Shown here: piece by piece, positions 1 through 45,889 of the stretch
How the letters are laid out: every line of letters starts with the position of its first letter
How positions within the stretch are numbered: position 1 is the stretch's first letter
Source of the DNA: a virus
DNA: 45,889 nucleotides
Strand: one strand, 5' to 3'
Virus record (IMG/VR): IMGVR_UViG_3300049796_000005
Span: 1-45,889 of that record
Program-made: the position numbers and the translations under genes
The notes under the pieces: generated by a model
What the model was told of the DNA's origin: nothing
What the model saw: the letters and a program-made list of their open reading frames with translations, nothing else
Database searches by the model: none

Positions 1-252
1 GACGTTGTGGTGCCTAAGCTGGAGATTTTGGGCGGCACTGTCGACCCTGATGAGCTGGCTTGGGATATCGCTGCGACGGCGGGTCAGTTGCTCGGGAGGG
101 CGGCTAATATTAGCTTTCGGGATGCCGCCTGGGCGGGAAAATGGTTAGAGGGTCCCTTGTCGGGCGGTACCGATACGTCTCGGGGCGCGGATAATCCTTT
201 ATATCGTGTTCTGGTTAGGGTCGAACTCAAAATGAGAGCGCCGAGGAGCTGA
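1..252 (+). CDS. Tail terminator, 3' part only (window begins inside the gene)
   Basis: The frame is open from base 1 to the TGA at 250-252 and gives the last 83 residues of the protein that is complete at 44667-45113. Only one residue differs (Leu for Ile in the AGKW-x-EGP segment) although twelve bases differ, so the change is mostly synonymous and looks like natural allelic divergence. Tail terminator proteins cap the tail tube and join it to the head connector. The TTG start of the next gene follows three bases after the stop. The missing 5' part is a window-edge effect: the full copy is at the other end. Confidence 0.85.
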   Translation, partial: DVVVPKLEILGGTVDPDELAWDIAATAGQLLGRAANISFRDAAWAGKWLEGPLSGGTDTSRGADNPLYRVLVRVELKMRAPRS

Positions 253-302
253 ATCTTGATTGATTTTGATCCGTTCCATCCTATCTGTTTTCAGTGCGGT
301 TC
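1..302 (+). repeat. Left copy of terminal overlap, block 1
   Basis: Bases 1-302 align without gaps to 44862-45163 with 12 mismatches, all between about 72 and 211; bases 212-302 are identical. The match ends abruptly inside the HNH gene. Together with 952-1093 versus 45748-45889 it shows that the window wraps around a circular or permuted genome. Confidence 0.95.
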
Positions 303-948
303 TGTGCACGTTGGAAGCGGGTGCAGGAAGTGTTATCAGCGCGCATACCGCGCGGCCAACCTTAAACGACTGTCGGAGTATCGCAGCGAGTATTATTACG
401 CTAATCAAGCCCAAGCTATAAATAAATCAAAAGCGTATCACGAACGCAATGTAGAAGCCCGCCGGGAGTACCATAAGGCATACCACATTGCGAACAGAGA
501 CGCCAGATTGGCTAGATCTAGATTACATTATTGGGAGAACCGCGAAGCATACCTAGCGCGTAATCGAGATTGGCGCGTAACCAACAGAGATAGCAACGCT
601 GCCCGCAAGCGAGCGTACCAGAAAGCCCACCCTGAGGTTAAACAGGCCGCAGAGGCCAGACGGCGCACGCGCGTCAGGACCAACATGACATCGGAAGACC
701 GGGCCACGTCGGTAGCTTGGCGCAAGTTTTTAAAATATTGTCCGTGTTTTTACTGCGGCGAGTTCGCGGAAGTCACGCACATTGACCATTTAACGCCGCT
801 CAGCCGCGGCGGAAGCGACGTGTGGTTTAATCTGCAGCAATCGTGCCAAAAATGCAATCTCAGTAAAGGCACTAAAACCGCTGATGAATTTCAGGCCGCG
901 AAATCCGAGGCCCACAACATGCCCCGCGTGGGCCAACAAGGAGTATAG
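256..948 (+). CDS. HNH endonuclease, allele 1 (230 aa)
   Basis: Probable free-standing homing-type HNH nuclease. An N-terminal zinc-finger-like segment carries C11-x2-C14 and C23-x2-C26. A basic, Arg/Tyr/Asn-rich middle (about 27-125) has loosely repeated units of the YH-x-AN-RD type, probably a DNA-contacting helical region. The C-terminal HNH core has C164-x2-C167, H175-x-D177-H178, N192 and C197-x2-C200. The start is TTG (256) three bases after the tail terminator stop, so it is probably translationally coupled. It sits between tail terminator and major tail protein, a common place for inserted HNH genes. A second allele with the same first 16 residues but a different middle lies at 45117-45734. 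Confidence 0.85.
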   Translation: MIDFDPFHPICFQCGSVHVGSGCRKCYQRAYRAANLKRLSEYRSEYYYANQAQAINKSKAYHERNVEARREYHKAYHIANRDARLARSRLHYWENREAYLARNRDWRVTNRDSNAARKRAYQKAHPEVKQAAEARRRTRVRTNMTSEDRATSVAWRKFLKYCPCFYCGEFAEVTHIDHLTPLSRGGSDVWFNLQQSCQKCNLSKGTKTADEFQAAKSEAHNMPRVGQQGV

Positions 949-951
949 AAT

Positions 952-1093
952 ATGTCTACTCATGCAGACCCAAATAAGGCTTTTGTCTGGTTGGAGGGCG
1001 ATGCGTTTAGAGCCCCCGCCGGAACTGCCCGTCCCGCAAGTCCTTTCGTCGATAACCCGGTAACCGGTTCCCTTGCGTGGGACGCCCTAGGCG
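952..1093 (+). repeat. Left copy of terminal overlap, block 2
   Basis: Matches 45748-45889 without gaps; the five mismatches all lie in the first 15 bases and include ATG versus TTG at the start codon. Everything from there to the window end is identical. Confidence 0.95.
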
Positions 1094-1767
1094 GGATTGA
1101 GGCAGGCTTCGACGTTACGGCGACCCGCGCGGTTAAAACTTTGCCTGTGTGGAACAGGCGACTCGCGCCCTATAAGGTTAACAAGGACCCGCGAGAGGAC
1201 CGCGTGAAGCTGCGCGCGGTGGACTACTCGGTTGCGACGGTGCTGACGGCACTTGAAGGTGGGTCTATTGTAGAGACACCGACCGCGTCCGGCGTGTTTC
1301 AGTGGAATAACGGGTCCGATGAGGATTTTGCTCTGTTGCTGACCGTTCACGACGAGGGTACTTCGGTTGGGTTCTATTCTGGCCGCGTAACTCTTACCAC
1401 GCCTCCTCCACGCACCTTCGGTAAGGCCGAGCTTGATGGATTCGAGTTTGAACTGCTCGCCCTTGAGCCGTTCGTCCCGATCACCAGCTTTAACCCGTTG
1501 GTGACCACCGCGACCGTGACCATTGGTGGAACCCCAACCGGCGGTACGTTCACGCTTACCTTCGGTGGACAGACTACGGCCGGTATCGCCTACAACGCCG
1601 CGACTTCTGCGGTGCAGTCGGCGCTTGTCGCACTGTCCTCGATCGGCGCGGGTAACGCGGTGGTCACCGGATCTGTTGGCGCGTATGTTGTGACGATTCA
1701 GCTGCCGGGTCATCTGACGGGGTCGGGCACTGGCCTTACACCGTCCGGTACGGTCACGATTAGCTGA
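952..1767 (+). CDS. Major tail (tube) protein
   Basis: 271 aa. Forms the stacked hexameric tail tube. The first about 185 residues have the acidic beta-rich layout of actinophage tube proteins. Residues about 186-271 form an added Gly/Thr/Val-rich beta domain (GGTFTLTFGGQT, then AVQSALVALSSIGAGN) of a type recurring as a surface decoration on phage tail and capsid proteins. The ATG at 952 follows the HNH stop closely, with AAGGAG upstream at 938-943. In the other copy of this locus (45748) the start codon is TTG. A strong hairpin follows the gene. The assignment rests on gene order and size as much as on sequence. Confidence 0.85.
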   Translation: MSTHADPNKAFVWLEGDAFRAPAGTARPASPFVDNPVTGSLAWDALGGIEAGFDVTATRAVKTLPVWNRRLAPYKVNKDPREDRVKLRAVDYSVATVLTALEGGSIVETPTASGVFQWNNGSDEDFALLLTVHDEGTSVGFYSGRVTLTTPPPRTFGKAELDGFEFELLALEPFVPITSFNPLVTTATVTIGGTPTGGTFTLTFGGQTTAGIAYNAATSAVQSALVALSSIGAGNAVVTGSVGAYVVTIQLPGHLTGSGTGLTPSGTVTIS

Positions 1768-1775
1768 CCTTAGAC

Positions 1776-1817
1776 GGCGGACCGTATCGAGCACTGCCCT
1801 GGCAGGTACGGTCCGCC
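1776..1817 (+). terminator. Strong hairpin after the major tail gene (attenuator or partial terminator)
   Basis: GGCGGACCGTA (1776-1786) pairs perfectly with TACGGTCCGCC (1807-1817). The 20-base loop can fold an inner CTGC/GCAG stem. No U-run follows directly, so full intrinsic termination is uncertain. An attenuator or 3'-end stabiliser giving more tube protein than downstream tail products is plausible. Confidence 0.6.
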
Positions 1818-1861
1818 TCAGCAATAAAACAGGGCAGAATAAAACATAAAAAGGACAGAAA

Positions 1862-2263
1862 ATGCCAGGGCAACCGCGTAAGAAGATAGTCAAAGAAGTG
1901 GGCCGGATCGACCTTACTGACCTTTTGGGTATTACAGGTGGGGATTCGGTGCCTGTCACATTCAATGGTGTTGATGCGGATATTCGTACGTCGTATTCGG
2001 GCGAGGAAGCCGTACTGTTCGGCCACTACGCGGCAGGGAACCTGTTTAGCGAGATGTTTGATTTGGTTGTTGAGGGCGGCGGCGGGTCGAAGCTGTGGGG
2101 TAAGATCTCAGAGCTTAATCCGGCTCACGCGTCGAAGGTAATCAATGCGATTGTGTCGCATACGGGGCTCTTTGAGGGGGAATTGGTGGCGCCCTTGCCT
2201 GCCTCCGTGAGCGGGATGGCTGGGGCGCCTGCCTCACAGGATTCCGGCACTACTACGGTCTAG
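1862..2263 (+). CDS. Tail assembly chaperone, short (unshifted) product
   Basis: 133 aa, ATG at 1862 preceded by AAAAAGGACAG. It lies directly before the tape measure gene and is overlapped by a second open frame in the -1 register. This is the G / G-T arrangement by which siphoviruses make a short and a long chaperone that coat the tape measure during tail assembly. The N-terminus is basic and the C-terminus ends in a small Ala/Gly/Thr-rich tail, typical of the unshifted form. Confidence 0.85.
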   Translation: MPGQPRKKIVKEVGRIDLTDLLGITGGDSVPVTFNGVDADIRTSYSGEEAVLFGHYAAGNLFSEMFDLVVEGGGGSKLWGKISELNPAHASKVINAIVSHTGLFEGELVAPLPASVSGMAGAPASQDSGTTTV

Positions 2264-2652
2264 ATTTACGCGAGTCTCTGCATAATCTGGACTATCACGA
2301 TATATCATATTATATCGAGGATTTATTCAACCGCGATGCTCAAAAGGCGAGGGATTCGGAGAACCTCGCGATGTTGGTTGACCGGGACGACTTTGGCCTT
2401 AATTTCGATTATTCTGGGGCTATTACCGATCCAGATGACCCGGAAGTAATTGCGGAGCGAGCTAAGCTCAAGAGGGCGGGCATTAAGCCTCCTCCTCAGC
2501 CGCTTTTACGGCCAGTCGCCCAGCGCGAAAAGGGGGTGACTGCATCTATGCTTGAGCAGTTAAAGGCTGAGGCTGTCAAGTATTCAATTCCTGAGGAAGC
2601 CGCGAAGAAACCGCAGGGACTTGCCGATTTGATTCGGCTCATGAATAGTTAA
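1862..2652 (+). CDS. Tail assembly chaperone, long product by -1 frameshift
   Basis: The -1 frame is open from 2176 to the TAA at 2650-2652 and has no good start of its own near its beginning. Its sequence (HYYGLDLRESLHNLDYHD and onward) resembles C-terminal halves of actinophage chaperone fusions. A TGA in this frame at 2173-2175 limits the shift to downstream of it. The G-run 2176-2180 (GGG in the P site, GAA next) is the earliest and best slip point, giving a fusion of about 263 aa. Frameshifting is well established for this gene pair in siphoviruses; the exact site here is inferred. Confidence 0.75.
2176..2182 (+). other. Candidate -1 slippery site GGGGGAA
   Basis: In the zero frame it reads G-GGG-GAA just after a TTT GAG. 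The P-site tRNA can re-pair on GGG after slipping one base back, while A-site re-pairing is poorer than in a canonical heptamer. It lies one base after the last stop in the -1 frame. Confidence 0.5.
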
Positions 2653-2714
2653 AGGGGTGAGGGAACGTTACTGCCGGAAGAATAGATCTTAGCGTTGGCT
2701 TAAGTCCGGCTAGT

Positions 2715-5700
2715 TTGACGCGTTCTCTCGCCTCTTTCTCTGGTTTAGCGCTGGGCGCAGCGGGGCTCGGGGCTGCGTTTGGTTCTATTATCAAGACTGG
2801 TAACGACTTTACATCATCGCTGAATACGTTGCAAGCTGTGTCGCAAGCTACCGCGACACAGATGGCAGCGGTTTCAGAAAAGGCCCGGCAGCTTGGCAAG
2901 GATGTCACGCTGCCGGGCACTTCTGCGTCTGATGCCGCTATAGCGATGACTGAGCTGGCGAAGGCTGGTTTCTCGGTAGAGCAGTCTATGACTGCTGCCA
3001 AGGGCACTTTGCAGCTGGCAGCAGCCGCGCAGATTGATGCGGCGACTGCCGCTCAGATCCAGGCTAAGGCACTAAATTCTTTCGGGCTAGACGCGACGTA
3101 TGCAGCCAAAGCGGCTGACGTTTTCGCGAATGCGGCCAACGCGTCGTCCGCTGAGATCACGGATGTGGCCCTGGCATTGCAGCAGTCGGGCGCGGTTGCG
3201 AAGACCTTTGGTATCTCGCTGGAGGACACGACCGCCGCGATTGCCGTACTGGCGAATGCTGGTATCCGCGGCTCGGACGCGGGCACACTGCTGAAAACGT
3301 CGCTTTTAGCGCTCACTGACCAGGGTAAGCCCGCGCAGAAAGCGATTAAAGATCTCGGACTGACGCTGTATGACGCCCAAGGGCGATTCGTAGGTCTCCA
3401 GGCAGAATTTGACCAGCTGGGGGCGGCCGCTAAGCGGATGACGCCACAGCAGTACCAAGCTGCGACTAGCATTCTGTACGGGTCCGACGCTGCCCGGCTG
3501 GCGGGCGTCGCGGCTAATGATGGCGCGGTGAAGTTTGGCGCCATGCGCACAGCCCTGGAGCGCCAGGGCGCCGCGGCGGAGGTAGCCGCAGCAAAGATGC
3601 AGGGCCTGCCTGGCGCGCTACAGCAAATAGAGAACTCCGCGCAGGACGCGGCAATTGAGATTTACAGCCTGATCCAGGGTCCGCTGACCGCCCTGGCGAC
3701 TAAGGGCGCAGCCCTCATCGGCACAGCGACGGACAAAATATCGGCAGGGCTTAAGGGCCTGGGATCGACCAGCATTGACACGGATTTCGGTCGCGGTTTT
3801 GTGGACGCACTGGACCGTGTTGGTGATGTCGCCGGCAAAGCGTACACGGCGATTCAGCCGGTTGTATCGGGGCTTATCAGCTTTGGCCAAGAGTCTCTGC
3901 GTACCGGCGGAACTGTGGAGACGCTAGGACACGGGGTCGAATTACTTGTAGGTACGGTCAGTGCTCTTGTGACGGTCGTGACACCCGCGCTCGCGCTGTT
4001 GGGCTCGGTTGTCCGTATTTTCGGTGAGCTTCCGACCGGGGTTCAGCTGGCGGTCGGCGCTCTGGTCTTGCTCCGGTTGACGTCTAGCACACTGGTTGCG
4101 TCGATAACCACGTTAGGCGCCAGGATATCCACGCTCGGGCTTAACGCGGGGCTGGCCGTTTTCAGCTTCCGCACGCTGTCTGCTTCGCTTGGCACGTTTG
4201 GCGCTGTGACTAACATCGCCGGCCGCGCGGCATCTAGTTTCGTAGCGGCGTTAGGTGGGCCTTGGGCTATTGGGATCGCCGCGGCGTCAATTGCACTCGT
4301 TTCCCTGTACTCCAGTGTCAAGCAGTCCGAGGAGAATCAGAAGGCTTACGAAGCGTCTGTTCGTGACAGCGCAATAGCGCAAAGCGCTTTGACGGATGCC
4401 CTTGTGCTATCTCAAGGCGTTTTCAATAGCGACGTGCTGTCCAAGACGACAGATCGTGTCAGTAAGTTCAGGGAGGAACTGGAAAACGCTGGCAAGAATG
4501 GCGCTGACGTGTGGCAGCAGGGCCTGGCGGTGGTGTCGCTGGGCCTGAACGAGTCTGCTAAGAACATGGACGACCAGGCTAACTCGGCTAGTAACGCTAA
4601 GCGGGCGCTTGACGGGCTTAATCTGACTAACGAGAAGCTGGCCGAAGCTTTAGCGGATGACACTAAGTTCGCTGCGCTTATCTCTCAGCTCCAGGCCGCC
4701 GGCGGCGAAGGTCAAGAGGCCGCACGGCGTTTACAGGCCCTGCGCACCGAGATCACCGGAGCACAAGAATCAGCCTCGCACACTAGCCCAGCCTTTGGGG
4801 TCTTGTCCGATGCGGTGCGGAAGCTGGCGGACTCCTCGGCCAGCGCTGAGGACCGCACTAATGCGCTGAAAACCGCGCTGGACATCTTGGCAGGCAAGCC
4901 TGTCAAGGTAGCCGAGGCGGTCGCCGCGTATGACAAGAGTGTGCGCGAGGTCAGTGAGTCGACTAAGGCCGCTTTTGCTGCCACTGATGGGCTGGGCAAG
5001 GCGCTTGTCAATGTCGATGGCTCGGTCAACACGGCTACGGTCAACGGCGGCAAGCTTTTCGATGCACTGAAAAACATCAAAGATGCATCCGTGGCGGTAG
5101 CCGCTGCGGGTGGAGACCTCACCCCTGTGTTCGCAAAGAACGAGGGCCAGTTTCGCGCTCTGGCAACTGCCACGGGGCTCTCCGTGGAGCAGATCCGGGC
5201 GATGTCAGCCGCGACCGGTCTGGTCCCCCGCAACCTGGAGATTTTGGCGGGCCTTAAGGGTGCGGACTCTGTACAACAGAAATTGGTTGTCATACAGGGC
5301 CTTTTGCAGACCAATGCGGATGGCGTGAAGATTCCCGTCAACGCCGACACGCAGGGTGCGATAGATAAACTTAAAGAAATTGGCGTCAAAGTCGAGACGG
5401 TCAACGGCGAGCCGGGAATTGTCAAGGTAACAGCAGTTACCGACGAGGCAAAGCGCAAGCTACAAGAGATTCAAGATATAACGCTTGAGACGAAGTCTCT
5501 GGACGTACAGGTCAAGCTCAAGGGTGCAGGCGCTGATTTAGTCCTTGGCACAGGGCTGGGGCAGATCCCAGCTGAGCTTCTGCCAGGACATGCGGTGGGC
5601 GGTAAGCTGCCCAGCTCCGGCCCGGGCACAGGCACGACGGACGGCATTCTCGCTGTGGATGCCGCCGGAATCCCGCGCGCCCGTATTGACGGCGGCGAAT

Positions 5701-7148
5701 GGATGATCAACCGAGGCATGTCCTCGCTGTACAACAGCGAACTCGCCATGATCAATGCGGGGACTTTCCCAAAGCTTCCGGGCTTCGCGTCGGGCGGTCG
5801 CCTGCCCATTGATCAGGCCCTATCACAGCTCCGTGGAGAGTCCGGCAAGGCCTACCAGTACGGCGGCACCGGAAACCCATCATGGGACTGCTCCGGCTTC
5901 ATGAGCGCGGCATACGCCCTGCTCAAAGGACTTGACTGGCACACCCGATGGTTTACGACCGAATCTAATTTCGGGTCGCTCGGGTTTGCTAGCGGGGTCG
6001 GCCCGTCCAATGGTTTCACCATCGGCGTGCACAACGGCGGCGGCGGGCAGATGAGCCACATGGCTGGGCTGCTTAACGGCGTGCCGATTGAGTCGGGCGG
6101 TAACGGTGTTCGGGTCGGCTCAGGCGCGCATGGAGCCCTTGACGGCCAGTTTGAGAATAAATACTATCTCGTTGGTGCCGGCAGTGGCACGGGGTCTTCG
6201 CGCACAAAGCCGTGGAGCGACAAAGACGAATTAAATCTCCAGTCAGCTACGGTCGCGGTTCAGCAAGCCAAAGAGGCGCAGGCCAGGGCTGCGGGTAACA
6301 AAAACAAGTCACCGGCGGACATCCAGCAGGCTAATCTGCGCGTGCAAAAAGCAGAGCAGCGCGTCAAGGATCTTGAGAGCCAGAAAGCATCGGGTACGTC
6401 TAGTGAGATCGTCCCCAATGCTCCAGCGCTCAATGGCGCGTATAGCAAGGACCAGTTGTCGCAGCGGGATCTACAGCGTGCGGTAGATGATGCAAACGAC
6501 AAGCGTGATGAGGTCTACGCGGATACCAAAGCATCAGACCGGGATCGCGCCAAGGCTGATGACGATTTGCGCAAGGCCATTCTTGCTCTGCAAGAGGGCG
6601 GCAAGGACAAGTCGAGTTCATCTTCCGCGTCTAATCCGGTAGAGCTTATTGGTGACGCGGTTAAGACCGCAGTTACTGGTCAGCTGGACGACGCCCTAGG
6701 TGTGTTCGGCTTGGACAGCAGTCTGGGGGCCACGGGCGCGTTGGTCACGACCATTGCTAATAGGTCCGCTCCGAGCTTCGGCAAGGATGAGCTAGACAAG
6801 CAGGGCCCGGTTACTCCGGGGTCGCCTGACTGGCTTGCGCAGCTGATGAAGACACTAAAGATGCCGGCGTTCCTGCGTGACTCTGGCGGTCCCGTTCCTA
6901 CAGGCTCGGCGGCGATCAACTTATCTGGTGCTACAGAGTGGATGCTGACTAATGACGGCGCGTCGGCGGTCGCTCGCATGGCAGCCGCGGCTAAGGCCGG
7001 ATCTACCACTAATGGGGGGCAATCTGTGGATGCTAGCTGGAATATCGAGCACCTGCACACGGGCATGTCGCAGCGTGAGTATGAGAACGCTGTCCGGATT
7101 CAGCGGGTTGAGCAGCGCCAGCGCGCTAGAAGCTTCATCGGCCGATGA
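2715..7148 (+). CDS. Tape measure protein with NlpC/P60-like peptidase domain
   Basis: 1477 aa from the TTG at 2715, the longest gene, setting tail length. It is Ala/Gly-rich with long helical and coiled-coil stretches, hydrophobic segments at about 400-460 and 485-535, and a C-terminal coiled coil (about 1170-1290). Residues about 1035-1150 carry a peptidase-like unit: a YQYGG segment, D-C-SGF with C1059, then SHM with H1115, consistent with NlpC/P60-type cell-wall hydrolysis during DNA entry. The true start may be upstream: the frame is open from 2661, and codons 2670-2714 encode AGRIDLSVGLSPAS, which resembles usual tape-measure N-termini, with AGGGGTGAGG before it. However, the codon in the starting place (2667) is GTT, not a standard start. 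Confidence 0.9.
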   Translation: MTRSLASFSGLALGAAGLGAAFGSIIKTGNDFTSSLNTLQAVSQATATQMAAVSEKARQLGKDVTLPGTSASDAAIAMTELAKAGFSVEQSMTAAKGTLQLAAAAQIDAATAAQIQAKALNSFGLDATYAAKAADVFANAANASSAEITDVALALQQSGAVAKTFGISLEDTTAAIAVLANAGIRGSDAGTLLKTSLLALTDQGKPAQKAIKDLGLTLYDAQGRFVGLQAEFDQLGAAAKRMTPQQYQAATSILYGSDAARLAGVAANDGAVKFGAMRTALERQGAAAEVAAAKMQGLPGALQQIENSAQDAAIEIYSLIQGPLTALATKGAALIGTATDKISAGLKGLGSTSIDTDFGRGFVDALDRVGDVAGKAYTAIQPVVSGLISFGQESLRTGGTVETLGHGVELLVGTVSALVTVVTPALALLGSVVRIFGELPTGVQLAVGALVLLRLTSSTLVASITTLGARISTLGLNAGLAVFSFRTLSASLGTFGAVTNIAGRAASSFVAALGGPWAIGIAAASIALVSLYSSVKQSEENQKAYEASVRDSAIAQSALTDALVLSQGVFNSDVLSKTTDRVSKFREELENAGKNGADVWQQGLAVVSLGLNESAKNMDDQANSASNAKRALDGLNLTNEKLAEALADDTKFAALISQLQAAGGEGQEAARRLQALRTEITGAQESASHTSPAFGVLSDAVRKLADSSASAEDRTNALKTALDILAGKPVKVAEAVAAYDKSVREVSESTKAAFAATDGLGKALVNVDGSVNTATVNGGKLFDALKNIKDASVAVAAAGGDLTPVFAKNEGQFRALATATGLSVEQIRAMSAATGLVPRNLEILAGLKGADSVQQKLVVIQGLLQTNADGVKIPVNADTQGAIDKLKEIGVKVETVNGEPGIVKVTAVTDEAKRKLQEIQDITLETKSLDVQVKLKGAGADLVLGTGLGQIPAELLPGHAVGGKLPSSGPGTGTTDGILAVDAAGIPRARIDGGEWMINRGMSSLYNSELAMINAGTFPKLPGFASGGRLPIDQALSQLRGESGKAYQYGGTGNPSWDCSGFMSAAYALLKGLDWHTRWFTTESNFGSLGFASGVGPSNGFTIGVHNGGGGQMSHMAGLLNGVPIESGGNGVRVGSGAHGALDGQFENKYYLVGAGSGTGSSRTKPWSDKDELNLQSATVAVQQAKEAQARAAGNKNKSPADIQQANLRVQKAEQRVKDLESQKASGTSSEIVPNAPALNGAYSKDQLSQRDLQRAVDDANDKRDEVYADTKASDRDRAKADDDLRKAILALQEGGKDKSSSSSASNPVELIGDAVKTAVTGQLDDALGVFGLDSSLGATGALVTTIANRSAPSFGKDELDKQGPVTPGSPDWLAQLMKTLKMPAFLRDSGGPVPTGSAAINLSGATEWMLTNDGASAVARMAAAAKAGSTTNGGQSVDASWNIEHLHTGMSQREYENAVRIQRVEQRQRARSFIGR

Positions 7149-8065
7149 TTACACTTAGTACGCTCATCCAGATCGAGGGCTGGAATGGCGAGCTATTTAC
7201 TGTAGCTGGCGAAGGTCAATGGGATCGCGGCATAGCGCTGGCCAGTGAAGACGACGGCACCGACTTCGGCGGCATGTATGAGTCTCCTGTGGAGACAATT
7301 TACAATGCTACCGCCTTTCAGCTCGGCTCTACTTTTGGCGGGATAGTTGAGAATGAATTTGATTTTATTCTCGCCTTTCATGCTAAGGGTTCAGCGGATA
7401 TGCCTTTCCGGCTCGTTGACTCAGATTTTCGTAAGGCGTTTAGTTACACAAAAGATTCTAAAATCATTGTTGAGCACGACGGAACTCGCCGCTGGCTGAA
7501 TGTCCGGCTAAAGGCACAGCCAAAGCTAAAAGCGGTGAACGACCCGAACTCGGAACAGTATGGATTACTTTTGTACCATCTGGTTGGCGCGTACCCGCGC
7601 TGGCTTGAGGACAGTGTTGTGAGCAATTTTGTAGCCACGACGGATACTACTGTGAGCGGTACGGAAACGCATAACTTAGCCATCGCCAACCCCACGAATA
7701 GCGACATGTGGGTTAAGTGGATGCTGCAAGGTACTGCTGGAATTATCTGGACGCTGCCCGATTACAGCTGGGGTAACGATCAGTTCTATCGCGCGACAAC
7801 TGACGCGGCCCGCAAGATCATCATGCCTGCGCTTATCGCTGGCGAGAATGTGTCGATAAATACGGACCCGGATAGCCAGGATGGCCAGGTCAATTCTAGT
7901 CTGGACACTGAGATTTATTTGAGGATGGCGGGGCAAGAATTTATGTATAAGGTGCCGCCAGGGACGAACACGACCATTCCTGTGAAAGTGTCGCACGCTC
8001 CTATCGGGGCGGGTGCGCAGCTGATCTGTCCTCGTGAGTGGCAGCGGCCGATCGGACTGGAATAA
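7145..8065 (+). CDS. Distal tail / minor tail protein (Dit-like)
   Basis: 306 aa. ATG at 7145 overlaps the tape measure stop (ATGA). The first gene after the tape measure in siphoviruses normally encodes the distal tail hub that connects the tube to the tip. The protein is beta-rich and acidic, with an N-terminal LIQIEGWNGELF segment as in actinophage Dit-like proteins. The C-terminal half (WVKWMLQGTAGIIWTLPDYS) resembles the jelly-roll part of these proteins. No enzymatic motif is seen. Confidence 0.75.
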   Translation: MITLSTLIQIEGWNGELFTVAGEGQWDRGIALASEDDGTDFGGMYESPVETIYNATAFQLGSTFGGIVENEFDFILAFHAKGSADMPFRLVDSDFRKAFSYTKDSKIIVEHDGTRRWLNVRLKAQPKLKAVNDPNSEQYGLLLYHLVGAYPRWLEDSVVSNFVATTDTTVSGTETHNLAIANPTNSDMWVKWMLQGTAGIIWTLPDYSWGNDQFYRATTDAARKIIMPALIAGENVSINTDPDSQDGQVNSSLDTEIYLRMAGQEFMYKVPPGTNTTIPVKVSHAPIGAGAQLICPREWQRPIGLE

Positions 8066-9711
8066 TGACCAGCGTCGCTACCATCGACTTCGCGGCCGAG
8101 TTCGCGGCGATTAAGACCCGTCTGGAATCTAACCGGGCCCACAGAATATTACCGCCTGTCATGAAGTTGTGGGATGGGGCCTGGAATTTCAGGGGCCGTG
8201 TCAGCCGGGAGATAAGCGCCTCGTTTCAATTCTTAGAGAATGAGACTGGAATAGGTACGCTTGTATTGCCGGCCGGGCACTATCTTAGCAAGTGGGTTAC
8301 CGACACTGATCGCAGTAATAAGAACGTCTTCATTACCGTTGATAAGGACGGGATGCGGTGGAGCGGGTGCCTGGACGAGGCCGAAATGGTCTTGGACGAC
8401 AAAGGTATGCGTGTACTGCGCATGACGTTCAAACACGACTATGAGCACTTAAAACATATTCTGGCCTATTGTAATCCTTTCCTGCCCCCAGAGATCCAGT
8501 TCCCGCGTTTATTCATCATGTTTGGCCCGTCTAAGTGGGCGCTAAAAATGACACTGCTGCTGAACATTATGCGGCTGGAGACTTCATTGTGGGCGCTGCC
8601 ATCCGACCCGCTGAATATTGCTAACTGGGGCACGCTGGACCAATCTACATGGAGCCAGGTTGTGGCCCCGCTGAGGATCGAGGATGACAATTCACAATTT
8701 TGTGTAGTCCATTCCCGTTTTAAGATGATGCATGATGTTGGTAAGCGGATTGTCGCGGACGCGCAGCTTACGTGGATGCCCCGCCGCTGGCTTACTGGTG
8801 ATCCTGCGCCGTGGGCTGGGGCTAATATCCGTCACGGCTGCCTCGTGTGGGAGCTTGTGGATAATTCGGGCTGGGACACGGAGACCAGCTTTGGCGGCAG
8901 CCTTTTCACTGGGTTAGTGCGCGCGGTGACTAGCATTCTCCCGGATGGGCTAAACCAGACGGTTGATACTGTCTCGGACCCGACTTTCCCGCCGGAGTAC
9001 TCCACACCAGGCTACAAGGGGACCAACGCGAAGGCGCCGGGGATTATCCTCCGCGACACGGGGCATCCTGGAATTACATCAGCGTCATTCAAGTGGAAAC
9101 CCGCCACTGATGTTGGAATGGTAACGGGTGGTCACTCAGCTCCCGGCGTGAATGAGATCATCTCGGCGGGTATCCAGATGATTGGCGACTTGATCGCAGC
9201 TGCATTGTTCGTGCCACCTATTGGTGGGGCTGCGGACGCGATCCTTAAGCCGCTATATACTGACACGCTCCTGGCGTTTATGAAGTTTGGTAACTCAGCG
9301 CGGGCCCTGGAATTGGGCTGGTCCCACTTCCATGAGGGCTGGGCAGAGGGGGCCGACCGCGCGTACACGCTTTCAGCGCTCATAGCCTTACGTACGGGTA
9401 TGTGGCGTACGCGCGAGCAGACATCACATTCCGTCACAATAGTTGATGGTTTCGGAAACCTGCGTGTTGGCGAGAATGGGTACGGCAATGCTCACATCGG
9501 GACACGCATAGGAACAACCATTAGCGACTGGGGTGTCCCTGGTACAGTTTATGTAGATCGTATTTCTGATTTGACTTTGGCCTGGTCGCGCGGTCAGACC
9601 GTCCGGTGGAATATTGTGATCGGTCAGCGGCCGGATGAAGATCCGATCTTGAAGGGCATCGAGATGATTTCCGAATTGGCTTCTGTAACAAAAGAATTGG
9701 GTGTGTTGTGA
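8065..9711 (+). CDS. Minor tail protein, Gp37-like (tail hub)
   Basis: 548 aa. ATG at 8065 sits in TAATG with the previous stop, so the genes are coupled; an in-frame GTG further upstream would overlap the previous gene and is less likely. The sequence matches the Siphovirus Gp37-like family by recall: KLWDG-x-W at the N-terminus, a beta-rich first 150 residues, then the conserved N-W-x-TL and D-x-Ts stretches. The C-terminal 120 residues carry Y-x-LS-ALI-x-LR-TG and end in a short helix. Proteins of this family form the tail-tip hub below the Dit ring. Confidence 0.8.
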   Translation: MTSVATIDFAAEFAAIKTRLESNRAHRILPPVMKLWDGAWNFRGRVSREISASFQFLENETGIGTLVLPAGHYLSKWVTDTDRSNKNVFITVDKDGMRWSGCLDEAEMVLDDKGMRVLRMTFKHDYEHLKHILAYCNPFLPPEIQFPRLFIMFGPSKWALKMTLLLNIMRLETSLWALPSDPLNIANWGTLDQSTWSQVVAPLRIEDDNSQFCVVHSRFKMMHDVGKRIVADAQLTWMPRRWLTGDPAPWAGANIRHGCLVWELVDNSGWDTETSFGGSLFTGLVRAVTSILPDGLNQTVDTVSDPTFPPEYSTPGYKGTNAKAPGIILRDTGHPGITSASFKWKPATDVGMVTGGHSAPGVNEIISAGIQMIGDLIAAALFVPPIGGAADAILKPLYTDTLLAFMKFGNSARALELGWSHFHEGWAEGADRAYTLSALIALRTGMWRTREQTSHSVTIVDGFGNLRVGENGYGNAHIGTRIGTTISDWGVPGTVYVDRISDLTLAWSRGQTVRWNIVIGQRPDEDPILKGIEMISELASVTKELGVL

Positions 9712-10319
9712 GCGACGCGCTCCCCACCCAACAGGATTTGGAAGGTATACCAGAGTTCGGCCCGGACGGGAAACCGAATGACGAGTATATGGAGCGCTTC
9801 GCGGCGTGGGCCTTTATAGGTGTGCCGGGCTTAGGCAATGCGGTTATGAATATGATCGGGATGATCGCCAAAGCCTGGAGCAAGCACCTGTATAAGTGTG
9901 GGTTCCGCTTTCATCCCGAGCTGCAACAGATCAAACGCCAGCGGCCCTACCGCGGCCAGCAGCACGCCTTGAACGGCATCCATGCTTGGGTTCCGGTAGA
10001 TTCGGATGAACCGGAACCGATCACTATACAGGACCCGATGTCTCTGACCGTGCACGAACGTGAAGCACAGGTGGAGCGGCTGCGGTACATGGGGTACAAA
10101 ATAAACGAACCTGATCGGGAAGACCCGAAGGCGCAAGTGATTGACACGCTGGACGACCATGCCCGGTTCGATCCGAGCGAGCACACGGCGATGGAAGTCA
10201 TATCGTATTTGCATGAGCTGGGTGATACGGATGAGGTGGAGACGCGGCGTGTCATCTTCAGGGAGCGTAGTGACCGTAAACGCAATAACATTCTCAAGCG
10301 GCACCCGGACATAATGTGA
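9708..10319 (+). CDS. DUF2744-type minor tail protein
   Basis: 203 aa, GTG start overlapping the previous stop (GTGTTGTGA region). The N-terminal PEFGPDGKPN, VGVPG and RFHPELQ segments are typical of the DUF2744 family found just after the Gp37-like gene in actinophages. No membrane segment or catalytic motif. The C-terminus is charged and basic. A structural role at the tail tip is inferred from position; the biochemical role is unknown. Confidence 0.7.
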   Translation: MSDALPTQQDLEGIPEFGPDGKPNDEYMERFAAWAFIGVPGLGNAVMNMIGMIAKAWSKHLYKCGFRFHPELQQIKRQRPYRGQQHALNGIHAWVPVDSDEPEPITIQDPMSLTVHEREAQVERLRYMGYKINEPDREDPKAQVIDTLDDHARFDPSEHTAMEVISYLHELGDTDEVETRRVIFRERSDRKRNNILKRHPDIM

Positions 10320-11314
10320 CTACTCCTTTTATTTCTGCGCCTGATGGTTCTTTTGTTGTGGGTACGATCTCGGGTATCCAGAGTATAACTGAGGCGACAA
10401 TGAAGGCAGCGTTGAAGCTGCCAGTGCTGCCGTCGTTCACGGCTGTGCAAGCAAACGTGGTCTCTGAGGTAAAGCAACCCACGTCGGATGTAGCCGCGGC
10501 GGCGATCACCACAACGGTGATTGTTGGTCAGACTGTCGCACGTAGTGTGTACACGACTAGTGGCACTTGGACCCGTCCGGTGACACCCGCAGGGAAACGT
10601 ATTTCTCGCATAGCCGCCGCGGCCATCAATGGTGGTCAGGGTGGCGTAGGCCCCGTCAACGGAAACGGCGGCGGCGGCGAGGGGGGCGAGGGGGGCGGCT
10701 ACACATATAAGGAGTTCGCTGACGCAGATGTGCCGTCGTCTGTGGCCGTTACGGTTGGCGCCGGAGGCACCGGCGGGGGGAATAACCAACCCGGTGCCTC
10801 CGGCGGGGTGTCATCATTCGGCACATTGGTCGCGGGAAAACAGGGTGTAGCTAATGTTTTAACCGCCCAAGGGGCCATCGGGTCCACCTGTACGCCGGGG
10901 AACGGCGGAAACGGGGGTAGTGGGGAAATATTTGCCGGGAGCAGCACTAATGTCCGCATTAATTATGCGGGGCTTAGAGGGGGTTCATCGGCTCTAGCAG
11001 TTGGCGGCGCTGGCGGCGCTGGCGGCGGTGACTCGTTCAATAATGGCATCGCGGGCTCAGCGGGCGGCCCGGCGGCGACCGATACTCAGATAGTTTCTGG
11101 TGGTGGTGGTGGTGGTGGTGGTGGTGGTACCTCCGCGCAGTCCGGGCTTAACGGCGGGAGTAATGGGCCAGGCGCCGGTGGCGCGGGCGGGGCCCCCGGT
11201 GGTGGTGGAGGAGGCGCCGGCGGCGGGAAGAACAACGCGGGTTCCCGACCCGGCGGCAACGGCGGCAACGGCTGTGTAGCTGTGTGGACATTCTTCGAGG
11301 ACGTGTTGTCGTGA
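10316..11314 (+). CDS. Glycine-rich tail-tip protein (probable receptor-binding or adhesin part)
   Basis: 332 aa, GTG start in GTGA overlap with the preceding stop. The first about 75 residues are an Ala/Val/Thr-rich helical attachment part. The rest is a glycine-rich domain (YTTSGTWTRP, then GG-rich loops interleaved with NGG and GAGG units) of the kind found at the distal ends of actinophage tail fibres and expected to form polyglycine-type helices or beta layers. A (GGT)10 run encodes ten glycines. The following gene begins inside the last codons. Host-range function is inferred. Confidence 0.7.
   Translation: MTTPFISAPDGSFVVGTISGIQSITEATMKAALKLPVLPSFTAVQANVVSEVKQPTSDVAAAAITTTVIVGQTVARSVYTTSGTWTRPVTPAGKRISRIAAAAINGGQGGVGPVNGNGGGGEGGEGGGYTYKEFADADVPSSVAVTVGAGGTGGGNNQPGASGGVSSFGTLVAGKQGVANVLTAQGAIGSTCTPGNGGNGGSGEIFAGSSTNVRINYAGLRGGSSALAVGGAGGAGGGDSFNNGIAGSAGGPAATDTQIVSGGGGGGGGGGTSAQSGLNGGSNGPGAGGAGGAPGGGGGGAGGGKNNAGSRPGGNGGNGCVAVWTFFEDVLS
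11099..11128 (+). repeat. (GGT)10 microsatellite in the tail-tip gene
   Basis: Ten perfect GGT units, in frame, each adding one Gly. Gain or loss of units would alter the loop length without breaking the frame. Confidence 0.9.
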
Positions 11315-11586
11315 TAGCAAAGAAAATAATAGACCAGCCCGATCAGTGGGTTGGTGACACACACATTTATGAGCTTGATGAGGCCTTTCGGGGTTATGGC
11401 TGTGTAGCTGTCTCAGTGCATAATGTCGAATATGGTCAGTGGCAGAACGGCGGTACGGAGATTGTGGGCTGCGATGAGCGTGGCAATATTCCCGGGTCGG
11501 TGGTACGTGCCTTATTTCAATCTTATGTGATCATGTCCCATGCTGATGCCCTGGAGGCGGTTGGGCTAACAGTAGGGGATTTCTAG
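11311..11586 (+). CDS. Small minor tail protein, unknown role
   Basis: 91 aa. The GTG at 11311 overlaps the previous stop (GTGA); an earlier in-frame ATG lies inside the upstream gene and is less likely. Its stop overlaps the GTG of the next gene (TAGTG). Contains FRGYGCVAVSVHNVEYGQW and two further Cys-free beta strands. Position inside the tail-tip block suggests a baseplate or fibre-associated part. No recognised domain. Confidence 0.6.
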   Translation: MIAKKIIDQPDQWVGDTHIYELDEAFRGYGCVAVSVHNVEYGQWQNGGTEIVGCDERGNIPGSVVRALFQSYVIMSHADALEAVGLTVGDF

Positions 11587-12002
11587 TGACGGTAATCAGC
11601 GAGAGCATTAGCACCATTGCGGGAGCGGACGCCACTACTCCTTTTGTGTTTACTTCGGGGGCTATCCGAACCGGTTTGACCGGTACCACTCTGATCACTC
11701 CTAATCGTTTCCGTTATGTCCCTGTCGCAGGCGTGCTGACCACGGGGAGTCTTGAGCCGGGTCCGGCGGTTGTGTGGATTGGCAGCCGCGGCGGGTTCGT
11801 CATCAATATCCCGTCGACTGGTGGCCCTTATCTGCTGACGCCGCTGATTGAAGCTAACTTGCCGTCTCCTCCGACTGAGGAGATACATCACATTGTTGAT
11901 GGCGGCGGGGCAACGCGTGTCCAGGTGATGACAGCTGCGGCTTATGCGGCACTCGTGTCGATCACAACCCCAGATAACGGGTCAGTTTTCCTGATCTATT
12001 AA
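11586..12002 (+). CDS. Minor tail / tail-tip protein
   Basis: 138 aa, GTG start overlapping the previous TAG. Beta-rich, with Thr/Gly-rich N-terminal half (AIRTGLTGTTLI) and a C-terminal VMTAAAYAALVSI-x-TPDNGSVFLIY. That C-terminus resembles collar-like ends of upper-baseplate or fibre proteins in actinophages. Probably structural. No enzymatic motif seen. Confidence 0.6.
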   Translation: MTVISESISTIAGADATTPFVFTSGAIRTGLTGTTLITPNRFRYVPVAGVLTTGSLEPGPAVVWIGSRGGFVINIPSTGGPYLLTPLIEANLPSPPTEEIHHIVDGGGATRVQVMTAAAYAALVSITTPDNGSVFLIY

Positions 12003-12030
12003 ATTTTAATATTTTCCTGAGGAGGAAAAC

Positions 12031-12471
12031 ATGGCTGTATCAGCCAAATGGTATGGGCTCGCTATGAGTTCGGCTTTTACCAAGAAGATTGATTTATCGG
12101 CAGACACCATCAAAGTGATGTTGTGTACATCCTCGTACACGCCCGATCAGGATACACACCAGTATAAAAGCTCGGTTACCAATGAGGTGTCCGGCACTGG
12201 TTACACCGCCACCGGTGTGACGCTGTCGGTATCCAGCCAGCCGACATACACTAGCGGCACAAACACTATGGCCTTTGACGCCGGAGACGCGAGCTGGTCT
12301 AGCTCGACAATCACGGCGCGGTATGCGGTGGTGTACGACGCTACACCAGGCACAGATGCGACCCGGCCGCTAATTATGTATGTGGATTTCGGTGCGGACG
12401 TGAGCACTACAGCCGGCACACTGACACTGACTTGGGACTCTGCTGGCCTCTGCTCTGTGACCGTAGCCTAA
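12031..12471 (+). CDS. Conserved phage structural protein (tail-associated)
   Basis: 146 aa, ATG preceded by a very strong ribosome site (TGAGGAGGAAAAC). Single beta-rich domain: KWYGLAMSSAF, then DTIKVMLCTSSY, GTGYTATGVTL and a C-terminal LTLTWDSAGL-x-SVTVA. This type recurs in tail-fibre regions of many siphoviruses, often as a separate small gene. The strong ribosome site suggests many copies. Exact place in the virion is not known. Confidence 0.65.
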   Translation: MAVSAKWYGLAMSSAFTKKIDLSADTIKVMLCTSSYTPDQDTHQYKSSVTNEVSGTGYTATGVTLSVSSQPTYTSGTNTMAFDAGDASWSSSTITARYAVVYDATPGTDATRPLIMYVDFGADVSTTAGTLTLTWDSAGLCSVTVA

Positions 12472-12486
12472 ATCTTTTAGGCTCTT

Positions 12487-13923
12487 GTGAGCATATTCAA
12501 GGCGGGTGCATCGCCCACCACGATATACGCGTGGGAGGGCGGACAAAGGGTGATCAGCCGTGTCTATGTGTGGGCGGCTGGTAGCCAGCATACTGTATGG
12601 GATCAGTCCTTAGATGCTTCGGTTGGCCCACCCAAACCCGCGGCTACAGCTCTGGCGTTACCGCCTGGGGTAACCTCCTCACCTCCGGTGGTAACTGTGC
12701 CGGGCGCCGCTGTGACTTCCTCTGCGCTGGCCCGGCCACCTGCAGTAACCGCCACGTCGTCGGTGCATGTTATAGCTCCAGCCGCAGCGGCGGGTACGGG
12801 CGGCATATCGCCTGCCGTCTCGGCCGATGCTGTGCTGATCGTGGAAGAGGCAACGGCAGGGGCTATCGCTATCCCGACCATCAATGACGTTCTCCTGTTG
12901 CCCGCCGCAGCGGCGAGTACAGCCGTGGCCCATTCCCCCGGTGTCGACTTCGGCGGGAATGCTTTCGTATCCCCGCCGCGGGCGTCGGCTACAGCGGCCG
13001 GAATCGTGCCCATAGTGGCGGCGAACATGGCCATCACAGTACCTGTCGTGACCGCTACCGGCTCGGGTACTGTGCCTTCGCCCGACAACGCCACACCAAT
13101 TCCTGCGGCTACAGCAACCGGTTCAGCGGCAGCACCGGGCATATCTAAGGGTGTGCCGGCCGTTGCCGCTACAGCGACAGCGGCTGGGATCGTTCCTGCT
13201 GTTACATCTAGCTCACTGATCTTGCCTCCTGCTGCAACAGCTGCAGCGGCGGGGATTGTTCCTCAGGTCATCTCGTCTATCAACGCCACGGTGACAGTGC
13301 CGGCCGCGGCGTCGACTACATCTGCCCTCGCAAGCCCCCCAGGTGTTACTGTAACGGTGATAGATCTCTTTAACCGGTCTAATAACACCGCACTCGGATC
13401 CGACTGGACGGAAACAGTCGTATCGGGCTCGGGACTCGGTATAAACAGCAATGCCCTTACCTGGCAAGGTAGTACCGACGGATTCGCCTACGCCCTCCAT
13501 AACACACCCATGATTACAGACGCATTTGACATAACCATCACACCCAGTAGCGTCAGCAGCTCCCGCGACTCTCGTATCATCGGAGGCTGTAACTCAGGTG
13601 CTACTGTTTTTGCGGGTTTGAACTGGTACACCAATGCATTGTATTTAGTGAAGTGCACGGGCTCGTACACGTCTACTACTGATATGACCAGTCAAACATC
13701 CGGCGTAACGGTATCCACATCCACTCCCATCCGGTTCCGAAGAGTTCTGGTTTCGGGACACTACACTTACTACGTGGACGTCAATGGTGTTAACAAAATA
13801 ACCTTTGCTGATACTACTGATCAGGTGGTGGTCGGTGCCTCTAACCGTCGGGTTGGTTGCGGCCTAGAGTGGGCGTCTTTCTCTGCGTCAGGCGGGTTTA
13901 ACGACTTCACGGCCACAGGTTAG
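12487..13923 (+). CDS. Tail fibre with Ala/Pro/Val repeats and C-terminal lectin-like domain
   Basis: 478 aa, GTG start 15 bases after the previous stop. The N-terminus (YAWEGGQRVISRVYVW) is probably the attachment domain. Residues about 45-290 are low-complexity repeats with a recurring core like PAATATAAGIVP or PPGVTS, expected to make an extended stalk. Residues about 293-478 form a beta-sandwich-like domain beginning DLFNRSNNTALGSDWTE and ending DFTATG, similar in layout to concanavalin/laminin-G-type carbohydrate-binding ends of phage fibres. Receptor binding is the likely role; family assignment of the last domain is by recalled pattern only. Confidence 0.7.
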   Translation: MSIFKAGASPTTIYAWEGGQRVISRVYVWAAGSQHTVWDQSLDASVGPPKPAATALALPPGVTSSPPVVTVPGAAVTSSALARPPAVTATSSVHVIAPAAAAGTGGISPAVSADAVLIVEEATAGAIAIPTINDVLLLPAAAASTAVAHSPGVDFGGNAFVSPPRASATAAGIVPIVAANMAITVPVVTATGSGTVPSPDNATPIPAATATGSAAAPGISKGVPAVAATATAAGIVPAVTSSSLILPPAATAAAAGIVPQVISSINATVTVPAAASTTSALASPPGVTVTVIDLFNRSNNTALGSDWTETVVSGSGLGINSNALTWQGSTDGFAYALHNTPMITDAFDITITPSSVSSSRDSRIIGGCNSGATVFAGLNWYTNALYLVKCTGSYTSTTDMTSQTSGVTVSTSTPIRFRRVLVSGHYTYYVDVNGVNKITFADTTDQVVVGASNRRVGCGLEWASFSASGGFNDFTATG

Positions 13924-13952
13924 GCCTAATACATTATAAAGGGGACAAAGAC

Positions 13953-15416
13953 ATGCCTAAAGATGATTACGCCCGCGCAGTGATCGCGGAGGGACAGCGC
14001 AGGGGTGTCAGCGTTCGCGGCATTGTGATCGCCCTGGCCACCACCCTAGTTGAGTCTAATCTGATCATGTACGCGAACGCCTCTGACCCGGAGACACTGG
14101 CTTTCTTTCATGAGGCGCTGAGCACAGACAGTAAATCGTCCGGCCTCTTTCAGCAGCAACCCCCGTGGTGGGGATCTGCGGCAGATCGCATGGACGCGGC
14201 GCGGTCGGCGGGCCTATTCTATTCTGCCTTGATCAAATTAGATTACAATAATCCCGGCGTGTCGGCCGGGACATACGCACAGCGTGTGCAGGGCTCTGCG
14301 TACCCGCTCCGGTATGATCAGCGTATGGGTGATGCACAGGCCCTTTATGATCGTTTAGCCACCAGCCCGCCGGAGGTTCTGCCAGTGACCAACAAGCCAA
14401 ATTATACAGAATTGAATAGGATAGGAAATTCTAGCCAGGGACGTAACGGGTCGCGTGTCACGAACTTCCTGTTGCATACTCAGGAGGGGCCGGGCACCGC
14501 AGAGTCGCTGGCCGCATACCTGAACAACCCAAACAACGATGCGAGCTACCACTACACGCTTCGTGACGGGATAGTGTGCGATGTGGTTGATACTGATCAG
14601 GCTTCGTGGTCGGTGCTGGCTGCGAATCCGTACACAATCAATTTGTGTTTCGCCGGGTCTAGGGCGGCATGGAGTCGCGATGACTGGCTGCGTATCGAGG
14701 GCGACATTGCTATCGCCGCGTGGATTGCCGTGCAGGATTGCCGGAAGTATGGCTTCTCTACGGAGGTAATTCCGCCGCCGTATCACCGTGCTGACGGTAT
14801 CAGCGACCATAAGTATGTCACGCAGTGTCTCGGAATCGGCACGCATACTGATGTGGGCAACGGATTCCCCTGGGATGTGTTCACTAACTATGTGCGTTCT
14901 TTTGCTGATGGTCCTGTCGCCCCGCCGGTCAATGCGATTGATGAGATCGCCGCGGCGAGTCCGTGGCTTGGTGCGCGTAAAACGGTGGGTGAGATCACCT
15001 GCCCGGATGGTGTCGGAAGGTTCGCTGAATTTGCAAATGGTTTTGTTTACTTCTCTCCTTCGACTGGTGCCCGGCCTATTCCAGCCAACATATTCGAAAC
15101 CTGGGCCCGGCTTGGCTACGAGGCGGGGCCTTTGGGGTATCCAGTCGCCTACCACACAGTCTTACCTGTTGATGGAGACACAAAGGTGGGAGATGTTCAG
15201 GCGTTCCAGGGTGGGATCATCTACCGCAAGTACGGCCAGCCCGGATGCTATGTTCACGGCCTGATCGCTGATCGCTATGCCAAGGATGGGTACGAGAAGT
15301 CGGCGCATGGCTGGCCCACATCGAATGAGTTTGATTTTGACGGTGGCAAGGCGCAGCGGTTCGAGCATTCCACAATGTATTGGACTCCCACGGGAACGGT
15401 GGCCGTAGCTGCATGA
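13953..15416 (+). CDS. lysA: Endolysin (LysA): lysozyme-like + amidase_2 + LGFP repeats
   Basis: 487 aa, ATG after AAAGGGGACAAAGAC. Residues 1-145 are a lysozyme/transglycosylase-like domain (TLVES with candidate catalytic E34; GLFQQQPPWWG; AQRVQGSAYP). Residues about 150-305 are an N-acetylmuramoyl-L-alanine amidase_2 domain with probable zinc ligands H175 (LLHTQEG), H286 (SDHKY) or H278, and H298 (THTDVG-x-GFPWD). Residues about 330-487 hold LGFP-type repeats (PLGYP, HGWPTSNE), a wall-binding module typical of mycolata. The enzyme cleaves peptidoglycan at lysis and needs a holin, encoded just downstream. Confidence 0.9.
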   Translation: MPKDDYARAVIAEGQRRGVSVRGIVIALATTLVESNLIMYANASDPETLAFFHEALSTDSKSSGLFQQQPPWWGSAADRMDAARSAGLFYSALIKLDYNNPGVSAGTYAQRVQGSAYPLRYDQRMGDAQALYDRLATSPPEVLPVTNKPNYTELNRIGNSSQGRNGSRVTNFLLHTQEGPGTAESLAAYLNNPNNDASYHYTLRDGIVCDVVDTDQASWSVLAANPYTINLCFAGSRAAWSRDDWLRIEGDIAIAAWIAVQDCRKYGFSTEVIPPPYHRADGISDHKYVTQCLGIGTHTDVGNGFPWDVFTNYVRSFADGPVAPPVNAIDEIAAASPWLGARKTVGEITCPDGVGRFAEFANGFVYFSPSTGARPIPANIFETWARLGYEAGPLGYPVAYHTVLPVDGDTKVGDVQAFQGGIIYRKYGQPGCYVHGLIADRYAKDGYEKSAHGWPTSNEFDFDGGKAQRFEHSTMYWTPTGTVAVAA

Positions 15417-15453
15417 GCCAGAATAGGTATCAACTAGAAAAGGATATAAAAAT

Positions 15454-15678
15454 ATGATCAAGTTCAATCTGTCCTCTGTTTCGGCTTACCGTAAGGCCGC
15501 TGTGGCCGGCATCGGTACTGTGGTCACGCTTGCGACTAGCGCCTCCGCAGAGTTCTCTTCTTTCCTGCCCGAGGGCGCCGCCAAGTGGGTCGCGACCGTT
15601 GTGGCCGGACTGACCGCTGTGTCTGTGTTCTTGGTAAAAAACGCTGAGGTTATTGATGATGCCGGCAAACTCGGCTGA
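15454..15678 (+). CDS. Putative holin
   Basis: 74 aa, ATG after AAAAGGATATAAAA. N-terminal amphipathic part (FNLSSVSAYRKA), then two short hydrophobic segments (about 16-33 and 46-61) and a charged C-terminus. Position directly after the endolysin and this topology fit a class II-like holin. Its last codons overlap the next start. Confidence 0.7.
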   Translation: MIKFNLSSVSAYRKAAVAGIGTVVTLATSASAEFSSFLPEGAAKWVATVVAGLTAVSVFLVKNAEVIDDAGKLG

Positions 15679-16066
15679 CAATTTCGGCCCAGGGTGGGTG
15701 TGGGCTCAGACACTTGAGACCATACCCACCGGGTTGTCGTGGCAGCCGGTCAGTGTGCTGGCGGGCCTGCTCGGCATGTGTGTGCTGCTCATAGCTGTGG
15801 GGCTGCGCGCGGTTCTCAGCGGTAAATTGGTGCCGAAGGCAAGCGTCGAGCTGGCGACGTCGGGTTACAAAGCTGTAATCGCAGGGCAAGACCAAAGGAT
15901 AGCATTTCAGGAAACTGCACTAGCTAATACAATTAAGGCGAATAATGAGTTGGTCAGCCAAAATAGGGAATTGCTCGTTACTGGGCGGCTCCAGGCCGCC
16001 TTCATGGAAGCAGTACACCCCCGCTCGGCTACAGGGGGGCAGCATGACCACTTGGCGGCGCCCTAA
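15659..16066 (+). CDS. Membrane protein of the lysis cassette (one TM, coiled coil)
   Basis: About 135 aa, ATG at 15659 (another ATG three bases earlier) inside the holin gene end. One strong membrane segment (VLAGLLGMCVLLIAVGLRAV, about 33-53) followed by KLVPKAS and a long helical, Gln/Asn-rich tail. Actinophage lysis cassettes often carry such a one-TM protein after the holin; an accessory holin or spanin-like role is only inferred. Confidence 0.6.
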   Translation: MPANSADNFGPGWVWAQTLETIPTGLSWQPVSVLAGLLGMCVLLIAVGLRAVLSGKLVPKASVELATSGYKAVIAGQDQRIAFQETALANTIKANNELVSQNRELLVTGRLQAAFMEAVHPRSATGGQHDHLAAP

Positions 16067-16274
16067 GCGGGCTGAGGACATACGGAAGCTTAAAGATGTT
16101 GAGCGAGAGGTGGCCCGGGCCCAGCGCCGTGCGCTGGAGTCCGAGAAGCGTTTGACCGAGGTTCAGTCCCAACGGGGGCAAGTACATACAGTTAGCCGGG
16201 CAATCTCTGGCTACATAGAAAGGAATGGTATCGCTGATGCGCTACGGGCGGCTATTGGCGGGGAGCATGGCTAA
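16044..16274 (+). CDS. Small basic coiled-coil protein of the lysis cassette
   Basis: 76 aa. The ATG at 16044 with AGGGGGGCAGC upstream is preferred over an earlier in-frame start. Arg/Lys/Glu-rich helix throughout (KLKDVEREVARAQRRALESEKR). It overlaps the genes on both sides. Small basic proteins of this kind are common beside actinophage holins. Function unknown. Confidence 0.6.
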   Translation: MTTWRRPKRAEDIRKLKDVEREVARAQRRALESEKRLTEVQSQRGQVHTVSRAISGYIERNGIADALRAAIGGEHG

Positions 16275-16638
16275 GGCCAGCATCCGTGTCTTGATTCTCA
16301 CCGTTGCAGCAATCGGCGGACTATTCGCAATAGAGATCTTACCCCCACAAGAGGCGGGTAACGCTTTGTTCTACTGGTGGGCGGCTCAGACTGCGGTGCT
16401 GGCGCTGGTTTACGGTTGGCGCAGCCCCTGGTACAAATCCGACATGGGCCGGGCCTTCATGTACCAGACCCTCTCGATGGCTGTCATTGGATTACAAGGA
16501 ACGTTCGCGCTGCTTTGGCCAGGCTACCCTCTGCGACTAGATGTGCGGCAGGCGCTCTTCCTCGCACTGGTTATCTCGAGCTTAAACGTGCTGATCATGG
16601 TTATTCGTATCCAGAATGCGGCTAAGAGCCGGCGCTAA
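16267..16638 (+). CDS. Four-TM membrane protein, holin-like
   Basis: 123 aa, ATG at 16267 overlapping the previous gene end; GGGGAGC lies just before it. Four hydrophobic segments: about 5-22, 33-52, 66-85 and 96-116, with short charged loops and a basic C-terminus. As the last gene of the late operon next to the endolysin it may be a second holin or a holin regulator. Two terminators follow. Confidence 0.65.
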   Translation: MAKASIRVLILTVAAIGGLFAIEILPPQEAGNALFYWWAAQTAVLALVYGWRSPWYKSDMGRAFMYQTLSMAVIGLQGTFALLWPGYPLRLDVRQALFLALVISSLNVLIMVIRIQNAAKSRR

Positions 16639-16645
16639 TAGGTCA

Positions 16646-16676
16646 AAATATACCCCACTGTTAGTGGGGTATATTT
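16646..16676 (+). terminator. Bidirectional intrinsic terminator of the late operon
   Basis: AAATATACCCCACT (16646-16659), loop GTT, AGTGGGGTATATTT (16663-16676), then TTAT. A 14-bp perfect stem with A/T flanks on both sides lets it stop transcription from both directions. Confidence 0.85.
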
Positions 16677-16697
16677 TTATGTCTGAAACCCGTGTAA

Positions 16698-16723
16698 AAA
16701 CCCCCGACCGTGATCGGGGGTTT
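16698..16723 (-). terminator. Intrinsic terminator facing the leftward block
   Basis: AAACCCCCGA (16698-16707) pairs with TCGGGGGTTT (16714-16723). On the minus strand the stem is followed by a T-run, so it ends leftward transcription from 16948. It forms a convergent terminator pair with 16646-16676. Confidence 0.85.
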
Positions 16724-16732
16724 CTCTTCAAA

Positions 16733-16948
16733 CTATTTGATTTTAACGCACGGGGCGAATTCGTAGGTGTCCTGGTCCCACCCGGTTGCTTCCTTGGCTG
16801 CCACCAGTGCATCCACTCGGCTGGAGCAGTCGCCGATACTTTCGGGATCAATTAGATCGCGACATCCCGCCTTGTGAAGCTTTCCGTACTTGGGTGCTTC
16901 TCCCGCGAACTCGATTGCGAGGGCTTGCACGGTCTCTGTGGTGGTCAT
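16733..16948 (-). CDS. Hypothetical protein, 71 aa
   Basis: ATG at 16948. Contains three Cys (KAGCRDL, GDCSS, APCVK) and a basic C-terminus. No ribosome site is needed if transcription starts at the ATG: the -10 ends six bases upstream, so the mRNA is probably leaderless. It is the last gene before the convergent terminators and seems to be a single-gene unit with its own operator. Family not recognised. Confidence 0.65.
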   Translation of the reverse strand: MTTTETVQALAIEFAGEAPKYGKLHKAGCRDLIDPESIGDCSSRVDALVAAKEATGWDQDTYEFAPCVKIK

Positions 16949-16951
16949 ATA

Positions 16952-16983
16952 TAGAGTTTAACTCTAACCTGGCCCCGGTGCAA
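16952..16983 (-). promoter_or_regulatory. Leaderless promoter with perfect palindromic operator
   Basis: Minus strand TTGCAC (16983-16978), 17-base spacer, TAAACT (16960-16955), then six bases to the ATG of 16948. A 15-base palindrome TAGAGTTTAACTCTA (16952-16966) covers the -10, so a bound regulator would block RNA polymerase. Confidence 0.65.
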
Positions 16984-17025
16984 GGGGGTGAAACTAAAAA
17001 CTTTAGGGGTGTTCGGCCGTGCCAT

Positions 17026-17229
17026 TTAAGCCAGCCTTTGAAGGCGAAGTTCCCTAACAAGTAATCCTTGTGAGTTCAGCGGCCCAAACCATGCACTGAG
17101 GTCAAACGGCTCGTCAATCAGCTCCCACTGGGCATTCCATAAACGCACCACAGGCTTGCAGCGCTTCCTGGCCCGCCACTTCATCAGCGGGAAGAACTCA
17201 GGCCGGCGGGGCATCTGACCGCTACTCAT
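17026..17229 (-). CDS. Hypothetical basic protein, 67 aa
   Basis: ATG at 17229 inside the end of the preceding gene (eight-base overlap). Rich in Arg and Trp (FFPLMKWRARKRC, FDLSAWFGPLNSQGLLVREL). No recognised domain. Cotranscribed with the small genes upstream to 18180. Confidence 0.55.
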   Translation of the reverse strand: MSSGQMPRRPEFFPLMKWRARKRCKPVVRLWNAQWELIDEPFDLSAWFGPLNSQGLLVRELRLQRLA

Positions 17230-17440
17230 CGGCTGCGTCTCGCTCGGGATTACCGCAGGCGCGCACGTACTCCACCGCTGAGAGCAGCGCACGAGCGTGT
17301 GTTACAGCGGAATCGGCCTCCACGATTTGGTGACCGGTGTAAATGACGCCATCTTTGACACGCACTACGGACGGCAGGAAAACTACACCACCTGCGCTGC
17401 CGTATGGCTTGGCTGGGATCGGCTCGACTGAGTGGGTCAT
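17222..17440 (-). CDS. Hypothetical protein, 72 aa
   Basis: ATG at 17440 overlaps the previous stop (ATGA), which decides the start against a longer frame reading into the upstream gene. Beta strands VVFLPSVVRVKDGVIYTG followed by a helix; acidic C-terminus. Family not recognised. Confidence 0.6.
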   Translation of the reverse strand: MTHSVEPIPAKPYGSAGGVVFLPSVVRVKDGVIYTGHQIVEADSAVTHARALLSAVEYVRACGNPERDAADE

Positions 17441-17715
17441 TTGCCGGCCATGCAGTCCGCGAACGTCTGACCATAGTACGGGCTGGTCACCAAGGCACAA
17501 TACGCTCGATGGTGAGTGTCAAACTCTTCTTGAGCGCGGTCAGCTGCCCTTTGGTGCAGCACATAGAAAACACAAAAGGCTACCGCCGCTGCGATCAGCA
17601 CGACCACTATCGCAGCGCGCTTGCGGGCGATTGACCTTAGCCGCAAGTCCTCTCGCAGGGCTTCGATGCTCTCTGCCGACTTTGAGTAGGGCTCGAGCGG
17701 TCGCTTGCTGATCAT
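17437..17715 (-). CDS. Single-pass membrane protein, 92 aa
   Basis: ATG at 17715 in an ATGA overlap with the tiny gene upstream, with GAGGACGAAGA before it; an upstream in-frame ATG at 17769 lies inside that gene. Basic helix (about 1-33), one membrane segment (AAIVVVLIAAAVAFCVFYVL, about 34-53), then an external or periplasmic-side domain with two Cys. Inner-membrane protein of unknown role. Confidence 0.6.
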   Translation of the reverse strand: MISKRPLEPYSKSAESIEALREDLRLRSIARKRAAIVVVLIAAAVAFCVFYVLHQRAADRAQEEFDTHHRAYCALVTSPYYGQTFADCMAGK

Positions 17716-17798
17716 TCTTCGTCCTCTACGGGGTCTGTGGTGAAATCGTCTGTAATCCATGCTAGCCACAGCGTGGCCAGTTTGTCAAATGGATTCAT
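17712..17798 (-). CDS. Microprotein, 28 aa
   Basis: ATG at 17798 to TGA at 17712. Start and stop both overlap neighbours by ATGA-type junctions, which supports it as a real gene although tiny. Sequence begins MNPFDKLATLWLAWI and ends in an acidic tail. No function can be assigned. Confidence 0.5.
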   Translation of the reverse strand: MNPFDKLATLWLAWITDDFTTDPVEDEE

Positions 17799-17938
17799 AA
17801 CTGCGCCGCCGCGTACTGAGACATGAGCCACTTCGACGCCGCGTCACGGCCTTGGTCATTGATTACGAAAAGGTAATGTTCCATGATCTCCATGGGCTGT
17901 GTCGCCGCCCAAAGCTTGAGATGAAGATCTGCGCTCAT
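17795..17938 (-). CDS. Small hypothetical protein, 47 aa
   Basis: ATG at 17938 preceded by AGGAGCACACC, a clear ribosome site; the stop overlaps the next ATG. Mostly helical (LHLKLWAATQPMEIMEHYLF). Family not recognised. Confidence 0.55.
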   Translation of the reverse strand: MSADLHLKLWAATQPMEIMEHYLFVINDQGRDAASKWLMSQYAAAQL

Positions 17939-17982
17939 GGTGTGCTCCTACTGGTCGATTTACATGCACTTTACGCTGCCAA

Positions 17983-18180
17983 TTACAGGTAGTCAACGAC
18001 CAGTCCGAGCTGTCTGGCCATGCGGATGATCCGGTGGCTCACGACGGATGCCTGGATTTGATCGAATACGGATATGACATCTTGAGGGCAGCCCGGGAAC
18101 CAGTGTTCGACCGTGGCCGCGAAGCTGGACTCTTCGACTGTCTCAGTCCGTCCAGTGATCTCGTCCGTGATTCGTACCAT
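17983..18180 (-). CDS. Hypothetical protein, 65 aa
   Basis: The ATG at 18180 is chosen because GGAGG lies eight bases upstream; an earlier in-frame TTG (18198) would leave that site inside the gene. Acidic N-terminal part (ITDEITGRTETVEE) and a C-terminal helix HRIIRMARQLGLVVDYL that could bind nucleic acid. First gene after a promoter with overlapping inverted repeats. Function unknown. Confidence 0.6.
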   Translation of the reverse strand: MVRITDEITGRTETVEESSFAATVEHWFPGCPQDVISVFDQIQASVVSHRIIRMARQLGLVVDYL

Positions 18181-18220
18181 CTTGATCGCCTCCGACAAGG
18201 TTTTCTATGATGTAACTCAC

Positions 18221-18247
18221 GTTACGCTTATGTAACGCATAAGTCAA
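18221..18247 (-). promoter_or_regulatory. Promoter with overlapping inverted repeats (operator candidate)
   Basis: Minus strand TTGACT (18247-18242), 17-base spacer, TAACGT (18224-18219). In the spacer lie two interlocking inverted repeats on the plus strand: GTTAC/GTAAC (18221-18225, 18232-18236) and CTTATG/CATAAG (18227-18232, 18238-18243). It would drive the block 18180 to 17026. Confidence 0.55.
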
Positions 18248-18250
18248 CGG

Positions 18251-18286
18251 AAACGCCCCAGATAATGTCGGTTATCTGGGGCGTTT
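18251..18286 (-). terminator. Terminator of the early leftward operon
   Basis: AAACGCCCCAGATAA (18251-18265) and TTATCTGGGGCGTTT (18272-18286) form a perfect 15-bp stem with loop TGTCGG. It lies just after the last gene of the operon (18351) and just before the next promoter. Confidence 0.8.
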
Positions 18287-18350
18287 CTTATTTTAATTTG
18301 TCACGGCTCGTTTGGCCTTAGCCGCGCGGCTCTGTCAGTATACCACAGCC

Positions 18351-18794
18351 CTACTTGTACACCTTGGCTACAACCTCGGCTACGTGCAGATCCTCTTCGG
18401 GTGTGGTGTCGACTGGAATCCACGCCGGCTGGTTGCCATTGCGGGGCTGACCACGGCCAATCTTGAGGATGACAGCCTCCCCGACCTTACGCCGCAGCGA
18501 CGACACCAGCACTTTGCCGATAACGAGGGCGCCGTTGACCTCTTTGCCGGCCTCGTCGCCGGAGCATACGAGGAAGTCAGCGCGGACACCATCAACGGAC
18601 TTGCCGTTGATCTCAATCGCCGCCGGCTCGAACGCGGTAGGGTAGACGGCAAGAAGCTCGCCAGCATAATCGGTGATCTTGACGATCCCGCTGGGGGCAT
18701 GGCCGAGCTTGAGGCTGCCCCGGCCTGCTGTACTGAGCGCCGGACGGCTTGTCTGCGCGGTCTCTGCTGGTACGAAATCAAATGGACTTGGCAT
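18351..18794 (-). CDS. Conserved phage protein, possible OB-fold / ssDNA-binding
   Basis: 147 aa, ATG with AGGAG seven bases upstream. Single beta-rich domain: ITDYAGELLAVYPT, then VRADFLVCSGDEAGKEVNGALVIGKVLVSSL and ILKIGRGQPRNGNQPAWI. This pattern recurs in actinophages next to RecB/Cas4-like exonuclease genes, as here. A five-strand barrel binding single-stranded DNA would fit the layout and the neighbour, but this is inference. Confidence 0.55.
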   Translation of the reverse strand: MPSPFDFVPAETAQTSRPALSTAGRGSLKLGHAPSGIVKITDYAGELLAVYPTAFEPAAIEINGKSVDGVRADFLVCSGDEAGKEVNGALVIGKVLVSSLRRKVGEAVILKIGRGQPRNGNQPAWIPVDTTPEEDLHVAEVVAKVYK

Positions 18795-18808
18795 TGCTAT
18801 GCTCCTGA

Positions 18809-19846
18809 TTAGTGTTGTTTTGAAATGGTTGCCAGACGGCGCTTACCCAAAAGGGTGTGGCTCGTCGTCCAGTCCTTGGTATTCTGCTCCCACAGAGTAA
18901 CAAGCTCTTCACGCGATTCTACCGCGTTGATCTGTGCGACTAGTGCTGTACTAGCCGACGGTATCTGAAAACTGCCCATGTCCCGGTCACGCTGCAAGTC
19001 CGAGACCTGCTTGGATACGGTGAGATAGGTCCGGCCCTTAGCCAGCGATATCGGGATGATGTGAACCCGGGGTACTGGGGCCATGACCGGGACATGAATG
19101 ATCAGAGCATAATCGGTACGGAAAGGCGGCGGATCAACCCACTCGCCTTTCTCCTGATCAAACATATATTCAGATGTTTGATACGCCGCCATCTGCTGCG
19201 CGATCTCCTGCCACCCGAACTTGACATCCTTGCCGCTCTTGATGTCGGCTAGTACGATGCTTTCGTCTGACAGCATGTACGCCCTGTCAAACGTCCCCGC
19301 CACACCGTACGCCTGATTGATCACAACCTGTTCTATCAGATCAGGACAGATCAGAATATTCGCTTCGAGTAGCGCCGCCTGGTAGGCAATGACGTACGGC
19401 TGAAACATCTTCGGCACATCACCAGCCTCGCCTAGCCCGCGGTCTACCCACTCACACCAAGCGTGGAGCGCCGTGCCCATCTTCGCGGCCCGGTTACCTC
19501 CACCAAGGTCAAACGCGTGGTCGGCCACCGCCTGCAGTTGCTTGTTGTACTCGCGATCTGGCATCGACCCCTCGTCAGCTGCCAGATTGATCAGTTTCTC
19601 CACAAGAAGCGGGTCGCGGTCATTCTCCTGAGCTTCCAGCGCCTCCGCCGCGATGCCGGTCAGTGTCAGCCGCATCTTCCACTTCTCAAGGCCAGCCTTG
19701 TCTGACGACTTGGACTTGAGAGTAGATACACGCGTCCACGCCTCCTCGGAGCCGGTGGATGGGTCGGGCAGAATGTACCGGCCCATATAGTCCCGTTTGG
19801 GTTCTTTACCCATCTTGGGAGGCAGTGGGATATCTTCTAAATTCAC
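18809..19846 (-). CDS. PD-(D/E)XK exonuclease, RecB/Cas4-like
   Basis: 345 aa. The GTG at 19846 overlaps the stop of the small membrane gene (GTGA), so the start is placed there. Helical N-terminus with GTALH (H128); nuclease core GVAGTFD (D187) followed by LADIKSGK (D201, K203) and Q218 in QQMAAYQ, the motif order of RecB-type nucleases. Such enzymes resect DNA ends in phage recombination or repair. The neighbours are the OB-like protein and the helicase, which fit a recombination or replication module. Confidence 0.8.
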   Translation of the reverse strand: MNLEDIPLPPKMGKEPKRDYMGRYILPDPSTGSEEAWTRVSTLKSKSSDKAGLEKWKMRLTLTGIAAEALEAQENDRDPLLVEKLINLAADEGSMPDREYNKQLQAVADHAFDLGGGNRAAKMGTALHAWCEWVDRGLGEAGDVPKMFQPYVIAYQAALLEANILICPDLIEQVVINQAYGVAGTFDRAYMLSDESIVLADIKSGKDVKFGWQEIAQQMAAYQTSEYMFDQEKGEWVDPPPFRTDYALIIHVPVMAPVPRVHIIPISLAKGRTYLTVSKQVSDLQRDRDMGSFQIPSASTALVAQINAVESREELVTLWEQNTKDWTTSHTLLGKRRLATISKQH

Positions 19847-20007
19847 CACTTGGGTACCCCGTCCGATGGGAATATCTCGTCTAAGAGCCGATTGAACTCG
19901 CGAAGCTCTCTGCGGTCGTCGCGCATCTGCATAGCCCAAAACACACAACCACCTAATAACAGGATAGCTGTTACCCACAAAACAGCGAGTACAATAAATC
20001 CTATCAT
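19843..20007 (-). CDS. Small membrane protein, 54 aa
   Basis: ATG at 20007 overlaps the stop of the alanine-repeat gene; its TGA overlaps the exonuclease GTG. N-terminal membrane segment (GFIVLAVLWVTAILLLGGCV, about 3-22), then a charged helix MRDDRRELREFNRLLDE. Both junctions are coupled, which supports it strongly. Function unknown. Confidence 0.65.
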   Translation of the reverse strand: MIGFIVLAVLWVTAILLLGGCVFWAMQMRDDRRELREFNRLLDEIFPSDGVPKW

Positions 20008-20912
20008 ATCTTCACCGTCATCTTCGCTAGGGCCGAGTCAACTTCCGCGACGTCCACCGTAACCTCGTCCAGCTTAGCTAACCGGCGCCAGGCCGCGATT
20101 GCCATACGTGCGTGTTCTACGCGAGCAGCAGCAACAGCAGCAGCATAAGCAGCAGCATGAGCAGCAGCATGAGCAGCAGCATAAGCAGCAGCAGCAACAG
20201 CAGCATAAGAATCAGCAGCAGCAGCAGCAACAGCAGCAACAACATAAGAATCAGCAGCAGCAGCATGAGCAGCAGCATAAGCAGCAGCAGCAACAGCAGC
20301 ATCATCATAAGAATCAGCAGCAACATAAGAATCAGCAGCAGCATAAGCAGCAGCATCATAAGAATCAGCAGCAACATAAGAATCAGCAGCAGCATAAGCA
20401 GCAGCATGAGCAGCAGCAGCAGCAGCAGCAGCAGCATAAGAATCAGCAGCAGCAGCAGCATCCCGGCGGGCGATGATCCACTCCGTACCATACACCGAGC
20501 CACCACCGGCTGACCTGCGCAGCAGGTCCGCTACAGCTGTGATAGACGGTAGGGTCTTATCCGTAGCGAACCGGGACACACCCCATTCCGGTGAGTCTAA
20601 AAGCTCCGCATACCATGCGTGTACGACAGACTGCGGTGCACCTGCTGTGCCCATTGTGGAAAATCCAAGGTCCAACACGATGACCGCATTTTCCGGCGAC
20701 AGGTACCCGTCCGGCCTGGCCAACACGTCGTTGACAGTCTGAACGAGCCGAGCCAGTGGACGCGCGGAGCATGACGGGTAGTCGGTGATCTTGGTGTCGC
20801 CGTTAACGTATGAGACCACGTTCATCGCGCAGCCTTTGCCGCTGCCCTCTTCATGTGACCCCTTGGCTAGGCGTAGCGGGTTGGTAATACGTGAGAAATC
20901 TAGTTCGGCCAT
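20004..20912 (-). CDS. Alanine-repeat protein with GSGKGCAM motif, unknown function
   Basis: About 302 aa from the ATG at 20912, with AAAAAGGGCAGAG upstream; an ATG at 20942 overlapping the previous stop is the alternative. Conserved N-terminal part: SHEEGSGKGCAMNVVSYVNG, then DYPSCSARPLARLVQTVND, a signature I recall from a widespread phage and bacterial family of unknown function that often ends in Ala-rich helical repeats. Residues about 150-265 consist almost only of Ala with Asp-Ser-Tyr, Val, His and Tyr inserts (seven ADSY units). All repeat codons end in T, mostly GCT, unlike the rest of the gene. The last 35 residues are ordinary sequence. Confidence 0.65.
   Translation of the reverse strand: MAELDFSRITNPLRLAKGSHEEGSGKGCAMNVVSYVNGDTKITDYPSCSARPLARLVQTVNDVLARPDGYLSPENAVIVLDLGFSTMGTAGAPQSVVHAWYAELLDSPEWGVSRFATDKTLPSITAVADLLRRSAGGGSVYGTEWIIARRDAAAAADSYAAAAAAAAAHAAAYAAADSYVAADSYDAAAYAAADSYVAADSYDDAAVAAAAYAAAHAAAADSYVVAAVAAAAADSYAAVAAAAYAAAHAAAHAAAYAAAVAAARVEHARMAIAAWRRLAKLDEVTVDVAEVDSALAKMTVKI
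20124..20460 (-). repeat. CAG/CTG-rich trinucleotide repeat tract inside a gene
   Basis: On the plus strand AGC/GCA units are interrupted by ATA, ATC and AAC variants; on the coding strand it reads GCT with GAT TCT TAT, GTT, CAT and TAT inserts. Most of the tract keeps a strict NNT codon pattern, pointing to growth by unit duplication. Confidence 0.9.
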
Positions 20913-20922
20913 TCTCTGCCCT

Positions 20923-20935
20923 TTTTCTGTTGAGT
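20923..20935 (-). promoter_or_regulatory. Start-associated 13-mer, copy 1
   Basis: TTTTCTGTTGAGT on the plus strand (ACTCAACAGAAAA on the coding strand), ten bases before the ATG at 20912. An exact second copy precedes 21325. It supports the 20912 start. Confidence 0.45.
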
Positions 20936-20938
20936 CTG

Positions 20939-21325
20939 TCATGGCTCTAAACTAAACGGCACATACTGTACGTCAAAAGAGTTGTACACCTTTTGTACGT
21001 TGTCTTCGTGTCGGGTGGCGAACTCTAACACCTCTTCCCAAGTCTTATACGTACCCCGGTCCGACCAGGTTACCATCCAATTACGATTACCATTTTCATG
21101 TAGCTGGGCTTCATTATTAATTGCCGCAAACACCCCCCCTTCGCCAGATCTAAAAGTTACTACCGCCGCGTGCCCGGAAAAAAGTTTGACCTCTTCTGGT
21201 GGTTGGGGTTTACCCAGCAGGTTCTTCACCATCTCGGACCAATATTCGACGTTGCGTTCTGCGGCAACTAGCTCCTGCTCGGATATATGAAGTAAGTCTT
21301 TGGCACGCTCTAATTCAATTGACAT
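20939..21325 (-). CDS. Hypothetical protein, 128 aa
   Basis: ATG at 21325, eight bases after a copy of the start-associated 13-mer. N-terminal helix (about 1-40, LERAKDLLHISEQELVAAE) probably coiled coil, then an alpha/beta part with VVTFRSGEGGVFAAINN and NWMVTWSDRGTYKTWEEV. No catalytic motif recognised. Cotranscribed with helicase and exonuclease. Confidence 0.6.
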   Translation of the reverse strand: MSIELERAKDLLHISEQELVAAERNVEYWSEMVKNLLGKPQPPEEVKLFSGHAAVVTFRSGEGGVFAAINNEAQLHENGNRNWMVTWSDRGTYKTWEEVLEFATRHEDNVQKVYNSFDVQYVPFSLEP

Positions 21326-21333
21326 TTCCAGTC

Positions 21334-21346
21334 TTTTCTGTTGAGT
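21334..21346 (-). promoter_or_regulatory. Start-associated 13-mer, copy 2
   Basis: Exact second copy of TTTTCTGTTGAGT, eight bases upstream of the ATG at 21325, in the short gap after the helicase gene. Confidence 0.45.
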
Positions 21347-21367
21347 TGCATCTGTCTGGCTACGAGT

Positions 21368-23029
21368 TTACACGTCGAGGCGGTACGATGCAAGCGCCTG
21401 ACTGATATCGTCACTCAGCCGTGACTTACTTTTCATCTCAGGGTTGCGTATGCCCAGACCTTGGGCATACCGGATCTGCGCCTCGCTAGGTGCTCGGGTG
21501 CCCTTACGCCACGGAGCCGCGCGGCTCGATAGCGAAGCGTCTAGCCCGTGGGCGCGGTCCTCAGCTACAGCCTTAGCGGCCGGCAAGTCCGACCAGGTGT
21601 CCGCCAAATTTTCATCCGCGTACAACCCACCATCTTTCAGCCATCCGCCGAGCTTAGGGCCCCTAGCCCCCAGCTGGCCGATGCGAAACCGGTCGTCTTC
21701 CTCCCACAAGAAAATCAGCCAATCTCCGGCGGGTATGAACCGCGTCCCGTGGTTTGTCCGCAGCCATAGAGCTTCGCTGTCACCGAATAGGTCGCGATCA
21801 ATCACGACGCCCTCTAGCTCGATTTTCTCGACCGGCGTGGAGGCTTCAATCGCCTCTGCCAGCTCCTGCGGCAGCTCGTCGTCATCTCGTCCGACCCTCA
21901 TGTAGGGCGATTCTGGTACGAGCTTGTCCAGGGTGCGCAGCGTATGAATACGGTTCACGTCGCACACGTCCAGTACGAGGCAGTCAGTTTTGCCGGTCTC
22001 CGGGCTGGGCCGCAGCCCTCTGCCGATGCACTGCTGATACAGGCTAGCGGATTGGGTGGGCCGTGCCATAACAATGCAATCGATGGCGGGCAGGTCAAAT
22101 CCCTCTGTGAGCACTCCGACGCTGACGATCACACGGATATCACCATCTCGCAGTGACTGGTAGATAAATGACCGCTTGAGCTTGTCGGTGGTACCTACCA
22201 CCACCTCGGTAGCGAGCCCCCAGTCCTCGAACTGGTCGGATAGCCTATTGGCGCTCGCCACGGTAGGCACAAACACCAGAATTCGATAGCGCCCGGCGGC
22301 GTGGGCTGTCACTGCTTTGGCGATGTCGACGCTGGCCTCCTCGATCGCCTCGCCTAGCTGGCCCTCCTGAAAATCGCCCTTGCTGGTCTTCACCTGTGAT
22401 AGGTCTAGCGACTCCAGTACAACAGCCTTGCCGATGGGGCGCACCAGGTGGCCTTCGGCTATGCCCTCCCGGATGCCTTTGCTGTATGCGACGGATTCCC
22501 ACACGTCGGCTAACATTTTCTGATCTGATCTATCCATTGTCGCGGTAGCACCGACTGCGATCGTATCCGAGAAGCACCCCAGTCGGGCCAGCGTTTCCAT
22601 GTATGTACGCGCCACAGAATGATGACATTCGTCAACTACAACCAGACCCACATCTTTGATCTGCTCCAGTCTCGCAGCGTTGGCGAGTGTCTGAATCGAG
22701 CCAATGACCACGTCGGGGCCTGTCTCGTTGCGCTCGGCCTGCACGATGCCCACAGTCACCCCTGGCTCAACCGCCAACACATTATCCTTAAGCTGCTCCA
22801 GCAGTTCATGACGGTGTGCGAGGATCAGCACCCGCCGGCCGCGCTGTTCGGGCTTGCCGTTGACCAGGCCATTCGGTTGCCCGACGTGATCCGCCACCAA
22901 CTGCGCGATCACGGAACTCTTTCCTAATCCGGTGGCCATGACCACGGCCGGGCGTAGCTGGCCCTCCGCCCACGCCTTTTGTACCGCCGCTACGGCCTCG
23001 CGCTGGTATGGGCGTAATTGGCGTTTCAC
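21368..23029 (-). CDS. SF2 DNA helicase (DEAD/DEAH-like, RecQ/UvrB-type core)
   Basis: 553 aa, GTG start with GGAG eight bases upstream. Q-like RPYQREAV near the N-terminus, Walker A ATGLGKS (about 32-38), DECH (133-136), VGATATMDR for motif III, then a C-terminal helicase half with VIVSVGVLTEGFDLP and QCIGRGLRPS (motifs V and VI). ATP-driven DNA unwinding or translocation in replication or recombination. The last about 150 residues are an added domain of unknown fold. A copy of this gene type is common in actinophage replication operons. Confidence 0.85.
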   Translation of the reverse strand: MKRQLRPYQREAVAAVQKAWAEGQLRPAVVMATGLGKSSVIAQLVADHVGQPNGLVNGKPEQRGRRVLILAHRHELLEQLKDNVLAVEPGVTVGIVQAERNETGPDVVIGSIQTLANAARLEQIKDVGLVVVDECHHSVARTYMETLARLGCFSDTIAVGATATMDRSDQKMLADVWESVAYSKGIREGIAEGHLVRPIGKAVVLESLDLSQVKTSKGDFQEGQLGEAIEEASVDIAKAVTAHAAGRYRILVFVPTVASANRLSDQFEDWGLATEVVVGTTDKLKRSFIYQSLRDGDIRVIVSVGVLTEGFDLPAIDCIVMARPTQSASLYQQCIGRGLRPSPETGKTDCLVLDVCDVNRIHTLRTLDKLVPESPYMRVGRDDDELPQELAEAIEASTPVEKIELEGVVIDRDLFGDSEALWLRTNHGTRFIPAGDWLIFLWEEDDRFRIGQLGARGPKLGGWLKDGGLYADENLADTWSDLPAAKAVAEDRAHGLDASLSSRAAPWRKGTRAPSEAQIRYAQGLGIRNPEMKSKSRLSDDISQALASYRLDV

Positions 23030-23054
23030 AACATCATCTCCAGTATCTGCATAG

Positions 23055-23237
23055 TCAAACCGGGCATTCTACTAGCACCCAGTCGCCGTCAGGCTGCATG
23101 TTTTTCTTTCCGTCCAGTATGCGCTGCATATCCCGGATGTCGGTGCCAATTTGTGCGTGATGCGTCGACACCATCTCGTCCTCAGAAGCGGACATGCTCT
23201 CAGCGGTGCTCCGGTCATATACGACGTAGTATGTCAC
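23055..23237 (-). CDS. Hypothetical protein, 60 aa
   Basis: GTG at 23237 overlaps the preceding stop (GTGA); a longer frame would run into that gene. Begins TYYVVYDRSTAESMSASEDE, ends GDWVLVECPV. Polar, soluble, no recognised domain. Confidence 0.55.
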   Translation of the reverse strand: MTYYVVYDRSTAESMSASEDEMVSTHHAQIGTDIRDMQRILDGKKNMQPDGDWVLVECPV

Positions 23238-23887
23238 AATTCCCCGTCTCGTGGGGTCCACACGACTAGGACCGGTAACCCCGGCTCCCAATATTCGCCC
23301 GTAGTGTATCTAAAACTGCCGCTTTCTACTTTTACTGCGGCCAGACCCTGATCGTTTATTGCAGCACCGATAGCTAATTCATCTGCTTCGTCAGGTGTCC
23401 GGATGGTGCGGGCTTCCTGGTATGCCTCAGCGACATGCAGGAAGTGGTCGGTGTCTCGTTCGCCAACGACAGAGCCGCAGTTGCAGCCAACTAACGGCCC
23501 GTCGCAGCCGAGTGCGTTAGGAACATCCGCCGGCCAGACCAGCCGGTGCTTTTCCAGGACTTCCAGCAAGGTAGGGATCTCGGTCATCCCGTCCGCTATC
23601 AGGGCGTCTACTGCAATCTCCGCTGCCCCATCGGAATCTATGGCGCGGACTAATAGATCAATGGCACGCTGTCGGATGTACTTATCAGGTGTCGCGATAT
23701 CAGGCATTGCCGCCGCCTGCTTCCCAGGTCGGCCGACGGTGACCTGGTCGCGCGGGACAACCAGAAACCGCTCAAGGATCGCGGCGGCGCAGTAATGAAA
23801 TGTGCGGCAGCTGGGATAGCCGTAATCGTCTTCGTAGGTATCGCTGATGATCTCGGCCAGCTCTTCCCGGATGTCGTTAGTATTCAC
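23234..23887 (-). CDS. Hypothetical protein, 217 aa
   Basis: The GTG at 23887 is chosen for GGAGG about nine bases upstream; it overlaps the end of the previous gene by 11 bases. The C-terminal half contains GCDGPLVGCNCGSVVG (three Cys, possibly metal-binding) and a final beta part SFRYTTGEYWEPGLPVLVVW. N-terminal half is helical (DIREELAEIISDTY). Family not recognised. Confidence 0.6.
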   Translation of the reverse strand: MNTNDIREELAEIISDTYEDDYGYPSCRTFHYCAAAILERFLVVPRDQVTVGRPGKQAAAMPDIATPDKYIRQRAIDLLVRAIDSDGAAEIAVDALIADGMTEIPTLLEVLEKHRLVWPADVPNALGCDGPLVGCNCGSVVGERDTDHFLHVAEAYQEARTIRTPDEADELAIGAAINDQGLAAVKVESGSFRYTTGEYWEPGLPVLVVWTPRDGEL

Positions 23888-24134
23888 TAACAGCCTCCGC
23901 CGCGGTTTTATTCGCCGTGTTGAATTCTTCGTCGAGCTTGTAGTATGAATTAAGCAGCAGGCTGGCAACGATTGGATCGCCGAACACGTTGTGATTTTGC
24001 GTTTCCTCTTTTACAGTAATGCCTGCCAGATACAGCACGGCGGCGAGGTCTGCGGTACGCAAAATAGTCAAGTCCCGGCGGGCGTCTTCTACCGGCGCAT
24101 CGGGTCTCGTGCGAATGTCGTCGTATGTGGTCAT
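23877..24134 (-). CDS. Hypothetical protein, 85 aa
   Basis: ATG at 24134, nine bases after the primase-helicase stop. Acidic and helical: YDDIRTRPDAPVEDARRDL, then LYLAGITVKEETQNHNVFGDP. No recognised domain. Position next to the primase-helicase suggests a replication accessory role, without direct evidence. Confidence 0.6.
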   Translation of the reverse strand: MTTYDDIRTRPDAPVEDARRDLTILRTADLAAVLYLAGITVKEETQNHNVFGDPIVASLLLNSYYKLDEEFNTANKTAAEAVSEY

Positions 24135-24143
24135 GTCTCTATC

Positions 24144-26279
24144 CTAAACAAGCCGAACGGCGGTTGTCAACTGCCGGCCTCTGGCACCCGCGCAGTGAAT
24201 GATCTTGCCGGACTCAATCAGACCGCGCACAGCTTTGTCCACGTCTGCTTTGGTGTGGTGGCTGGCCAGCGCCAAATGCAGGTCAGCCACTTTCACTTCA
24301 TCCCGGCCTGACTCACCTAGGATCGCCAATACAGCATCAACTGGTGTCTTTGGCACTGGTTTCAGCGCCAACTCAGTGATGTACGCGCTGCCGTTGTGGC
24401 CGCGCTGGATCTCAAACCCCATCGGATGTGCCTGCTCCGCGTCCTTTTGTTTGCTCGTAAGCAGCTGGATCGTGTTCGGCAGCTCTTCGTCCGCTACCAC
24501 GTGCAGCTCAGTATCCACGCTGCCCAGCAGTGCGGTAGAGCCACGCGCATGGCCGGTACCCCGCGACGTGTGGTGCACTAGCATTACGGTGCTGGACACG
24601 CGCGCGATGAGCGCATTGCACAGCTCCACGACCCTGCCCATATCCGATGCATCATTTTCCTTGAGGCCCACTGATACCCGGGCCAGTGTGTCGATGACAA
24701 TCATCTCTGGGTTGAGGGCCGCCGCCTCGTCAATGAATTTCGCCCACCATTCCGCCGCGGGGGTCAGCCGATTGTCAGCGGGGATCGAGTACGGGTCACG
24801 GACCAAGTGCAGTTTGTCCCACACATCCGGGCGGCTATGCGCACCCGACCACGCGTGGAGGCGCTGAATAAAACCCCTGAACCCCTCACCAGCGATATAA
24901 ATCACCAGGCCCTCATGAGTAGCATGACCATGCCATTCCTGGCCCGTAGCGATACACCCAGCCATGTCCAAGGCCACAAACGACTTACCCGCTGCGGGTG
25001 CGCCGATCAGCATCACCTGAGTCTCGCGAAATAGAAAACCCTCGATCAGCGGCTCCGGTGGTGGTGTGTCCTGAAAATGGCTGGCCGGCCATATGATCTG
25101 ATCCGGCACCTCACGCGTGATCAGCTGCCGTAGCGGGCTAGCCACGAGCTTGAGGTCCACCGACGACATGTCGATGCCCGCCTCAGCGAGAGCTGCTCCT
25201 ACGCTGCCTTCGTGATCCGCACGGGCCAGGAACTGGACCAGCGTGTACGTCCCTTTGGGCTCGAAACCGTCCGGGACATTATCTGTCCAGAAATGGATCG
25301 GCCCGTGCCCCAAAGTCTGGTCATACAGTGTGCAGTCGGCACCATGCGCCGTGCACGACTTCTGACTGGCATGTGCACCCGGGGCCGTGTACATCATGCA
25401 GTGAGACCCACAGCGGTCCAGCCGATAAGCACTGTACCCGCGGTCGGTAAGGATCGTTTCCCAATCCTGATCTCGCGACCAGTCGTCTATATCTTGACCA
25501 AACGTATCGTCTGTGTCTATACTTAGTTGCTGGCCCACAATGGTGGTGCTGGAGGTGCCTTCCCCGGTGATTATATCCTGGCGAGGGGTAGTGGGGTCTT
25601 TGGTTCTTACCAAAGACCCCACCGCTGCGAGTAGCCACTGGGGGGCTTCGCGGACTTTGCCTGCCATGATGTATGGGCCCTCAGCGCGGACCGACGGCGG
25701 AGCGAGGACATAGCACCCGTGCACGTAGATGGCCCATCCGCCATCCATTTTGACCACGGCCGGTACACCAGCTGGTAAATGCCAATCGGCCGGCAGCGTG
25801 AAATAATAATGTCCGCCGTCTTTGTGTATCCAGTCGCCGTCTTTGTCTTTCTGGCCGGGTGTCAGCACGGTGGGCGCGAAGTCCGCAAACTCATCAGCCT
25901 CTTGCTCCGCCCAATACTCCAGGAACGCATACTTCTCGATCTCTGTATCCACATCAACGACGAGAAGCCGGGACTCGCCCACGTTGATGCCGATATTCGG
26001 GTGTACACCTGCCGCCGAGTTCGACTCCCACCGTGTCAGATAGTTTTTAAGCTTCGTCTTATTGGATGTGGCGAGACCAAAACCCATGTTGTGGCCATCA
26101 GCGCGCATCTTCTTCGCAGTAGCCGGCGCTAGCACCTTATCTGGGGCCGGCGCCTTGCTGTCCGTCTGGCACAAGAACGCGGCTAGACCCGCATCGGCCA
26201 TCGCGGCCAGAATGTTTTTTAAATTGCTCCTGTCGTAGCTGCTTCCTAGTGCTACCTCTATGGGGTGCGCGCCGAGCAT
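24144..26279 (-). CDS. Primase-helicase: AEP-type prim-pol fused to RepA/DnaB-like ATPase
   Basis: 711 aa, ATG with GAAGAGGG upstream. Residues about 20-215: bifunctional primase-polymerase domain with catalytic D109-x-D111 (VVDVD) and the downstream GGHYYF His. Residues 290-316 carry a Cys/His cluster (C290, C294, H303, C309, H312, C316) that may bind zinc. Residues about 405-640: RecA-fold ATPase with Walker A GAPAAGKS (426-433), Walker B MIVID (D530) and HHTSRGTGHARGS as in RepA-type hexameric helicases. C-terminal about 70 residues look like a winged helix (VKVADLHLALASHHTKADVDKAV). It primes and unwinds at the phage fork together with the polymerase at 27167. Confidence 0.85.
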   Translation of the reverse strand: MLGAHPIEVALGSSYDRSNLKNILAAMADAGLAAFLCQTDSKAPAPDKVLAPATAKKMRADGHNMGFGLATSNKTKLKNYLTRWESNSAAGVHPNIGINVGESRLLVVDVDTEIEKYAFLEYWAEQEADEFADFAPTVLTPGQKDKDGDWIHKDGGHYYFTLPADWHLPAGVPAVVKMDGGWAIYVHGCYVLAPPSVRAEGPYIMAGKVREAPQWLLAAVGSLVRTKDPTTPRQDIITGEGTSSTTIVGQQLSIDTDDTFGQDIDDWSRDQDWETILTDRGYSAYRLDRCGSHCMMYTAPGAHASQKSCTAHGADCTLYDQTLGHGPIHFWTDNVPDGFEPKGTYTLVQFLARADHEGSVGAALAEAGIDMSSVDLKLVASPLRQLITREVPDQIIWPASHFQDTPPPEPLIEGFLFRETQVMLIGAPAAGKSFVALDMAGCIATGQEWHGHATHEGLVIYIAGEGFRGFIQRLHAWSGAHSRPDVWDKLHLVRDPYSIPADNRLTPAAEWWAKFIDEAAALNPEMIVIDTLARVSVGLKENDASDMGRVVELCNALIARVSSTVMLVHHTSRGTGHARGSTALLGSVDTELHVVADEELPNTIQLLTSKQKDAEQAHPMGFEIQRGHNGSAYITELALKPVPKTPVDAVLAILGESGRDEVKVADLHLALASHHTKADVDKAVRGLIESGKIIHCAGARGRQLTTAVRLV

Positions 26280-26329
26280 TGGCCCTCTTCCATTATTTTA
26301 TATTGCGATCTACTCGGGACGAATTAGGG

Positions 26330-26596
26330 CTATACAGCATCCGTCGGGTGTGTGCAACAGCCATCGCAACCATGGACGGCTTCATACATCCTACCCGTTT
26401 CCTGCCAGAAATCAAACTGATCTGGGTCTGGATGTCCGACACCGTGCGTGCAGATGCGCTCCAAGATGCCCCTGTCATACCGCCAATGTGCAGGCCAGTC
26501 AGACATGTGATGGCCGGTTGGGTTATGTACGATGCAAGGCCGGCCTGCGCACTTGTCTGGCGAGTGGGTGTTAGTGAACCGTATTCCGTTATCCAT
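26330..26596 (-). CDS. Conserved phage protein with Cys/His motifs, 88 aa
   Basis: ATG at 26596 chosen for GGAGGGACGG upstream and overlap with the previous gene end. Motifs: NTHSPDKCAGRPCIVHNPTG, WRYDRGILERICTHGVGHPD and CDGCCTH. I recall this motif order from many actinobacterial phage and host proteins of unknown function. Two Cys pairs plus several His suggest a metal site. Not assigned further. Confidence 0.6.
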   Translation of the reverse strand: MDNGIRFTNTHSPDKCAGRPCIVHNPTGHHMSDWPAHWRYDRGILERICTHGVGHPDPDQFDFWQETGRMYEAVHGCDGCCTHPTDAV

Positions 26597-26822
26597 CCCG
26601 TCCCTCCGGGGTCTTAAAGCTTTCGCCAACCCACCGCTGAGCATCATACAGATGATCGAACTTGGCCATGTACGGGCCTTCGAGATCCAGCCGGGCTACC
26701 CATTGTATTTCAAAACCGTGACCGGGTCCAAACGGCACGTGCACGCGTTCGACCCACCACGGGCCAAACTGAAACAAGCCGTCGACCACGACGGTCAGCC
26801 GAAACTCCGCAGAGTCGCTCAC
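26589..26822 (-). CDS. Hypothetical protein, 77 aa
   Basis: GTG at 26822 overlaps the preceding stop (GTGA). Mostly beta strands (FRLTVVVDGLFQFGPWWVERVHVPFG, in pieces) ending in a helix DAQRWVGESFKTPEG. No recognised domain; coupled to both neighbours. Confidence 0.55.
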   Translation of the reverse strand: MSDSAEFRLTVVVDGLFQFGPWWVERVHVPFGPGHGFEIQWVARLDLEGPYMAKFDHLYDAQRWVGESFKTPEGRDG

Positions 26823-27127
26823 ATCGTGCCACCCGTCGCGCGGGGAGTACGTGTCACATGCCAGCCGTGGCTGTCGTGAGTGATGTGATACGTATATTTG
26901 CCGGGCTGAGTTGGAGCTTTGTTGTTCAGCGGCGCGGGCTGAAAATATGTGGACTCTTTCATTGTTACACCGGAATCATTTCCACCCTGCGGGCAGACCT
27001 TAGACACCGCGGTCGTATAGCGGCACTTCGCGTAGTCCGCGTGCGCCTCAGGGGCCTGCGCCAAAATGATAGCTCCGGCGACCATGCTGACCGAGAAAGA
27101 TGCTAAAAACACTGTTGTTGTCGTCAT
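26819..27127 (-). CDS. Predicted secreted protein with signal peptide, 102 aa
   Basis: ATG after AGGGTGATCGC. N-terminal hydrophobic helix (about 4-22) followed by EAHA-D, a fitting signal peptidase I site (cleavage near residue 30). The mature part is about 72 residues with two Cys (AKCRY, SKVCP) that could form a disulfide, then YTYHITHDSHGWHVTRTP. An exported protein within the replication operon is unusual. It might act at the cell envelope, for example in superinfection control; that is inference. Confidence 0.6.
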   Translation of the reverse strand: MTTTTVFLASFSVSMVAGAIILAQAPEAHADYAKCRYTTAVSKVCPQGGNDSGVTMKESTYFQPAPLNNKAPTQPGKYTYHITHDSHGWHVTRTPRATGGTM

Positions 27128-27166
27128 GCGATCACCCTATCCTTTCATATCTGATCATGTCAAGAT

Positions 27167-28993
27167 CTATTCTGGTTTCATCCAATTCGTACCCATGTCC
27201 AGCATGTCCGTACGGAGTACAGGCACGCGATCTGTCGCCCTGCACAGGGCCTGGCATGGTGTCTCCATGATCCGCTGCCACTCTTCCGCAGAGTCCCGGT
27301 CCACCACCAGCTCATCGTGCATCGCCAGCCGCAGCGTGCCACTAAGCCCAGCTTTGGAGCCCGCCACGATCGACTCGGCCAGCTGTACATACGCGCTCCC
27401 CTGGACTACATAATTTTGTCCTTTGTAGCCCGCGAACTTACCTTCAAATTTGGGTATGGGCAGCGGCCGGCCATCGATCGCCACGACATACCCGTGTGTG
27501 TTCGCGATCTTGCGAATGGTGGTTAACGTGCGCTTAATGTTTGGCATACTGTCCATCACCGACGACTGAATTCGCTTGGCCTCGTCCCGTGAAATGTGTA
27601 CACTTTTTGCATCGGACAGATTCTTGGCTAGCAGATCGGCCCCCTGTCCGTACATCCCCGCCAGCAACACAACCTTAGCGATATTCCGTTGCACCTCCGC
27701 TGCTGCCATTGCGGGCCCGTACAGCTCCGCGCCAGACTCGTACGCCTGGATCATCTCCCACTCACCCGAGATATTCGCCAGGGTGATTGGCTCGATAGCG
27801 GACCAGTCAATAGAGGCCAGGGAGCCGCCAGCGTCGGCACGAAGCACCCCCCGCGCATCTCCAGGGAACTGCTGCAATTCGGGGGAGCCATAGCTCATGC
27901 GGCCCGTAGCGGAGGCCCCCAGAATGCCTGCCATCGTGTGTACGCGGCCAGTGACACTAGCCATGCTCGCGCACTTTTGCAAATAGCCGTTAACTTTCGT
28001 CAGCCGCTTGTACTCTAGGTGAGCGACCGCCGCTGGGTGCACCAGCTTCTCTACGTCCGAAGCCCGCGCGCCGAGTAAGCCTGTCTCCGTGCGCGGCCAA
28101 TCCTTAGGCAGCGCATCCTGCTCGTGCAGGTACTCCACGAGGTGCTGGCCGTTTCCCGGGTCCAGGCCCAGCGCCGTGATCTTATCCGCGGCGGCTGACA
28201 CCGTGTCCTCGTGCCGTGTTTTCCACTGGTCGTAGTACTGCCCATCAAACGCTATGCCTCTCGCGCCGGCGTGGAGCATCACACGATTCACTATCTGATC
28301 GCGCTCGACTAGATAGTCCGGGTCCTCCGCCGCCCAGCTAGCCCATGGGCCTGAGCTAACATATTCTATCGCTGTCTTAGCCTTTTCTTTCAGGATCGGC
28401 AGCAGCGCCAAGGTCGCCCGTGTATCCTCCATGGCACCGTTGCAATAGACCATACTGCTAATGTCCATGCCGGCGAACCCCGCCGAGATAGTATCGAATC
28501 CCGCCGCCTTCATCGCGTGCTTAATCGGCGTATCCCGTATACCCAAATGTAGCTGAGCCAGCGCGTCCAGACCTTTACGTTCTAGCGGACTCGGACTGCC
28601 CAGCCGTGCGTAAATGAGCGTGTCTTGGACCTTTTCTATATCTTCCATTCTCATCAAATTGTTATTGACGAGCGTCGGGATATCGAACGCTGCGTTATGA
28701 AACACCAACCCTACGGCGGCGGATATCACTAATCGCACGCACTCAGCCTGTCTCGGGTCGCGCGGGTCCAGAATGACTGAGGTGTCGCCGTCACTGAATG
28801 TTACCGCTTTGAGATCAAACATGAGCGCCCCAAGGCCGCCAGCCTCCGTATCACATGCGATAATCCGGCCGGTCCTGGACTCCTCCAGCCATGACCGGAC
28901 CGCATCAGGAGCGAAATACATGCGCCGGTCATTCCGGTCATGCTGAAGCGTACCGGCATACGCGGGCTTCCCCGGCGGGCGCTCAATCAGCAT
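27167..28993 (-). CDS. polA: DNA polymerase I (family A) with 3'-5' exonuclease-like domain
   Basis: 608 aa, ATG with GGGGGAAGTGACG upstream. Exonuclease-like domain about 30-210: CDTEAGG (D-x-E), FHNAAFDIP and later conserved Asp. Polymerase domain about 300-608: motif A SIDWSAIEP in place of DYSQIE, motif B RNIAKVVLLAGMYGQG, motif C AMHDELV. No 5'-nuclease domain, as usual in phage enzymes. Replicative polymerase of the phage, next to primase-helicase and helicase genes. The Trp in motif A is a known phage-type variation. Confidence 0.9.
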   Translation of the reverse strand: MLIERPPGKPAYAGTLQHDRNDRRMYFAPDAVRSWLEESRTGRIIACDTEAGGLGALMFDLKAVTFSDGDTSVILDPRDPRQAECVRLVISAAVGLVFHNAAFDIPTLVNNNLMRMEDIEKVQDTLIYARLGSPSPLERKGLDALAQLHLGIRDTPIKHAMKAAGFDTISAGFAGMDISSMVYCNGAMEDTRATLALLPILKEKAKTAIEYVSSGPWASWAAEDPDYLVERDQIVNRVMLHAGARGIAFDGQYYDQWKTRHEDTVSAAADKITALGLDPGNGQHLVEYLHEQDALPKDWPRTETGLLGARASDVEKLVHPAAVAHLEYKRLTKVNGYLQKCASMASVTGRVHTMAGILGASATGRMSYGSPELQQFPGDARGVLRADAGGSLASIDWSAIEPITLANISGEWEMIQAYESGAELYGPAMAAAEVQRNIAKVVLLAGMYGQGADLLAKNLSDAKSVHISRDEAKRIQSSVMDSMPNIKRTLTTIRKIANTHGYVVAIDGRPLPIPKFEGKFAGYKGQNYVVQGSAYVQLAESIVAGSKAGLSGTLRLAMHDELVVDRDSAEEWQRIMETPCQALCRATDRVPVLRTDMLDMGTNWMKPE

Positions 28994-29156
28994 TCGTCAC
29001 TTCCCCCGATTCTTCCACATATACCGCCGCTTGGTCAGCAAACTGTGATCTAACCAGTCCCACTCGCAACTGGGGTTTATGAAATTGGATGAACCTCCCT
29101 GTGCTCCAGGCATCCTCCCTGAGCATGACGCGACCGCAGCCAGTGCATTTACTCAT
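28983..29156 (-). CDS. Small zinc-ribbon-like protein, 57 aa
   Basis: ATG at 29156 overlaps the stop of the preceding gene; its own stop runs 11 bases into the polymerase gene. Starts MSKCTGCGRVM with one C-x2-C pair. Half of a zinc ribbon at most. Coupled junctions on both sides support it. Function unknown. Confidence 0.55.
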   Translation of the reverse strand: MSKCTGCGRVMLREDAWSTGRFIQFHKPQLRVGLVRSQFADQAAVYVEESGEVTNAD

Positions 29157-29518
29157 CGGGGCTCAAGAAGTGACAGATCAATGAGGAGGAAGTCCGGGTG
29201 ATCGGACCATGTGTGCATGAAATCTTGTAAAGCAGCATCGTACGCAACATAAGCAGCATAAGCAGCAGCAGCAACAGCAGCAGCAGCATAATCAGCATAA
29301 TCAGCAGCAACATAAGCAACGGCATCCCTGTACCGTTGAACCAAACGCCCCCCAAACTCCAAGAATGGGTTATCTAGATCTAGCCGCGCTCTTAAAAACT
29401 CCTCGACCGAGATTCTATTCTGTTCCGGTGGTGTGACGGTGTAACCGCGCTCCTCCAGAACTTCCACCAAAGACGCATGTGTCACGCGTTTGCCGTCGAA
29501 ATCATAGACATTGGTCAT
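29153..29518 (-). CDS. Protein with alanine/tyrosine repeat segment, 121 aa
   Basis: The ATG at 29518 forms TAATG with the previous stop, so this start is preferred over an upstream ATG. N-terminal helical part (VEVLEERGYTVTPPEQNR); residues about 72-102 are Ala with Tyr, Val and Asp in a pattern like the long repeat of 20004-20912 and also built from GCT/TAT/GAT codons. C-terminal DFMHTWSDHPDFLLIDL. Function unknown; shared repeat chemistry with the larger gene is notable. Confidence 0.6.
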   Translation of the reverse strand: MTNVYDFDGKRVTHASLVEVLEERGYTVTPPEQNRISVEEFLRARLDLDNPFLEFGGRLVQRYRDAVAYVAADYADYAAAAVAAAAYAAYVAYDAALQDFMHTWSDHPDFLLIDLSLLEPR

Positions 29519-29691
29519 TATGGATAAACCCTCTTCCATTCGTCGTTGTTCTCCCGGCGCTCTACAAAAAGTTCAATCCAGGGTATGTGCTTGTTCAAGC
29601 AATCTACGCTCCGCACAGCTTCTTCGTAAGAGGAAGACAGGTTACGGCAGCTCCAATCAACAGTACTGATACGGAACTCAACGATAGTCAT
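29518..29691 (-). CDS. Small hypothetical protein, 57 aa
   Basis: ATG at 29691 overlaps the upstream TGA; its TAA overlaps the next ATG. Sequence starts MTIVEFRISTVDWSCRN and ends ENNDEWKRVYP. Two Cys. Both overlaps make it convincing although short. No domain recognised. Confidence 0.6.
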   Translation of the reverse strand: MTIVEFRISTVDWSCRNLSSSYEEAVRSVDCLNKHIPWIELFVERRENNDEWKRVYP

Positions 29692-30254
29692 CTCGCCCCC
29701 TTACGTGCAACACTAATGCGTTGTGATAACGCTGCGTAACCCGCGATGTCAACCAGATTGTCCCGCTTGTGTGAATGCGCCTGGCGCGCGATCTTCATCA
29801 GGATCAGCATGTGGGCCACATCCTGTGGGGACACGATGCCGTCAGCCCCGACCGCCACATACAGGTAATCTTGCCACAGGTTGGCAATAGTAAGTAAGCT
29901 GTCCTCGGCGGGCCCATAAGCTTCCGCGCGTGGGCCCACGACGATGTCCTTGGCTTCGTCCAGTAGCTCAGCTTCCTCGGAAGCAGGGGCTTCGTGTTCC
30001 GTTTCCTCGTCGTCATCGTCCACGCCCGCTTCTGTCTCCTCTTTATCGTTTAGCGGCGCTACCAGGCGGCGGGCACACGCACCATAACCCATGTCTGTCT
30101 CCTCATTTGGTGATGTGGCGGGCTGGCTGTACCACTTTTCCGCGGCCCGCCACGCCTCGATGCGGGTATTCGGGTTCTGGTCCAGGAATTGCTTCCATGC
30201 GGCGGAGTAGGCGCACAGGTCGGCCCACGCCCGGGCCTCCGTTATGTCTGTCAT
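29688..30254 (-). CDS. DUF6378-type protein (MazG-adjacent family)
   Basis: 188 aa from the ATG at 30254 (GAGGACACAGA upstream, ATGA overlap with the previous stop). The C-terminal domain has GPRAEAYGPAEDSLLTIANL, then VSPQDVAHMLILMKIARQ and HKRDNLVDIAGYAAL, a pattern I recall as DUF6378, a helical phage domain often set beside nucleotide-metabolism genes. The middle is an acidic linker rich in Asp/Glu. Enzymatic function not established. Confidence 0.7.
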   Translation of the reverse strand: MTDITEARAWADLCAYSAAWKQFLDQNPNTRIEAWRAAEKWYSQPATSPNEETDMGYGACARRLVAPLNDKEETEAGVDDDDEETEHEAPASEEAELLDEAKDIVVGPRAEAYGPAEDSLLTIANLWQDYLYVAVGADGIVSPQDVAHMLILMKIARQAHSHKRDNLVDIAGYAALSQRISVARKGAR

Positions 30255-30571
30255 TCTGTGTCCTCTGTGTAAGCCCACGCGAAACTGTCCTGATCGTCAT
30301 CCCATAAAATTATAATAGGACCGGATATGACGGGGCGTGAGTGGCCGGCGTACGCATCACCCAAGAAATCGAGGCAAGCTGTACCTGCTATTACACAGGA
30401 GCCCTCATCGACTTTAGCGTGCGCACAATTGTGTGGGTTGTAGCAATCATCGTCAGCGCATATGTGGTGACAATCCGAACCTGGCGCTGCGGCGCAATTA
30501 ATCTCCCCCGTTATAAATCCGTTATGAAACTTGAACTTCACGAAATGATTATTCGCGTCCAACACCTTCAT
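30251..30571 (-). CDS. Hypothetical Cys/His-rich protein, 106 aa
   Basis: ATG overlaps the LysB stop. N-terminal beta part (FVKFKFHNGFITGEINC), then a cluster of Cys and His (SDCHHICADDDCYNPHNC, AHAK) probably binding metal, then a third part with GTACLDFLGDAYAGH. Not recognised as a known family. Confidence 0.6.
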   Translation of the reverse strand: MKVLDANNHFVKFKFHNGFITGEINCAAAPGSDCHHICADDDCYNPHNCAHAKVDEGSCVIAGTACLDFLGDAYAGHSRPVISGPIIILWDDDQDSFAWAYTEDTE

Positions 30572-31335
30572 GGCAGCAACCTGTCTAGCTGGGCCGCGAA
30601 GGCCGGCAACTTCGGAACATAATAGGATGTGTGTTGTCCATCATAGATGTAGCCGCGCAGAAGCGCAACCGCATCCCACCACCCTTGAGCTGTACTGAAA
30701 TTGTACCCATTCTGCCACTGGCCCGTAGACACAGCCTGAAAAGTCTCCACACCCCATCCGACAGGGTCCATCAAACTGAAATGCTTGCTCAGATCCTCAA
30801 ACGACCGCAGCGGGTGTGGCGGTGGGGGTGTGGCACAGATGCCGTCGCGCGGGTTAGCGACATCAAGAAGGTGTGTCTCGTGCGGGAAGGGGGCGTGCTG
30901 GCCCGCGAGGCCGTACCGCACGTCAACGCTGATCTGGCTGTCCGTGTGTAACCGCACAGGGTTGGCTACCATAACCGCCGCTGGGAGCCTATGAAGCGCA
31001 GACCAGTCCTCAAAGTGCCTGTTTGCTAATATTGCTAATGCTTCACTAGCAACCTGCGCGCCGCCCGAGTAACCGACCAAGACGATGCTTCGCTCTTGGC
31101 TGTCCAATTCTTTCTCGACTCGCGCCACCAAAGCACCCACAGCGGCGTTCTTGTTCGTCTCATACGCCGCCCCATCCCACGATGGGACCGGGCCATACGT
31201 ATTCTGCCAATTGAACTGCGCCGAAACGAATTTCGGCGCGGGCAGGTGGTCAGTCAGATTGGCCAGCATCCCCCAGGGGGTGGGGCTGGACTGCTCACCA
31301 ATGCCGGGAACTGTGATCACAAGATATTGTGTCAT
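30568..31335 (-). CDS. lysB: LysB-like esterase (mycolylarabinogalactan esterase family)
   Basis: 255 aa, alpha/beta-hydrolase layout. VPGIGEQ near the N-terminus, nucleophile elbow LVGYSGGAQ with S90, then LLDVANPRDGIC as the probable acid region and a C-terminal His. LysB enzymes cleave the mycolate ester to arabinogalactan and free the outer envelope of mycolata at lysis. It lies about 15 kb from LysA, on the other strand, within the replication operon, and starts with ATG overlapping the previous stop. Assignment by motif recall; another serine esterase is possible. Confidence 0.75.
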   Translation of the reverse strand: MTQYLVITVPGIGEQSSPTPWGMLANLTDHLPAPKFVSAQFNWQNTYGPVPSWDGAAYETNKNAAVGALVARVEKELDSQERSIVLVGYSGGAQVASEALAILANRHFEDWSALHRLPAAVMVANPVRLHTDSQISVDVRYGLAGQHAPFPHETHLLDVANPRDGICATPPPPHPLRSFEDLSKHFSLMDPVGWGVETFQAVSTGQWQNGYNFSTAQGWWDAVALLRGYIYDGQHTSYYVPKLPAFAAQLDRLLP

Positions 31336-31631
31336 GTGCCGGACTCCTCAAAGGACTTAAATGACACCTCAATGAATCCCTCAAGCGGGTAGGCGTATCG
31401 CAGCGCTTCCAGCTCAGTGCGGAAGATGTGGATATGTGCACCACCGGTAACTATCCACACGCCTTCAAGAGCCTGCTCGCCGTCGGTGGCGGCATCTACT
31501 GGTGTCAACCTGTACACCCTCTGTGAGTCGTTGGCCGCTCGACCTACCTCGCGGAACGCGTAGTTGCCCGCTAGTCTTATGTCCCCCTCGTCATCAGGCA
31601 GCTTATCGCCATAAACAAAATATTCTGTCAT
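31332..31631 (-). CDS. Hypothetical protein, 99 aa
   Basis: ATGA overlaps on both sides. Beta-rich (YFVYGDKLPDD, VWIVTGGAHIHIFRTELEALRYAYPLEG in parts). No recognised family. Lies directly upstream of lysB and is coupled to it. Confidence 0.55.
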   Translation of the reverse strand: MTEYFVYGDKLPDDEGDIRLAGNYAFREVGRAANDSQRVYRLTPVDAATDGEQALEGVWIVTGGAHIHIFRTELEALRYAYPLEGFIEVSFKSFEESGT

Positions 31632-32056
31632 GATTTATCCTTTTCTTTCTTATTCGGGAAACTGAATAAACCATTTGCGTCCCAGGTAATCCTGTAATAA
31701 CTACACGTGACCACAACCGCGGGGTGTGTGAAATAGGCTACAGGCCGCTCACTTTTGGCATCATAAATGACGGCACCGTAGAAAGTATCGGTCAACCCGG
31801 GTCCAAATAAGGTATCACCAGCGTCTACAACCAGCATTGGCGGGTTGAATAGCCCTCCGCTTGCAGTCAGGGTGGTGTGCAGCGATCGAGACTCTTGACG
31901 AGCGCCACAGCTTACAAAGGACCCCGCGTGTTCCAGTGGACGATGCATGGGGTGATGCAATGGCACGATGCGCAAATGCGGAACGCGCCCTTTGCGCACG
32001 CACTTAGCCATGCGCTTGTCTTCGCCCGGAAACCATTTCATTTCGCCCGTTGTCAT
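31628..32056 (-). CDS. Hypothetical protein, 142 aa
   Basis: ATG at 32056 in an ATGA overlap. Basic N-terminus with Cys/His (KCVRKGRVPHLRIVPLHHP), one further Cys pair, then a beta-rich C-terminal half (LFGPGLTDTFYGAVIYD, YFTHPAVVVTCSYYRITW). No family recognised. Confidence 0.55.
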   Translation of the reverse strand: MTTGEMKWFPGEDKRMAKCVRKGRVPHLRIVPLHHPMHRPLEHAGSFVSCGARQESRSLHTTLTASGGLFNPPMLVVDAGDTLFGPGLTDTFYGAVIYDAKSERPVAYFTHPAVVVTCSYYRITWDANGLFSFPNKKEKDKS

Positions 32057-32247
32057 GCTTTCTCCTGCCTTTCTCGCTCTTCCAATTCTTTTGTGATCTC
32101 TTGTAACTCCATTATATTCGTCAACACTTTGTCTCCGAAAATGCGTAATTCGGCGGTACGTTTAGCGATCTCATCCCTGTCCGCGATCACCTTCGCGTAC
32201 GCCACCTTCTGTGCCTTGACCAGCTCAGCTAGCGTCGGATCTGTCAC
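32053..32247 (-). CDS. Small coiled-coil protein, 64 aa
   Basis: GTG at 32247 overlaps the previous stop. Almost wholly helical and charged (LAELVKAQKVAYAKVIADRD, ELQEITKELEERERQEKA), a probable coiled coil. Function unknown. Confidence 0.55.
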   Translation of the reverse strand: MTDPTLAELVKAQKVAYAKVIADRDEIAKRTAELRIFGDKVLTNIMELQEITKELEERERQEKA

Positions 32248-32456
32248 GTCTTATTATCCTGCCCGCGTAATAAGTAGTACGCTTGGACAAAGTTGTCAAA
32301 GTCCGGTATTACAATCTCTGCGGGCCCGTACAGCTCCGCGCCAGTGGGCCGCAAAGACAACGACCCGTCTTCGGCAATAATCTCGTACACCACCTCGACT
32401 GAGGTCTGCGCCCGCTGGTGCGCAACCGTCCACATTATTTTCATTATCGTATTCAT
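32244..32456 (-). CDS. Hypothetical protein, 70 aa
   Basis: ATG at 32456. Beta-rich part VEVVYEIIAEDGSLSL followed by GAELYGPAEIVIPDFDNF. No domain recognised. Follows a 28-base gap after 32485, with CAGGACGAACAG before the start. Confidence 0.55.
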   Translation of the reverse strand: MNTIMKIMWTVAHQRAQTSVEVVYEIIAEDGSLSLRPTGAELYGPAEIVIPDFDNFVQAYYLLRGQDNKT

Positions 32457-32484
32457 CTCTGTTCGTCCTGTTCAAGATCTGTCA

Positions 32485-32784
32485 TCAAGACCACACACCG
32501 TCATCCCACGCGGCGGCTAGGGGGTCGTCGCCGTCATGCCACCAGTCGTCCTCATCCTCGCCGTCATCCTCGCCGGCCCACACAAGCACATCCGTGAGAT
32601 GATCCGCCCACGTGTCACCGAACCAGCCGCACGTGCAGAATGCAGCGGCGCTGGCGTGCAGTGCTTCTTCGAGCCCCTCCTGCCTGTCGAGCCACTCGCT
32701 GGGTTCTTCGGTGCGCGCGTGCGACTCGATCAGGTTGGCCAGCTCTGCGCGGCTGCAGAACGTCAACGTCACCTTCTCGCTCAC
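32485..32784 (-). CDS. Hypothetical protein with CTCGW motif, 99 aa
   Basis: GTG at 32784 overlaps the preceding stop (GTGA). N-terminal helices, then FCTCGWFGDTWADHLTDVL, a short motif seen in several actinophage small proteins, and a very acidic C-terminus (GEDDGEDEDDWWHDGDDP). Unknown function; the acidic tail might mimic DNA. Confidence 0.55.
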   Translation of the reverse strand: MSEKVTLTFCSRAELANLIESHARTEEPSEWLDRQEGLEEALHASAAAFCTCGWFGDTWADHLTDVLVWAGEDDGEDEDDWWHDGDDPLAAAWDDGVWS

Positions 32785-33119
32785 CGCGCAGCGGCCCAAT
32801 CCGGGTTGCCATTGGCAAGCTCTTTGAGCCTGCGGACCGCTTTATCCTTATCCATCACACAAAACAGGGCTTTGATCCCCTCTTTTGTTTCTATCCCGAG
32901 CAGCTCAGCGGCCAGCAGTTCAAAAAGCGTGAAGCCGCCCGGTTCGATATCGACCACAGGCATACCGTAGACGTATGTGGTTTTGTACCCGGCCAGATTA
33001 CACGTCCACCCCGCGATACACATGGTGGTCCCACACTCTGACACAAACCTTCCCTGATCATGTTTCTCAGGATGTGCCTGGATGTGCTCGAGCACCTTGC
33101 CCGCCATCTCTGTATTCAT
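32781..33119 (-). CDS. Conserved actinophage early protein, 112 aa
   Basis: First well-supported gene of the leftward operon; ATG with AAGAGGATAG upstream. Motifs HPEKHDQGRFVSECGTTMCIAGW and LFELLAAELLGI recall a widespread small early family in actinophages. Function unknown. Two Cys in CGTTMC may bind metal. Confidence 0.65.
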   Translation of the reverse strand: MNTEMAGKVLEHIQAHPEKHDQGRFVSECGTTMCIAGWTCNLAGYKTTYVYGMPVVDIEPGGFTLFELLAAELLGIETKEGIKALFCVMDKDKAVRRLKELANGNPDWAAAR

Positions 33120-33292
33120 TCTGATCTATCCTCTTGTGTCCGTAGTGGCAGGTACTGGAACGACCCTACAGGGTGATGAGACGGTCCGCAAGGGGGTAGA
33201 TCTGGCCCTCGCCTGCAGCTGCCTGGGTGTATCCCCGCCGCTTGGTTCGCGTATCTATCCTCACTCAGTTTGATCAGCGTCGCTGTTCTCAT
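33116..33292 (-). CDS. Possible small leading gene of the leftward operon, 58 aa
   Basis: ATG at 33292 to a TGA overlapping the ATG of 33119. It starts MRTATLIKLSEDRYAN, then becomes Pro/Arg/His-rich, unlike a folded protein. No clear ribosome site. It may be a truncated relic or simply part of the leader. Confidence 0.3.
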   Translation of the reverse strand: MRTATLIKLSEDRYANQAAGIHPGSCRRGPDLPPCGPSHHPVGSFQYLPLRTQEDRSE

Positions 33293-33389
33293 GTCAGTCT
33301 ACATAAAGCCAGGTCGTCGCGCAAGAAGAGAGATCGTTACACAACTGTGACATGACAAAAACAGGTCCAGACGGCAATATCGACCCTAC

Positions 33390-33401
33390 CTAGGGGCTAG
33401 G
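33390..33401 (+). promoter_or_regulatory. Operator-like CTAGGGGCTAGG, copy 1
   Basis: Exact 12-mer whose inverted copy lies over the rightward promoter at 33868-33879. Further CTAGGG half-sites lie at 33745-33750 and 33848-33853. Confidence 0.5.
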
Positions 33402-33572
33402 GACATGCATCTTGACCTTCCACATTGGACCGTAGTTGAAATGCTCTGACCTGGTGTTTTATATTGTGTATCTCACATCGCGAGATTTTGGTACATAGTT
33501 TGGTAACGACACAGTAACTTTCATAGTCTGACCTGGTCTTATGCTGAAAATTTAAGAATAGTAAAGAAGTGT

Positions 33573-33644
33573 TTACTTTCGCGGAGGATTGGGGAGATGG
33601 GGCGTTTCACATTTATAACCGCAGCTCAGAGCATGTTTTTGACT
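33573..33644 (+). repeat. Imperfect duplicated element, unit A
   Basis: ACTTTCGCGGAGG, then the 17-mer ATAACCGCAGCTCAGAG (33615-33631), then TTGACT (33639-33644). Unit B has the same order. It includes a small reading frame (33597-33647, MGRFTFITAAQSMFLT) behind GGAGG. Confidence 0.65.
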
Positions 33645-33663
33645 TAAGGTATCATTGGATTAC

Positions 33664-33733
33664 TTAACTTTCGGAGGGTCAGAAATCATATACATAACCG
33701 CAGCTCAGAGGGTGTGGCGTTTTGCGCTTGACA
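33664..33733 (+). repeat. Imperfect duplicated element, unit B
   Basis: ACTTTCGGAGG, the exact same 17-mer (33694-33710), then TTGACA (33728-33733). The 17-mer copies are 79 bases apart. No ATG occurs in the reading frame that matches unit A. Confidence 0.65.
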
Positions 33734-33739
33734 CGTATG

Positions 33740-33789
33740 GTAACCTAGGGATGGAACGTCCGGAGGAACGGACCTAGATCCCGGGTTAC
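33740..33789 (+). other. Large three-segment hairpin
   Basis: GTAACC/GGTTAC (33740-33745, 33784-33789), GGGAT/ATCCC (33748-33752, 33778-33782) and GTCCG/CGGAC (33758-33762, 33769-33773) nest with a GAGGAA loop: 16 pairs separated by small internal loops. No T-run follows, so it is not a normal terminator. Confidence 0.65.
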
Positions 33790-33853
33790 TACATAAGTGT
33801 CATGCGGTTTCGTCGCACCCAGCCGTGAAGAAGAAAAATAAAAAACACTAGGG

Positions 33854-33882
33854 TTGACAAAAGCAGACCTAGCCCCTAGTAT
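33854..33882 (+). promoter_or_regulatory. Strong leaderless promoter of the rightward operon with operator
   Basis: TTGACA (33854-33859), 17 bases, TAGTAT (33877-33882); the ATG at 33889 lies where transcription should begin. CCTAGCCCCTAG (33868-33879), the inverted copy of the 33390 site, overlaps spacer and -10. Confidence 0.8.
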
Positions 33883-33888
33883 CTTGGG

Positions 33889-34341
33889 ATGACAATAAGC
33901 AGAGATTCTCAGTGGGTGCAAATCGAGCGCCTGACCCTCGACTCCCTCACAAGCGGGCCAAAGACAACAAGCGAGCTGCGGGACATTTTCGATACCAACG
34001 GCATCGACCCCAAATATGCCGCCAAAGTGGTTGGCAGCGGTTGGCTGGATCTACCGCGGGTCGCGGGTGCGAAGAGGTATCAGCCAACCTTGGTATTTCA
34101 CCCCCGAAGCCCGGAGGCTGCGGATAGAGGGCTCGTTAGTGATGTAGATATGTGGCTCAAAGATTATATGGACTCTAAGACCACCGACCCCGACTCAGCG
34201 GCGCTCGTGCGCGCGGCAGTTTCGCTGGGATTCGAGCGCAAGCATGTAGAGAAGGCGCTTAGGCGCTCGGGCCACGATGCGTATAAGGTATCTGGCACGT
34301 GGTATCGTAGGCGCCATGGCGCGATCACGAGCATCAGCTAA
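33889..34341 (+). CDS. Probable winged-helix DNA-binding protein, 150 aa
   Basis: First gene of the rightward operon, ATG at the expected transcription start (leaderless). Two winged-helix-like parts: about 12-60 (LTLDSLTSGPKTTSELRDIF) and about 98-145 (AALVRAAVSLGFERKHVEKAL, then YKVSGTWYRR). Its place behind an operator-bearing promoter suggests a regulator, possibly autoregulated, or a replication initiator-like factor for the adjacent non-coding region. Both roles are inference. Confidence 0.55.
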   Translation: MTISRDSQWVQIERLTLDSLTSGPKTTSELRDIFDTNGIDPKYAAKVVGSGWLDLPRVAGAKRYQPTLVFHPRSPEAADRGLVSDVDMWLKDYMDSKTTDPDSAALVRAAVSLGFERKHVEKALRRSGHDAYKVSGTWYRRRHGAITSIS

Positions 34342-34687
34342 AGCCGCAGGCTCGGCGTTCGAGAGCTTGATGGCCCAGTACCTCGCGCGCACGATTGATG
34401 ACCGGATCGAGCGCCGTGTCACGAACGGCGCAAAAGATCGCGGCGACATCTCGGGGTTGCGCATCTTCGGGCAGCGTGTCACACTTGAGTGTAAGAATTA
34501 CGGCGGACAGATCAAAGCGGCACAGTGGACTGACGAGGCTGAGATAGAAAAGGGCAATGACGACGCGCTCGCGGGGGTAGTGTTCGCCAAGCGCCGCGGC
34601 ACAACGAATCCAGGAGAGCAATGGGTAATAATGACAGCCGCCAACCTTGTAGCGCTGCTGACGGGCGAACGGCAGGAAGCGCCGTGA
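34316..34687 (+). CDS. PD-(D/E)XK nuclease, Holliday-junction-resolvase-like
   Basis: 123 aa; ATG at 34316 (an upstream in-frame start lies inside the previous gene). GSAFESLMAQYL with E16, GAKDRGDISGL with D44, VTLECKNYGG with E58-x-K60, then a C-terminal WTDEAEIEKGN and VVFAKRRGTTNPGEQWV. This is the actinophage family usually labelled resolvase or VRR-NUC-like. It would cut branched DNA from recombination or before packaging. Confidence 0.75.
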   Translation: MARSRASAKAAGSAFESLMAQYLARTIDDRIERRVTNGAKDRGDISGLRIFGQRVTLECKNYGGQIKAAQWTDEAEIEKGNDDALAGVVFAKRRGTTNPGEQWVIMTAANLVALLTGERQEAP

Positions 34688-34998
34688 CTGTGGCGGTCAA
34701 GGAATGCAAAACGTGCGCTCGCGTATGGACTGTAAACAATTTTTATATGACAAAAGGACGCGACGGCACATATCATCACCGCAATCACTGCAAGGGGTGC
34801 TATCTGCTCCGCCGGACACCCAAGCTAACTGAGCTAGATCGCAGCATTAGTTACGACTACAAGTTTGCCCGTTTCGTCGGCATGGGTCACAGCGAGGCCA
34901 TGAGCTGGATTGAGACGGGGTACAAGCTGCCGGCCGGGTACTTGATGCATACCCGGTTAAAGGAACGATCTAATTGGATTCCGGGGGACGAAGCATGA
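34684..34998 (+). CDS. Zinc-ribbon protein, 104 aa
   Basis: GTG at 34684 overlaps the nuclease stop (GTGA). N-terminal KECKTCARVW and HCKGCYLLRR give two C-x2-C pairs spaced as in a zinc ribbon or the metal site of a degenerate HNH fold; catalytic HNH residues are not evident. C-terminal helix with ERSNWIPGDEA. DNA-binding is likely; function unknown. Confidence 0.6.
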   Translation: MTVAVKECKTCARVWTVNNFYMTKGRDGTYHHRNHCKGCYLLRRTPKLTELDRSISYDYKFARFVGMGHSEAMSWIETGYKLPAGYLMHTRLKERSNWIPGDEA

Positions 34999-35483
34999 GC
35001 GATAACAGTAACGCCCTGGGCGGCGGGATTAGCTACCACACAGATCCCGCACTAGCTAACATCGTGGATGCGCTTATCGACTACCTGAACGCGCATCCAG
35101 ACTGCCACGATCTGCAAGAGAAGATAACAGGCATTGTATTGGCACCGTTAGCGCACACGGTTACAGATGAAGACATGGTGTACACGAAATCAACGGTGCT
35201 AAGCTTCGCCGCGCCGGACCAGGCCGTACCTTTCGTTGCGTTCGGCCGTGCGATACAGAACACAAACAATCGCTGGTATGCGTGGTCCAACGGCCACCGC
35301 GTGAATGTGTTAGACGCATATGTAGATGAGGATATCCGCTTTGATGAGATTCCCGGCATCTTAGACGAGGACATTCAATTCACGGCGGATAAGCTGGGAC
35401 TGGAATATATTCCAGAGGACCGCGCGCAGCTCATGGGAATATTGAATAGTATCCGCGAAAGGCTATATCAATGGGAGGGATAG
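34995..35483 (+). CDS. Hypothetical protein, 162 aa
   Basis: ATG at 34995 in an ATGA overlap. Soluble alpha/beta protein with ALANIVDALIDYLNAHPDC, VYTKSTVLSFAAPDQAVPFV and a C-terminal helix GILNSIRERLYQWEG. Not recognised. Its end overlaps the WhiB start. Confidence 0.55.
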   Translation: MSDNSNALGGGISYHTDPALANIVDALIDYLNAHPDCHDLQEKITGIVLAPLAHTVTDEDMVYTKSTVLSFAAPDQAVPFVAFGRAIQNTNNRWYAWSNGHRVNVLDAYVDEDIRFDEIPGILDEDIQFTADKLGLEYIPEDRAQLMGILNSIRERLYQWEG

Positions 35484-35728
35484 GGATAGGGTGGCGCGAG
35501 AGAGCGAACTGCCGGGGCATAGACACCAACCTCTTCTACCCCGAGGTCAGCGGCGGTGATTGGACCACACCGCGACGCGTTTGCGCTAACTGCGAAGTCA
35601 GAGTAGAATGCCGGGAGGAAGCTCTGTCGGTAGGCGCGGACGACCAGTTTGGTATCTGGGGCGGCCTCGGACCAGCGCAGCGCAGAGACATCAAGACAGA
35701 ACGAAACAAGGCAGCAGCGGATGGCTAG
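35471..35728 (+). CDS. whiB: WhiB-family Fe-S transcription regulator
   Basis: 85 aa, ATG inside the end of the previous gene. Four Cys ligands C14, C38, C41 and C47 for a 4Fe-4S cluster, then GIWGG-x-GPAQRR, the family turn and basic stretch. WhiB proteins bind the primary sigma factor; phage versions redirect host or late phage transcription and in some cases exclude superinfection. Only actinobacteria and their phages carry this family, which supports the host call. Confidence 0.9.
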   Translation: MGGIGIGWRERANCRGIDTNLFYPEVSGGDWTTPRRVCANCEVRVECREEALSVGADDQFGIWGGLGPAQRRDIKTERNKAAADG

Positions 35729-35969
35729 CAATCAGTTCGGCTGTGGCAAGTGTGATAGCCGCTGGGGCGGGTATCGTACTGCTCATTGCGCACAGTGCCA
35801 TAAGACTTTCTCCGGCATAGACGCTTTTGATAAGCACTTAGATATCGATTATCGCCGCCTGGTTGGCACTGAGGTGGCATGTAAAGAGCCTAGAGTATGC
35901 GGGTTAGTAGTAAATAGTCTCGGTTACTGGGGCTCGAACCAACCGAGGCCAGCGTGGCTGACGAAGTAG
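35721..35969 (+). CDS. FDXHR-type zinc-binding protein, 82 aa
   Basis: ATG at 35721 overlaps the WhiB end. CGKCDSRWGGYRTAHCAQCH gives C8, C11, C23, C26 and H27, followed by FDKH (36-39), the F-D-x-H signature of this actinophage family. Structural zinc site; exact function unknown. Confidence 0.7.
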   Translation: MASNQFGCGKCDSRWGGYRTAHCAQCHKTFSGIDAFDKHLDIDYRRLVGTEVACKEPRVCGLVVNSLGYWGSNQPRPAWLTK

Positions 35970-36604
35970 ACAAGCTTTATCTGTCTCGCGCAGAGCAGGC
36001 CAGTTTGGTCGGCTGGTTGGCTCGTGTGCCGTCTTTGGCGGAGGATCTGTTAGTGACGGCATCCCGCGCCAGCCAGGTGTCTCGCAGAGGGCTCAAGCCC
36101 CTGTACAGGTCTAAGAAGATGGGCAGCAGTCTGCCGTATCATGCTGGCGCCGTCGAGGCAGCGGATGCACTTACCGACGAGCTGAACAAGTGGGCCAAGA
36201 TGTGCGGTAAGGGACGTATGGGGCTCGAGGAGGCCGCAGGGTACCTAAGTGCCCACATGCCGATTCTGGCAGCCCTAGCCCCCGCCGTGTCTGCTTTAAT
36301 GGACATCTCCTACCGCATCAAGGTATGCATCTCGGTGGTCGATCTCCCGCCAGATGATGAGATAGTGATAGACGAGCGCAGGATGCGCGAGGCTAATCGT
36401 CAAGTGGTCTCGGTGGCTCAGATAGAGGTGCTGGCTCGCCGTCTGGGTGACATTGGATATGGCTTGAATCGTGGGCGTGTCCAGCGGTTAGTGTCGGCCG
36501 GCCAGCTCTACAGCTGCGGCCGAGACGGTACAGCAGATTTCTATTATCTAGGTGAGGTTCTAGACGCCCACTTTCGCGCACCACGACACAGCAAGGTTAC
36601 GTAA
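35954..36604 (+). CDS. Helical protein with C-terminal HTH-like part, 216 aa
   Basis: GTG at 35954 overlaps the previous gene. N-terminal half helical (LYLSRAEQASLVGWLARVPSL), middle GMGL-type loops, C-terminal about 150-216 with QIEVLARRLGDIGYGLNRGRVQRLVSAG and YYLGEVLDAHF, in pieces resembling a helix-turn-helix used for DNA binding. Similar proteins occur next to WhiB and zinc proteins in actinophages. Function unknown. Confidence 0.55.
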   Translation: MADEVDKLYLSRAEQASLVGWLARVPSLAEDLLVTASRASQVSRRGLKPLYRSKKMGSSLPYHAGAVEAADALTDELNKWAKMCGKGRMGLEEAAGYLSAHMPILAALAPAVSALMDISYRIKVCISVVDLPPDDEIVIDERRMREANRQVVSVAQIEVLARRLGDIGYGLNRGRVQRLVSAGQLYSCGRDGTADFYYLGEVLDAHFRAPRHSKVT

Positions 36605-36897
36605 TGGGCCACACCAAAGAGCAAAAGGAAGCATACGAGGCGCTTACAGCCGCGATAGACGCGCTTCATAGAGCACACAATGAAGGCGAAGCGCACGGTA
36701 TTAGTGTAAAGTACTTGGTCATTTCTCAGCGCCAATGGTGGGATGATGATGGCGATAGCTGGACGGTAGTAGATATCAGCGTCAAGGATGGCGAGGTGGC
36801 GCTTAACGATCAGTTAGGACTGGTCGAATTCGCAGCTGCCAGGATAAGACACGCCATTGTGACTGCGGAAGAGGACGAGGGAGAAGAGGACGAGTAG
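36604..36897 (+). CDS. Hypothetical acidic protein, 97 aa
   Basis: ATG in TAATG with the previous stop. N-terminal helix (KEQKEAYEALTAAIDALHRA), then strands ISVKYLVISQRQWWDDDGDSW and an acidic tail EEDEGEEDE. Last gene of the rightward operon. Not recognised. Confidence 0.6.
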   Translation: MGHTKEQKEAYEALTAAIDALHRAHNEGEAHGISVKYLVISQRQWWDDDGDSWTVVDISVKDGEVALNDQLGLVEFAAARIRHAIVTAEEDEGEEDE

Positions 36898-36959
36898 GGG
36901 GTGTGCTGTCCGAACTCGGGGATTATTTATAAGATTAGAACACATCACGGCGTGTCGCC

Positions 36960-36991
36960 TTGACACGTTCGATGAGGTGATGTGCTACACT
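36960..36991 (+). promoter_or_regulatory. Candidate promoter for the structured RNA and tRNA
   Basis: TTGACA (36960-36965) with an extended -10 TGCTACACT (36983-36991). The spacing to TACACT is 20 bases, longer than ideal, so the -35 may contribute little. Transcription would begin near 36998. Confidence 0.45.
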
Positions 36992-36997
36992 AAAGCG

Positions 36998-37315
36998 GTG
37001 AGCGACACGTGCGTTTAGTTAGTGCCGCTTGGTCCCGGGTGTGGCTACGGCAGCCCGGGACTGTCTCAATGTGGCCTGCACACCCCTGGGAGTGCAGGAC
37101 CCGCCGGGACCTCCCGATTCCATCGGGCGCCCGGTCGTCGCGTATTCGCGGCAGATCCTAATGTCTGACATTGTGACATTAGTGGGAAGTACTTGCGGAG
37201 GCTCGTTCCCTTCCCGCTCTGGTACCGAGAGCGGGACGCCTGGCTAGCGCCGTAAAGCCATTATAACGATGCCCGCCAAGGCTAGAGCGCAAGCTTCCTT
37301 ACTTCGGCGGGCCAA
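36998..37315 (+). ncRNA. Multi-hairpin non-coding RNA upstream of the tRNA
   Basis: About 320 bases with no convincing gene and at least seven good stems in a row: GTCCCGGG (37032-37039/37054-37061), CCTGCAC (37075-37081/37092-37098), nested CCGGG with CCCGAT/ATCGGG (37104-37134), CGCG (37139-37150), CTAATGT (37158-37164/37176-37182), TCCCGCTCT (37212-37220/37228-37236) and GCCCGCC (37271-37277/37306-37312). The last stem ends three bases before the tRNA. A promoter candidate precedes it. Location next to a phage tRNA recalls large phage RNAs such as GOLLD and ROOL, but no sequence match can be claimed. Confidence 0.6.
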
Positions 37316-37390
37316 CGCGGGGTAGTTCAGAGGCAGAACACCGGGCTCATAATCCGGGAGTGGCGGGTTCGAATCCCGCTCCCGCCACCA
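37316..37390 (+). tRNA. tRNA-Met (CAT)
   Basis: 75 bases with encoded CCA. D arm GTTC/GAAC, anticodon stem CCGGG/TCCGG with loop CTCATAA (CAT, anticodon at 37348-37350), T arm GCGGG-TTCGAAT-CCCGC, acceptor CGCGGGG with TCCCGCC. Position 1-72 is C:C and unpaired, as in bacterial initiator tRNAs (C:A there), but the anticodon stem lacks three consecutive G:C pairs. Elongator Met, initiator-like Met or lysidine-type Ile cannot be decided from sequence. Confidence 0.85.
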
Positions 37391-37395
37391 CACCG

Positions 37396-37420
37396 CCCTA
37401 GAGCTAAGCTCTAGGGTTTA
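37396..37420 (+). terminator. Hairpin after the tRNA, weak terminator
   Basis: CCCTAGAGC (37396-37404), loop TAA, GCTCTAGGG (37408-37416), then TTTA. A perfect 9-bp stem with a short T-run; may end or process the RNA-tRNA transcript. Confidence 0.6.
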
Positions 37421-37438
37421 CCTGTTGCAGGAGTACGC

Positions 37439-37720
37439 GTGCCACCTAAGAAGCGCGACCCAAGGGATCACAGATCATACAGGGTAGCACGTGCGAAGCT
37501 GCGTCGCGAGTCATCTACATGTCACATATGTGGTGAGCAGATAGACCCAGCACTACAGTACCCGCATGATAAGTCGTGGTCAGCTCATCACGTCGAGCCC
37601 TTAGGTAAGGGCGGTAGCGTGCACGGTCAGATAGTAGCAGCACACCTCGATTGCAATCGTAACCTTGGTGTCAATGATCAGCATGTGTCCGAGCGCATAC
37701 CCACATCGCGTGTGTGGTAG
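37439..37720 (+). CDS. HNH endonuclease near the terminase genes, 93 aa
   Basis: GTG with CAGGAG upstream. C28-x2-C31 and C72 for a structural zinc, W-SAHHVEPL with H50-H51 and a downstream H69-x2-C72-N73 complete the HNH core. Short HNH proteins next to the small terminase are part of the packaging machinery in several HK97-like phages, where they assist cos cleavage. Not similar to the two HNH alleles beside the tail terminator. Confidence 0.8.
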   Translation: MPPKKRDPRDHRSYRVARAKLRRESSTCHICGEQIDPALQYPHDKSWSAHHVEPLGKGGSVHGQIVAAHLDCNRNLGVNDQHVSERIPTSRVW

Positions 37721-37722
37721 CG

Positions 37723-38100
37723 GTGTTAATTGTAGTTATGGGCCCACCCGCAGCGGGCAAGAGCACGTATGTGTTAGATCATGCGGATGTAGATGATATC
37801 ATTATAGACTTTGATACTTTAGCCATAGCACTGGGCTCGCAGGTAGATCACGACCACGCCCATGGTGTAGTACTGATAGCTCAAGCGGCATGATCGGCTG
37901 CGGCAAACGCCGCCCAGACCACGCGCTCGACGGTGTGGTTAATACATGCTCAGCCTAGTGCACAGTCCATCGCGATATACAAGAGACGCGGCGCCAAGCT
38001 GGTGGTTATTGATCCAGGCCAATCGGTCGTCAGAGATCGTATCATACAGCGAGGCTCGACACAAGCCCACCGCTTTGCCGAAGCATGGTATCGCAAATAG
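37723..38100 (+). pseudogene. P-loop (AAA_33-type) kinase gene interrupted by an in-frame TGA
   Basis: GTG at 37723, two bases after the HNH stop. One frame runs through 126 codons to TAG (38098-38100) with a single stop, TGA at 37891-37893. Before it: VVMGPPAAGKSTYV (Walker A) and IIDFDTLAIAL; after it: TRSTVWLIHAQPSAQ, RRGAKLVVIDPGQSVVRDR. The two parts together match the usual length and motif order of small phage P-loop kinases placed between HNH and terminase genes. CGA to TGA (Arg to stop) is the simplest explanation. TGA ends many other genes here, so it is not recoded generally. Read-through or an assembly/sequencing error are alternatives. Confidence 0.65.
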
Positions 38101-38308
38101 AAATACAATCGTTATAAACACAATGATAAAAGAAATATAATCGTTACCGTTTGGGCTTGACTTTACAACGCTATGGGGGGTATACCCTCCCCCTGACCTG
38201 ATCTTTTCCCAGATATCTGGGCCGAGATACCCCCCCGGTCATCGTCCGGGAGTGTAACACATCAAAACCGCAGATACAACCCCCAATTTGCGACCCGTAG
38301 GAGTCATT
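38101..38308. other. Non-coding region before the terminase genes (probable cos/packaging and late promoter region)
   Basis: About 200 bases without a gene. It begins A/T-rich, then carries a promoter candidate, the palindromes GGGTATACCC and CCCAGATATCTGGG, a C-run, and CCCGG/CCGGG (38234-38238/38246-38250). In many siphoviruses of actinobacteria the cohesive end lies just before the small terminase gene, so a cos site here is plausible; the cut position cannot be read from sequence. Confidence 0.5.
38157..38186 (+). promoter_or_regulatory. Candidate late promoter with palindrome over the -10
   Basis: TTGACT (38157-38162), 18 bases, TATACC (38181-38186). The palindrome GGGTATACCC (38178-38187) covers the -10. 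A second, 14-base palindrome CCCAGATATCTGGG (38208-38221) follows in the leader. Confidence 0.55.
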
Positions 38309-38572
38309 TTGAGCGACTTTCGGGAGACCATAACCTCAGGTACGCGGCTCACCGATTTGGCCGCGCTGCGGGACGTCCTGATAGCCGCAATCGTCTCCCC
38401 CGATACTCGTCCGGGGGAGATCGCAGCCCTGTCTAAGCAATTAACAGACGTGCTAATTCAAGTTGAGGCTTTAGCGCCTCCTAAGACGGTGGGGACACCA
38501 CTAGATGAGCTTGACAAACGGCGTCGCGGTCGGGGCGCAAGTCCCCCGCGTCAGGAACGTCCCGCGCGCTAG
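38309..38572 (+). CDS. terS: Terminase small subunit (putative)
   Basis: 87 aa. The TTG at 38309 with TAGGAGTCAT upstream is preferred to the in-frame TTG at 38288, which would put that site inside the gene. Helical (LAALRDVLIAAIV, EIAALSKQLTDVLIQVEAL) with a basic Arg-rich C-terminus. Directly before the large subunit and overlapping it by 68 bases. Small terminases recognise phage DNA and start packaging. Assigned mainly by position and size. Confidence 0.65.
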   Translation: MSDFRETITSGTRLTDLAALRDVLIAAIVSPDTRPGEIAALSKQLTDVLIQVEALAPPKTVGTPLDELDKRRRGRGASPPRQERPAR

Positions 38573-39941
38573 CTCCAACGATTTCACTGATGCTGTGTTC
38601 TTAGCTCAGTCGTATGGGTTGCCGCCCGATCCGTGGCAAGAGCTGGTCTTAGAATCGTGGCTAGGGATGAGGGCAGACGGTAAGTGGGCTGCGTCCCGAT
38701 GCGGCCTGGCGGTCCCCCGTCAGAACGGCAAGAACGGCGTTATTGAAATGCGCGAGCTGTATGGGATGATCACTTTGGGTGAGAAATTCTTGCACACGGC
38801 GCACGAGGTTAAGACCGCGCGCAAGGCGTTCTTGCGGCTGGCCTCGTTTTTCGAAGACGGCAAGAACTACCCCGAACTCGCAGCGATGGTCAAAGAGATC
38901 CGCAAGACCAACGGTCAAGAAGCGGTTGTACTGCATAACGGGGGGTCCGTTGAGTTCGTAGCGCGGTCCAAAGGCTCGGGCCGCGGCTTCTCCGTAGACA
39001 TCCTCGTCATGGACGAGGCGCAGGAACTCTCCGAAGAGTCTTTGGAAGCGCTTGGGTTCACCACCTCGGCGTCGCCTAACTACCAACACATTTTCACAGG
39101 TACCCCACCTGGCCCGAAAGCCAACGGCGAGGTTTTTACACGTATACGGACTAACGGCAACGCTGGAGATGATCTCCGTCTCGCGTGGCTAGAATGGTCT
39201 TGCCAGCCGAAATCAGTCGATGACGAAATCGACTTAGATGACCGGCGGAACTGGGCAAGTGTCAATCCTGCCCTCGGATACCGGCTCGCGTGGGACACAT
39301 TAGAGGACGAGCGCGCTAGCTTCTCTGATGAGGGTTTCTCACGCGAGCGCCTGGGCATGTGGGGTGCGGGGGCATCGACCGCCATTATCCCCGCTGCGGT
39401 CTGGGCTCGCGGAGCCGACGGGTCGTCGGAGGTCACGGATACTCTGGCCTTCGCGATTGACGCGGATTCTGATGGTGAGCGGGCCTCAATATCGGTAGCG
39501 GGTATGCGCAAAGACGGTAAGTACCACGTAGAGGTCACAGACAACAGTCCTGGTACGGATTGGGTATCCGATCGGATACGGGCGCTTGTCGCCCAGTGGC
39601 AACCGTGTGCGCTTGTAGCCAATGGCCCAGCCGCTGCGCTGCTACCGGAACTGGACGACAAGATTCCGGTACTGGTCGTAGGGACGACGGAGTTCGCTGT
39701 GGCGTCTCTGGCGTTTAAGAACCTCGCTGTTGCTGGAAACATACGGCATCTCAATCAGCCGGTTTTGAATGTGGCGCTGGATGTCGCCCGCCGCCGGCCT
39801 TCGGGTGATTCTTGGATTCTTAGCCGCCGCGACTCTGCGGCGGACATTACGCCGCTCGTGTCAGCGGCTTTAGCTTTGTACGGATTCATGGTTGGGCGCC
39901 CTAAACGCCGCCCCAAAAGTCGGAAGGTTTTGGTGCTGTGA
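38505..39941 (+). CDS. terL: Terminase large subunit
   Basis: 478 aa, ATG at 38505. ATPase domain with Walker A-like VPRQNGKN (70-77) and Walker B ILVMDEAQE (D170, E171), a coupling motif FTGTPPG, then a RuvC-like nuclease domain with FAIDADSDG (D319, D321) and further acidic residues. Motor of DNA packaging and cutter of concatemers. Basic C-terminus (RPKRRPKSRKV). The frame ends in a GTGA overlap with a microprotein gene. Confidence 0.9.
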   Translation: MSLTNGVAVGAQVPRVRNVPRASSNDFTDAVFLAQSYGLPPDPWQELVLESWLGMRADGKWAASRCGLAVPRQNGKNGVIEMRELYGMITLGEKFLHTAHEVKTARKAFLRLASFFEDGKNYPELAAMVKEIRKTNGQEAVVLHNGGSVEFVARSKGSGRGFSVDILVMDEAQELSEESLEALGFTTSASPNYQHIFTGTPPGPKANGEVFTRIRTNGNAGDDLRLAWLEWSCQPKSVDDEIDLDDRRNWASVNPALGYRLAWDTLEDERASFSDEGFSRERLGMWGAGASTAIIPAAVWARGADGSSEVTDTLAFAIDADSDGERASISVAGMRKDGKYHVEVTDNSPGTDWVSDRIRALVAQWQPCALVANGPAAALLPELDDKIPVLVVGTTEFAVASLAFKNLAVAGNIRHLNQPVLNVALDVARRRPSGDSWILSRRDSAADITPLVSAALALYGFMVGRPKRRPKSRKVLVL

Positions 39942-40021
39942 TTTGCACCAGTTGCAACAAACAGGAGGCCAAGACGGCGGAAGAGTTCCTGTCGGCGCTA
40001 GCGGGAAGGGCGGCTGTCTAG
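39938..40021 (+). CDS. Microprotein between terminase and portal, 27 aa
   Basis: GTG at 39938 overlaps the terminase stop; its TAG abuts the portal GTG at 40022. Contains one C-x2-C pair (MICTSCNKQEAK) and an amphipathic helix. Tight coupling on both sides argues for translation. Function unknown. Confidence 0.45.
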   Translation: MICTSCNKQEAKTAEEFLSALAGRAAV

Positions 40022-41443
40022 GTGTTCACGGATGTAGTAATTGGTTTCCCGCAGGTGCCTGACCTGACGCATCAGGAACAGAATATATTAGATCGGCTTA
40101 TCCACCAGTACAAGTGGAAGATGGGTCGTAACCTTCTGCGGTCGCGGTATTACGACTCTCTGAATGTCTTAAAAGACTATGAGATTTCGATCCCGCCGCA
40201 GATGAAGCAGTTTGAGACTGTTGTCGGGTGGCCGGCTAAGGCCGTGGACTCGTTGTCGCGCCGGTGCAAGCTCGACGGTTTTGTCGTACCTAACTTGGAT
40301 ACTGAGTCGCTGGGTATTGACGACATGTGGGCGGATAACCGCATGGAGATTGAGGCGCCACAAGCGCATACCTCCGCGCTTATTCATTCGTGCGCCTTCA
40401 TCGCTACCACGCTTGGCGACGTTTCGATGGGCGAGCCTGAGATTCTTATTACGGCCCGGTCGGCTCTGTCGGCTACGGCTCTGTGGAATCCGCGCACGCG
40501 CCGCCTCGACGCGGCGCTGTCTATCATCAGTTACCGGCAACAGCTGGCGACGGATCTGATAAAAACAGATTTGATTATGTACTTACCTGATCAGGTAATT
40601 CAGGTTTATACGGATGAGCGCGGGATGTGGCAGGTTGAGCGCACTTCGCACTCTCTGGGCCGCGTGCCGGTCGAGGTTTTGGTGTACAAGCCGCGCCTGG
40701 ATCGGTGGGCGGGTTCGTCCAGGATTTCGCGCGCGGTCATGTCGATCACAGATGAGGCTGTCCGCACAGTGTTGCGCGCGGAAGTGTCTGCGGAATTCTT
40801 CTCCTCGCCCCAGCGGTATATCTTGGGTGCCGATCCCGACGCCTTTGAGGGCGTCGACGGCCGTGTCCGCACCGGCTGGGAGGCCATAATGGGGCAGATG
40901 CTGGCGATGTCTAGAGATGAGGAAGGCAATCTGCCTGTGGTGGGGCAGTTCGCGCAGCAGTCTATGGAGCCGCACTTTGCGCATCTTAGGTCGGCCGCCA
41001 CGCGCTTCGCTGGGGAGACAAACTTACCGGTCGGGTCGCTTGGCATCGTCCAGGACAATCCGTCGTCCGCTGAGGCCATTGACGCAGCCAAAGAAGAGCT
41101 GATTAACGAGGCTGAGGACGCCGATACGGTGTTCGGGTATGCGTGGGCGAGCGCGGTTCGTACGGGCCTCCAGTTGCGCGAGAATCGCATGGACATGCCG
41201 CGGGAGTGGCGCAAGTTGACGGCTAAATGGCGCGACCCAAAGACGCCGTCCAAGTCGTCCGCGGCGGATGCGGTGCTTAAGACGGTGCAGGCTTTCCCCT
41301 GGATGGCTGAGTCGCCTACGGCGCTTGAGCAGCTGGGCTGGGACCAGACGACTATTGCACGGGCGCTCGCCGAGAAAGCGAAGATGCCTCCGGTACCTGC
41401 GGCTCCGGTTGCGGTACCTGTGACTAAGCCAGTTACAAAATAG
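40022..41443 (+). CDS. Portal protein (SPP1 Gp6-like)
   Basis: 473 aa, GTG start one base after the TAG of the microprotein. Pattern of the Gp6-like family: LRSRYYDSLNVLKDY, VVGWPAKAVDSLSRR, a central wing domain, RFAGETNLPVGSLGI, then the long helix with SSAEAIDAAKEELI and a crown ending in a Pro/Val-rich tail. Twelve copies form the DNA entrance of the capsid. Confidence 0.9.
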   Translation: MFTDVVIGFPQVPDLTHQEQNILDRLIHQYKWKMGRNLLRSRYYDSLNVLKDYEISIPPQMKQFETVVGWPAKAVDSLSRRCKLDGFVVPNLDTESLGIDDMWADNRMEIEAPQAHTSALIHSCAFIATTLGDVSMGEPEILITARSALSATALWNPRTRRLDAALSIISYRQQLATDLIKTDLIMYLPDQVIQVYTDERGMWQVERTSHSLGRVPVEVLVYKPRLDRWAGSSRISRAVMSITDEAVRTVLRAEVSAEFFSSPQRYILGADPDAFEGVDGRVRTGWEAIMGQMLAMSRDEEGNLPVVGQFAQQSMEPHFAHLRSAATRFAGETNLPVGSLGIVQDNPSSAEAIDAAKEELINEAEDADTVFGYAWASAVRTGLQLRENRMDMPREWRKLTAKWRDPKTPSKSSAADAVLKTVQAFPWMAESPTALEQLGWDQTTIARALAEKAKMPPVPAAPVAVPVTKPVTK

Positions 41444-41497
41444 ATTTCCTGCTCGGCGCGAGGCTGAGCGGATAGAACCCGCGACGGGGGAGTAAAA

Positions 41498-42076
41498 GTG
41501 AGTGATCCAGTAGAAAAGTCCGGCGCTGATGTTGTGGTAGAGGATGCCCCAGCCGCTGCGGTTGATAATGCCGCGCAGGATGCGCCAAAAGCGGGGGATG
41601 AAACCCTCGGGGATGCTGGTAAAAAGGCACTCATTGCTGAGAGAGCAGAGAAGAAAGCTCTTGCCAAGGCAAATGCTGAATTGATCGCGAAGGTCAAGGC
41701 ATTTGAGGATGCGCAGCTATCTGACACAGAAAAGCAGTCTAAGCGGCTTGCTGAACTGGAGAAAGAGGCGGCGTCCGCCCGCAGCGAGGCGATCCGTTAC
41801 CGGATTGCAGCAAAATTCCAGGTATCCGACGAGGATGCCGAACTCTTTCTTACAGGTAGTGACGAAGAATCACTCACTAAACAGGCCACGCGGTTGTCAG
41901 AACGAGCCGCCGCGGCCAAGCCAAAGTCTGGCGCGTATGTGCCAGGCGAGGGCCGGACCACCCAAAACACCCCCAATATTGACGATGAAATCGCCGCTGC
42001 TCAGAAGGCACGTAACTTTACACGGGTTATCGCGCTTAAAGAGCAGCAATCTGCCCAGCAACGGGCATCTAAATAA
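41498..42076 (+). CDS. Capsid scaffolding protein
   Basis: 192 aa, GTG at 41498 with GGGGGAGTAAAA upstream. Acidic Ala-rich N-terminus, then a long coiled coil (about 42-105, ERAEKKALAKANAELIAKV), then a DAELFL segment and basic C-terminal part. Just before the capsid gene, as scaffolds usually are. No separate maturation protease was seen in this region. Confidence 0.8.
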   Translation: MSDPVEKSGADVVVEDAPAAAVDNAAQDAPKAGDETLGDAGKKALIAERAEKKALAKANAELIAKVKAFEDAQLSDTEKQSKRLAELEKEAASARSEAIRYRIAAKFQVSDEDAELFLTGSDEESLTKQATRLSERAAAAKPKSGAYVPGEGRTTQNTPNIDDEIAAAQKARNFTRVIALKEQQSAQQRASK

Positions 42077-42095
42077 GCCATAGGAAGGCTATATT

Positions 42096-43343
42096 ATGTC
42101 CGGTATCACTGGGTTGGGCACAACCTATAATCTCCCTAACTTCCACGGGGAGCTTTTCGCGCTTACTCCGTCTGACACCCCACTGCTTTCCGCGGCGGGC
42201 GGCCTCGGCGGCGGCGCGCAGACTGACTCGACCGCGTTTGAATGGCAGACGTACGACTTGCGGGACGCGGCCAGCCGCCCCCGTCTAGAAGGCGCTGATG
42301 CCCCGACAGCGGAAGAGCGCGTGCGCGCGAACGTCGAGAACGTGGTGCAGATTTTCCACGAGTCGGTGCAGACCTCGTACACCAAGGCCGCAGCGAGTGG
42401 TCAGTACAACACCGTTACAGGTGCCCCATTCTTCTCGAACTCGGGCGAGCCTAACCCTGTGGTAAATGAGCACTCTTGGCAGATCATGCAGGCGCTCAAG
42501 CAGATCGCCCGCGATGTCAACTACACGTTCTGGAACGGCACGAAGGTTAAGCCGACGGACAACACCACGGCCCGCGCGACTCAGGGGCTTCTGGGTGCGC
42601 TGACGTCGAATGCTCAGGTAGCTCCGGGTTCGGTTCTCCGTACCGGTGCGACGTCGGCTACAGACACGATCACGGTCACCCACTCGCTTGTCGCTGCCAA
42701 CGGCGACAAGGTCGTCTTCACGGCAGTGGGCGCGTCTACCGCGATTGTTCCTGGCCGCGCGTACTACGTGCAGTCCAACTCGACCACGGCGTCATTCAAG
42801 GTTTCCGCTACTAGTGGTGGCGCGGCCATCACGGTTGGCACCGCGACGGGCATCGCTTTCTATGAGCTGCACGCTACGGCTGTCAGCACAACTCCCAGTA
42901 GCATTGTTACTCCCGACACCATCGGTACGCTGCTGCAGAGTGTGTTTGATAACGGTGGGATCACAGAGCAGGGCACCGCGACCCTTTTCGTGCCTTCCAG
43001 CCAGAAGCGCGCCATCTCTAAGGCGTACTCCATCGCGTATTCCTCGACTGCCGGCCTCATGAACGGTACCCGAAACGTGGGCGGGGTCGACATGGACACC
43101 ATCGTGACCGATTTCGGCACCTTGAACATCGTGGTTGACCGGGTTCTGCCGGCCGACGCCGTGGTTGTGGTGTCGCTGGAGCAGATTGATCCAGTATTCC
43201 TGAACATCCCCGGAAAGGGAGTCCTGTTCGAGGAAGAGCTTGCCAAGACCGGCGCTGCGGATCGCACGCAGATCTACGGTGAAATCGGCTTGAAGTATGG
43301 CAATCAGGCTGCTCATGGCGTTATTCGTGGGCTTTTCGGTTAA
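42096..43343 (+). CDS. Major capsid protein (DUF5309/SU10-like, HK97 fold)
   Basis: 415 aa, ATG with AGGAAGG upstream. N-terminal GITGLGTTYNLPNFHGELF-like stretch, FEWQTYDLRDA, VVQIFHESVQTSYTKAAASG, VNYTFWNGT: features of the DUF5309 capsid family. Residues about 178-260 form an extra Thr/Val/Gly-rich beta insertion (DTITVTHSLVAANGDKVVF), probably a surface domain. HK97-like spine helix and P-domain elements on both sides of it. Major shell protein. Confidence 0.9.
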   Translation: MSGITGLGTTYNLPNFHGELFALTPSDTPLLSAAGGLGGGAQTDSTAFEWQTYDLRDAASRPRLEGADAPTAEERVRANVENVVQIFHESVQTSYTKAAASGQYNTVTGAPFFSNSGEPNPVVNEHSWQIMQALKQIARDVNYTFWNGTKVKPTDNTTARATQGLLGALTSNAQVAPGSVLRTGATSATDTITVTHSLVAANGDKVVFTAVGASTAIVPGRAYYVQSNSTTASFKVSATSGGAAITVGTATGIAFYELHATAVSTTPSSIVTPDTIGTLLQSVFDNGGITEQGTATLFVPSSQKRAISKAYSIAYSSTAGLMNGTRNVGGVDMDTIVTDFGTLNIVVDRVLPADAVVVVSLEQIDPVFLNIPGKGVLFEEELAKTGAADRTQIYGEIGLKYGNQAAHGVIRGLFG

Positions 43344-43352
43344 GACACCCCC

Positions 43353-43787
43353 ATGGCGCCCCTGATCGTCCGCGCTGATGTCGAGGTGAGACTAGGACAG
43401 ACTCTAGTCTCACCAGAGACATTGCAGGTAGATGACTTGATTATCTACGCCAGCGCTCGATTGCGGCGTTTGGTGCCTGATCTTGATGCCCGTGTAGCTG
43501 AGTGGACCGCAGACCCTATACCGGTCACAGCGCTTGATCCTGATTTGGTCAAAGGCGCGATGGTCTCCGCAGTTGTGCGGGCTCTGGATTTCTCCCGTGT
43601 CGGCCGGAGAATTAAGTCCGAAGAATATCCCGAAATCCGAACCACATATAATACAGATAAAGCGGATGAGTCGGGTGTGTTCTTTACGGACTCTGAATTG
43701 GACGATCTGGCGTACATACCATCAGCCGGATCGGGCGCTGTAGCCTTCTCGATCTCTACGATCCCGGTCCGCAGTGTCACTCCCTGA
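43353..43787 (+). CDS. Head-to-tail adaptor
   Basis: 144 aa, ATG nine bases after the capsid stop region. Helical N-terminal half (VRADVEVRLGQTLVSPETLQ, IIYASARLRRLVP) of the Gp15/Gp19-like adaptor type, then VKGAMVSAVVRALDFSR and a flexible C-terminus. Forms the ring below the portal. Placement between capsid and stopper supports the call. Confidence 0.75.
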   Translation: MAPLIVRADVEVRLGQTLVSPETLQVDDLIIYASARLRRLVPDLDARVAEWTADPIPVTALDPDLVKGAMVSAVVRALDFSRVGRRIKSEEYPEIRTTYNTDKADESGVFFTDSELDDLAYIPSAGSGAVAFSISTIPVRSVTP

Positions 43788-44154
43788 GAACTGGACGCTC
43801 CTCCGCCGGGGTACTCCCTCTGTCGATCCCTCAACTGGAAATAAGAGACCGGGATCGGTCACGGAGGTTCCCTGGCGGGGGCTCATCCAGGTCGCCCTGA
43901 TTGAGCGGCGCACAGATGAGCCTTTGGCCACCGGTGCGCTGACTGAAATGCTGCTCTTGCTCGATCCGGGCATTGTCACCAACCATATGGATGTGTGGCG
44001 GTTCGACGGGCCGTCGATGGTCGGGGATATCGTCAAAGTAGGACAGACTGTGCAGGTCAAGGGCACGCCACGCGCACGACGACCTGTGCGGGGTACACGC
44101 CCGGATTCGTATATTGTGGCAGTTGTACGGTATGCCACCGATTTGATGGAGTGA
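43774..44154 (+). CDS. Head-to-tail stopper (DUF6093-like)
   Basis: 126 aa, GTG inside the end of the adaptor gene. Beta-rich: RRGTPSVDPSTGNKRPGSVT, VWRFDGPSMVGDIVKVGQT and PDSYIVAVVRYATD. Position after the adaptor and this beta-barrel-like pattern fit the stopper that keeps packaged DNA inside the head. Confidence 0.7.
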   Translation: MSLPENWTLLRRGTPSVDPSTGNKRPGSVTEVPWRGLIQVALIERRTDEPLATGALTEMLLLLDPGIVTNHMDVWRFDGPSMVGDIVKVGQTVQVKGTPRARRPVRGTRPDSYIVAVVRYATDLME

Positions 44155-44155
44155 A

Positions 44156-44365
44156 ATGGCTGAGTTGGTTCGGTTTACGGATGAGGCTGGGACGCATTAC
44201 ACGCAAAAAGGGTCGCGGTTTCACCGGGATTACTTGCGGGATCATGCCGAAGAGATTGAGGCCGTCGAGCCAGTAGAGCCGGTAGAGGTCAAGATCGGTG
44301 TACCTGCGGCTAAGTCGCTGGCAGTGGTGAAAGACCTCGAGCTTAAGGCCCCTAAACAGTCGTGA
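44156..44365 (+). CDS. Small head-tail region protein, 69 aa
   Basis: ATG at 44156, one base after the previous stop. Begins ELVRFTDEAGTHYTQKGS; acidic, with a tandem VEPVEPVEV stretch in the middle. Small proteins of this kind are common between stopper and tail completion genes in actinophages. Function unknown. Confidence 0.6.
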   Translation: MAELVRFTDEAGTHYTQKGSRFHRDYLRDHAEEIEAVEPVEPVEVKIGVPAAKSLAVVKDLELKAPKQS

Positions 44366-44670
44366 TCGAGAGCGCGGTCATTGTCTGGTATCCGAATGCG
44401 GAGGCTGAGATTCTGTCGGCCACGACTGAGGAGCGCATCAAGGTCGCAGAGCGGATTGTGGACGACGCACAGCAACACGCACCGGTCCGTACGGGTGCTT
44501 TCCGCGATGGACTGCATGTCGAGATCAGCGGCGACGAAGTAGACATTGTTGACGATGATCCTGCCGCATTTTTCATCGAATACGGCACGATAGATACACC
44601 CCCTGCGGGTGTCATTACCGAAGCCGCCGAGAATGAGGGCGAATACCACGGGAAGAGGCCAGGCAAGTGA
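44362..44670 (+). CDS. Tail completion / HK97 gp10-like protein
   Basis: 102 aa, GTG in GTGA-type overlap with the previous stop. ERIVDDAQQHAPVRTGAFRDGL followed by FFIEYGTIDTPPAG: the helix plus APV-RTG-x-[LF] and FxEYGT pattern of HK97 gp10-like proteins that help form the head-tail junction. Confidence 0.8.
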   Translation: MIESAVIVWYPNAEAEILSATTEERIKVAERIVDDAQQHAPVRTGAFRDGLHVEISGDEVDIVDDDPAAFFIEYGTIDTPPAGVITEAAENEGEYHGKRPGK

Positions 44671-45113
44671 CTTCTCCCGTTCCTTTCGCTCCCGGTGCTG
44701 TCCGAGAGTTCCTGCTGGCGCAGGCGCAGTACACGGCGCTTAATGTGCAGAGCACGACTACACGGGACTTGCCGGAAGAGATTACCGGCCCGTGTGTGCT
44801 GATTCGCGCGGTGCGAACTGATGGTACTGATCCTTTTCTGCGGCGTTCGCGCATTCAGGTCGACGTTGTGGTGCCTAAGCTGGAGATTTTGGGCGGCACT
44901 GTCGACCCTGATGAGCTGGCTTGGGATATCGCGGCGACAGCAGGTCAGTTGCTCGGAAGGGCGGCTAATATTAGCTTTCGGGATGCCGCCTGGGCGGGTA
45001 AATGGATAGAGGGTCCTTTGTCGGGTGGGACCGACACGTCTCGGGGCGCGGATAATCCTTTATATCGTGTATTGGTTAGGGTCGAACTCAAAATGAGAGC
45101 GCCGAGGAGCTGA
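44667..45113 (+). CDS. Tail terminator, complete copy
   Basis: 148 aa, GTG overlapping the previous stop (GTGA). VREFLLAQAQYTALNVQSTT, then CVLIRAVRTDGTDPFLRRSRIQVDVVVP and the C-terminal YRVLVRVELKMRAP, the alternating strand-helix plan of tail terminators. Last 83 residues are repeated at the window start with one substitution. Caps the tail tube at its head-proximal end. Confidence 0.8.
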   Translation: MTSPVPFAPGAVREFLLAQAQYTALNVQSTTTRDLPEEITGPCVLIRAVRTDGTDPFLRRSRIQVDVVVPKLEILGGTVDPDELAWDIAATAGQLLGRAANISFRDAAWAGKWIEGPLSGGTDTSRGADNPLYRVLVRVELKMRAPRS

Positions 45114-45163
45114 ATCTTGATTGATTTTGATCCGTTCCATCCTATCTGTTTTCAGTGCGGTTC
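44862..45163 (+). repeat. Right copy of terminal overlap, block 1
   Basis: Partner of 1-302 (12 mismatches, no gaps). The identity stops 47 bases into the HNH gene. Confidence 0.95.
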
Positions 45164-45734
45164 GCCAATGAACACCCAGGGCGGTACGAAGGCGGGGTGT
45201 GCTAAGTGCAACGGCACCGCTCGCAAACGCAGATACAGAGAATCTCATCGCGAGAAGCTACGCGCTTCGAATCGCATTTATCGCGCTGAGAATTTAGAGC
45301 AGGTCCGTGAGGCCGGGCTGCGGCACTATTACAAGAAGCGCGACCACTACCAAGAGTACGGACGAGCTTATTACGCAAACAATAGAGAACGTCGCGCCGA
45401 GTATGCCAAGCAATACCAGAAAGACAATCCAGAAGTGTACCAAGCCATGAGTGCTCGTCGCCGCACACGCATTGAGACAGGCATGACAGCGGAAGACCGG
45501 GCCACGTCAGTAGAATGGCGTCGCTTTCTGCGATATTGCCCGTGCTATTACTGCGGGGAGTTCGCGGAAGTCACCCACGTCGACCACATGCTTCCGTTGA
45601 GCCGTGGCGGCACCGATCACTGGTTTAATCTGCAGCAATCGTGCCGCAGCTGCAACCTCAGCAAGCACACAAAGACCGCCGAGGAATTTATGGCCGTAAA
45701 ATATGCGGCTCACGCGCCCAAGTGGGCCACATAA
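45117..45734 (+). CDS. HNH endonuclease, allele 2 (205 aa)
   Basis: TTG start as in allele 1. The first 16 residues are identical to allele 1 (and the DNA is identical up to 45163); then the sequence diverges: a different zinc-finger segment (C-x2-C, GC-x-KC) and a basic Tyr/Arg/Asn-rich middle of another length. The C-terminal HNH core is similar: CPCYYCGEF, VTHVDHMLPLSRGG, WFNLQQSC, C-x2-CNLSK. Homologous but clearly different nuclease at the same genomic site, so probably an allelic variant with altered DNA recognition. Confidence 0.85.
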   Translation: MIDFDPFHPICFQCGSPMNTQGGTKAGCAKCNGTARKRRYRESHREKLRASNRIYRAENLEQVREAGLRHYYKKRDHYQEYGRAYYANNRERRAEYAKQYQKDNPEVYQAMSARRRTRIETGMTAEDRATSVEWRRFLRYCPCYYCGEFAEVTHVDHMLPLSRGGTDHWFNLQQSCRSCNLSKHTKTAEEFMAVKYAAHAPKWAT

Positions 45735-45747
45735 AAAGGAGTACACC

Positions 45748-45889
45748 TTGTCTATACACGCCGACCCAAATAAGGCTTTTGTCTGGTTGGAGGGCGATGC
45801 GTTTAGAGCCCCCGCCGGAACTGCCCGTCCCGCAAGTCCTTTCGTCGATAACCCGGTAACCGGTTCCCTTGCGTGGGACGCCCTAGGCG
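45748..45889 (+). CDS. Major tail protein, 5' part only (window ends inside the gene)
   Basis: First 47 codons of the tube protein, complete at 952-1767. Here the start codon is TTG with AAAAGGAGTACACC upstream, and residue 3 is Ile in place of Thr. After the first 15 bases it is identical to the other copy. Confidence 0.85.
   Translation, partial: MSIHADPNKAFVWLEGDAFRAPAGTARPASPFVDNPVTGSLAWDALG
45748..45889 (+). repeat. Right copy of terminal overlap, block 2
   Basis: Partner of 952-1093. The offset between copies differs by 65 bases from that of block 1, which equals the length difference of the two HNH loci. Confidence 0.95.

Follow-up and report, generated by a model that had tools for sequence, protein, structure and literature searches.

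The viral record under study (IMG/VR IMGVR_UViG_3300049796_000005) comprises 45,889 bases and may be incomplete; it was analysed in full and is called the window below. Rhodococcus phage Sleepyhead has the most similar large terminase (49.8% amino-acid identity), so the phage studied here probably has a Mycobacteriales host. Upstream of the terminase genes lies a hairpin-rich leader followed by a tRNA gene (Table 1). The strong stems reported at 36960-37315 in the initial annotation are present there, and the multi-hairpin region is a real structured RNA feature. Its 356 nt fold at -159.2 kcal/mol (z -3.42), a stability reached by 0 of 100 shuffled sequences, and 37000-37315 has the lowest fold z-score (-4.61) among 145 windows tiled along the plus strand of the record. 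Only short, non-conserved reading frames cross the leader, in agreement with its presumed non-coding status, and it belongs to no Rfam family, as had been supposed: at gathering and relaxed thresholds alike, the tRNA alone reached threshold in the window. The tRNA does start right after the stems, about 4 bases past the last hairpin. The promoter thought to precede them holds up in part: a promoter-like pair can be recognized by eye, with 8 nt between its -10-like TGCTACACT and the first RNA module; the spacer, however, measures 20 nt, and a consensus promoter scan did not pick up the pair.

Table 1. Features of the leader and the adjacent tRNA in the window.
Feature	Position	Strand	Basis
Promoter-like TTGACA (36960-36965) and -10-like TGCTACACT (ending at 36991)	36960-36991	+	by eye
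Module A, orphan copy of class-1 RNA, P2 shortened	37000-37066	+	covariance model, E 1.2e-9
Module C, CCTGCAC-ACCCCTGGGA-GTGCAGG, like HP1 of class-2 RNA	37075-37098	+	identity with L096
Module D, GCCGGGACCTCCCGAT-TCC-ATCGGGCGCCCGGTC, like HP2 of class-2 RNA, GGAAGTGA linker missing	37103-37136	+	blastn, L104
Hairpin E, 8 bp, CTAATGTC/GACATTAG	37158-37182	+	sequence
Hairpin F, 9 bp, TCCCGCTCT/AGAGCGGGA	37212-37236	+	sequence
Short hairpin G, GGCT...AGCC	37242-37259	+	sequence
Module B, orphan AbiF-type RNA	37265-37311	+	95.7% (E 2e-11) and 93.9% (E 7e-10) identity to Rhodococcus plasmid hairpins
tRNA, anticodon CAT (called Met), encoded CCA	37316-37390	+	ARAGORN; Rfam RF00005, 57.1 bits

Two further features lie 3' of the tRNA. 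An HNH endonuclease gene comes directly after it, at 37439-37720; a phage homing endonuclease is reported in a recent paper (PMC13096335) to amplify anti-defence loci. A P-loop ATPase-like reading frame at 37714-38100 (PHROG 4581 and 2071) appears to be split into two frames and is possibly a broken gene.

Similarity searches found the whole region in no other phage; pieces of it were recovered, and the set of genomes differed from piece to piece. Judged from these comparisons, the region combines three or more small RNAs, whose bacterial counterparts each adjoin a protein gene that the phage lacks. In a blind search, all 45,889 bases were compared with 126 bacterial flanks (29.7 kb), i.e. the RNA-bearing stretches beside the partner genes described below, and 31 of the 32 best matches fell at 37007-37312, where they cover modules A, C/D and B in order. 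The single match elsewhere is at position 11107 (E 7e-4), and the best match in a control with reversed flanks had an E of 1.3. The stretch at 37146-37264, about a third of the leader, has no assigned counterpart RNA, and hairpins E, F and G within it have no relatives among the phages and plasmids searched. The location upstream of the terminase genes had suggested a role in DNA packaging, an idea abandoned when most homologues proved to be in tRNA arrays at other places. Matches in Gordonia phages Nordenberg and Brandonk123 were rejected as coding DNA without the matching stem.

Module A is an orphan copy of an RNA that we designate class 1. Its strong P3 hairpin (about 37031-37063) has the loop UGUGGC-UACG-GCAG and is shared with Rhodococcus phage E3, where T-A pairs are replaced by C-G through changes on both sides; it also occurs in the viral contigs L010, L011, L014 and L018, and in variant form in mycobacteriophage Courthouse. 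The loop sequence GGTGTRGCTACGGCAGCC was found in actinobacterial genomes, and the loci with paired flanks (n=18) reveal an RNA of about 80 nt (81 nt in the model) in which a closing stem, GAGCA/TGCTC, is combined with two hairpins, P2 and the fixed-loop P3. A -10-like element lies shortly before the first base of these bacterial RNAs and a T-rich stretch often follows. Fifteen of the 18 bacterial loci have, tail-to-tail with the RNA and within about 150 nt of it, a gene for the same protein of about 226 residues. A covariance model built from 20 bacterial RNAs, with the phage copies excluded, matches module A over its full length (1-81/81) and nothing else in the window; the same model detects a further seven orphan copies, spread over six phage records (two in L014 and one each in E3, Courthouse, L005, L018 and L010) at E 1e-21 to 1e-7. 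Across 28 copies, 96.7% of cells are paired and both sides have changed in 18 of the 22 pairs, values that 0 of 500 shuffles attain; covarying stems in homologues had been named as support in the initial annotation. The alignment was fitted to the model, and sliding the partners abolishes the covariation signal. Variable stems around constant loops are the pattern of an RNA that a protein reads.

Several class-1 loci deserve separate mention. Courthouse (L019, 3969-4049) carries a complete class-1 RNA between the genes for the head maturation protease and the major head protein, away from any tRNA, and the same core is found in IMG/VR contigs L052-L054. In L014, two tRNA-Ser-like sequences that are absent from the ARAGORN output flank a class-1 RNA (1570-1850). 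The chromosome of Gordonia oryzae (L042, 5848-5931) has a class-1 RNA near a DUF262-like gene, and the class-1 partner protein was not found in this genome; the RNA is perhaps an orphan borne by a prophage or island. Viral contigs L012, L013, L016 and L017 contain the exact module A loop with poorly paired flanks, and these matches look like chance.

The class-1 partner of about 226 residues has no notable match in Pfam, NCBIfam or PADLOC. Its AlphaFold2 model is confident (pLDDT 83.6) and most similar, among solved structures searched with Foldseek, to RNase HII enzymes (E 4e-4), with modest TM-scores of about 0.4. Conserved residues include D29-E30 and D195 (numbering of L047), present in every aligned member, and E150, present in the majority. 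When neighbouring proteins were searched against Pfam, the class-1 partners tested gave no match, and the divergent member at L061 gave DUF3800 at E 0.16, a weak hit below the cut-off. Divergent members occur in 50 of 395 Actinomycetes genomes, with up to seven matches in one. The flanks of L059-L144 show a family that is widespread in Actinomycetes and accompanied by at least two covarying RNA classes, and further members, e.g. those at L061 and L066, have yet other structured RNAs alongside. The RNase-H-fold family and its two RNA classes are undescribed in the databases used. We predict from this analysis that the family consists of RNA-controlled toxins or defence effectors; its RNAs are called antitoxins here by extrapolation from AbiF.

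Modules C and D (37075-37136) resemble the second of these classes, which lies tail-to-tail beside most of the recovered divergent members of the family. Class-2 RNAs (48 regions) have the order HP1, GGAAGTGA, HP2 and TTCGCG, and pair changes on both sides are seen. CCCCTGGGAGTGC of module C (37083-37095) is identical at 13 of 13 positions to HP1 of the class-2 RNA at L096, in an alignment that extends over HP1 and HP2 (37083-37142; E 0.16 alone). Module D matches the RNA at L104, which adjoins an RNase-H-fold gene, at E 2e-7 (1e-6 with the whole window as query), and its sequence repeats the HP2 of that RNA, GCCGGGACCTCCCGATGGAATCGGGCGCCCGG, almost letter for letter; L110 and L114 are also matched. 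The exact module D pattern was not found in viral contigs. A general class-2 model proved too loose for the window, scoring the modules at only E 0.13 for want of the linker and finding an equally good match at 40757, and the assignment of C and D to class 2 is for these reasons less sure than those of A and B.

Module B has the composition AACGATG + CCCGCC-AAGG-CTA-GAGC(GCAA)GCTT-CCTT-ACTTC-GGCGGG. Its closest relatives lie directly upstream, by about 20 nt, of Abi family genes on three Rhodococcus plasmids, and the products of these genes belong to Pfam Abi_2 (E 9e-42 to 5e-41). Chromosomal Abi_2 genes of Mycobacteriales also have a promoter-like element and a hairpin directly upstream, of other sequences. 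For two of the plasmid RNAs, the alignment to the Rfam abiF model (RF03085) spans the whole model but is weak (26.8 and 23.1 bits against a gathering threshold of 37), and the window itself gives no match to this model up to E 10. On two of the plasmids a -10-like element is shortly followed by AACGATG and then the hairpin, and most phage copies keep this AACGATG. The tetraloop varies (GCAA, GTGA, TTCG or longer loops) while most bulge letters are fixed, which is how an RNA hairpin would behave. Gordonia phage Syleon, mycobacteriophages Aegeus and Baudelaire and the viral contigs L005-L007 and L219 also carry module B. In Aegeus it fits exactly between tRNA-Tyr and tRNA-Phe, so that processing of both tRNAs would release it. 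The module B pattern was not found in 399 Mycobacteriales genomes and was found on plasmids. Most of 13 viral matches to the 5' part of the module are due to chance, L219 being the only one both new and real, and a match in L020 likewise looks like chance. Taken with its relatives, module B is an orphan relative of AbiF-type RNA as judged from alignment, not a complete system.

Other combinations of such elements are seen in two places. The minus strand of L005 (1-420) holds a class-1 RNA, tRNA-Met, an Abi_2-leader-like hairpin (CAGCCTGCC..GGGTGCGGGCTGG) that resembles other Mycobacteriales Abi_2 leaders, module B and tRNA-Ser. L014 (about 1900-1985) and L018 (about 5715-5790, both minus strand) have in common a structured element, GCTATGCGCTGGRACCGAAAGACGGYGGRCCGGAGTTGCARACCTCCGYTATCAA, upstream of phage tRNAs, which is unrelated to modules A-D and is possibly another borrowed RNA.

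Neither the RNase-H-fold protein nor Abi_2 was found in the phage records tested, including the complete genomes of Syleon, Aegeus, E3 and Courthouse; the same protein searches recovered both proteins from positive-control bacterial genomes and a plasmid. Module B has the sequence traits of a mimic, namely homology of a phage RNA to a host antitoxin RNA in the absence of the toxin: its bacterial relatives stand directly upstream of Abi_2, and the phage record has the RNA and no Abi_2 gene.

We consider it likely that the region is a phage anti-defence transcript, in which orphan antitoxin-type RNAs are arrayed in tandem in the leader of a tRNA. Host-RNA copies that lack the protein and lie beside tRNAs recur in several phage lineages, for which reason we interpret them as RNA-based molecular mimicry, as in the case of pseudo-ToxI. 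The transcript would start near 37000 and carry the class-1 RNA, the class-2-like RNA, hairpins E-G, the AbiF-type RNA and the tRNA, and cleavage by RNase P at the 5' end of the tRNA could plausibly free the leader RNA. In the infected cell, each module would stand in for the host RNA and bind the corresponding host protein in trans; once the host RNA is lost after phage takeover, the toxin would stay held by the replacement antitoxin of the phage, and abortive infection would be prevented. One putative target is an AbiF-type HEPN RNase, which is a known type III toxin; the others are proteins of the RNase-H-fold family, which are predicted effectors. In this manner several bacterial suicide defences would probably be switched off by one transcript. 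The target class of module B is a proven toxin family, while a toxin role for the partners of A and C/D is a prediction; transcription, processing, binding, neutralisation and RNase-H-fold toxicity are steps that we infer.

The best-surviving alternative, although an unlikely one, is that the hairpins are processing or stability elements of tRNA clusters, serving as cleavage sites or 5' protection, and that their likeness to the bacterial RNAs is that of a shared hairpin fold. It would account for the position of the phage copies of module B, all of which, among those checked, precede tRNAs of differing identity (Gly, Phe, Ser and Met) by a few bases, and of some class-1 copies (L010) placed just upstream of tRNAs in the same way. 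The bacterial copies, however, adjoin Abi_2 or RNase-H-fold genes and not tRNAs, E3 and Courthouse too have their copies away from tRNAs, and the letters of loops and bulges are conserved across 40-80 nt, far beyond what a generic hairpin would need. Slightly less probable still is that the modules are decaying leftovers of recombination with defence-bearing plasmids or prophages and have no present function. The shortened module A and the linker-less module D would suit such decay, phage tRNA clusters do recombine, and here the next gene after the tRNA encodes an HNH endonuclease; yet compensating changes keep the stems, conserved loops persist in several phage lineages, and different modules have been gathered in one place, always without the protein.

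It is very improbable that the leader is one integrated, GOLLD/ROOL-like structured RNA of about 300 nt with a function of its own. This idea, raised by the comparison in the initial annotation, draws on the strong global fold and the neighbouring tRNA, and it gave way to a tandem of small independent RNAs: homologues keep only individual modules, which are found singly and in different orders in other genomes, local and independent folds are predicted by the module models, and Rfam offers no match. Equally improbable is that the phage RNAs activate or redirect host nucleases, e.g. as guides against host RNA, rather than inhibit them, since switching on an abortive-infection toxin should harm the phage and the abiF RNAs studied are antitoxins and not guides (PMC12373285, PMC12737573), even though AbiF and Cas13 have a common ancestry (PMC12737573) and the RNase-H-fold family is similar to DUF3800, itself noted beside non-coding RNAs and Cas12 systems (PMC10910872).

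Beyond this locus, we lean slightly towards the general view that the tRNA transcripts of actinophages contain multivalent arrays of RNAs mimicking antitoxins, and that two of the mimicked RNAs come from an undescribed, RNA-controlled RNase-H-fold family. To our knowledge, the one known case of a phage RNA mimicking a host antitoxin is pseudo-ToxI, directed against a single system, ToxIN. With at least three unrelated host RNAs and a tRNA in one short transcript, a few hundred bases might suffice to disarm several defences. If this is true, the arrays constitute a readable list of the RNA-regulated defences that these phages meet, and they offer a possible explanation for non-coding stretches beside phage tRNAs. 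They also point to a family of RNA-associated RNase-H-fold proteins that, like its two covarying RNA classes, is in no database used.

Among known systems, GOLLD and ROOL are likewise phage-associated structured RNAs adjoining tRNA genes, but the leader is modular, much shorter, unmatched in Rfam and made up of RNAs with bacterial counterparts. The DUF3800-associated RNA motifs of Rfam resemble classes 1 and 2 in that a structured RNA adjoins an RNase-H-fold protein, and the divergent protein at L061 is weakly like Pfam DUF3800; the protein family nevertheless falls below the Pfam cut-off (PF12686), and the Rfam DUF3800 RNA models matched neither class 1 nor class 2 when run on the class-1 and divergent loci. 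For module B the nearest system is abiF RNA (RF03085), including AbiFr and RCd22. AbiF is a type III toxin that abiF RNA neutralises by direct binding, in cis and in trans, and RCd22 of Clostridioides difficile binds and neutralises AbiF (PMC12373285); the bulge nucleotides of abiF RNA block the RNase activity of AbiF (PMC12737573). Module B is nearly identical to Abi_2-leader hairpins and is short with a single-stranded bulge; it differs in being an orphan and in sharing a tRNA leader with RNAs of unrelated classes, and its plasmid relatives score below the Rfam threshold while the window is unmatched by the model. By its title, as cited in PMC12737573, Rince 2000 describes a DNA region of phage sk1 that protects another phage from AbiF. 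An abiF sRNA has also been predicted in the genome of cyanophage S-CREM1, where, according to the passages on this phage (PMC9964418), it is a single Rfam match and not part of a multi-class array; an anti-AbiF role is not proposed in those passages. The closest functional parallel is pseudo-ToxI, a non-coding RNA by which phage phiTE, itself without the toxin gene, copies a host RNA antitoxin and escapes ToxIN (PMC3475682). The phiTE locus repeats one antitoxin, whereas the proposed mimic array described here joins at least three RNA classes to a tRNA.
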